From Roseiflexus sp. (GTDB lineage Bacteria > Chloroflexota > Chloroflexia > Chloroflexales > Roseiflexaceae): a DNA stretch of 37,707 nucleotides. Below the pieces are notes generated by a model. It had not been told where the DNA came from and searched no databases. It saw only the letters and a list, made by a program, of their open reading frames with translations. How positions within the stretch are numbered: the first letter of the stretch is position 1; each line of letters starts with the position of its first letter. A program made the translations under genes and the position numbers. Location: contig JAGHYV010000045.1 of assembly GCA_017743475.1 (NCBI GenBank), forward strand, positions 1 to 37,707, in the 5' to 3' direction. Below, piece by piece: positions 1 to 37,707 of the stretch.

Positions 1-327
1 ATGAACATATTTGAGACCGATGAGGCGATGCTGCTGGTCGTCGAACTGGCAGGCGTCGAGCTGGCGAATGTTCAGATCGAGGCGCATCCACAGTTCGTGC
101 GGATTACAGGCGTGCGACAGATTGCGGTGCCTCACGATCTGCGTCGCCTGCATCGGATGGAGATCGCTTCGGGATCATTTCAGATCGAGGCACCCTTCGA
201 CCGTCCAATCGATCCGGATCGGACAACTGCCCGCTTCAACAACGGATTGCTGGAAATCTGGCTCCCCTTCGCCAGACGCAGTGCACGGCAGATTGTGATT
301 CACGTCCGCCAGGAGGGTGAGCCATGA
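1..327 (+). CDS. Small heat-shock protein (Hsp20/alpha-crystallin), 5' partial
   Basis: The 108 readable residues form an alpha-crystallin domain. The segment NIFETDEAMLLVVELAGVE matches the first strands of Hsp20 proteins, which usually read 'xNIYETDxxxxxxxELPGV', and the C-terminal part NNGLLEIWLPF matches the conserved 'xxGxLxIxLP' strand. Family members are ATP-independent chaperones that hold unfolding proteins as cytosolic oligomers. A variable N-terminal arm of roughly 30-50 residues normally precedes this point, and the sequence starts at base 1 of the window, so the ATG at 1 is probably internal and the real start lies upstream. The stop overlaps the lon start (ATGA at 324-327). This indicates translational coupling of a holdase with the protease that can degrade its clients. 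The family call is secure; the start is not visible. Confidence 0.85.
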   Translation: MNIFETDEAMLLVVELAGVELANVQIEAHPQFVRITGVRQIAVPHDLRRLHRMEIASGSFQIEAPFDRPIDPDRTTARFNNGLLEIWLPFARRSARQIVIHVRQEGEP

Positions 328-2732
328 ACGCGCCATCGCTACCCCAGAACGCACCGGAGATACCGGAGATCCTGCCGGTTCTGCCGCTGAACAACGTCGT
401 GCTCTTTCCAGGCATGTTCCTGCCGCTGGTCGTAAGCGGCGACGTGTGGGTCAAACTGGTGGATGAAGCCGCACTATCGACCAAGATGGTCGGCGTCTTT
501 ATGCGCACGCAACCTGGCGAGGGGTTCGATCCGCTGGCGCTAGCGCGTACCGGAACGGCAGCGCTCATTGTGCGCATGCTGCGGTTGCCGCATGGGGCGG
601 TGCAGATCCTGGTGCAGGGACAGGCGCGCATCCAGATCATGCAACTGATCGTCAGCGAACCATACCCGCAGGCGCGCATGTCCATCCACCGCGATTCCGC
701 CGTGCTGTCGGTCGAAGTGAGCGGTCTGGCGCGGGCGGCGCTTGCTGCATTCCAGCAGATCATTCAACTCAGCCCAACCCTTCCCGACGAACTGGCAATC
801 GTCGCCGCTAATACCGCACAACCGGGCATGCTGGCAGACCTGATCGCCGCCAACCTGAATCTCAAACCGGAAGATCAGCAACTTGTGCTCGATACGCTCG
901 ATGTGCAGGATCGTCTGCGTCAGGTGCTCAGTTTCCTCGAACGTGAACGCGAAATCCTGACGATCGGACGCAAAGCGCAGGAAGAAATGTCGAAGAGCCA
1001 GCGCGAGTATGTGCTGCGTCAGCAACTCGAGGCAATCAAGCGTGAACTAGGTGAGACCGATGAACATGCCGCCGAGATTGCCGAGTTGCGGCGGCGCCTG
1101 GAAGCGGCGAACCTGCCCGAAGAAGCTCGCAAAGAAGCGGAACGCGAAATCTCCCGCCTGGAACGCATGCCTCCCGGCGCTGCCGAGTATGTCGTTTCGC
1201 GCACCTACCTGGACTGGTTGCTCGACCTGCCGTGGAATGTGAGTACGGAAGACAACCTCGATCTGGCGCAGGCGCGTCAGGTGCTCGATGAGGATCACTA
1301 TGACTTAGAGCGTATCAAGGAGCGGATTATCGAATATCTGGCAGTGCGCAAACTGCGACTGGAGCAGAATGCCGCTGGCAGCGCCCGTGGTCCGATCCTC
1401 TGCTTCGTTGGTCCGCCAGGCGTGGGAAAAACTAGCCTGGGCACCTCAATTGCACGCGCGCTGGGACGGAAATTCGTGCGCGTGGCGCTTGGCGGCGTGC
1501 GCGACGAGGCGGAGATCCGCGGTCATCGCCGCACCTATATCGGCGCACTTCCGGGGCGCATCATCCAGGGGATCAATCGCGCCGGGAGCAACAATCCGGT
1601 CTTCATGCTCGATGAGGTGGATAAACTCAGCGTTGGTTTCCAGGGCGACCCGGCGGCAGCGCTGCTCGAAGTGCTCGATCCAGAACAGAATGCCGCATTT
1701 GTTGACCGCTACCTGGATGTCTCGTTCGACCTGAGCCGGGTGCTCTTCATCTGTACTGCCAACCGTTCCGACACCATTCCGCCAGCATTGCTCGACCGGA
1801 TGGAGTTGCTGGAACTGGCAGGCTATACCGAGATGGAAAAACTGGAGATCTGCCGTCGCTACCTGATCCAACGCCAGCGGAGCGAGCAGGGTCTGGCGGA
1901 ACGTGGTCCGACGATCACCGAAGCGGCGCTTCGCCGGCTCATCCGCGAGTACACCCACGAGGCAGGCGTGCGCGACCTGGAACGGCGGATCGGCGCCATT
2001 TACCGCAAAATGGCGACGCGCGCCGCGGAAGGTCAATCCCTACCAGATCAGGTCGATGCTCCCGATCTCGACGATCTGCTGGGACCGCCGCGCTTCCGCA
2101 GTGAGACGCTGCTAGGTGAGGATGAAGTCGGCGTGGTGACCGGGCTTGCCTGGACGCCGACCGGCGGTGATGTGCTCTTTGTCGAAGCGAGTGTCGTGCC
2201 CGGTAATGGACAGTTGACCCTGACCGGGCAACTCGGCGATGTGATGAAGGAGTCGGCGCGTGCAGCTCTGACCTACGCGCGTTCGCGGGCGCGTTCGCTG
2301 AACATCCCGACCGACTTCGCCCAGATCTGCGATATTCACATCCATGTGCCAGCAGGCGCCGTACCAAAAGATGGTCCTTCGGCTGGTATCACTATGGCAA
2401 GCGCCCTGATCTCGGCATTGACTGAGCGTCCTGCCCGCAAGCATGTGGCAATGACGGGTGAAATCACGTTGCGCGGCAAAGTGCTTCCGATCGGCGGCGT
2501 TAAGGAAAAACTGCTGGCAGCGCAGCGCGCTGGCGTACACACTGTGCTGCTGCCAAAGGCAAATGCGCCCGATCTGCGGGAAATTCCAGAAGAAACCCGT
2601 CAGCATCTCGAGATCATTCTCGTCGAGCATATGGACGAAGTGTTGCCGCATGTGCTCCATCCCCGAAGCGAGCCAGCGACCCAACCTGAGTTGACGCCAG
2701 CCGATGGGATGGGAACAGCGCAGGTGACATAG
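324..2732 (+). CDS. lon: ATP-dependent protease Lon (LonA type)
   Basis: This 802-residue protein has the full LonA architecture and usual length. The N-terminal substrate-binding domain begins at '[16 protein letters not shown]' (about residues 15-200). A helical region follows, then an AAA+ domain with Walker A GPPGVGKT at 363-370 and Walker B MLDEVDKL with D430-E431. The C-terminal protease domain carries the Ser-Lys dyad: S686 in DGPSAG and K729 in [10 protein letters not shown], 43 residues apart as in E. coli Lon (S679/K722). Lon degrades misfolded and regulatory proteins in the cytosol. The start overlaps the stop of the upstream small heat-shock gene by four bases (ATGA), so the two are translationally coupled. 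The C-terminal 25 residues are Pro/Thr-rich and unconserved. A beta-lactamase-fold gene follows after 40 bp on the same strand. Confidence 0.97.
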
Positions 2733-2772
2733 TGGTGTCGTTTACCAATGAAATCTGGAAAGGGGGTCAACA

Positions 2773-3942
2773 ATGGTGTTGAAGGAGCGTATAGACGGTC
2801 TCCTGGGAGCAGCCGTCGAGCGCGGCGATGTACCCGGAGTTGTGGCGGTCGTCGTAGACCGCGAAGGAGTGTTATACGAAGGAGCGTTTGGGAAGCGCAA
2901 CCTGACGACCGGCGAGCCGATGACGCCTGATACAGTTTGCTGGATCGCTTCGATGACCAAGTCGATCACCGGTGCGTGCACTATGCAGCTGGTCGAGCAG
3001 GGGAAGCTTGACCTCGACGCTCCCGCCGAACAGTGGGTGCCCATGCTGAAGGAAGCGCAGGTGCTGGAGGGTTGGGACGACGAGGGCAAACCAAAACTGC
3101 GCCCGCCGACGCGCCCGATCACGCTGCGCCAGTTGCTGACGCATACGGCAGGGTTTTCCTACGAGTTCTGGAACGCGGATATTCTCCGATACCAGGAAGT
3201 GATGGGTGTACCCAACATTGCCACTGGCAAGATCGCGGCGTTGAAGACCCCGCTCCTCTTCGACCCTGGCGAGCGCTGGGAGTATGGCATCAGCATTGAT
3301 TTCGCCGGTCTGGCGGTCGAAGCGGTCAGCGGCAAAAAATTAAGCGCATATATGCAGGATCATCTGCTTGGTCCGCTGGGTATGAACGACACGGCGTTCA
3401 AAATTCGCCCGGACATGCGTGCACGCCTGGCAACGATCCACGCACGTGGCGAAGATGGCGCGCTCACACCGATAGAGTTTGAGCTACCGCAGGACCCCGA
3501 GTTTGATCTGGGTGGCGGCGGGCTGTACGGCACGGCAGGCGACTACGCGCGCTTCGTGCGGATGGTGCTCAACCGCGGCGAACTCGACGGCGTGCGTGTG
3601 CTCGACGCCGAGACGGTTGATCTGATGTGCCAGAACGTCATTGGCGATCTACGGGTCACGCCGATGAAAACAGTGATGCCACAGTTTTCGAACGATGCCG
3701 AGTTCTTTCCAGGGCTGCCCAAGGGATGGGGGTTAACCTGGCAGGTTAATCTCGAACCGGCGCCCACCGGTCGTTCGGCGGGCAGTCTGCAATGGGCTGG
3801 TATAGCGAACTCGTACTTCTGGATCGATCCTGTCCGGGGCATTGGCGGTGTGTACATAACGCAGATCTTGCCGTTTGCCGACACGAAATCATTACCGTTG
3901 TTCGAGGCGTTTGAGACGGAAGTGTACCGCGCACTGGGTTGA
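2773..3942 (+). CDS. Serine beta-lactamase-fold hydrolase (class C/esterase type)
   Basis: The 389-residue protein belongs to the beta-lactamase/penicillin-binding-protein-like family (Pfam Beta-lactamase). The SxxK nucleophile motif is S60-M-T-K63. A Tyr motif lies at Y171 (YGIS), and a C-terminal W341-A-G343 replaces the KTG box of true beta-lactamases. The Tyr and Trp-x-Gly pattern resembles EstB-type carboxylesterases more than AmpC, so an esterase or transesterase is more likely than antibiotic resistance. No signal peptide is visible, which suggests a cytosolic location. The start is supported by a GGAAAGGGGG ribosome-binding site six bases upstream. It lies 40 bp after lon on the same strand and may be read from the lon transcript, but no functional link is evident. 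The natural substrate cannot be read from sequence. Confidence 0.85.
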   Translation: MVLKERIDGLLGAAVERGDVPGVVAVVVDREGVLYEGAFGKRNLTTGEPMTPDTVCWIASMTKSITGACTMQLVEQGKLDLDAPAEQWVPMLKEAQVLEGWDDEGKPKLRPPTRPITLRQLLTHTAGFSYEFWNADILRYQEVMGVPNIATGKIAALKTPLLFDPGERWEYGISIDFAGLAVEAVSGKKLSAYMQDHLLGPLGMNDTAFKIRPDMRARLATIHARGEDGALTPIEFELPQDPEFDLGGGGLYGTAGDYARFVRMVLNRGELDGVRVLDAETVDLMCQNVIGDLRVTPMKTVMPQFSNDAEFFPGLPKGWGLTWQVNLEPAPTGRSAGSLQWAGIANSYFWIDPVRGIGGVYITQILPFADTKSLPLFEAFETEVYRALG

Positions 3943-3998
3943 GCGCACGCAGGGTTTGTTCTACCTCATACGCCCGCTAGGATGGCAGGGTTTTTCTT

Positions 3999-4021
3999 CC
4001 AGCCCCGCAAAGCGGGGCTGG
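3999..4021. repeat. Perfect 10-bp hairpin downstream of the hydrolase gene
   Basis: CCAGCCCCGC and GCGGGGCTGG pair perfectly around an AAA loop, 57 bp after the hydrolase stop. On the plus strand a TTTTT run precedes the stem rather than following it, and on the minus strand the run reads as A's. It is therefore not a textbook intrinsic terminator. It may protect a 3' end, terminate without a U tract, or be a dispersed palindrome. Confidence 0.5.
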
Positions 4022-4135
4022 AGTGTGTTCAGCGCAGATCGCGCAGGCTCATGAACAATATAACCTGCACCAGTGATGTAACGGCACTGGGTACAATGAC
4101 GCCAAGACACTTCGTTCGACAGGAAGACAAACGCC

Positions 4136-4534
4136 ATGGCACACATCGAACTCACCTGGATCCCCGACCAGACATTCCTCGGCGTGGACAGCACCAATCA
4201 CAGTATTGTCCTTTCGCCCGGCGGCGGCGTGGGGGTCAAACCCTCGGAGACCTTGTTGATCGCGCTGGCTTCGTGCTCGGCGGTCGATCTGGTGGAAATT
4301 CTGAAGAAACAGCGGTCGACGCTCCATCGACTGATCATTACCGTTGATGGCGAGCAAGACGCCGATCCGCCGTGGCGGTACCGCCGGATCTCTCTTCGTT
4401 ACCGAGTAACCGCCACAGGCGCGACGCTCGACAAGGTGCAGCGCGCAGTCGATCTGGCGCTCAACAGATACTGTTCAGTGCGCTCTTCGCTGCACCCGGA
4501 GATCGATGTCACCTTCCAGGTTGAACTGAGCTAG
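4136..4534 (+). CDS. OsmC/Ohr-family peroxide-detoxifying protein
   Basis: At 132 residues this has the usual OsmC-family length. The two conserved reactive cysteines are present: C47 in ALASCSAVDL at the start of the central helix, and C113 in LNRYCSVRSSL. Family members use this pair to reduce organic hydroperoxides in the cytosol, normally recycled by lipoylated proteins or thiols. The context KPSETLLIALASCSAVDLV is typical of the YhfA/OsmC branch rather than Ohr, and that branch often has unknown substrates. A weak AGGAAG lies 12 bp upstream of the ATG. The gene stands alone: 193 bp after the hydrolase gene and convergent with the fucosidase gene, with a 252-bp AT-richer spacer (4535-4786) in which I see no gene or clear terminator. 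Confidence 0.88.
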   Translation: MAHIELTWIPDQTFLGVDSTNHSIVLSPGGGVGVKPSETLLIALASCSAVDLVEILKKQRSTLHRLIITVDGEQDADPPWRYRRISLRYRVTATGATLDKVQRAVDLALNRYCSVRSSLHPEIDVTFQVELS

Positions 4535-4786
4535 CCGGATCAGGAGTGACGGCGAACTACCACTGCTGTGGCGTTGCAGAGCGAAAACCTTTATAGCAGC
4601 TCTCAGATACATTGACCCTTTGTCTGGGTCTGCCGCGTCGCGCGAGACGCCCGCTTCCGGCGAAGTGTAGACCAAAGTTCATTTTCGGTCGCTGCGTGGG
4701 GCGCGCAACTCCAGGAATGTTCAACCCCGTCCATTGGGTTCAACCTTATATAAAACCTCCCGCGTTCTCAGCGTTGCAACACTACT

Positions 4787-6202
4787 TCACGCGGCGCCAC
4801 CGACGATTTTGATCGTATGCGCAGGCGCATCGGCGAGTGGCGAAGGCAGCGTTACCGTCAGCCCGCTGTCGTGTTGCACAGCGGCGATGTCGCCGTAGCC
4901 GAACAGGGTAACGCTCGCTCCGGCGGGGATGGTGAGACCCTTGAGCGTAACCTGTGGTTGCCGCGGCGTGTCAAGCAGTATCGCGTACAGGTCTGATCCC
5001 TTGCGCGTGAAACGCACCCCGATACCGCCATCGGTTGTTCCTTCGGCGCGCGTCCAGGGACGTGAGCCGTAGATCGCCTCGCCATTGACTGCCAGCCATG
5101 ATCCAAGCGCTTCGAGGCGCTCCGCCTGTTCGGTCGGAATGGTTCCATCGCCCATCGGACCAACGTTGATCAACAGGTTGCCGTTCTTGCTGACGATATC
5201 GACGAAAGAGCGCACCAGTTCGGCGGGCGAGAGCATATCGTCAACCGTTTCATTGCGATTGTAACCGAACGAATACCCCAAACCGCGGCACGACTCCCAT
5301 TTTTCGGCTTTGATGTCGGGGAAGACGGCATATTCAGGCGTGCGGAAATCGAAGTGCGGCGGAGCGGGCAGCATCCCCTGAGCGATCGCCTGCATGATCG
5401 CCGCCGGGTCAGGCGGACCATCACCAACCGGCACCTGAGTGAAACGATCATTGATCACGCCTTCAGGAACAGTGTTGTAGTAATAACTGAACAGTTCCGG
5501 CAGATTCGCAGCTGCCGGATACCCGATGTCATTCCACAACACGCTCGGCTGGTAGCGGTCGATCAACTCCTTCCAGTGAGCGTTGGCATACTCAACATAC
5601 TCTGGTTGCTGCGGCACCCCCATGAACAGGTCGACAATATCAGCGATCACCCGGTCGTTGAATGTCCAGTCGAGTCCGCCGGAATAGTAGAGACCCATGC
5701 GCAGCCCTGCGTCGCGCACGGCCCCAGTGAGGTCACCGACCAGATCGCGAGTGGCGTGGTACCCATCGCGGAACGGATTGGGGCGGGCGCTAGGCCAGAG
5801 CAGAAAGCCATCGTGATGTTTGGCGGTGAGAACGACATACCGCGCGCCAGAGCGCCTGAATAGATCCGCCCACTTCGATGGATCCCAGGACGACGTGTCG
5901 CGGTTGAAGGTCTCGGCAAAACGCTCATACGGAAAGTCAGCGCCAAAGTGCTGTGCATGGTACGATGCCGTCGGACTGCCCGGAATGCGCAGCGAGTTCA
6001 TGTACCACTCGGCGTAAGGGTTGCGTGCAAACCATCCCTGCCATCCCTCTTTTGCCACTACCTCATGGAGCGGTCCAGTCGTCGGCGCCCATCCCGGCAC
6101 GGAATAGAGACCCCAGTGAATGAAAATCCCCAATTTGGCGTCGTGGAACCAGTCGGGAACGACGTGAGCACGGACAGATTCGAGAGTTGGTTCGTACGTC
6201 AT
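4787..6202 (-). CDS. Alpha-L-fucosidase, glycoside hydrolase family 29
   Basis: This 471-residue enzyme shows the GH29 signature from its N-terminus. WFHDAKLGIFIHWGLYSVP (18-36), the conserved LTAKHHDGFLLW (125-136) and LWNDIGYP with the expected nucleophile D225 all lie in the (beta/alpha)8 barrel. A beta-sandwich occupies the last 100 residues. Family 29 enzymes hydrolyse terminal alpha-L-fucose from glycans by a retaining mechanism. No signal peptide is present, so it is probably cytosolic and acts on imported fucosides. The start has a good AAAGGA site six bases upstream. It is the downstream gene of a two-gene unit with L-fuconate dehydratase (97-bp gap), which supports fucose release feeding oxidative fucose catabolism. 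The substrate linkage is not predictable. Confidence 0.93.
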   Translation of the reverse strand: MTYEPTLESVRAHVVPDWFHDAKLGIFIHWGLYSVPGWAPTTGPLHEVVAKEGWQGWFARNPYAEWYMNSLRIPGSPTASYHAQHFGADFPYERFAETFNRDTSSWDPSKWADLFRRSGARYVVLTAKHHDGFLLWPSARPNPFRDGYHATRDLVGDLTGAVRDAGLRMGLYYSGGLDWTFNDRVIADIVDLFMGVPQQPEYVEYANAHWKELIDRYQPSVLWNDIGYPAAANLPELFSYYYNTVPEGVINDRFTQVPVGDGPPDPAAIMQAIAQGMLPAPPHFDFRTPEYAVFPDIKAEKWESCRGLGYSFGYNRNETVDDMLSPAELVRSFVDIVSKNGNLLINVGPMGDGTIPTEQAERLEALGSWLAVNGEAIYGSRPWTRAEGTTDGGIGVRFTRKGSDLYAILLDTPRQPQVTLKGLTIPAGASVTLFGYGDIAAVQHDSGLTVTLPSPLADAPAHTIKIVGGAA

Positions 6203-6299
6203 TGCTGTTCCTTTCTCTGGGTTGGAGGTTCGACACGCCGTTACGGTAAAGCTCCGGCATTAAGCGACCATGAGGAGCGCTCAGCTGCCCCCGCAACCT

Positions 6300-7610
6300 T
6301 CAACGTGCAACGTGCAACCGCCACGCCGGACCATTCGGATATTCGTACATCGCCAGTGATTCGGGCTTCATCTCGATGCTATACCCCGGCTTTTGCGGCG
6401 GCATGTAACGGGCATTGCGAATGACGACCGGATCGAGAAAATGTTCGTGCAGGTGATCGACATACTCAATCACACGATTCTCTAGCGAACCGGAGACGCA
6501 GATATAATCCCAGATCGACAGATGTTGCACATATTCGCACAACCCAACGCCGCCAGCGTGCGGGCAGACTGGCACGCCGAATTTCGCCGCCATCAGGATG
6601 ACTGCCAGCACTTCGTTCACCCCACCGAGGCGGCAGGCATCGATCTGGCAGAAACTGATGGCGTTTGCCTGCAACAACTGTTTGAAGATAATGCGGTTCT
6701 GCACGTGCTCTCCGGTGGCGACGCCAACTGGCGCGACTGCGCGGGCGATCGCCGCGTGACCGAGGATGTCGTCGGGACTGGTTGGCTCTTCGATCCACCA
6801 GAAGTCGAATTCGGCAAGCTCGCGCATCCAGGCAATCGCCTGTGGCACATCCCACACCTGGTTGGCGTCCGCCATCAGTTTACGATCAGGTCCAATAATC
6901 TCGCGGATCAGGCGGGCACGGCGACGATCAGCATCGAGATCACGCCCGACTTTCATTTTGATATGCTGGAAGCCAGCGTTGATTGCCTCCTGGCACAACT
7001 GACGAACCTTATCGTCGGAGTAGCCGATCCATCCGGCAGACGTGGTATAGGCGGGAAATCCCTGCGCCAGCATGTTGGCCTCGCGTTCGGCGCGTGTCGC
7101 TTCCTGATGGCGCAGCAGATCGCGTGCCTCGTCGGGCGTCAGAGCATCAGAAATGTAGCGGAAGTCGATACAGCGTACCAGTTCGTCCGGCGACATATCA
7201 GATAACAACTTCCAGAGCGGCTTCTGCTCAACCTTCGCCCACAGATCCCAGACGGCATTAACCACTGCGGCGGTCGCCAGATGGATGACTCCCTTTTCCG
7301 GACCGAGCCAGCGCAACTGGCTATCACCGGTGATCATACGCCAGAAGGCGCCCATGTTGGCAGTGATCGACTCAAGGGAACGGTTCAACACCATGGGGAA
7401 CAAGGCGTGGCAGGCAGCGACACACAACTCATTGCCGCGCCCAATGGTGAAAGTCAGCCCATGCCCGGTCAGACCCGGAACATTAGTGTGCAGCATAACA
7501 TATGCCGCCGAGTAGTCGGGATCGGGGTTCATCGCGTCCGAACCGTCGAGAGTGCGGGAGGTAGGAAACCGAATATCGCGCGCTTCGGCGCCGATAATGG
7601 TGATCGCCAT
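6300..7610 (-). CDS. L-fuconate dehydratase (enolase superfamily)
   Basis: With the start at 7610 the protein is 436 residues, and the active-site residues fall at K220 (HIKMK), D248 (MADAN), E274 (WIEEP), E301 (GEH) and H351 (CPHAGGVGL). I recall K220 and H351 as the catalytic acid/base pair of Xanthomonas L-fuconate dehydratase, so this numbering agrees with that enzyme and supports the chosen start. The N-terminal RFPTSRTLDGSDAMNPDPDY is characteristic of this subgroup of the mandelate-racemase group. It should dehydrate L-fuconate to 2-keto-3-deoxy-L-fuconate in the non-phosphorylating fucose pathway, using Mg2+. An in-frame extension back to 7808 exists but crosses the likely promoter, so it was not used; an ATG at 7619 is the only other reasonable start. 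Lactonase and later-step genes are not in the window. Confidence 0.93.
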   Translation of the reverse strand: MAITIIGAEARDIRFPTSRTLDGSDAMNPDPDYSAAYVMLHTNVPGLTGHGLTFTIGRGNELCVAACHALFPMVLNRSLESITANMGAFWRMITGDSQLRWLGPEKGVIHLATAAVVNAVWDLWAKVEQKPLWKLLSDMSPDELVRCIDFRYISDALTPDEARDLLRHQEATRAEREANMLAQGFPAYTTSAGWIGYSDDKVRQLCQEAINAGFQHIKMKVGRDLDADRRRARLIREIIGPDRKLMADANQVWDVPQAIAWMRELAEFDFWWIEEPTSPDDILGHAAIARAVAPVGVATGEHVQNRIIFKQLLQANAISFCQIDACRLGGVNEVLAVILMAAKFGVPVCPHAGGVGLCEYVQHLSIWDYICVSGSLENRVIEYVDHLHEHFLDPVVIRNARYMPPQKPGYSIEMKPESLAMYEYPNGPAWRLHVAR

Positions 7611-7649
7611 ACGCCCCATCGCCTTTTCCAATAAAATATATACGACAGG

Positions 7650-7660
7650 CGTAGTGTACG
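7650..7660. promoter_or_regulatory. Candidate operator: CGTA-GTG-TACG palindrome over the -10 box
   Basis: A perfect 4-bp inverted repeat with a 3-bp centre covers the -10 element of the dehydratase promoter, a position where a bound repressor would block RNA polymerase. The adjacent GntR/FCD regulator is the natural candidate ligand. FCD-type regulators bind short palindromes, but the pairing here is inference and the arms are short. Confidence 0.35.
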
Positions 7661-7681
7661 ATGGTGTCTCTTCAGTGTCAA
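7653..7681 (-). promoter_or_regulatory. Sigma-70-type promoter of the fucose genes
   Basis: Reading the minus strand, TTGACA (7681-7676) and TACACT (7658-7653) are separated by exactly 17 bp. Transcription would start near 7646, about 36 nt before the dehydratase ATG at 7610. This also argues against the longer reading frame starting at 7808. Confidence 0.7.
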
Positions 7682-7743
7682 GTCTTACCCGGTGCGACGC
7701 GGCAGAATGGGAATAAGCATCCGTAGTTATCTTTGAAAGAGTC

Positions 7744-7771
7744 TTGACAGATCCAGCGAAAGCAATATAAA
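7744..7771 (+). promoter_or_regulatory. Sigma-70-type promoter reading toward the GntR regulator
   Basis: TTGACA at 7744-7749 and TATAAA at 7766-7771 are separated by 16 bp on the plus strand. The predicted start near 7778 would leave a leader of about 190 nt before the regulator ATG at 7968. That leader contains the 13-bp palindrome at 7832-7844. Confidence 0.6.
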
Positions 7772-7831
7772 ATATCAAAGTCCAACTGCAAAAAGGATAT
7801 GTCACCACAGCGACGCGGCGTCTACTCTATT

Positions 7832-7844
7832 GTCTGGCCCAGAC
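7832..7844. promoter_or_regulatory. 13-bp palindrome GTCTGG-C-CCAGAC in the regulator leader
   Basis: This is a perfect 6-bp inverted repeat with a single central base, between the plus-strand promoter and the regulator start. It could be a regulator-binding site or a short hairpin in the leader RNA. Nothing links it to a specific protein. Confidence 0.3.
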
Positions 7845-7967
7845 GTATGCTCCGCCGCGCACTGAATTGCATTTTGTTTTCGGCGTTCTCTGTGCGCTCA
7901 GCGTCTCAGCGGTGCATGGTTACAGTGAAGTGATTATCACCTTCCAGATTATTGTGTTCAACGTATC

Positions 7968-8669
7968 ATGACCGATCTGCCACAACGCACCATGACCGAA
8001 CAGGTTATGGCGCGCCTGCGTGATATGATCCTGAGCGGCGAACTGGCACCGGGGTCGCGTCTCGATCAGAACGACCTGGCGCGACGTTTCGGCGTCAGCC
8101 TGGTGCCGCTGCGCGAGGCGCTGGCGCGCCTGCAATCGAGCGGGCTGGTGCGCATCGTACCGCACCGCGGCGTCTTTGTTGAGTCGTTGTCGGTTGAAGA
8201 ACTGCTCGATATCTACCAGGTGCGCGAGGCGCTCGAAGACCTTGCGTCCCGTCTTGCCGCGCCGCGCCTAAGCGCCGCCGATCTGGCAACCCTTGATCGA
8301 TTGAAGATCGAGATGGAACAGACTGCAAAGATAGACGATTTCGATGCCTTTCTCGATCTGCACCGCGACTTTCACTTTACCATCTACCGCGCCGCCGGGC
8401 GACGGCATCTGCTCCAGTTGATCTCGCAACTCTGGGATTTGAGCGCCCGCTATCGACGCTTTCAGTTGTACGCTTTTCCCGAGCGGATGCACACTTCCCT
8501 CTTCGAAATCCAGGCGATCCTCGAGGCGTGTCACCGGCGCGACCCCGATGCGCTGGCGTTGTTGGTGCGCTACAAAGTGCATCAGACGGTCGTCAGTCTG
8601 CTCGATGTAATGCGGCGTGAACCGACGGCAGCGTCGCTGGTCAACGGTAAACATGCCGATGAACGATAA
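7968..8669 (+). CDS. GntR-family transcriptional regulator, FCD (FadR-like) type
   Basis: The 233-residue protein has an N-terminal winged helix-turn-helix (about 5-75). The motif LRDMILSGELAPGSRLDQND is followed by the recognition region LARRFGVSLVPLREALARLQ. A C-terminal FCD ligand domain includes the DLHRDFHFTIYRAAG segment, whose Asp and His residues bind metal in this family. FCD regulators usually respond to sugar acids or other carboxylates. The gene is divergent from the fucosidase/fuconate-dehydratase unit across a 357-bp region holding two promoters, so control by fuconate or a later intermediate is a reasonable inference. No good ribosome-binding site precedes the ATG at 7968; the ATG at 7992 (MTEQVMARLRD) is an alternative start that keeps the whole DNA-binding domain. 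Confidence 0.9.
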   Translation: MTDLPQRTMTEQVMARLRDMILSGELAPGSRLDQNDLARRFGVSLVPLREALARLQSSGLVRIVPHRGVFVESLSVEELLDIYQVREALEDLASRLAAPRLSAADLATLDRLKIEMEQTAKIDDFDAFLDLHRDFHFTIYRAAGRRHLLQLISQLWDLSARYRRFQLYAFPERMHTSLFEIQAILEACHRRDPDALALLVRYKVHQTVVSLLDVMRREPTAASLVNGKHADER

Positions 8670-8698
8670 GCGATCTTCATTGCCCCAGAGGATGTGGA

Positions 8699-9052
8699 GT
8701 GTATGAGCGGGGATACCTGATATGCGCCTCTTTGCACGACAACGTCCCGATGATCGCGGCGTCGCTCGTCACTCTTGCGCTGGTTGTTGTGTGCGGATGC
8801 AGCGCGGTTCTGTTTGCTATCCGTTGTAAAGCTATCGCACTACCGCAGTTTGCGCTCGATGTGGGTCTGACTCAGGTGCTGGGGCGTCGCTCGACGGTTC
8901 GGGAGTACTCATATGTGACATCATGCCTGCTCGACCCGTCCGGGCGCGATCCTGCCATCTATACTGTCTGGTTGATCCTGCGTTCTTCTCATTCTGACAC
9001 GCGTCCTCAGGTGATCCGACTGACGAGTGCGCCTGTTGACGAGGGACCGTAA
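8699..9052 (+). CDS. Small hypothetical protein with one N-terminal membrane segment
   Basis: I do not recognise this 117-residue frame. It opens with GTG at 8699 and has an in-frame ATG at 8750, which would give a 100-residue protein starting directly with a hydrophobic stretch (SLVTLALVVVCGCSAVLFAI). That is either a membrane anchor or a signal sequence with nearby cysteines. The remainder is polar with no known motif. It lies 29 bp after the GntR gene on the same strand and before a decayed ABC permease. It could be real, a remnant, or an open frame kept by high GC; its base composition does not separate these options. Confidence 0.35.
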   Translation: MYERGYLICASLHDNVPMIAASLVTLALVVVCGCSAVLFAIRCKAIALPQFALDVGLTQVLGRRSTVREYSYVTSCLLDPSGRDPAIYTVWLILRSSHSDTRPQVIRLTSAPVDEGP

Positions 9053-9160
9053 ACTTTTTCCTGACGATTGATCCGGAAAATTATAAAATACACACGTCTT
9101 CTTCGTCTCTCGACGCACCTTGCTGTGTCGTCGCGCAGGTCCCGTTCGTCGGACGGCTAA

Positions 9161-9490
9161 ATGCGAACGATGCGTATCGATGGCGCCTCATCGCCGTGCA
9201 TCTTCTTCGAGATCATTCCGCCGCTCTCCAAACCAGCGCTGGCTACTGTGGCAATCTTTGCGTTTATTGGAAACTGGAGCAATCTGCTTGATCCATTGAT
9301 CTACATTCGCTCACAAGATCTGTACACCCTTGCACTCGGGCTGAACCTGTTCCGCGGACAGAACTTCACGCAGTTCAACCTGCTGATGGCAGTTTCGATC
9401 ATTACGCTGATCCCGGTTCTCACCGTTTTCTTCCTGTCACAGCGCCTCTTCGTCCGGGGGGTGACTCTGACCGGCATGGGAGGGCGATAG
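9161..9490 (+). pseudogene. C-terminal remnant of a sugar ABC transporter permease (MalG type)
   Basis: About 109 residues match the C-terminal third of carbohydrate-uptake-1 permeases. The frame opens inside the EAA loop (MRIDGASSPCIFFEIIPPLSKPAL, normally EAARIDGAS...PLxxP). The next membrane helix (ATVAIFAFIGNWSNLLDPLIY) and the last helix before the stop follow. The earlier four helices, about 60% of a normal 280-residue permease, are absent; the upstream 108 bp shows no related sequence. Without its N-terminal helices it cannot form a channel half. Its place beside fucose genes suggests it is what remains of a fucoside importer, which is inference. Confidence 0.75.
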
Positions 9491-9502
9491 GGCGCTCAGG
9501 GG

Positions 9503-9542
9503 GGACGCCTGCATACCCTGCGGGCGGGACGCCCGCGCACCC
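9503..9542. repeat. Pair of imperfect 16-bp direct repeats with an internal hairpin
   Basis: GGACGCCTGCATACCC and GGACGCCCGCGCACCC are repeated with a 24-bp period. Within the second unit GCGGGCG and CGCCCGC (9520-9536) form a 7-bp stem around GGA. It sits between the permease remnant and the convergent ParB-like gene. It could act as a bidirectional terminator, but there is no U tract. GC-rich repeats of this form are dispersed in Chloroflexi intergenic DNA as I remember them. Confidence 0.5.
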
Positions 9543-9556
9543 AGGAAGGATGTGAA

Positions 9557-10624
9557 TCACCCATCCTCAAAGACCCAGTTCTGCTGACGCGCGATCTCGC
9601 GCAGGGCGCGCGTCAGCGCCTCAAGTTGCTTCAGCAGCAGCCCGACTTTCATCGGCGCGTCCTGATCCTGGCGCACCCACCTGATCAGATCGCCCTCGGC
9701 ATGTGCACGAAACAGGCGTTCGGTTTCATCGAGCATCTGATCGAGTGAACGAATGCGGAAGACGCGCGCTTTGTTCTTTGGCTGATTCTCAATCGTCTCT
9801 TCCTCGATGCCGGGAGCGTCCAGGTCTGCATCCGGCGTTTCCTCGTCCCACAGATCGGCGCCGTGCTCATCGTCGGGCAGCATACCGGCTGCAGCGCCCT
9901 TGAGCAACGAACCGTCAGACGATGGGCGAGCAACAACCGGCGCGCTGGCAGTGAGATCGATCCCCTGTTGCAGCGCGTGGAGCGCATCATCGAGCGAAAG
10001 ATTGGGGTTGGCGGCAAAAAAACTTGCCAGGCGACTGATCTCGGCTGCCGACATGCCTTCTTCCACCGCAGCGCGCGCCAGTTCGATCTGCGTGCGTTCA
10101 TTTGGCACACGTCTCAGGTGTTGCGCCTGGGTGACGTTCAATTCGCCTTTCCGCAGATACTCCTGAATTTCGAGCGGCAGGTCGAGCAGGCCAAGATAGC
10201 GCCGCACTGTACGGGGTGAGAGACCGACCATGCGTGCAGTGGCTTCATCGAGCGCGTTCTCTTCGCTGATACCGCGATCCAGCGCAATCTGTTCGCGCAA
10301 TTTCTGAAACGCGCGCGCCTGCTCGAGGTCGTTCAGGTCGCGGCGCTGAAGATTTTCGGTCAACTGGCGCAGGAACGCCCGCGGATCATCGGGATCGAGC
10401 AGCACGCATGGCACCCGTTCCAGCCCCAGTTTCAGCGCAGCAAGCCGCCGTCGGTTACCATACACTACCCGGTAGCGGCCGCGTCCGAGATCGACAACGC
10501 CGAGCGGTTGCAGCAAGCCATACTCAGCAATCGTCGCCGCCAGCCCATCAATATCGCCAGGGTCCTCGCGAACGCCCTGCGGATCCGGCTCCAGCGCTCG
10601 CGGATCGATCCAGAGAAGTTGCAT
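9557..10624 (-). CDS. ParB/Spo0J-like DNA-binding protein
   Basis: The 355-residue protein has a ParB N-terminal domain with IDGLAATIAEYGLLQPLGVV (25-44), the nucleotide-pocket motif GNRRR at 56-60 and TENLQRRDLNDLEQARAF (89-106). A helix-turn-helix follows (EATARMVGLSPRTVRRYLGLL, 127-147). The C-terminal half is acidic and variable and ends in a helical segment. Chromosomal ParB proteins have GERR where this one has GNRRR; that Glu contributes to CTP handling. No parA or parS cluster is visible, so this is probably an orphan ParB-like regulator rather than the segregation protein. The start at 10624 has a near-ideal GGAGG five bases upstream and lies 37 nt after a strong minus-strand promoter. 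The longer frame to 10687 crosses that promoter and was rejected. Confidence 0.85.
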   Translation of the reverse strand: MQLLWIDPRALEPDPQGVREDPGDIDGLAATIAEYGLLQPLGVVDLGRGRYRVVYGNRRRLAALKLGLERVPCVLLDPDDPRAFLRQLTENLQRRDLNDLEQARAFQKLREQIALDRGISEENALDEATARMVGLSPRTVRRYLGLLDLPLEIQEYLRKGELNVTQAQHLRRVPNERTQIELARAAVEEGMSAAEISRLASFFAANPNLSLDDALHALQQGIDLTASAPVVARPSSDGSLLKGAAAGMLPDDEHGADLWDEETPDADLDAPGIEEETIENQPKNKARVFRIRSLDQMLDETERLFRAHAEGDLIRWVRQDQDAPMKVGLLLKQLEALTRALREIARQQNWVFEDG

Positions 10625-10668
10625 GCATCCTCCAACAGAACAGCATATCTGCACAGGTGTTCGGGGTG

Positions 10669-10697
10669 AGTATATCAGAAGTTGCAACGGACGACAA
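10669..10697 (-). promoter_or_regulatory. Promoter of the ParB-like gene
   Basis: On the minus strand, TTGTCG (10697-10692), a 17-bp spacer and TATACT (10674-10669) are found, with a TG one base before the -10 (extended -10). Predicted transcription starts near 10661, 37 nt before the ATG. Confidence 0.65.
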
Positions 10698-10704
10698 GAT
10701 TCGG

Positions 10705-10713
10705 TGCTATAAT
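10705..10713 (+). promoter_or_regulatory. Extended -10 promoter of the FHA-bchD unit
   Basis: TG-C-TATAAT at 10705-10713 is a perfect extended -10. The expected -35 region (around 10685-10690, CAACGG) is poor and falls within the spacer and -35 zone of the opposing ParB-like promoter, so the two promoters compete for the same DNA. Transcription would start near 10720, giving a leader of about 64 nt. Confidence 0.6.
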
Positions 10714-10783
10714 CGCAACAGCGCGCCCTCGCACAGCGTCTTTCTCAGTAAAGAACATTGATGCAGGACAAGGGAGGACCCCT

Positions 10784-11527
10784 ATGACCACGCGACAGGC
10801 GCTGGCGCAGGAGATCGCCGATGCGCAACGGACGATCAGCGCATTGACCGAGGAGATCGCTGCAACCCGCAGTTACATCACTGCCAATGAGCAGGTGCTC
10901 CAGAGTCAACCTGCATCGTTGCGCGCGATCACCGAAGAGGGGCTGGCAAAAGCGCGCGCCAGCCTGGCGCGCAAAGAGGCGGAACTTCGGATTGCGCAGC
11001 AAACGCTGGCGAATGCGCAGCGCACGCTGGCGAAGGTCGAGGAGATTGGGCGCAAACAGGACGAGATCCGCAAACTCGAGCAGGACCAGGCGACGATCAA
11101 TGCGCTGCTCGAACGCGCCCGCAGTGAACTTGCGCGCCTCGAAACCGAACTTCTGACGATGACCGGTCTGGTCGCTGTTCCGCCGTTTGCGCTGGTGCTG
11201 AGCGATGGGCGAACCGTGCCGCTGCCGACCGATCGCGCCGAGATGCTGATTGGGTGTCAGGACCCGGCGGATCATATCTTCCCCGATATTGATCTGTCAC
11301 CCTTCGATGCACGCTCTAGCGGTGTCAGCCGGCGGCACGCGCTGCTGCGCTATGCTGGCGGTCAGTGGACGATCACCGACCTGGGCAGCGCAAATGGAAC
11401 TTTCGTGAACGACGCGGCGCTCACGCCGCAGACGCCGGTTGCACTGCCTGATGGCGCGGTTGTGCGTTTGGGCGCATTCGTTATAACCTTCCGCTCGAAG
11501 GCGCAGAGTAAGACGGTGCGTTTGTAA
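10784..11527 (+). CDS. FHA-domain protein with N-terminal coiled coil
   Basis: The ATG at 10784 has an AGGGAGG site seven bases upstream and gives 247 residues. Residues 1-125 are Ala/Glu/Arg-rich with heptad character, a long coiled coil. Residues about 140-240 form a forkhead-associated domain with the phosphothreonine-binding residues in GVSRRHALL (S182, R183, H185) and the loop DLGSANGTFVN (N204-G-T). FHA domains bind phosphothreonine on partner proteins, usually substrates of Ser/Thr kinases, and act as cytosolic adaptors. The stop overlaps the start of the BchD-like gene by one base (TAATG), so the two products are probably made together and may interact. No kinase is nearby. The target is unknown. 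Confidence 0.88.
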   Translation: MTTRQALAQEIADAQRTISALTEEIAATRSYITANEQVLQSQPASLRAITEEGLAKARASLARKEAELRIAQQTLANAQRTLAKVEEIGRKQDEIRKLEQDQATINALLERARSELARLETELLTMTGLVAVPPFALVLSDGRTVPLPTDRAEMLIGCQDPADHIFPDIDLSPFDARSSGVSRRHALLRYAGGQWTITDLGSANGTFVNDAALTPQTPVALPDGAVVRLGAFVITFRSKAQSKTVRL

Positions 11528-13359
11528 TGGCGACACTTCCCCTGCCTGCACTGGTTGGTCTGGAACTTGCGCAACAGGCGTTGCTGCTGCTGGCAGTCGA
11601 GCCGCGCCTGCGGGGGATGGCGGTGGGTGCGCCTGCTGGCGCAGGGAAGAGCAGCCTGGCGCGTGGCATGCGCGATCTGCTCTGCTCCGATGACCGGTCG
11701 GTTCCATTTGTAGAGTTGCCGCTTGGCGTCGATGAAGCCGGTCTGCTGGGGGGGCTGGATATCGAAGCGACGCTGCGCGTCGGGCGGCGGGTCGCACGTG
11801 CGGGGGCGCTGGCGCGCGCCGATGGTGGCATCCTCTATGCCGATCAGGTCAATCTGCTGCCTGATGCGATCATCAATCCGCTGATCGCCGCAATCGATAC
11901 GGGCGAAGTGCGTCTGGAGCGCGAGGGTCTCAGCATCCGCTCTCCCGCGCGTTTCGTCTTCATCGGATCCTACGATCCGGCTGAGGGTTTGCCACGTCGC
12001 CACCTGCTCGACCGGCTTGGTCTGCTGCTGGTGTTGCCGCGCACGATGAACGAGCAGGCGCGCGCCGAAGTTGTACGGCGCAATATGAGTCACGCATCCA
12101 TGCAGGCTTCTGATGCGTACACCGAAGAACTCGATCTCTTGCGCGGGCTGGTGCTGGCGGCGCGTGAGCAACTACCGAAGGTCCAGATCACAGACGAGCA
12201 GATCGAACAGTTGCTGGCGATGGCAACGCTCTGTGGCGTCGAAGGGCATCGCGCCGATACGTTTGCCGTCTATGCCGCCTGTGCCGCAGCTGCGCTTGGT
12301 CTGCGCGACCGGGTCGAGCAGGAAGACCTGGAGCTGGCAGTTCGGTTGGTGATTCTACCGCGCGCGACCCGTCTTCCCCCTCCGCCAGATCAACCGCCCG
12401 ATCAGGCGCCGCCTCCACCTCCGCCCGATGCTGAAAACGATACGTCCGACGCACCGCCTGAACCGCCATCGGACGAAGAGTTGACCATTCCGCCCGAACA
12501 GGTACTCAGTGCGCTGGCTGCCGAATTGCCGGTTGAACTGGAGCAACTGCCGTTCCGCGCGTTGCGGCGCGGCAAGACCGGTTCGCGTGGAACGGTTGCG
12601 GGGAAGCGCGGACGGCATATTCGGAGCATCCCTGGCGATCCGCGACGGGGCAGGATCGATGTGTCTGCCACCCTGCGGGCTGCTGCGCCGTTTCAGTCGC
12701 TCCGTCGTTCGCAGGCAGGCGCAGATGCGCAATCATCGCGGGTGTTGCTGCGCGCCGATGATCTGCGGATCAAACAGTATCGGAGCAAGGCTGGCGCTCT
12801 GTTCCTTTTCGCGGTGGACGCCAGCGGCAGTATGGCGTTGCACCGCATGCGTCAGGCGAAAGGCGCGGTGCATGCACTGCTTCAGAAGGCGTATGTCCAC
12901 CGTGATCGGGTGGCATTGCTGGCATTCCGCGGGCAAAGCGCCGAACTCCTCCTGCCGCCATCGCAGAGTGTCGAGCTTGCGCGACGCGCACTCGATCTGC
13001 TTCCGACCGGCGGCGGCACACCGCTGGCAGCCGCGCTGCTGGCAGCCATCGACGTGGCGCAACAGGCGCGCGCGCGCGGCATTATGCAAACGGTGCTGGT
13101 GCTGTTGACCGATGGGCGGGCGAACGTTGGATTGCGCGCCGGGCGCGATCACGTTGCCGAAGAGTTGCAAACACTTGGTCGTGCGGTAGTAGCATCCGGT
13201 ATTCAGACGATTGTGGTTGATACGCAGCGAACATACCTGAGCCGGGGTGAGGCGCGCAAACTCGCCGAATGGCTCGCTGGAGAGTATGTGTACCTCCCAA
13301 ATGCGCAGGGCGAGCAGATCGCCGCGCTAGCGGTCGAGCGTGTGGATCGGACGCTCTGA
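11527..13359 (+). CDS. bchD: Magnesium-chelatase subunit D-like AAA/VWA protein (probable BchD)
   Basis: The 610-residue protein has the ChlD/BchD layout. An AAA+ domain (about 5-250) carries an intact Walker A, GAPAGAGKS at 34-42. A Pro-rich acidic linker (about 283-318) follows, then a C-terminal VWA domain with a complete metal site: D431-x-S433-x-S435, T498 and D529. The Walker B reads YADQVNLL (D106-Q107) where active ChlI proteins have VDE, so the catalytic Glu is replaced by Gln. That fits the known role of the D subunit, which is ATPase-poor and scaffolds the I ring and H subunit during Mg2+ insertion into protoporphyrin IX. bchI and bchH are not in the window, so a related chelatase or MoxR/VWA function is the alternative. 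The start overlaps the FHA gene stop. Confidence 0.75.
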   Translation: MATLPLPALVGLELAQQALLLLAVEPRLRGMAVGAPAGAGKSSLARGMRDLLCSDDRSVPFVELPLGVDEAGLLGGLDIEATLRVGRRVARAGALARADGGILYADQVNLLPDAIINPLIAAIDTGEVRLEREGLSIRSPARFVFIGSYDPAEGLPRRHLLDRLGLLLVLPRTMNEQARAEVVRRNMSHASMQASDAYTEELDLLRGLVLAAREQLPKVQITDEQIEQLLAMATLCGVEGHRADTFAVYAACAAAALGLRDRVEQEDLELAVRLVILPRATRLPPPPDQPPDQAPPPPPPDAENDTSDAPPEPPSDEELTIPPEQVLSALAAELPVELEQLPFRALRRGKTGSRGTVAGKRGRHIRSIPGDPRRGRIDVSATLRAAAPFQSLRRSQAGADAQSSRVLLRADDLRIKQYRSKAGALFLFAVDASGSMALHRMRQAKGAVHALLQKAYVHRDRVALLAFRGQSAELLLPPSQSVELARRALDLLPTGGGTPLAAALLAAIDVAQQARARGIMQTVLVLLTDGRANVGLRAGRDHVAEELQTLGRAVVASGIQTIVVDTQRTYLSRGEARKLAEWLAGEYVYLPNAQGEQIAALAVERVDRTL

Positions 13360-13566
13360 CAATCGTGGTGTGCAGTTCGGCGCGTCGCCAGCCACGCTGT
13401 ATCCCTATTTCAACTGTTACAAATCTGGAGTGCAACGTGATGCTCAATCCGGTCAAAGTTTCCAATACTTCGTCCGGAAAACAGAACACGCTTCTCATTG
13501 AACGATCCAAAACAGATTGCTTCAATTTCTCGCTGGTTGTGTATGCTGTGAATACCAACTTTCAAC

Positions 13567-13844
13567 CCCTTGTAGGAGAAGGGGGCAGGGGGATGCTCAC
13601 AGGGGTAGACGTTTTGGCAAGCCCTTGTGCGCCATCTCCCGTTTCAGCCATCAGAACGCCCGAACTCCCCCTTCTCCCACAAGGGGAGAAGGGGGTTGGG
13701 GAGATGAGGGCCAAAGGTGCACGAGAATGCAGAACATCGCTCATCTCTCCCAAAAACTCTATCCTTAATGAGGCTGGGGGATGAGAGCAAAAGCGCACGG
13801 GAATGCAGAAAACTGCTCATCTCTCCCAAGAACTCTAACCTATA
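13567..13844. repeat. Intergenic repeat patch: inverted G-rich arms and a 76-bp tandem duplication
   Basis: The 540-bp gap 13360-13899 has no credible gene; the open frames across it follow the repeat. Two parts are visible. First, a G-rich arm at about 13567-13595 recurs inverted at about 13665-13700, and the second copy itself folds as a 12-bp stem (13667-13678 with 13684-13695). Second, a roughly 46-bp segment starting at 13719 recurs at 13795 with a 76-bp period and about ten mismatches; each unit carries GGGAGATGAG/GGGGATGAG, then GCACGrGAATGCAGAA and CTCATCTCTCCCAA. The patch separates bchD from a convergent hydrolase gene. Its function is unknown. Confidence 0.7.
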
Positions 13845-13899
13845 GCGCTTGAATGCCAGGCCTGCTCACGCGCAACCTTCCAACCTTAAAACCTAAACC

Positions 13900-15909
13900 T
13901 TAAACCAGCACCCCCATCCACGCCAGCGTTGCCGTACATCCAACCGCTGCCAGGGTCAGCATCGTGTAGTACACACGCCCCGGAATCGACCACCATCCAC
14001 GCGCCCAGGAAAGCGCTGCACAAGCGATAATCGCAACGGTGAGTGCGGGAAGCGTCCAGATCGTTGCCAACATCGTGAGTGAACGCGGCCATCCGTAGAA
14101 CAGGGTTGCGTCGTTGGCGAGCGCCATCTGCACAAATGTCACCAGAACCGTGGCAACAAACATTACCCCCGTCACTCCCGCCAGCACAATCAGCCAGCGC
14201 GCAAGCGTCGCGCCTGCCGAAGGCCTGGGCGCTTCGCCGCCGGTGATCAAACGGAACACCCAGCCCAGGGGCCAGACCACCCACGCCGAAAGAAGCGCCA
14301 GCAGCGCGGTGAGAAACGCGCCAAACGGTATCAGACCACTCGCATCAAGAGTCGCAAGCGCGAATGCCACTGGCGTGAATATCACGGTCGCCGGTGAAAT
14401 GAAGCGCGGTCCCGTGCTTTCGGCGAGGCAGGAAGCATCCGGTTGCTGCAACGGGTTATCAAGAAACGACGCCAGGATCGTGTCGGCGCAGGCGCTCGAA
14501 CCAACCGCCGCATGCCCGGTGTCAGGGAATGTATATACATATGCCTGGCTCAGTGTGCGCGCAACCACATCACCGAACGCAGGCGGCGTGATCGGATCGA
14601 ACCGCCCCGACAGAATCAGCGTCGGCACATCGCTGACCACCGGTTCATCAACAAACGGTTCAAGCAGTTCGACCTGCCAGACAGCACAGCGTTCCAGGTA
14701 CCCTTCGAGACTGCGTCGCCCGTCGAGCGCAATAAAGGGACGCACCCCCTCCAGCGGCGCGTCCTCCGGCGTGAAATCGGCATCCTCGGCGCAGATCACC
14801 GAGTAGTGCATTCCCAGGCTAAAGGTGCGATCAAACACGATCAGCGGTAACACCTGCCCCAGCACACGAAAATCGTTGCGCGTTGCGTCATCGATGATCC
14901 GTGGAATTGCCGGGATGAAATCCGACGAGTACATGATCTGGAAGAGAACACTTGCGAAACTGTCGCCATCAAGCACCGCGTTGTACGTTTTGCCGGTTTC
15001 GTTATCGGTGATTGGCACGCGCGCCGGTTCGCGGTTGAGCCGTTCGATGACAGTCACCAGTGATTGTTCCAGGTTTGGGTAAGCGCTGCGACATCCGGTA
15101 TCAGCTGCGCATGCGTCAAACAGTTCGGTGTAAACGCGATCCTGTGACCGAGGTCCTTCGGTCAGGTAATTGACGCTAGCCGGCACAACTGCGTCGAGCA
15201 CGACGCTCCGCAAAACGTCGGGATGATCGCGCATGACATGCTGCGCCAGCAACGTGCCATAAGAGACGCCGTACAAGTTGATCTGCTCATATCCCAGAGC
15301 GCGCGCTAGCGCAGCGACATCGGCAGCATTCTCGACACTGTTGAAGGCGGAAACATCGATCCGCTCACGTTCCAGGCGACGACGACAGGCTGTGACTGCC
15401 TCCAGCGACAATCGATTGGATTCTTCGTAGGTCAACTGTTGTTCGATGGTGCGCTCGACCAGTTCCCACTGTTCCTCGCAGACTAGTGAAGGTTCGGAAT
15501 AGAGTGTACCGCGCTGATCGAATAGCACAATGTCGCGGTCAATCAGATCACGCAGACGGTTGCCGGGGTTGAAGAGAATCCTGGTGTACGCGTCGATGGT
15601 CGAGCCACCCGGACCGCCCTGCAACATCACCAGCGGATCGGGTTTGCGATCAGCGGCGCGCGATTTGATAATCGCCACCGCAAGCCGAATAACGGGACCG
15701 TCAGGACGTTCGTGGCGCTCTGGAACCTGCAACCAGCCGCACTCCAGATCGCGTCCTTCCACTGCGCCAGATGGCAGTTTGAACATACAGTCATCGGGTT
15801 GAAACGTTCCAGTCGGAGTGGCTGCCTGGACAGGAGATGCGATGAATGACACCATCAGTGTCAGGATGATCACGAGCAGCATCGCGCTGCGCTGGCGAAT
15901 GATAATCAA
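13900..15909 (-). CDS. Exported TAP-like alpha/beta hydrolase with C-terminal membrane domain
   Basis: The N-terminal two-thirds is a prolyl-aminopeptidase/TAP-type alpha/beta hydrolase. It has the oxyanion HGG-like LQGGPGGS, DQRGTLYSEPSLVC, the nucleophile elbow GVSYGT, and acid and base residues in LSGRFDPITPP and FPDTGHAAVG. This family cleaves short peptides or esters outside the cytoplasm. The last 170 residues hold four or five hydrophobic segments, an unusual membrane tail for the family. I chose a TTG start at 15909: it has GGAAGGGG eight bases upstream and gives a textbook signal peptide (IIIRQRSAMLLVIILTLMV...ASPVQA), for a 669-residue product. An ATG at 15882 would also keep a signal peptide; the longer frame to 16053 would not. 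The gene is divergent from a subtilisin-family protease gene. Confidence 0.8.
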   Translation of the reverse strand: MIIIRQRSAMLLVIILTLMVSFIASPVQAATPTGTFQPDDCMFKLPSGAVEGRDLECGWLQVPERHERPDGPVIRLAVAIIKSRAADRKPDPLVMLQGGPGGSTIDAYTRILFNPGNRLRDLIDRDIVLFDQRGTLYSEPSLVCEEQWELVERTIEQQLTYEESNRLSLEAVTACRRRLERERIDVSAFNSVENAADVAALARALGYEQINLYGVSYGTLLAQHVMRDHPDVLRSVVLDAVVPASVNYLTEGPRSQDRVYTELFDACAADTGCRSAYPNLEQSLVTVIERLNREPARVPITDNETGKTYNAVLDGDSFASVLFQIMYSSDFIPAIPRIIDDATRNDFRVLGQVLPLIVFDRTFSLGMHYSVICAEDADFTPEDAPLEGVRPFIALDGRRSLEGYLERCAVWQVELLEPFVDEPVVSDVPTLILSGRFDPITPPAFGDVVARTLSQAYVYTFPDTGHAAVGSSACADTILASFLDNPLQQPDASCLAESTGPRFISPATVIFTPVAFALATLDASGLIPFGAFLTALLALLSAWVVWPLGWVFRLITGGEAPRPSAGATLARWLIVLAGVTGVMFVATVLVTFVQMALANDATLFYGWPRSLTMLATIWTLPALTVAIIACAALSWARGWWSIPGRVYYTMLTLAAVGCTATLAWMGVLV

Positions 15910-15948
15910 AACGAAGACCCCTTCCGGTATCAAAAAATTATGCGACAA

Positions 15949-15961
15949 ATGTATGATACAT
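15949..15961. promoter_or_regulatory. ATGTAT-G-ATACAT palindrome between divergent exported enzymes
   Basis: This is a perfect 6-bp inverted repeat with one central base, in the 136-bp region between the hydrolase start (15909, minus) and the protease start (16046, plus). A CATAAT on the minus strand (15942-15937) next to it could be the hydrolase -10 box, though no good -35 matches. Shared control of the two enzymes is possible but unproven. Confidence 0.35.
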
Positions 15962-16045
15962 ACATATTGCAACAGACAACGCTCTTCCTGCGTTGATACT
16001 ATGGTACCAGTATTTTGAACGGCGCGAATACACGAGTATTCTGAC

Positions 16046-17407
16046 ATGCTCAACGTAGCCTTTCAACGTCGCCGCACATCAATTGTGCTGCTGTTCCTCC
16101 TGCTGATTGCCTCGTTGATGCTTCCGGTTGCGGCGGGTCGTGCAGAGTCGGAGGATCGTGTGCGGGTTATCATCGTCCTGCGCGCGCCTGCGGCGGCAGA
16201 CCGGTATGATCTGATGGCGCCTGATGCGATCGCGCAGGTACAGGAACAATTTGCGCCAGCCGCCGTTGCCGCAGGCGCGCGCGAAGTCGCCCGCCTGGAC
16301 ACACTGCCGGCGGTGATTCTGGACGCGCCGCGGAGTGCGCTGAACCGTCTGGCAAACCACCCGCTGGTGGCGAATGTTGCCGAAGACGCACTGGCGATGC
16401 CGCACTTGTCTAGCAGCGTCCTGCTGATTCACGCCGATCTGGCGCAACAGGAAGCGAATGGTGCCGGCGTGGCAATTGCCATCGTTGATACTGGTGTTGA
16501 TGCTGCGCATCCATTCCTGGGCGGGCGGGTGATCGCAGAAGCATGCTTCTCGACGAATAATGCCGCGCAGGGGGCGACCTCGCTCTGTCCCGGCAACGGA
16601 TCCGCAGCGTTCGGTCCTGGCGCTGCCGCGCCCTGTTCGCTGTCGAACTGCGACCATGGGACGCATGTCGCCGGTATCGCTGCCGGAAACAGCGGCGTCG
16701 CGCCGGGTGCGTCGATCATTGCGGTCCAGGTCTTTTCGCGGATCGCCAATTGCTCGGCGTTCTCATTGCCGTCGCCATGTGCACTCAGTTACGTTTCTGA
16801 TCAGTTGCGCGCGTTCGACTGGCTGGCATCGACCACCTTCACACCGCCGCTGGCGATTGTGAATCTGAGTCTGGGCGTAGGGACGTTCACCAGTGTCACG
16901 GCGTGCGACACAAGCCAGATTGGCACAGCAATGTTCCCCGCGATTGCAACGCTGCGCAACCAGGGAGTGACGACGGTCGCTTCATCGGGCAACAACGGCG
17001 CGACCAATGCGCTCAGCCTGCCGGGATGCCTGTCGAACGTCGTCAGCGTTGGTGCAACGACAAAGACGAATCCAGAGCAGGTTGCGTCGTTTTCCAACAG
17101 CGCCCCCTTTTTGACACTGCTGGCGCCGGGAGTTGGGATCGTTTCATCGACGACGGGCGGGGGATTTGCGCCAAAGTCGGGAACATCGATGGCAGCGCCG
17201 CATGTGGCGGGGGCGCTTGCACTGTTGCGTAGTGCGCGACCTGGATACCCTTCGGATGCCTATGTCACAGCGCTGGTCAACACCGGAACACCGATTCTCG
17301 ATACACGCAACGGTGTGATCAAGCCACGCATCGATGTTGCGGCTGCACTTGGTGCGCTGGCCCCAATGCAGAAGCGTGCGTTCTTGCCGCTGGTTGTGCG
17401 TCCGTAA
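16046..17407 (+). CDS. Secreted subtilisin-like serine protease (peptidase S8)
   Basis: The 453-residue preproprotein begins with a signal peptide (RRRTSIVLLFLLLIASL, cleavage expected near 30-33). An inhibitor-I9-like propeptide follows (about 38-120, VIIVLRAPA...). The S8 domain has catalytic D148 (AIVDTGVD), H204 (DHGTHVAGIAAG), oxyanion N316 (SSGNNG) and S381 (GTSMAAPHVAGA), so the active site is complete. It should be exported and mature by losing the propeptide. Seven or more cysteines in the catalytic domain suggest disulfides. It ends with AFLPLVVRP, a short tail I have seen at the end of other Chloroflexi exported proteins. The divergent neighbour is an exported hydrolase, so the pair may digest external peptides. 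Confidence 0.92.
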   Translation: MLNVAFQRRRTSIVLLFLLLIASLMLPVAAGRAESEDRVRVIIVLRAPAAADRYDLMAPDAIAQVQEQFAPAAVAAGAREVARLDTLPAVILDAPRSALNRLANHPLVANVAEDALAMPHLSSSVLLIHADLAQQEANGAGVAIAIVDTGVDAAHPFLGGRVIAEACFSTNNAAQGATSLCPGNGSAAFGPGAAAPCSLSNCDHGTHVAGIAAGNSGVAPGASIIAVQVFSRIANCSAFSLPSPCALSYVSDQLRAFDWLASTTFTPPLAIVNLSLGVGTFTSVTACDTSQIGTAMFPAIATLRNQGVTTVASSGNNGATNALSLPGCLSNVVSVGATTKTNPEQVASFSNSAPFLTLLAPGVGIVSSTTGGGFAPKSGTSMAAPHVAGALALLRSARPGYPSDAYVTALVNTGTPILDTRNGVIKPRIDVAAALGALAPMQKRAFLPLVVRP

Positions 17408-17410
17408 GCT

Positions 17411-17760
17411 CAAGGGTACGGTTGCCCGGGTAGGGTTCAGGGATGCCATCTCCGTCCCGATCAACATTGTATCGGATCAAGGCGTCCCAGATCGGGCCAC
17501 TGCGCATCCACACAGATAGTACTCTTCCCGAAACGCTCCAGACGCATCCGAATTATGGCAGGCCGTACCCGACCAGCACTGTCGCATGCTGTCCCTACAG
17601 ACGCAACCTCACCGACTGAATCGCCGGGTAGATATCGACGATCACTGGCACACCCCGGTCGATCAGATTGCGCAACACGTGCTCGCCATCAGTACGGGAA
17701 AGATTGACGAAATGCGTACTGTAGCCGCGTCGCCGTAGCTGCAGCACCTTGAGGGGCGGC
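17411..17760 (-). pseudogene. Decayed C39-like (papain-fold) peptidase remnant
   Basis: Reading the minus strand from about 17760, one frame gives KVLQLRRRGYSTHFVNLS, then NLIDRGVPVIVDIYP, an in-frame TAG, then GQHATVLVGYG and an in-frame TAA. The pair 'GVPVIVD...' and 'HATVLVGY' is the signature of C39-like peptidase folds, with His as a catalytic residue. A frame change then gives SDASGAFREEYY, and the end reads YNVDRDGDGIPE, a calcium-loop-like motif. The N-terminal part with the catalytic Cys is missing. At least two stops and one frameshift make it non-functional. I infer a degraded gene; the family call rests on two short motifs. Confidence 0.45.
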
Positions 17761-17862
17761 AGGGTTTACCGAACCTTGGCTTAAACGGCAGACCCACTTT
17801 GTAATCGCGGCTCGCCACGCAACAGGTTGAGCGTATTGGCAAGCGAAGTGAAACTGCATTCG

Positions 17863-18005
17863 TTAAACCCCTGCCCGCTGACGGGTCAGGCGATGGGTCA
17901 GCATTTGCAACAATGCAGCGAACGTATAGAGGAAATGAAGGACATAGGTTTTCCTTGCTTGCTTAGTCGAGACACTGCGGTTCAACGTCTCAACCGGGAA
18001 CCTTC
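17863..18005 (-). pseudogene. Orphan protein tail, possibly a transposase C-terminus
   Basis: A minus-strand stretch of about 47 codons reads VETLNRSVSTKQARK, then TYVLHFLYTFAALLQMLTH, and ends at a stop. The 'VETLNRSVS...' followed by a hydrophobic helix near the stop resembles the C-terminal end of DDE (IS4-like) transposases. No start, no inverted terminal repeats and no DDE residues are visible. It lies between the C39-like remnant and the MATE gene in the 633-bp gap 17408-18040, which otherwise holds no gene. Weak call. Confidence 0.25.
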
Positions 18006-18040
18006 CACCGTCCCACCTTATGCAACGCTGCCTGCAATCT

Positions 18041-19441
18041 TCAACAACGCACCTTACGACGCCACACACGCCACAACGCCCCGATCTCTGGCAGGCCAGT
18101 AAAGATGTATGCCAGCCAGACTGCCCAGAGCGCGGGCCAGATGGATACCAGCAGGAATGCAATGCCGACCGCTGCCCATCCCAGGATACCAGAGACGACC
18201 ATTGGCGTGCGCGTGTCGCCGATGCCGCGCAGAGCACCGCCTATCACAAAAGTACCCGCCCAGAGTGGTTGCGCCAGCGCGACGACCTGCACCGCTGTTG
18301 CGCCAATTGCGATCAACTGCGGATCGCCGCTGAATATCCCGACCATCTGCGGCGCGAACAGGATGAAGAGCACCCCCAACCCGCCCATCCAGATGATCGC
18401 CCAGCGCGTTGCCACATTTGTTACCGCGCGCGCTTCGTCGATCCGCCCGGCGCCGACCGCCTGCCCGACAAGCGCAGTCGTCGCCAGGCTGAACCCGATC
18501 CCCGGCATGAACGAGAGCGAGAGGACATTCAGCACCACGCGATGTGCGGCAAGCGCCACGGTGCCCAACCCGACGACAATCGGCGTCAGTGCAGCGAACG
18601 ATGTGATGATAATGATCTCCTCCAGGGCTGCTGGCGCACCAAGCCATACGACCTCGCGTGCAGTGCGCCAGCGCGGTCGCCACGTTCCAGGTCCGCCAAC
18701 CCGTATTCGCGTGCTGACTTGCAAGAGGATGAACAGAAAAAGTGCCGCGCCGACAACGCGCGCAATCAGTGTGCCCCAGGCACTGCCAGCCACACCGAGT
18801 GCTGGCATGCCGAGATGCCCGTAGATCAACCCCCATGAGGCGATCAGGTTCAGTACATTTGCCAGTGCGGTCACCAGCATGGGTGTGCGGCTGTCACCCG
18901 CTCCCCGCAACACGCTTCCGCCGATCAGCATGAGCGCCAGCGCCGGAATGCTCGCCGCACTGATCGTCAGATACTCCGCTGCAACGGCAGTGGCATCGGG
19001 CGCCATGCCGTACAGCGCCACGACTGGTGTCGCAAAGATCAACCCGGCAAGGGTGATCGGCAGCGATAGCACAATTCCCCATAGCAGCGACTGACCAGCG
19101 ACATGGCTTGCCCGCACAGTATTGCCTGCGCCAATCGCCTGGGCAACCAGCACCGATGCGCCGACTGATAGCGAACTCAGCGCTGCCATGACAATGAACA
19201 AAACATTCAGCGCCGTGCCGACGCCTGCCAGGGCGACGATACCGATACCTGCCACCAGAATGGTATCGGCAATGCCAAGCACTGTGTGGAGGAGGTTCTC
19301 GCCAATGGCAGGCAGCGCCAGACCCATCACCCGGCGCCGCAGCGGCGATGAGGGACGTGCTGCACTCTCCGACACGATAGCGGGCGTGACCGCGTCGGCA
19401 GTTGATGGAACGATGTCAGGAATAGTCACACACTTCTCCAT
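18041..19441 (-). CDS. MATE-family multidrug/cation efflux transporter
   Basis: The 466-residue membrane protein has two homologous halves of six helices, as expected for MATE transporters (DinF/NorM superfamily). The first half opens with MGLALPAIGENLLHTVLGIADTILV and the second with VWLGAPAALEEIIIITSFA. Diagnostic phrases include VGQAVGAGRIDEARAVTN in the second half and LVAQAIGAGNTVRASHV in the first. It exports drugs or metabolites in exchange for Na+ or H+; the cargo cannot be read. About 38 residues precede the first helix, polar and probably cytosolic. The 5' side shows no convincing ribosome-binding site, so the start is moderately sure. It lies 66 bp downstream of the MFS gene on the same strand, with an 18-bp palindrome in the gap. 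Confidence 0.92.
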   Translation of the reverse strand: MEKCVTIPDIVPSTADAVTPAIVSESAARPSSPLRRRVMGLALPAIGENLLHTVLGIADTILVAGIGIVALAGVGTALNVLFIVMAALSSLSVGASVLVAQAIGAGNTVRASHVAGQSLLWGIVLSLPITLAGLIFATPVVALYGMAPDATAVAAEYLTISAASIPALALMLIGGSVLRGAGDSRTPMLVTALANVLNLIASWGLIYGHLGMPALGVAGSAWGTLIARVVGAALFLFILLQVSTRIRVGGPGTWRPRWRTAREVVWLGAPAALEEIIIITSFAALTPIVVGLGTVALAAHRVVLNVLSLSFMPGIGFSLATTALVGQAVGAGRIDEARAVTNVATRWAIIWMGGLGVLFILFAPQMVGIFSGDPQLIAIGATAVQVVALAQPLWAGTFVIGGALRGIGDTRTPMVVSGILGWAAVGIAFLLVSIWPALWAVWLAYIFTGLPEIGALWRVWRRKVRC

Positions 19442-19475
19442 GCTGGTGTTATCGCTCTGCCAGATGTATGTCTCG

Positions 19476-19493
19476 ACGTTGAACGTTCAACGT
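19476..19493. repeat. 18-bp perfect palindrome upstream of the MATE gene
   Basis: ACGTTGAACGTTCAACGT is its own reverse complement and lies 35 bp before the MATE start, between the two transporter genes. It is built from the heptamer TTCAACG/CGTTGAA and is followed by more TTCAAC units up to about 19507. It may be an operator or part of a dispersed simple repeat; similar (TTC)AACGTGCAAC units occur at 6298-6317 after the fuconate dehydratase gene. Confidence 0.55.
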
Positions 19494-19507
19494 TCAACCC
19501 TCAACCC

Positions 19508-20806
19508 CTACGCTGCTGCCCGGCGGAAGGATGCCGCACGGCGCGCCATCTCTTCACGCAGGGCGTAGTGATCGTGTTTGATATAGCGCAACGCACCCAT
19601 GTAGAACACAAAACAGAGCATCCAGGCAGTGACGCAGATCCACGTAATTGCGGCTTGCAGATCGTACATGTCGGCGATAATACCAGCAAGCAGCGGCGCA
19701 AGCGCTGCGCCGCTGTTTTCGATAAAGTATTCGAATGCCTGCGCCGTGCTGCGTACTTCTAGCACCGTTATATCGTACACCGTTGCAATGACATTTGGCG
19801 ACGACAGCGGCATAAAGAGCGCCGTCAGACACATCAGTACAAAGAAGTTGGTACGCTCCTCAACCGGCGTTTGCATCGCCAGGTAGAGAAAGATCGCACC
19901 CATCAGGACTCCTACGCTGGAGACCAGAATGCGCCCGCGCGTCGTGCGCTTGAACGCCCAATCACCCAGAACGCCGCCGATAAAACTGCCGCTCGCCAGG
20001 ATCAGAATAACTGGCGCGACCGTCAGCAGGATGCTTTCTTCGTCGTAGCCGCGCTCGCGCGCCAGATAGGTGAAGAACCAGTACGTAATGACATTCCACG
20101 GAAAGACCCCCGCAAACCCCTGGAGAAACACGAACCACATGGTGCGTTTTCCCAGTACAGCGCGCATTTCAGCCCACGAGAAGCGGAATCGCGCCATCTC
20201 AGTCATCCCTTCGAACTCCGGCTCTGCTTTGCCGCGCGGCATTTCGCGAACGCCGAGCAGAATGACGATAGCGACCACAATGCCCAGTCCGCCAGTCAGG
20301 AAAAAGATCGTGCCCCAACCGATCTGCGGCGCCAGCATCAGCGCCAGCACCATACCGACGAGGTAGCCGATGGGTTGCGCCAGTTGCAGCAGACCGTAGA
20401 CTTTGCCGCGCAGGTTTGGACCGAAATAGTCGGCGACCAGCGCGTACATACCGGGGTATGACGAGTCATCAATCCCCGTCGAGGCACGCGCCATCAGAAA
20501 GGTTGGGTAGGTGCGCGCCACTGCGCTCAACCAGGTCGTCGAACCCCAGATGAACGATGCCAGCGCCAGCAAACGCGCACGGGAAAACCGGTCGTATAGA
20601 TACCCCCAGATCGGATAGAGGATCGATGCCACTACCAGCGCACCGGTTGTCACTGCCCCCATCTGGGTCATACTGATACCGAACTCGTCCATGATAGCCG
20701 GGGTGAGTGGACCGATCAGGAGTTTGTCCGACTGATGGAGCAGCATAAAGCAGAAAAAGACCGCGATTACGAACCAGCGGTAGCCTGAGCGGGGTGTTCG
20801 CATCAT
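19508..20806 (-). CDS. Major facilitator superfamily transporter
   Basis: The 432-residue protein has twelve hydrophobic segments and MFS signatures. The loop 2-3 motif reads GYLYDRFSRARLLALASFIWG, and the end of the first half has the acidic-rich signature YALVADYFGPNLRGKVYGLLQLAQPIG. The GIDDSSYPGMYALVADYF region resembles the spinster/hexuronate-anion branch, so a lipid-like or organic-anion substrate is possible but not shown. The start at 20806 is supported by GAGG five bases upstream and by a matching promoter. It is probably first in a two-gene unit with the MATE transporter downstream. Nothing nearby names a substrate. Confidence 0.9.
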   Translation of the reverse strand: MMRTPRSGYRWFVIAVFFCFMLLHQSDKLLIGPLTPAIMDEFGISMTQMGAVTTGALVVASILYPIWGYLYDRFSRARLLALASFIWGSTTWLSAVARTYPTFLMARASTGIDDSSYPGMYALVADYFGPNLRGKVYGLLQLAQPIGYLVGMVLALMLAPQIGWGTIFFLTGGLGIVVAIVILLGVREMPRGKAEPEFEGMTEMARFRFSWAEMRAVLGKRTMWFVFLQGFAGVFPWNVITYWFFTYLARERGYDEESILLTVAPVILILASGSFIGGVLGDWAFKRTTRGRILVSSVGVLMGAIFLYLAMQTPVEERTNFFVLMCLTALFMPLSSPNVIATVYDITVLEVRSTAQAFEYFIENSGAALAPLLAGIIADMYDLQAAITWICVTAWMLCFVFYMGALRYIKHDHYALREEMARRAASFRRAAA

Positions 20807-20848
20807 TGCAACCTCGTATTATCGGGGCGGCGGAACGTTTCCTGTGCC

Positions 20849-20877
20849 ATTATAACAGGCTCTTCCAGGGCGGTGAA
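20849..20877 (-). promoter_or_regulatory. Promoter of the MFS/MATE transporter unit
   Basis: On the minus strand TTCACC (20877-20872), a 17-bp spacer and a perfect TATAAT (20854-20849) lie 43 bp before the MFS ATG at 20806. The -35 is a 4/6 match. The 165-bp region 20807-20971 holds no gene. Confidence 0.65.
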
Positions 20878-20971
20878 TGTGGGAGCGCATTCCCTATCCG
20901 CACCAAACACACGTCGGAGGTTGATCTCCTAGTGCTCTGAATGTTTTATCCGATACGTCTCTGTTCAAGTC

Positions 20972-21927
20972 ATGACGACTGCAACGACCAAACCATCCCT
21001 TGCTACCGACGCCAATGCCGACCCGTTTCGCTACGGGTGGCGCCTTGTGCCGCGTCCCACTCCCAATAATCCCTATTACCTCGAACGGGTTCCGCTCACC
21101 CTCGACGATGCGCTCCATCGTGAAGTTGGAGACTTCATCGTGCATAGCGACCGCCACGAGACCGACTGCATGGACCTCACTGCCGTGCCGCACGCCCGCC
21201 TGGAGCCGTCCCGTCGGGCGATTGTGCTCAGCAATGTGCGCATCGCGTGAGACCTCCCCGGCCTGTGCGCGTACGGACCGGACGTGATGGTCATCCCCGG
21301 CGTGCACAAACGGCGGCAGCAGCACATTTGAGGTTGCATTCGAGCAAGCGCGTCTGGCGCCGATCATTAACATCGTCTCACCGGATGCGCGTGAGAACGA
21401 CGTGGTGATTAAGGTGGAGCATTACGCGCGAGCAGGAGCGGCGCAGTATATAATTGTGGATGATACAGGGCGAGGCGAGACGCAGCAGTTGCGGTTGCCC
21501 GACTACCGTTTGGAGGAGGGGGCGTACCGGTTACAGGCACTGGACGCGGAGAGGCGGGTGCTCCTGGCGATTTCAGACATATGGCCGGGAATATGGCGCG
21601 ATCACGTAGTCTGCTATGACGCGACGGGGCGGGAGATCGGAGACTATGTGACGGTGGTAGGGCAGGCGGCGAAGGCGAAAGAAGCAGCAGCACGGGCGCG
21701 GCGCGAAGCAGCAGTGCGTACCGAGGCGGAAGAGCGCGCAACGGGAAGCAGTGGCGCATGCCGAGGTAAGGAGCGTGCGGCAGGAAGCGGTGGCGCGAAT
21801 GGAGGCAGAGAAGCGAGCGCGGCAAGAAGCACAGGCGCGCGAAGTCGAATCCCGCGCTCGCGCTGAAGCTGAGGCGCGTCTGCGCTTCCTGGATGAGGAA
21901 CTGCGCTGTCTGCGCGGCGACGGGTAG
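20972..21927 (+). pseudogene. Broken Uma2-family (DUF820) nuclease-like gene
   Basis: The remnant spans a full-length Uma2/DUF820 protein with coiled-coil tail, but is interrupted at least three times. The first 92 codons (DPFRYGWRLVPRP...LTLDDALHREVGDFIVHSDRHETDC) end at TGA 21248-21250, where a Trp codon is expected (RIA-W-DLPGL). A frameshift near 21325 moves the reading frame to TFEVAFEQARLAPII, then DVVIKVEHYARAGAAQYIIVDD. A second near 21738 restores the Ala/Glu/Arg-rich tail, which ends at 21927. The core strand reads IINIVSP where active members have IIEVxSP, so the catalytic Glu of the PD-(D/E)xK fold is also lost. Uma2 families are abundant and frequently decayed in this phylum. Confident as a pseudogene; no function should remain. 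Confidence 0.85.
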
Positions 21928-21996
21928 CGCCGCCGACCGGTATTCCCGCAGTTTCAATATTCAAGATACGTTCCTGGGAAGTCTGCGATTCAGAGC

Positions 21997-23862
21997 ATGT
22001 TCAGAAACAGTGCATTTTCGTGCGATATCGCCGTTATCGGCGGCAGTCTGGGCGGTGTGGCAGCAGCGCTCGCTGCCTGTGATGCTGGCGCGTCAGTCGT
22101 TCTTACCGAAGCGACCGACTGGCTTGGCGGTCAGGCGACCAGTCAGGGTGTCAGCGCGCTCGATGAGCACCGCTACATCGAGGCATTCGGTGCAACCCGC
22201 AGGTATGCCACGTTCCGTGAGGCGATCCGCGATCATTATCGCCACCGCTACGGGATCGCTGCCATGCCCAATGGTTCGCTGCTCAACCCTGGCGACGCAT
22301 GGGTTTCGGCGCTCTGCTTCGAGCCGCAGGTTGGCGTATCGGTGATCGAGGCGATGCTGGCGCCCCATGATGCAGCCGGACGCCTGACGATCCTGCGCAA
22401 CTATGCCCCTATCTCTGCTGTTGTGCCGGGTGACGCGATCACCAGTGTCACCGTGACTGGCGCGGATGGAGATGTGACGATTGCGGCGCGTTTCTTCCTC
22501 GACGCCACTGATCTCGGCGACCTGCTGCCGCTGACGGGCGCTCCGTGGGTGACGGGCGCGGAGGCGCAGAGCGATACCGGCGAGGCAGACGCACCGGAAG
22601 AGGCGCGCCCCAGTGAGGTGCAGGGGTTCACCTTCTGCTTTGCGGTCGAATATCGTCCCGGCGAAGACCATACAATCCCTAAACCGGAAGGGTACGAACG
22701 TCTACGCGACTCGCAACCGTTCACTCTGACCCTGACCGCTGCCGACAGCGCTCCGCGCCCCTTCCGCGTCTTCAAGACCGGTCCGACCGGTCTGCCGCCA
22801 TTCTGGACGTACCGCCGCCTGCTGTCGGGGCGGTTGCTCGACCCATCAGGCACACTACGTGATGTGGCGATGATTAACTGGAACGCCAATGATTATCACC
22901 ATGCCGATCTGATTGGCGCAACACCGGAAGAACGTGCGCGTATTCTGGATGAAGCCCGCCGCCTTTCGCTCTCATTCCTCTACTGGCTGCAAACTGAGGT
23001 TCCGCGTGACGATGGCAGCGGCTACGGCTATCCCGGTCTGCGGTTGCTCCCCGATGTGATGGGAACAAAGGACGGGCTATCAAAAGCGCCCTACATTCGT
23101 GAGTCACGGCGCATCCAGGCACTGCGGCGTGTGACCGCCAATGACATCCTGGCAGCCGGGCGCACGACCGCCCGCGCTGCGCACTTCGCTGACTCATGCG
23201 GCGTGGGATGGTACTTCATGGACCTGCATCCGGCGGTCGGCAATCCGCACAGCATGTTCGCGCCGACGCTGCCGTTCCAGATACCGCTCGGAGCGCTGAT
23301 CCCGCAGCGCCCGATGAATCTGCTGGCGGCATGCAAGAATATCGGCACGACCCATCTGTCGAATGGTTCGTACCGGCTCCACCCGGTCGAGTGGAATATC
23401 GGCGAGGCGGCGGGCGCGCTGGCGGCATTCTGCCTGACGCGCGGCATATCTCCGCAGGAAGTGTGGGAAGGGCGGATGCTGCGCACGTTTCAGCGCCATT
23501 TGCTTGAACAAGGCATACCACTGGCATGGACAGTGGATGTTCCGCCCGGACATCCGCACTTCATCCCCACCCAACTGCTGCTGCTGGAGGGCGCGCTGGA
23601 GGGGAATGGACCACGCGCTGCGTCGCTCGACATCTCCCCTGACACCCCTATCGACCGCGCCGATGCGCCTGCTGTGCTCCGCGCACTGCTGCGTGTCGCC
23701 GGATCGCCATCTGAACCGGTGATCGATCCGGCGCTCGATCATCAACCGCTCAGTCGCGCAGAAGCGGCGGCAACCCTGGCGCTCGTCGGGACATCAACCA
23801 CTGGCATGAGCGACCCTCCCACCTGGAGCGATCTGTGCGAGGCTCTACGCGCGCTCCTCTGA
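21997..23862 (+). CDS. FAD-dependent oxidoreductase (FAD_oxidored family)
   Basis: The 621-residue protein starts with a Rossmann FAD-binding motif, DIAVIGGSLGGVAAALAA, at residues 10-27. An acidic end of the second strand (VVLTEATDWLGGQATSQG) follows, characteristic of the FAD_oxidored family. A second FAD contact region appears near the C-terminus in AAGALAAFCLTRG after NLLAACKNIGTTHLSNGSYRL. Family members oxidise diverse organic substrates and some are annotated as xanthan-lyase-like or fumarate-reductase-like; the substrate is unknown. No signal peptide is present. The third residue of the glycine motif is Ser (GGSLGG), a tolerated variant. No strong ribosome-binding site precedes the ATG at 21997. 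The gene converges with a glycosyltransferase gene 62 bp away and stands alone on its strand. Confidence 0.85.
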   Translation: MFRNSAFSCDIAVIGGSLGGVAAALAACDAGASVVLTEATDWLGGQATSQGVSALDEHRYIEAFGATRRYATFREAIRDHYRHRYGIAAMPNGSLLNPGDAWVSALCFEPQVGVSVIEAMLAPHDAAGRLTILRNYAPISAVVPGDAITSVTVTGADGDVTIAARFFLDATDLGDLLPLTGAPWVTGAEAQSDTGEADAPEEARPSEVQGFTFCFAVEYRPGEDHTIPKPEGYERLRDSQPFTLTLTAADSAPRPFRVFKTGPTGLPPFWTYRRLLSGRLLDPSGTLRDVAMINWNANDYHHADLIGATPEERARILDEARRLSLSFLYWLQTEVPRDDGSGYGYPGLRLLPDVMGTKDGLSKAPYIRESRRIQALRRVTANDILAAGRTTARAAHFADSCGVGWYFMDLHPAVGNPHSMFAPTLPFQIPLGALIPQRPMNLLAACKNIGTTHLSNGSYRLHPVEWNIGEAAGALAAFCLTRGISPQEVWEGRMLRTFQRHLLEQGIPLAWTVDVPPGHPHFIPTQLLLLEGALEGNGPRAASLDISPDTPIDRADAPAVLRALLRVAGSPSEPVIDPALDHQPLSRAEAAATLALVGTSTTGMSDPPTWSDLCEALRALL

Positions 23863-23924
23863 CTTGCCCTGGATCGAAGAGCATAATCGGGCGACGAGTG
23901 CTGCCAGCCTCATATGTACCATCC

Positions 23925-25145
23925 TTATCCGCATGCCAGTCCGATCGCCCACTGCAACCCGCGGCGCAGCGGCTCTTCGGTATAGCGCAGCGCGTTGGCG
24001 CGCCCGCGTCGGATCAGTTCTGCGCGCAGCGCAGCATTCTCCTTAATCTCCAGGATCGCCTCGGCAATCGTGCATGCGCCGACGAAATGCTGCCATCCCC
24101 CTGAACTGTGGATGGCGCTGTCGATCGGTTCGAGGAGATACGCGCCATCGCCAACGACCTCCGCCATCGCGCTGCGGTCATTCGTCACTGCTGCCGGAAC
24201 GCCACACAGCGCGGCTTCGAGCGGCGCCAGCTCGAACGCGCCGGAGTGAGGCACGTTCACCACCAGATCGCACATATTTAACCGCTCAACATACGTGCAA
24301 CCCGGCGGAATGGCAGGTCGTCCAGGAGGCGGTCCGTCGGTCGGCGGAGTGTCAGCGTCGTAGGGAATCCCTGCCAGTTGCCGGAAATCGCTCTGCGGAA
24401 ACAAAACCAGATCGGCGACGCCCAGATGATCGGCGACGTGGAGCAGGTTCCAGCTGTTGAGCCAGGGATCCTCATTCGTTGGCTGACAGTGGAAATATGC
24501 GATAATATCATCGGCTTTGCCACGCGCCCGCAACTGTTGCAGCGCCATCATCACGCGCGGTTGCTGCTTGCGCTCGGTGTTGCGCCCGAAGACGCCAATA
24601 ACGAAGCGTCCTTCGAGACCTGCAGCGCGGCGCAGTGCGTCGCGGTATGGCAGAGGACGAAACAGGCGAGCGTCAACCGGATGTGGCGCAGCAATCACAT
24701 TGGGAATGCCGAGCGACGCGCAGTAGTTTGCCGCTACATAGGTAGGGGTCATTGCTGCGCGAAAATCACGCAACACCTGCATTAGATCGCGATCGAACGG
24801 AATAGTGTCGATCACGAAGTGGCAGATCATAGGTCCGGTCCATCCTGCAGAACGAATGACGGCGGCAAATCGGGCAACCGCGCCGAGATCATAGTGGACG
24901 AAAATCAATTCCGGTTGCTCGGCGGTCAGGAAGTCGGGCAAAAGCGGCAACGCTTCCTTCTGGTCACGTGGCATCGGCACAATACGGCACGGGTAGCGCG
25001 TCGGGTCGAGAGGCTGTCCATCGGCGCATACCCCAAACACTACGGTTTCGTGCCCCATATCGGCGAGCATACGCGTCAGGTGGCGCGCATGGATGCCAAA
25101 TCCGGTCGCTACCGATGGCGACTCGGAAATAAGCGCGATTTTCAT
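23925..25145 (-). CDS. Family 4 glycosyltransferase (GT-B fold)
   Basis: The 406-residue protein has the two-domain GT-B layout. The N-terminal acceptor domain begins MKIALISESPSVATGFGIHARHL. The C-terminal donor domain starts near FVIGVFGRNTERKQQPR (181-197), with the nucleotide-sugar E-x-x-x-x-E region at GAFELAPLEAALCG (E305, E310), a variant of the usual EGFGLPxLE. It should transfer a sugar from a nucleotide donor in the cytosol; acceptor and sugar are unknown. GAGGAG lies 13 bp before the ATG, a little far. A minus-strand TATACT at 25304-25299 may be its -10, without a good -35. It is divergent from the nuo operon across 302 bp and convergent with the FAD oxidoreductase. No other glycan genes adjoin it. 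Confidence 0.88.
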   Translation of the reverse strand: MKIALISESPSVATGFGIHARHLTRMLADMGHETVVFGVCADGQPLDPTRYPCRIVPMPRDQKEALPLLPDFLTAEQPELIFVHYDLGAVARFAAVIRSAGWTGPMICHFVIDTIPFDRDLMQVLRDFRAAMTPTYVAANYCASLGIPNVIAAPHPVDARLFRPLPYRDALRRAAGLEGRFVIGVFGRNTERKQQPRVMMALQQLRARGKADDIIAYFHCQPTNEDPWLNSWNLLHVADHLGVADLVLFPQSDFRQLAGIPYDADTPPTDGPPPGRPAIPPGCTYVERLNMCDLVVNVPHSGAFELAPLEAALCGVPAAVTNDRSAMAEVVGDGAYLLEPIDSAIHSSGGWQHFVGACTIAEAILEIKENAALRAELIRRGRANALRYTEEPLRRGLQWAIGLACG

Positions 25146-25341
25146 GGATCAGTCCGATCTCCTCGGTCATCGACACGTGTGATGATTGATGTGAGACACT
25201 TCCAACAGGCGCACACGGGTTTCACCAGTGCCGATGATCTGAACGCACAGGTGCAGATCCTAGCCATGTTCCCCGCGGAACACCGCTGAGTCCCCTGTAG
25301 TATACGCTGTTACCCGACAGTGTAGATCGTTCTGGCTCAAA

Positions 25342-25363
25342 CTTTGTGCCATTTGACACAAAG
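25342..25363. promoter_or_regulatory. Rex-like operator (TTGTG-N8-CACAA) over the nuoF promoter
   Basis: CTTTGTG (25342-25348) and CACAAAG (25357-25363) are a perfect 7-bp inverted repeat with an 8-bp spacer. The core TTGTG-N8-CACAA has the same arms and spacing as the published operator of Rex, TTGTGAA-N4-TTCACAA; only the inner AA/TT positions differ (CC and GA). It covers the -35 box. Rex releases DNA when NADH is high, so this placement would induce NADH dehydrogenase when its substrate accumulates. No rex gene is in the window, so the assignment is inference from the site. Confidence 0.55.
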
Positions 25364-25381
25364 CATTCGTAGTGGTAGAGT
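25353..25381 (+). promoter_or_regulatory. Sigma-70-type promoter of the nuo operon
   Basis: TTGACA at 25353-25358 is a perfect -35 and TAGAGT at 25376-25381 is the -10, separated by exactly 17 bp. Transcription would start near 25388, about 60 nt before the nuoF ATG. The rest of the 302-bp region 25146-25447 holds no gene. Confidence 0.7.
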
Positions 25382-25447
25382 AAGTGTAAGACATGCGCCA
25401 TTCCAGGCGTATGGCGGTGTCAGCGCTGGAAAGCGAGTTATCAGTCT

Positions 25448-26749
25448 ATGTCTCCGCTCGCCAAGCATATTGTTCTCCGCGACCTGGACATCAAAGATAT
25501 TGCGGATTTCGAGGTCTATCTGCGCTACGACGGCTATGAGGCGCTGCGCATTGCAGTGACTGAACGCACTCCCGCCGACATTGTCCAGATAGTGAAGGAT
25601 TCGGGACTGCGCGGGCGTGGCGGTGCCGGGTTTCCGACAGGGGTCAAGTGGGGGTTCCTTCCGAAAGGTGTCTATCCGCGCTACCTGCTATGCAACTGCG
25701 ACGAAAGTGAACCAGGTACCTTCAACAACCATCAGATTATTGATCGCAATCCGCATCAGTTGATCGAAGGAATCGCGATCTCCGCTTACGCAATCGAGGC
25801 GCACACTGCATACATCTATATCCGCGGCGAGTTCGCGGCAGCAGCACGGCGACTGGAACGCGCGATTGCGCAGGCGTATGAGCGCGGTTTCCTCGGCAGG
25901 AATATATTCGGCAAAGGGTACGATCTTGACATCTATGTGCATCGTGGCGCAGGTGCGTATATCTGTGGTGAAGAAACGGCGCTCATGGAGTCGCTCGAAG
26001 GAAAGATCGGTCAACCACGCCTGCGCCCACCCTTCCCAGCAGTCGCTGGTCTGTACGGCAAACCAACGATTATCAACAATGTCGAGACGTTGACAAATGT
26101 GCCGATGATCGTCCGCCACGGCGCTGCCTGGTATCGTCAGTTCGGCACCGAAAAAAGCCCTGGTACCAAAGTCTTCTCGATCTCCGGTCACGTGAAGCGT
26201 CCTGGCAATTATGAGGCGCCGCTCGGAATACCGCTGCGCGAATTGATCTTTTCGCCCGATTATTGCCAGGGAATGCGGAGCGACCGCAATGTCAAAATTG
26301 TGGTGCCCGGCGGTGCGTCCGCTGGCTGGCTCACAGCGGATGATCTCGATGTGACGATGGACTATGAAGCGCTGGCAGCAAAGGGGAGCATGCTCGGCTC
26401 TGGCGGCGTGATCGTTCTCGACGAGAGCGTTAGCGCGGTTGAGGTCGCCTATAAGATGGGCGAGTTCTTCAAGCATGAGTCGTGCGGCAAATGTACACCC
26501 TGTCGTGAGGGAACATACTTCCTGGTGAAAGTGCTGCACCGGATCATGCACGGTCATGGGCGCAAGGAAGACATTCCATTACTGCACGATGTTTATAATC
26601 AGATGGCTGGCAATTGCTTCTGTTTGCTCGGTGAAAGCGCTGTCGTGCCGATCCGCAGCGCACTGCGCCTCTTTCCGCACGAGTTCGAACAGGTAATTGC
26701 GCAGGCTGGTAACGGACGCCGTGACATCAGGGTGATGTCAGTTCACTGA
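25448..26749 (+). CDS. nuoF: NADH-quinone oxidoreductase subunit F
   Basis: The 433-residue subunit carries the FMN/NADH site GRGGAGFPTGVKW (56-68) and the acidic NADH-contacting CNCDESEPGTF. The 4Fe-4S cluster N3 ligands are C346-G-K-C349-T-P-C352 plus C392 (GNCFCLLG). It accepts hydride from NADH on FMN and passes electrons into the peripheral arm of complex I at the cytosolic face. It is the first gene of the operon, 60 nt after a strong promoter with a Rex-like operator. NuoE, its usual partner and upstream neighbour, is absent here. After the stop the next operon gene, nuoG, begins only after 276 bp, an unusually wide gap that holds a 75-codon frame. Confidence 0.97.
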   Translation: MSPLAKHIVLRDLDIKDIADFEVYLRYDGYEALRIAVTERTPADIVQIVKDSGLRGRGGAGFPTGVKWGFLPKGVYPRYLLCNCDESEPGTFNNHQIIDRNPHQLIEGIAISAYAIEAHTAYIYIRGEFAAAARRLERAIAQAYERGFLGRNIFGKGYDLDIYVHRGAGAYICGEETALMESLEGKIGQPRLRPPFPAVAGLYGKPTIINNVETLTNVPMIVRHGAAWYRQFGTEKSPGTKVFSISGHVKRPGNYEAPLGIPLRELIFSPDYCQGMRSDRNVKIVVPGGASAGWLTADDLDVTMDYEALAAKGSMLGSGGVIVLDESVSAVEVAYKMGEFFKHESCGKCTPCREGTYFLVKVLHRIMHGHGRKEDIPLLHDVYNQMAGNCFCLLGESAVVPIRSALRLFPHEFEQVIAQAGNGRRDIRVMSVH

Positions 26750-26759
26750 GGCTCTCTAC

Positions 26760-26987
26760 ATGACTACCGTCACATGCCGGACAGTCGAGATCGTCGAGAC
26801 GCTGCTGCGACCAGAAGGCAGACAGGATGCGATGATCGATGGAGAATGGCAGGCGATGACCACGAATGTCCTCCGCCACCACGACAAGGCGCTGCGGTAC
26901 ATTGCGATGTCGCAACCCGATGATGGCGGTATTTCGCCGTTGATCCCCGGCTTTTTCTGCAAGATTGAACGTTTCTGTGCGATATAA
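26760..26987 (+). CDS. Small hypothetical ORF between nuoF and nuoG
   Basis: The 75-codon frame starts 10 bp after the nuoF stop and fills most of the gap to nuoG. I do not recognise the product: it has a polar N-terminal half (VEIVETLLRPEGRQD, ALRYIAMSQPDDGG) and a short hydrophobic end (LIPGFFCKI), with no membrane helix and no cofactor motif. Its ATG lacks a clear ribosome-binding site. It could be a real small operon protein, a remnant or chance. A perfect TATAAT at 26984-26989 overlaps its end. Confidence 0.35.
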   Translation: MTTVTCRTVEIVETLLRPEGRQDAMIDGEWQAMTTNVLRHHDKALRYIAMSQPDDGGISPLIPGFFCKIERFCAI

Positions 26988-27025
26988 TATCCCGCCCGCC
27001 GTAACACGGCGCTAGAGGTGTGCAT

Positions 27026-29782
27026 ATGCCCGATGTAACCCTGGTCATCGATGGACAGACGGTGACTGTGCCAGCCGGAACCAATCTTGTCGATGCGGCC
27101 CGTACGGCTGGCGTCACGATACCGGTTTTCTGTTACCATCCTAAACTCAAGCCGGTCGGCATGTGTCGGATGTGTCTGGTCGAAGTGTGGACGCCAAAGA
27201 TCGATCCGGCGACCCGCCAAGTGGTGATGGGTGAGGATGGTAAGCCGGTTATGGCATTGATGATGGGGAAACTGCAACCTGGTTGCGTAACGCCGGTCAG
27301 TGAGGGCATGGAGGTACGCACGACAACGCCGAAGGTACGTTTTGCGCAGAAGGGGCAACTGGAGTTCTTGCTGACATCGCACCCGCTCGACTGCCCGGTG
27401 TGCGATAAGGGAGGCGAGTGCCCGCTGCAAAACCTGACGATGCAGTTCGGTCCAAGTACATCACGCTTCGACTATGCTGACAAGATCCATTTTGAGAAAC
27501 CTGTCCCTTTGGGCGATCTGATCTATCTCGATCGAGAACGCTGCATTCTCTGCTCGCGGTGTGTGCGCTTTCAGGACGATATCGCTGGCGATCCGGTGCT
27601 TGGTTTCGACAACCGCGGTCGTGCCTGGGAAATTATCTCGAAATCAGATCCGCCGTTCGACTCGAAGTTTTCTGGCAATACGACCGATATCTGTCCGGTC
27701 GGTGCACTGACCACCGCCGACTTCCGTTTCAAGGCACGCGTGTGGGAACTGCGCCCGACCCCCAGCATCTGCCCACACTGTCCGGTCGGGTGCACTATCT
27801 CGCTCGACATGCGCTATGATCGGTTGATGCGGGTAATGCCGCGCGAGAATGAGTATGTTAATGAAATCTGGATCTGTGACAAGGGACGCTTTGGCATGCG
27901 CTTCATCGAAAGTCCAGAGCGTCTGCGGCATCCGCTGATCCGCAAGGGTGATACGCTAACCCAGGCAACGTGGGACGAAGCCATCGCTCTGGTCGCCGAA
28001 AAGTTGCGTGCCATTCGCACCCACGCAGGCGCGACGGCGTTGGGCGGTCTGGCAAGCCCCGACCTGCCGAACGAAGACCTGTACCTGTTCCAGAAGTTGT
28101 TCCGCCAGGTGCTGGGATCGCCAAACATTGATTGCTGCACCGGCGCTCCAGGAGCGCCGGAGATCATTGATCTTGGAGCGACGCTCGGCGTTGGCAAAGG
28201 GACAAATCTGGCGAACCTGGGAACGGGGACAGCAGTGCTGGTGGTTGGCGCCGATCCGGAGGAAGAAGCGCCGCTCTACGTGCTGCGTCTGCGCGGGATT
28301 GTGGCGCGCGGCGGCGATCTGACGGTAATCAACCCGTATCCTACAAAACTGGATCGCACCCCGGCGCGTGTTATCCATCCCCGCGCTGGCACTGAGGCGT
28401 TCGTCGCGCTGGCGCTGATCAAGGTAGTGATCGACGAAGAACTGGTCGCTAATGAGTTTGTGACACGACGAGTTCGGGGTTTCGACGATCTGAAGGCACG
28501 TCTGCGTGAACACAGTGTTGCGTCGCTCTGCGATGTCGCAGAGGTTGCGGAAGATACGGTTCGTGCCGCAGCGCACGCCTTCGCCCGAGCGGAACACGGC
28601 ATCATTGTGTATGGACGGGTAGCGTTGACCATTGGCGCAGATCTGCTCAATGCACTTGCTGACCTGGCGCTGCTGACCGGTCATATTGGCAAGCCAAACA
28701 GTGGTTTCATCCCGCTCATTCCCGGCGCGAATGCGCGTGGTGCGCTTGATATGGGCGTGCGTCCAGGAAGCGGAAAGAAGCGTGGCTTGAGCGCGCGAGA
28801 GATGTGGACAGCAGCGCGCGAAGGACGTTTGCGAGGGATGTTCATCGCGGGTCTGGATCCGGTGCGCGACAATCCGGCAGTTGCATCGGCGCTCGATGCG
28901 CTCGAGTTTCTGGTCGTGCAGGATATTTTCCTCACCGAAACGGCGCAATATGCCAATGTCGTCCTGCCAACCGCCTCAATCGCCGGTCGTGAGGGAACGT
29001 TCACCAACGCTGAACGACGGGTGCAGCGTTTTCGTCAGGCACGTATTCCCGAATACAATACGCCAGCTGGCTGGGATATTGCTCAGCGCATCGCGCGTGC
29101 CCTGATGTCCGGCAATCGCGAAGCGGTCACCTCTACCGATCCGACGGACGGGCGCACTGCACAACGCCCATGTGTGCAAACCGGAACCAGCACCTGGGAC
29201 TACGTGGTTGCCAGCGACGTCGCGGACGAGATTGCGACAACGATACGCGGGTACACTGATACAACGTATGAAAGCCTGGGATTGACGCGCAAGCCGCAGT
29301 GGGGGCGTCAACCGAATGAGGCGATCTTCTACGATGGCACCTCCTACGAAAACATGGAAGGGGTCGGGGTGCAGATCGCGGCTGAGGCCGACAATCCAAA
29401 AGCTGTGTTTACGCTCCAGGCGCGTGTGCCATCGCCGATACCAGAGGATGATGCCCATCCATACATCCTGCTGGCGGTACCGCGCGCCTATGATGGTCGG
29501 GCATGGGCGCGCGACTCGAAACTGCTGCCGCGGATGATCAAGCCGCACCTTATTCTGAGCACAGTAGACGCTGCTGCGCTGGAAGCGACGCCTGGCGCAC
29601 TGGTACGGATCGCCTCTGATGCTGGTCAGGCAGTGCTGCCAGTGCAGATCGACCGTCACCTGCCACGCGGACTTGCGCTGATACCGGATGTCAACGGCGC
29701 ACCGCTTAGTGCCGTGCAAACCAGTCCGTTGACGCGCGTTGCTATCACGCTGCATATCAGTGAATCGGTAGAAATACGATGA
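27026..29782 (+). CDS. nuoG: NADH-quinone oxidoreductase subunit G
   Basis: With ATG at 27026 (AGAGG six to ten bases upstream) the product is 918 residues. It opens with a 2Fe-2S ferredoxin fold carrying cluster N1b (C36, C47, C50, C87). Cluster N5 with a His ligand follows (H119-x3-C123-x2-C126-x5-C132), then N4 (RCILCSRC with a later CPVGA). The off-path cluster N7 is also encoded: ICPHCPVGC and a later ICDKGR, a feature of E. coli and Thermus types but absent from mitochondria. The rest is a molybdopterin-oxidoreductase fold without catalytic use in complex I. It relays electrons from NuoF toward NuoI. An in-frame GTG at 27020 is a poorer start. The stop overlaps nuoH (ATGA). Confidence 0.96.
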   Translation: MPDVTLVIDGQTVTVPAGTNLVDAARTAGVTIPVFCYHPKLKPVGMCRMCLVEVWTPKIDPATRQVVMGEDGKPVMALMMGKLQPGCVTPVSEGMEVRTTTPKVRFAQKGQLEFLLTSHPLDCPVCDKGGECPLQNLTMQFGPSTSRFDYADKIHFEKPVPLGDLIYLDRERCILCSRCVRFQDDIAGDPVLGFDNRGRAWEIISKSDPPFDSKFSGNTTDICPVGALTTADFRFKARVWELRPTPSICPHCPVGCTISLDMRYDRLMRVMPRENEYVNEIWICDKGRFGMRFIESPERLRHPLIRKGDTLTQATWDEAIALVAEKLRAIRTHAGATALGGLASPDLPNEDLYLFQKLFRQVLGSPNIDCCTGAPGAPEIIDLGATLGVGKGTNLANLGTGTAVLVVGADPEEEAPLYVLRLRGIVARGGDLTVINPYPTKLDRTPARVIHPRAGTEAFVALALIKVVIDEELVANEFVTRRVRGFDDLKARLREHSVASLCDVAEVAEDTVRAAAHAFARAEHGIIVYGRVALTIGADLLNALADLALLTGHIGKPNSGFIPLIPGANARGALDMGVRPGSGKKRGLSAREMWTAAREGRLRGMFIAGLDPVRDNPAVASALDALEFLVVQDIFLTETAQYANVVLPTASIAGREGTFTNAERRVQRFRQARIPEYNTPAGWDIAQRIARALMSGNREAVTSTDPTDGRTAQRPCVQTGTSTWDYVVASDVADEIATTIRGYTDTTYESLGLTRKPQWGRQPNEAIFYDGTSYENMEGVGVQIAAEADNPKAVFTLQARVPSPIPEDDAHPYILLAVPRAYDGRAWARDSKLLPRMIKPHLILSTVDAAALEATPGALVRIASDAGQAVLPVQIDRHLPRGLALIPDVNGAPLSAVQTSPLTRVAITLHISESVEIR

Positions 29783-30954
29783 CCTGGATCGATCTCGGCA
29801 TTCTGATCGTCAAGTGCATTGTGCTGTCGCTGGCAGCGACAGCGATTTTCGCCTACTTCACGCTCTTTGAGCGGCGAACCCTCGCGCGCCTGCAAAATCG
29901 TGTCGGACCAAACCGCGCCGGACCGGGTGGCTCCCTGCAACCGATCGCCGACGCAGTGAAGCTCTTTTTCAAGGAAGATGTTACGCCACTGCTGGCAGAT
30001 CGCTGGGTCTACCTGGTTTCTCCCGCGTTTGCGGTTATTCCTGCGATCATCATCTGGGCAACTATTCCGGTCGGGATGTGGCCCGATGGTCAGGGGGGCA
30101 ACTGGTTGCAACTCGCCGAGATCAACGTTGGCGTCCTCTACCTGCTGGCAGTCACTTCGGTCGGCGTGTACGGCATCGCAATTGCAGGATGGGCGTCGAA
30201 CAACAAGTACTCGATGCTCGGTGGCATCCGCGCTTCGGCACAGGTCATTTCCTATGAACTTGCGCTTGGCCTGACCGTTCTCGGCGCGGTTATGCAGGCG
30301 CAAAGTTTCAGTACGGCAGAGATCGTCGAACGGCAAATGCATATGTGGAACATCGTTCCGCAGTTCCTTGGTTTTGTTGTGTTCATCATTGCTGCCACTG
30401 CGGAAGTGGTGCGTGCGCCATTCGACCTGGTCGAAGCTGAGCAGGAACTCGTGGGCGGGTACAACACCGAGTATAGTTCGATGAAGTTCGCGCTGTTCTT
30501 CATGTCGGAATATGTCAAACTGGTGGCGATGAATGCCATTGCAGTCACGCTTTTTCTGGGAGGCTGGCAGTTCCCGGGGTTGCAGGTGCTGACGCAGTTT
30601 ACAACGCAGCAGTATGGGGCTATGATTGGCAACGCTGTGCTTGGATTGACATCGCTCGGCGCCTTCCTGCTCAAAGTGCTGCTGCTGTCATTTGTCTCGG
30701 TCTGGATCCGTGCTACTCTGCCGCGGGTGCGCTACGATCAGTTGATGAACTTGGGCTGGAAGGTGCTGCTGCCGCTTGCGCTGATCAACGTCGCTGTAAC
30801 GGCAGTGGTGAATGTGCTGCTGCCCGACAGCCCAACCATTGCAGCGCTGATTGGTCTGGTTGCCGGTATCGTTATCCTGGCAGTCACCGCAGTCATCGGG
30901 AGACCGGGCAAGGAGAAACGAACGGTCACATTGGTAGAGATCGGCGCCTCATAA
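29779..30954 (+). CDS. nuoH: NADH-quinone oxidoreductase subunit H
   Basis: The 391-residue membrane subunit has eight or more hydrophobic helices and the conserved first-loop phrase [20 protein letters not shown]. The acidic quinone-chamber loop [23 protein letters not shown] is also present, followed by LGGWQFPG. NuoH forms the quinone tunnel entrance and couples quinone reduction to the pumping arm in the cytoplasmic membrane. It is somewhat longer than E. coli NuoH (325), mostly from loops and a C-terminal extra helix with a charged tail. The start overlaps the nuoG stop by four bases. NuoI follows after 73 bp. Confidence 0.96.
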
Positions 30955-31027
30955 CCAACCGGCTGCGCTCTTCGCTCGATGCGCAGCCCATGAAATGCAG
31001 TCGCATGCAACAAAGTGAGAGACGTGT

Positions 31028-31525
31028 ATGATCGGCGCACTGTTCAAAGGTCTGGGAACAACGCTCAGGTATCTGTTCCGCAAGCCGGTCACTGTCGAGT
31101 ACCCGGAAGTCAAACGACCGGTGCGCGAACGGTTCCGCGGTCGGCATCAACTGAAGCGATTCGCCAATGGCATGGAGCGCTGCATCGGTTGCTCACTGTG
31201 CGCGGCAGCCTGTCCGGCTGATGCTATTCTGGTTGTGCCAGCGGAGAATGATCCTGCCGCGCCGCATTCGCCGGGTGAACGGTATGCAGAGCGCTACGAG
31301 ATCAATATGCTGCGCTGCATTTTCTGCGGCTACTGCGAAGACGCCTGTCCAACCAACGCGATTGTACTTGAGCATCAGTATGAACTTTCGTTCTACGACC
31401 GCCAGAGTTCTATTCTGACCAAGGATGATCTCCTGGTCCCGCCCGACAAGGGGCACGGCGAGATTCCGCCTATCCTGGATCAATTGAATCGCCGCCCCAG
31501 CCCGCCAGCGCAGATTGACCTGTAA
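31028..31525 (+). CDS. nuoI: NADH-quinone oxidoreductase subunit I
   Basis: The 165-residue subunit has the two expected ferredoxin-type 4Fe-4S motifs. N6a is C52-x2-C55-x2-C58-x3-C62 and N6b is C97-x2-C100-x2-C103-x3-C107, each followed by Pro. The N-terminal amphipathic stretch ([16 protein letters not shown]) contacts the membrane. It passes electrons from NuoG's cluster chain toward the terminal cluster N2 in NuoB, which is not encoded in this window. GAGAGACG precedes the ATG. The neighbouring order H-I-J is standard for bacterial nuo operons. Confidence 0.97.
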
Positions 31526-31538
31526 CAATGAGGCTGCA

Positions 31539-32096
31539 ATGGAACTTGTTATTTTCCTGATCACGGCGGTAGTGGCGATCGCGGGGGCGGTAGCAATGCT
31601 GCTCAGCCCGAATGCGATCCATAGCGCGATCTTTCTGCTGATCAACTTTGTCGCAATCTCAGTGCTCTATGTATTGCTGTACGCCCCATTCCTGTTTGTC
31701 ATCCAGTTGATCGTCTACGCTGGCGCGATCATTGTGCTTTTCCTCTTTGTGGTGATGCTGCTTGGCGCAGAACGGGCTGAAGACACGCGCGAACGGTTCG
31801 CCTGGCAGCGCCCATTGGGAGTGACCCTCGCAACGATTCTGCTGAGTCTGATCGGATATCTTGCGCTGCGCAACCCACTATCCAGGACTGCAGTCGCCGA
31901 CCAGCACTTTGCAGCGCCGGAACGCATCGCCGAAGCGCTGTTCACAACCTACCTGCTCCCCTTCGAGATAACGGCATTTTTGCTGCTCGCAGCAATTGTC
32001 GGCGTCATTGTGCTGCATACGGCGGGGGGCAGGGAACTAAGAACTGAGAACCAAGAACTGAGAACCAAGAACCAAGAACTGAGAACCAAGAACTGA
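31539..32096 (+). CDS. nuoJ: NADH-quinone oxidoreductase subunit J with a repeat-encoded C-terminus
   Basis: Starting at the ATG at 31539 (GAGG five bases upstream) the product is 185 residues with five hydrophobic helices. It has the conserved [19 protein letters not shown] helix, whose glycine kink forms the pi-bulge helix TM3 of NuoJ. NuoJ links the quinone module to the antiporter subunits. The last ~20 residues ([16 protein letters not shown]...) do not match any NuoJ: they are encoded by the 7-bp tandem array at 32040-32144, and the natural stop falls inside it. The family tail before this ends near VIVLHTAGG, so the repeat appears to have replaced or extended the C-terminus. In-frame starts before 31539 add residues unlike NuoJ. 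Confidence 0.93.
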
Positions 32097-32144
32097 GAAC
32101 CAAGAACCGAGAACCGAGAACTGAGAACCAGGGACTGAGAACCG
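32040..32144. repeat. Tandem array of 15 heptamers (AGAACYR) across the nuoJ/nuoK junction
   Basis: Fifteen uninterrupted 7-bp units run from 32040 to 32144: mostly AGAACTG and AGAACCA, with AGAACCG and one GGGACTG. Three units make 21 bp, so the coding part yields a 7-residue periodic peptide ([14 protein letters not shown]). The nuoJ stop lies in the eighth unit; the remaining units fill the gap and end five bases before the nuoK ATG. Unit identity suggests replication slippage. Confidence 0.9.
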
Positions 32145-32149
32145 GGATT

Positions 32150-32452
32150 ATGGTGCCAACGAGTTACTACATTTTACTCAGCGCATTGCTGTTCACCCTG
32201 GGTGTTGCGGGTGTTCTGATCCGGCGCAATGCGTTGGTTCTATTCATGTCAGTCGAGTTGATGCTGAACTCGGCAAACCTGGCTCTGGTGACGTTTGCAA
32301 TGGCACGGCAGGATATCGCCGGGCAGATGGTCGTCTTCTTCGTTATCGTCGTTGCCGCTGCTGAAGTCGCCGTTGGTCTGGCGCTACTGGTGGCGATCTT
32401 CCGAACCAAACAAACAACTGATGTGGATGAGATTCATTCATTGAAAGGCTGA
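32150..32452 (+). CDS. nuoK: NADH-quinone oxidoreductase subunit K
   Basis: At exactly 100 residues with three hydrophobic helices this matches NuoK. The two proton-path glutamates fall at E36 ([11 protein letters not shown]) and E72 ([12 protein letters not shown]), the same positions as in E. coli. NuoK is an MrpC-like link in the membrane arm. The start at 32150 follows the heptamer array directly; the ribosome-binding context is weak (AGAACCGGGATT) apart from the purine-rich repeat itself, so translation may depend on the array or on coupling to nuoJ. A 73-bp gap to nuoL holds nothing recognised. Confidence 0.96.
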
Positions 32453-32525
32453 ATGCTGGCGAAGCAAGCGATGAAGATGATTCTGTTCCACTGTTTGCCT
32501 CTCATCTGACAGGACACATTCCACG

Positions 32526-34490
32526 ATGAACTGGATCATCTGGCTGATACCTGCTTTTCCTCTGATTGGCTTTTTGCTCAATGCGCTGGTTGTGCGTCGT
32601 GAGCGCGCAGCTGGCATCCTTGCCTCGGTGATGGTCGGGTTATCGTTCGCGGCAACGATTGCAGCGATGGTCGTGCTCGAAGGCGCGCCATCCGAGGCAA
32701 AACGATTAACCTGGACACTGTGGGAGTGGATCAGGATTGCCGATTTTCGCGTGGCGTTCGGGTTGCTGTTCGACCCGCTTACGGCAGTGATGGCGCTGCT
32801 GATCACCGGCGTCGGCGGGTTGATCCATATCTACTCGATAGGCTACATGCATGGTGATGTTCGTCCGGTACGCTTCTTCGCGTTCATGAACCTGTTCGTC
32901 TTCGCCATGCTGATGCTGGTGATGGCGGATAATCTGTTGCTGTTGTTCCTCGGATGGGAAGGGGTGGGGTTGTGCTCGTTCCTGCTGATCGGGCACTACT
33001 TCGACCGTCGCTCTGTGCCGCCAGGTATCAATCCCTCCGAGGCTGCCGTGAAAGCCTTTGTGGTCAATCGTGTCGGCGATGTAGCGATGCTGGCCGCACT
33101 GTTCGCAATCTTTACCAACTTCGGCACGCTGTCGTTCTACGACAATCCGCAGCTCGGCATTAGCGGCTACCTCGATCAGGCGATTGTCGTCGCTGGCGAA
33201 ATGGTTGACCTTGGCGCGTTTGGACAGTTACCGCTGATAACCGGTATCACGCTGCTCATGCTGGTCGCCGTTACCGGAAAATCGGCGCAATTCCCGCTCT
33301 ATACCTGGTTGCCTGATGCGATGGCCGGTCCAACGCCGGTGTCGGCGCTAATTCATGCGGCGACAATGGTGACGTCTGGCGTGTACCTGATTGTGCGCAA
33401 CCATACTCTGTTCGATCAACCGGCGTCGGCAGCGCCTTGGGTGCTGGTGATCGGCGTGATGACGGCGTTCATCGGCGCGACTGCAGCTGTGGCGCAACTC
33501 GATATCAAGCGGGTGCTGGCGTACTCGACCGTCTCGCAACTCGGGTATATGGTTGCTGCGGTGGGAATGGGCGCGTATGTCGCCGGTATGTACCATCTGC
33601 TGACCCATGGGTTGTTCAAGGCACTGCTCTTCCTGGCTGCGGGTTCGGTCATCCATGGTATTGGCAATTACCAGGATATGCGGCGAATGGGCGGGTTGCG
33701 GAATGCGCTGCCGACGACCTTCCGCCTGTATTTCATCGGCGCACTGGCGTTGAGCGGCATCTTCCCATTCGCAGGGTTCTGGAGCAAGGACGAGATCATC
33801 GCCCACGCCTGGTTTGACGCACGGAGTCCGCTGGCAGCCATTATGCTGATCCTGACCTCGGCAGTCACTGCGTTCTATATGGGGCGTCAGATCGGCATGG
33901 TGTTCTTCGGACGACCGCGCGACCAGGCGATCCATGGGCACGAGAGCGGCGTCGCGATGCGCTGGACCATGGTGACGCTGGCTGTCGGCGCTGTTATCGG
34001 CGGTCTGATCAATCTTCCGGGATTGCACTGGCTGAACAGTTATCTGCGTCCGGTGCTGCAGGAACCGGAAGTGATCTACACGGTCGGGATGGGCATTCTT
34101 GCCACGATCACAACCCTGCTGAGCGCTGGCGCCGGTTACCTGGGCTGGAAAACCTATGCCTGCGATCTGGAGCCGCGCATCCGAGTGGGGAAGGAAGATC
34201 CCCTGTTCCGCTACCTGGGCGACCTGTGGCGCGGCATGGAGATTGGCTGGGGTCTCGACTGGCTCTACCAGCGTGTTTTTGTTCGCCCCTACCGCGCAGC
34301 ATCGGTCTTTCTCAGCGACGTGGTTGATCGTGAAGCGATCGATCAGGTGCTGGTCGATGGCACGGCGCGTGGATTGGTGCGACTGGCACACGGATTGCGC
34401 GCATTGCAAAACGGGTACATTCGCACGTATGCGCTCATGTTTCTGTTCGGCGTGATTCTCGTTGTCGCATTCTTCGCCTTACGCGGTTAG
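32526..34490 (+). CDS. nuoL: NADH-quinone oxidoreductase subunit L
   Basis: The 654-residue antiporter-like subunit has the Mrp-type core with MLLFLGWEGVGLCSFLLIGHYF-like helix and the TGKSAQFPLYTWLPDAMAGPTPVSALIHAATMVTSGVYL region, which carries the lysine and histidine of the proton channel. GAYVAGMYHLLTHGLFKALLFL follows, along with a C-terminal lateral-helix region before the final helix. It is the distal proton pump of complex I. Its length is within the family range (about 600-690). It starts with ACATTCCACG before the ATG, with a weak ribosome-binding site. NuoM begins six bases after its stop. Confidence 0.96.
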   Translation: MNWIIWLIPAFPLIGFLLNALVVRRERAAGILASVMVGLSFAATIAAMVVLEGAPSEAKRLTWTLWEWIRIADFRVAFGLLFDPLTAVMALLITGVGGLIHIYSIGYMHGDVRPVRFFAFMNLFVFAMLMLVMADNLLLLFLGWEGVGLCSFLLIGHYFDRRSVPPGINPSEAAVKAFVVNRVGDVAMLAALFAIFTNFGTLSFYDNPQLGISGYLDQAIVVAGEMVDLGAFGQLPLITGITLLMLVAVTGKSAQFPLYTWLPDAMAGPTPVSALIHAATMVTSGVYLIVRNHTLFDQPASAAPWVLVIGVMTAFIGATAAVAQLDIKRVLAYSTVSQLGYMVAAVGMGAYVAGMYHLLTHGLFKALLFLAAGSVIHGIGNYQDMRRMGGLRNALPTTFRLYFIGALALSGIFPFAGFWSKDEIIAHAWFDARSPLAAIMLILTSAVTAFYMGRQIGMVFFGRPRDQAIHGHESGVAMRWTMVTLAVGAVIGGLINLPGLHWLNSYLRPVLQEPEVIYTVGMGILATITTLLSAGAGYLGWKTYACDLEPRIRVGKEDPLFRYLGDLWRGMEIGWGLDWLYQRVFVRPYRAASVFLSDVVDREAIDQVLVDGTARGLVRLAHGLRALQNGYIRTYALMFLFGVILVVAFFALRG

Positions 34491-34495
34491 GACTT

Positions 34496-36019
34496 ATGAA
34501 CGTTGCACCGCTTCTCTCGTTTATGATCTGGCTGCCAGCGCTGGGTGCGCTGGTGGTGCTGGCATTGCCGCGTGAGCGTGTTGCGGCGCAACGCATTGTG
34601 TCGATGAGCGCTGCGCTGCTGGCGCTTGCCGCCGCGTTGGGGGTCGTCTTCTTCTTTGATCCTGCGCGCGCCGGATTTCAACTGGTCGAAAGCATCGCGT
34701 GGATCCCATCGTGGGGCATTAGTTACACCGTCTCGGTCGACGGCATTAGCCTCTGGCTGGTGGTTTTGACTGCGTTTCTGACGCCGGTTGCGCTGGCGGC
34801 GAGTTGGGGAACGGTTGAACGTCAGGAGCGCACGTTTCACGCGCTGGTTCTGTTGCTGGCAAGCGGGCTGTTCGGCGTCTTTACGGCGCAGGACATGCTG
34901 CTGTTCTACGTGTTCTTCGAGTTCACGCTGGTTCCTACTGCACTGCTGATCGGCATCTGGGGCGGTGCAGAACGTCGTTATGCGGCGATCAAGTTCTTCG
35001 CCTACACATTCACCGGTTCGGTCTTTCTGTTGCTGGGAATTATTGGCCTGTATCTGCTGCACGGTCAGGCGACGGGCGTCTACACCTTCGATATTGCGAC
35101 GATCCTGGCGAGCCTGCAACTCGGTACGTTGCAACTGGACCCGGCTGCTGAACGGCTCATGTTTGGGTTGTTCTTCATCGGCTTCGCGGTCAAAACCCCG
35201 ATCTGGCCCTTCCACACCTGGATGACGACTGCTCATGCCGCAGCGCCGTCGTCGGGTGCGATTGATATCGTTGGGTTGCTGATCAAGATCGGCGCGTATG
35301 GTCTGATCCGCTACACTATCCAACTCTTCCCGGCAACTGCTGCCTGGGCAGCGCCAGCAATCAGCGTGCTGGCAGTGATTGGCATTCTGTACGCTGCGTG
35401 GATTGCCTACCAGCAGACTGATATGAAACGTCTGCTGGCATATGCGTCGGTCAGTCACCTGGGGCTGATCGTGCTCGGCATGTTTGCCCTGAACCCGCAG
35501 GGGATCGCCGGGTCGGTGGCGCATATGGTCAACAGTGCCCTAACAACCGGTGCGCTGTTCCTGGTCGTCGGCATGCTCGTTGCACGACGCGGTTCACGCG
35601 AATTGAAGTCGTATGGCGGGCTGTGGAAATCAACGCCGGTGCTCGGCAGTTTGACATTGATACTGGTGCTCGGCTCGATCGGACTTCCCGGATTGAACGG
35701 CTTTGTCAGCGAATTTGCGGTGCTGCAAGGTGCGTGGCGTTCTCCCGGTCTCGGATGGCGTTATGCGTTGCCTGCGCTCCTGGGAGCGGTGCTGGCAGCG
35801 GTTTATCTGCTGCACATGTACCGGATGGCGTTCCTGGGCGATGCACCACCAGAACTGGCGCAGGCACCTGACGTTCGACCGCGTGAACTGGCGCTGCTGG
35901 TCATTATGGCAACGCCAGTCGTCCTGTTTGGGTTGTACCCCAATCTGCTGTTTGGACCCATGCAGCAGTCGGCGACACAGATTGCGGGGGGAACGTTGCA
36001 GTATCTGGCGAGTCGTTGA
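34496..36019 (+). CDS. nuoM: NADH-quinone oxidoreductase subunit M
   Basis: The 507-residue, roughly 14-helix subunit contains the conserved channel glutamate segment LLFYVFFEFTLVPTALLIG. FFIGFAVKTPIWPFHTWM with its lysine, and TAHAAAPSSGAIDIVGLLIKIGAYGL with the channel lysine of TM8, are also present. It is the middle antiporter-like proton pump. The ATG lies six bases after the nuoL stop, whose TAG forms part of a TAGGA ribosome-binding site, indicating tight coupling. A 56-bp gap precedes nuoN. Confidence 0.96.
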   Translation: MNVAPLLSFMIWLPALGALVVLALPRERVAAQRIVSMSAALLALAAALGVVFFFDPARAGFQLVESIAWIPSWGISYTVSVDGISLWLVVLTAFLTPVALAASWGTVERQERTFHALVLLLASGLFGVFTAQDMLLFYVFFEFTLVPTALLIGIWGGAERRYAAIKFFAYTFTGSVFLLLGIIGLYLLHGQATGVYTFDIATILASLQLGTLQLDPAAERLMFGLFFIGFAVKTPIWPFHTWMTTAHAAAPSSGAIDIVGLLIKIGAYGLIRYTIQLFPATAAWAAPAISVLAVIGILYAAWIAYQQTDMKRLLAYASVSHLGLIVLGMFALNPQGIAGSVAHMVNSALTTGALFLVVGMLVARRGSRELKSYGGLWKSTPVLGSLTLILVLGSIGLPGLNGFVSEFAVLQGAWRSPGLGWRYALPALLGAVLAAVYLLHMYRMAFLGDAPPELAQAPDVRPRELALLVIMATPVVLFGLYPNLLFGPMQQSATQIAGGTLQYLASR

Positions 36020-36075
36020 ACGGCAGCCCTGAATCTGCACAGGGCTGAACGTTCGATGTGGAATACGACACACCA

Positions 36076-37572
36076 ATGACAGAGATCGTTATTCCGCCAA
36101 TTGACTGGCGCGTGGCAACGCAACTTAGCATTGTCTTCGGTTGGGCATCGGTACTGCTGATTGTTGCCCTGTTCATACCGCGTTCGCGTACACGGATCGT
36201 CGGGTATCTGGCGATTGTCGGGACACTTGTCGCAGCTGGTGCTGGCATCCCGCTATGGGGCGTCAATGCTGAGACATTCAGTGGCATGCTGCGCCTGGAT
36301 GCGTACAGTCTGACGTTGAACTGGCTCTTTTTGTCCGCTGCGGCAATCACGATCGTGGTATCGCTCGACTACTTGCCGCGACAGGGGATCGAGCGAAGTG
36401 AGTACTACATTCTGGTGCTGTTCGCAACCGGCAGCATGATGCTCCTGGCGCAGGGGACAGACCTGATTATCCTGTTCCTGGGGCTGGAAATGCTGTCGAT
36501 TGTGCTGTATGTGCTGACTGGCTTCGCATACCCGCGCAATGCGTCGGAAGAAGCGGGCATGAAATACCTGTTGATCGGCGCGTTTGCCGGCGGCTTTGTC
36601 GTTTTCGGCATTGCGTTGCTGTACGGCGCAACCGGCAGCATGAATCTGCGGGTCATCGGCGAAACGCTCACACGCCAGACGATGACGCTCGAAGAGCGAA
36701 CCTACATGCTGGCAGGATCGGCGCTCGTTCTCGTTGGTTTTGGCTATAAGGTTGCGATGGCGCCATTCCATATGTGGGCGCCGGATGTGTACGAAGGCGC
36801 GCCGACTCCAATTGCCGGGCTGCTTTCGGTCGGCAGCAAGGCAGCCGGATTTGCAGCGCTGCTGCGGTTCCTGGTCGAGGCGCTGGCAGGAGAATGGCAG
36901 ATCTGGGCGCCGGTGCTGGCGGCGCTGGCGATTGCGACGCTGGCAGTAGGGAACATCGGAGCGCTGACACAGCGCAATGTCAAGCGCATGCTGGCGTATT
37001 CGAGCATTGGGCACGCTGGCTACATCCTGTTTGGCGTGATAGCTGCTGGCGCACCGGGGGGTATTGCAGGTCAGCGCGGCATTGAAGGAGTGCTGTTGTA
37101 CCTGATGGCATACACCTTCACGAACCTTGGCGCATTTGGCGTTCTGATTGCGCTCGAACACCGGGGAGAAGCCGCGTGGGATATGAGCGACCTGGCAGGG
37201 TTGTGGAACCGTCGCCCCTGGCTGGCGGTCGCAATGGCGGTCTGTATGCTCTCGCTGGCTGGCGTTCCGCCGACCGGCGGATTCTGGGGGAAGTTCTACG
37301 TGTTCACCGCTGCGTGGCTGGCAGGCATCGGCTGGATTACCGTCATTGGCGTCGTTATTGCCGCCATTGCTGCATTCTACTATCTCCGTATCGTGGCGCA
37401 GATGTTTATGGCTGAACCGGTGCGCGACACTCCCCCGCCGATGGATCATGCCTTGCGCGCAGGGCTGGTTCTGGCAACCGCAGGCGTGCTGCTGCTGGGA
37501 TTCCTGCCGACTCCGGCCATTGATCTGGTACAGCGCGTGACGCTTGCTGCCGCGGGAAGCGTTCAACCGTAA
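36076..37572 (+). CDS. nuoN: NADH-quinone oxidoreductase subunit N
   Basis: The 498-residue subunit has about 14 hydrophobic helices. The family segment LFLGLEMLSIVLYVLTGFAYPRNASEEAGMKYLLIGAF contains the channel Glu and Lys. MAPFHMWAPDVYEGAPTPIAGLLSVGSKAAGFAAL and NVKRMLAYSSIGHAGYILFG carry the further lysines. It is the proximal antiporter-like pump in the membrane arm. I use the ATG at 36076; an in-frame GTG at 36058 adds six residues without support. It is the last recognised nuo gene here. Confidence 0.96.
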   Translation: MTEIVIPPIDWRVATQLSIVFGWASVLLIVALFIPRSRTRIVGYLAIVGTLVAAGAGIPLWGVNAETFSGMLRLDAYSLTLNWLFLSAAAITIVVSLDYLPRQGIERSEYYILVLFATGSMMLLAQGTDLIILFLGLEMLSIVLYVLTGFAYPRNASEEAGMKYLLIGAFAGGFVVFGIALLYGATGSMNLRVIGETLTRQTMTLEERTYMLAGSALVLVGFGYKVAMAPFHMWAPDVYEGAPTPIAGLLSVGSKAAGFAALLRFLVEALAGEWQIWAPVLAALAIATLAVGNIGALTQRNVKRMLAYSSIGHAGYILFGVIAAGAPGGIAGQRGIEGVLLYLMAYTFTNLGAFGVLIALEHRGEAAWDMSDLAGLWNRRPWLAVAMAVCMLSLAGVPPTGGFWGKFYVFTAAWLAGIGWITVIGVVIAAIAAFYYLRIVAQMFMAEPVRDTPPPMDHALRAGLVLATAGVLLLGFLPTPAIDLVQRVTLAAAGSVQP

Positions 37573-37707
37573 CGTCCGTGCATCTCCTGCACAAAGGTCG
37601 TCTCGAGGTTGAACCTCATTAGACTTTATCAATGTTTACTTTGATTTTCAGCATACTTTTTGCGTTTCAATCGAATCCGGAAGTTATGCAGCCCGCAACA
37701 TGTTTCC
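37573..37707. other. Non-coding end of window after nuoN
   Basis: No gene is visible in these 135 bases. A short inverted repeat GAGGTT-G-AACCTC (37605-37617) and an imperfect GTGCA/TGCAC stem (37579-37593) occur, without a U tract, so neither is a convincing terminator. The sequence becomes AT-rich from 37618, as if approaching another promoter. Confidence 0.4.

Follow-up and report, generated by a model that had tools for sequence, protein, structure and literature searches.

The question raised by this locus is which protein, if any, acts on a palindrome that lies across the promoter of nuoF in Roseiflexus sp. and what that protein would respond to. The initial annotation took the palindrome for an operator of Rex, a sensor of NADH/NAD+. 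The relevant features of the window, by which we mean the whole 37,707-nucleotide stretch of DNA that was analysed, are as follows (genes with NCBIfam models unless stated otherwise).

25342..25363, no strand: operator palindrome CTTTGTG-N8-CACAAAG, a predicted Rex site (from the sequence; conserved in 23 family genomes)
25353..25358, + strand: -35 hexamer TTGACA, lying within the operator's right half (sequence and promoter search)
25373..25381, + strand: extended -10, TGG followed by TAGAGT (promoter search for the hexamer)
25448..26749, + strand: nuoF, first gene of the operon predicted to be controlled (TIGR01959, above cut-off)
27020..29782, + strand: nuoG (TIGR01973, above cut-off)
29779..30954, + strand: nuoH (NF004741, above cut-off)
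31028..31525, + strand: nuoI (NF004537, above cut-off)
31515..32096, + strand: nuoJ (best NCBIfam matches all to NuoJ, below their cut-offs)
32150..32452, + strand: nuoK (NF004320, above cut-off)
32526..34490, + strand: nuoL (TIGR01974, above cut-off)
34496..36019, + strand: nuoM (TIGR01972, above cut-off)
36058..37572, + strand: probable nuoN (open reading frame; identity from position and length alone)

At 25342-25363 two perfect 7-bp arms, CTTTGTG and CACAAAG, flank the 8-bp spacer CCATTTGA, giving the full string CTTTGTGCCATTTGACACAAAG and, at 25344-25361, an exact TTGTG-N8-CACAA core. As had been annotated, this inverted repeat sits on the -35 of a TTGACA-17-TAGAGT promoter. The -10 hexamer (25376-25381) has a TG ahead of it and the two hexamers match the consensus at 10 of 12 bases; two sites this good were found, one of them on the other strand, against 0.4 expected from shuffles of the region. 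The promoter does lie ahead of nuoF, though the distance had been given as 60 nt and is 66 nt from the -10 to the ATG at 25448. We infer a transcription start near 25388, with the operator then spanning roughly -46 to -25. Its overlap with the -35 is a placement fit for repression, one of the properties looked for in a Rex operator.

Taken alone the repeat is not rare, with six perfect 7-bp inverted repeats with an 8-bp gap in the window where 3.7 would be expected. Of the exact TTGTG-N8-CACAA core the window has a single copy where 0.06 would be expected, a count of one being reached in 5 of 100 shuffles. Scanning the whole genome (4.97 Mb) gave nine exact cores, compared with three for a reversed control, and every one of the six genomes in the genus showed an excess (8-11 cores per genome against 0-3). 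Cores with one mismatch, of which there were 111 against 84 in the control, are mostly noise.

A chance origin of the nuoF palindrome is ruled out by its conservation. When the nuoF upstream regions of relatives are aligned, arms and promoter are kept in all 23 genomes of the family; counting by eye, the operator is exact in 13, has one mismatch in nine and two in one. The left-arm columns are 0.87-1.00 identical, whereas the 38 columns upstream average only 0.41, within upstream sequence that is ~41-44% conserved (one row, L041, was mis-anchored in this computation; by eye it also carries TTTGTGCGGTTTGACACAAA). Both the outer T of TTGTG and the inner C that follows this motif are almost invariant. 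We regard the conservation of the arms amid poorly conserved upstream DNA as the decisive evidence that the site is not due to chance, and the alignment argues that the palindrome is a real, conserved element resembling an operator. It might still be supposed that there is no regulator, and that a conserved promoter simply has a fortuitously palindromic -35 region. The right arm is largely TTGACAC, which the promoter retains even where the left arm has been lost; the left arm, however, lies upstream of the -35 and outside the promoter hexamers, and is as strongly conserved as the -35 itself. This explanation is therefore very improbable. A nuoF promoter of the Roseiflexaceae type was also met on three contigs classified as Singulisphaera, Thermoflexus and Rhodobacteraceae (L200, L207 and L226, the first two with nuoF), which are probably mislabelled or misbinned.

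Complex I in this family is split into nuoABCDE and nuoF-N, with an operator at each part; in two other families (L242, L243) it forms one cluster with one operator, upstream of nuoA. The nuoABCDE operon (L004, L093; nuoA and nuoB assigned by NCBIfam, nuoC to nuoE by position and sequence) has TTGTGCATCTTGACACAA on its -35, and a heme-O-synthase (ctaB-type) gene whose N-terminus gives a weak CtaA-like match (L007, L094) has TTGTGAAGTTTGACACAA on its own. Every one of the six Roseiflexus genomes contains the pattern TTGTG-N4-TTGACACAA exactly three times, at nuoF, nuoA and ctaB. The same search over 60 genomes of the order gave 34 matches, compared with three in the reversed control, and all those for which the genes were checked belong to nuoA, nuoF or ctaB, save one gene in two sister genomes. 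In two genomes of the genus g8 (L264, L270) a nuo-type operator-promoter, TTGTGACATTTGACACAA, is found upstream of a gene for a small His-rich membrane protein, followed in L264 by an apparent metal-binding lipoprotein gene.

The initial annotation held that loss of the arms in relatives that keep the promoter would speak against an operator. This is seen in none of the 23 genomes at nuoF, but it is seen at nuoA in two genera: g3 and part of the g8 genomes have lost the nuoA left arm, and in other g8 genomes it is shifted to a 7-bp gap, while the promoter at nuoA and the operator at nuoF are both retained. Six genomes have no nuoA left arm at all and in five of these the outer right arm has decayed, reading CACC in four from g8 and CACAC in one from g3; a further g3 genome keeps CACAA. 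Such joint decay suggests that the arms are retained as a pair, and would not be expected of a promoter that is palindromic by accident. A second complex I cluster has a weak site, TTGTTTGCGATTTCACGA, upstream of nuoA2, which is conserved in the genus (L273-L277). In L238 it is ~90 bp before nuoA2 (6961, - strand), and its right half resembles the ndh operator; the same regulator might have a weaker site here. No such site was found within 500 bp upstream of nuoF2 of that cluster.

A search of the genome for a Rex homologue identified one bona fide rex gene (L001), which passes several Rex models (NF003995, E=1e-88, above cut-off). The encoded protein matches solved Rex structures, is 40% identical to T. 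thermophilus Rex and conserves the glycine motif together with the Ala and Tyr residues that in Rex contact NAD+ (PMC8063818). Among 40 genomes of the order that were searched rex was found in 38, the two misses being incomplete genomes; with the gene near-universal, its presence or absence is uninformative as a test of the link to the operator.

Related sites are found at the promoters of rex and of an NDH-2 gene (PF22366, above cut-off). In most members of the family, and likewise in f4, T[TA]GTGC-TACACT-TCACA (T[TA]GTGCTACACTTCACA) or a similar sequence lies on the -10 of rex, though it is absent in g8 amongst the rex upstream regions compared; autoregulation of rex is probable from these sequences. 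At the NDH-2 gene TTGTGAATGATTTCACGA is positioned just downstream of the -10 and is predicted to be a near-canonical Rex operator, with related forms in several other genera. On a matrix built from 11 Rex-bound sites of Streptomyces avermitilis, TTGTGAATGATTTCACGA has the top score among 184,008 positions, while the nuoF site is low, with 85 places in 184 kb equal or better. As the ndh site stands out and the nuoF site does not, this matrix alone neither proves nor excludes Rex. The sites lie on the -35 at nuoF, nuoA and ctaB, on the -10 at rex and after the -10 at ndh, and the 8-bp spacing is constant over all five. A position that varies with a spacing that is fixed points to a site for a protein rather than to a promoter element, and counts further against a -35 region without a regulator.

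Besides nuoF, then, related sites are present at nuoA, ctaB, ndh and rex, as looked for in a Rex regulon, and Rex classically controls NADH dehydrogenases, heme synthesis and its own gene (PMC5355995, PMC8063818). Given the single bona fide rex and the related sites at the rex and NDH-2 promoters, Rex is the best candidate, and from the sequences we predict that it is probably the regulator that binds the nuoF palindrome. The set of nuoF, nuoA, ctaB, ndh and rex is very likely a redox regulon. The original assignment to Rex thus gains from the rex gene, the related sites and the precedent in Streptomyces; it is weakened by the inner bases of the site and by the presence of CRP-family proteins.

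The site had been credited with the arms and spacing of the Rex operator. The arms and the 8-bp spacing agree with this, the inner bases of the Rex consensus TTGTGAANNNNTTCACAA do not: the nuoF site matches at 10 of 14 positions, comprising all of the arm bases and none of the four inner bases, which are CC and GA as against AA and TT. The inner-base agreement is 0/4 at nuoF, 1/4 at nuoA, 2/4 at ctaB and 4/4 at ndh. Rex-bound sites in Streptomyces differ from the consensus at up to three positions (PMC5355995). With the inner bases unmatched we have lowered the claim that nuoF has a textbook Rex operator. The mismatch on the right side, and the low score of that side, can be put down to the overlapping TTGACA, which fixes the right half. 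The inner C on the left is not predicted by the canonical motif, but TTGTGC is also present in the Roseiflexus rex site and in the footprinted rex operator of S. avermitilis, where Rex binds TTGTGC- and CACGA-type arms (PMC5355995).

The nuoF, nuoA and ctaB sites do form a tight class of their own, low on the Rex matrix, and could be imagined to serve an undescribed dimeric regulator of complex I and heme-a/o assembly that recognises TTGTG-N4-TTGACACAA, leaving only ndh and rex to Rex. We consider this unlikely, as the TTGACA overlap explains the low score of the right half, the left half-sites are common to rex (TTGTGC) and ndh (TTGTGAA), and the ctaB site of genus g8 keeps TTGTG-N8-CACAA without TTGACA. 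If it were true, a regulator other than Rex would link heme-O synthesis to the two parts of complex I throughout the order, and there would be two parallel circuits for NADH oxidation.

A different family of proteins must also be weighed. CRP sites, TGTGA-N6-TCACA, have TGTG-N8-CACA in common with the nuoF site, and the genome encodes four CRP-family proteins with strong HTH_Crp_2 matches, two of which have RETV-type recognition helices; one of the CRP-family genes has TTGTGACACATTGCACAT at its own promoter. A CRP/FNR-family regulator sitting on the -35 could act either by repression or by class II activation. That such a protein reads the nuoF site seems rather unlikely, though, because the site is TGTGC-N6-ACACA, with an inner C on one side and, from the -35, a T on the other, whereas a CRP site calls for A at both positions, and because the outer T of TTGTG, which is nearly invariant, is of low weight for CRP. 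The same arms are found at the rex and NDH-2 promoters, the latter with its near-canonical Rex site, which again favours Rex.

Several other palindromes were met. The TTGTGACACATTGCACAT site of the CRP-family gene (L245:3600-3617) directly follows a -10-like box, perhaps reflecting autoregulation, and the start of a gene for GTP-dependent PEP carboxykinase has the palindrome TTGTGACATATATCACGA (L101:4757-4774), which looks equally CRP-like and Rex-like. Two palindromes 57 bp apart lie upstream of a PLP-dependent aminotransferase gene (L092:5342-5416) and one lies between genes for a response regulator and a molybdopterin oxidoreductase (L092:7571-7588); each of the six genomes in the genus has core sites at both places. 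A PCu(A)C copper chaperone gene is preceded by TTGTGGTATAATGCACAA (L097:7275-7292), which is conserved in five of six Roseiflexus genomes and has a -10-like TATAAT inside it. The exact sites at the aminotransferase, response regulator and copper chaperone genes, and those inside open frames, were left out of the evidence.

With Rex as the preferred regulator, we infer binding, repression and relief by NADH as follows. By analogy with S. avermitilis, the palindrome would be recognised by a dimeric repressor, most likely Rex. As long as NAD+ is abundant, this repressor would lie across the nuoF -35 and keep RNA polymerase off; as NADH builds up it would be released and nuoF-nuoN could be transcribed. 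The same control would operate at nuoABCDE, at the heme-O-synthase gene (and hence oxidase assembly), at NDH-2 and at rex, such that high NADH would lead to a greater capacity to oxidise it. Having the same kind of operator on both complex I operons would match the supply of the subunits of one enzyme.

The initial annotation went further in proposing that light would directly control NADH oxidation. The host is a phototroph: a single open frame of 654 codons in its genome carries both L- and M-type reaction-centre domains. The operator, on the other hand, is not specific to phototrophs: four relatives (G024, G030, G033 and G036) have an exact nuoA operator and no detectable reaction-centre genes, so that the control is not tied to phototrophy. 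In f3 genomes the nuoA operator takes a form with one or two mismatches. Such control would follow the general redox state rather than light specifically. In mats of Chloroflexus aggregans both sets of complex I genes show a daytime peak (PMC8004040), which neither proves nor excludes a role for Rex.

For filamentous anoxygenic phototrophs, the sites described here amount to an ordered list of targets at which regulation of respiration by NADH/NAD+ can be tested. Their graded match to the Rex consensus within one genome (ndh, then ctaB, nuoA and nuoF) is suited to tests of whether overlap with the -35 tunes affinity. A search of the literature found no paper linking Rex with Roseiflexus or Chloroflexus. 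A comparative prediction of Rex sites by Ravcheev et al in the J Bacteriol of 2012 reportedly used the consensus TTGTGAANNNNTTCACAA and covered several phyla including Chloroflexi, and the nuo sites described here could be among its predictions. What is seen here is a known kind of control extended to a new lineage; the kind itself is not new.

The role of Rex at nuo genes in actinobacteria, cited in the initial annotation, has a precedent in Streptomyces: in S. avermitilis the footprint of Rex at nuoA1 runs from -42 to -16 and includes the -35 (PMC5355995). As in the nuoA1-N1 operon of that organism, an 18-bp palindrome of the TTGTG-N8-CACA type lies over a complex I -35 in Roseiflexus, and rex, heme synthesis and an ndh gene would belong to the same regulated set, under a repressor whose NADH mechanism is known. 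The two systems differ in that nuo in S. avermitilis is one operon with inner bases near the canonical (TTGTGACCTGCTTCACAT), while Roseiflexus has deviating inner bases, a right half that incorporates the -35 TTGACA, and a separate operator for each of its two complex I operons. The arrangement also resembles the Rex-ndh loop of B. subtilis (Gyan et al, 2006, cited in PMC8063818), in that a Rex-type operator lies by the ndh promoter; in that cited account the target studied is Ndh, to which Roseiflexus would add the sites at complex I and heme-O-synthase.
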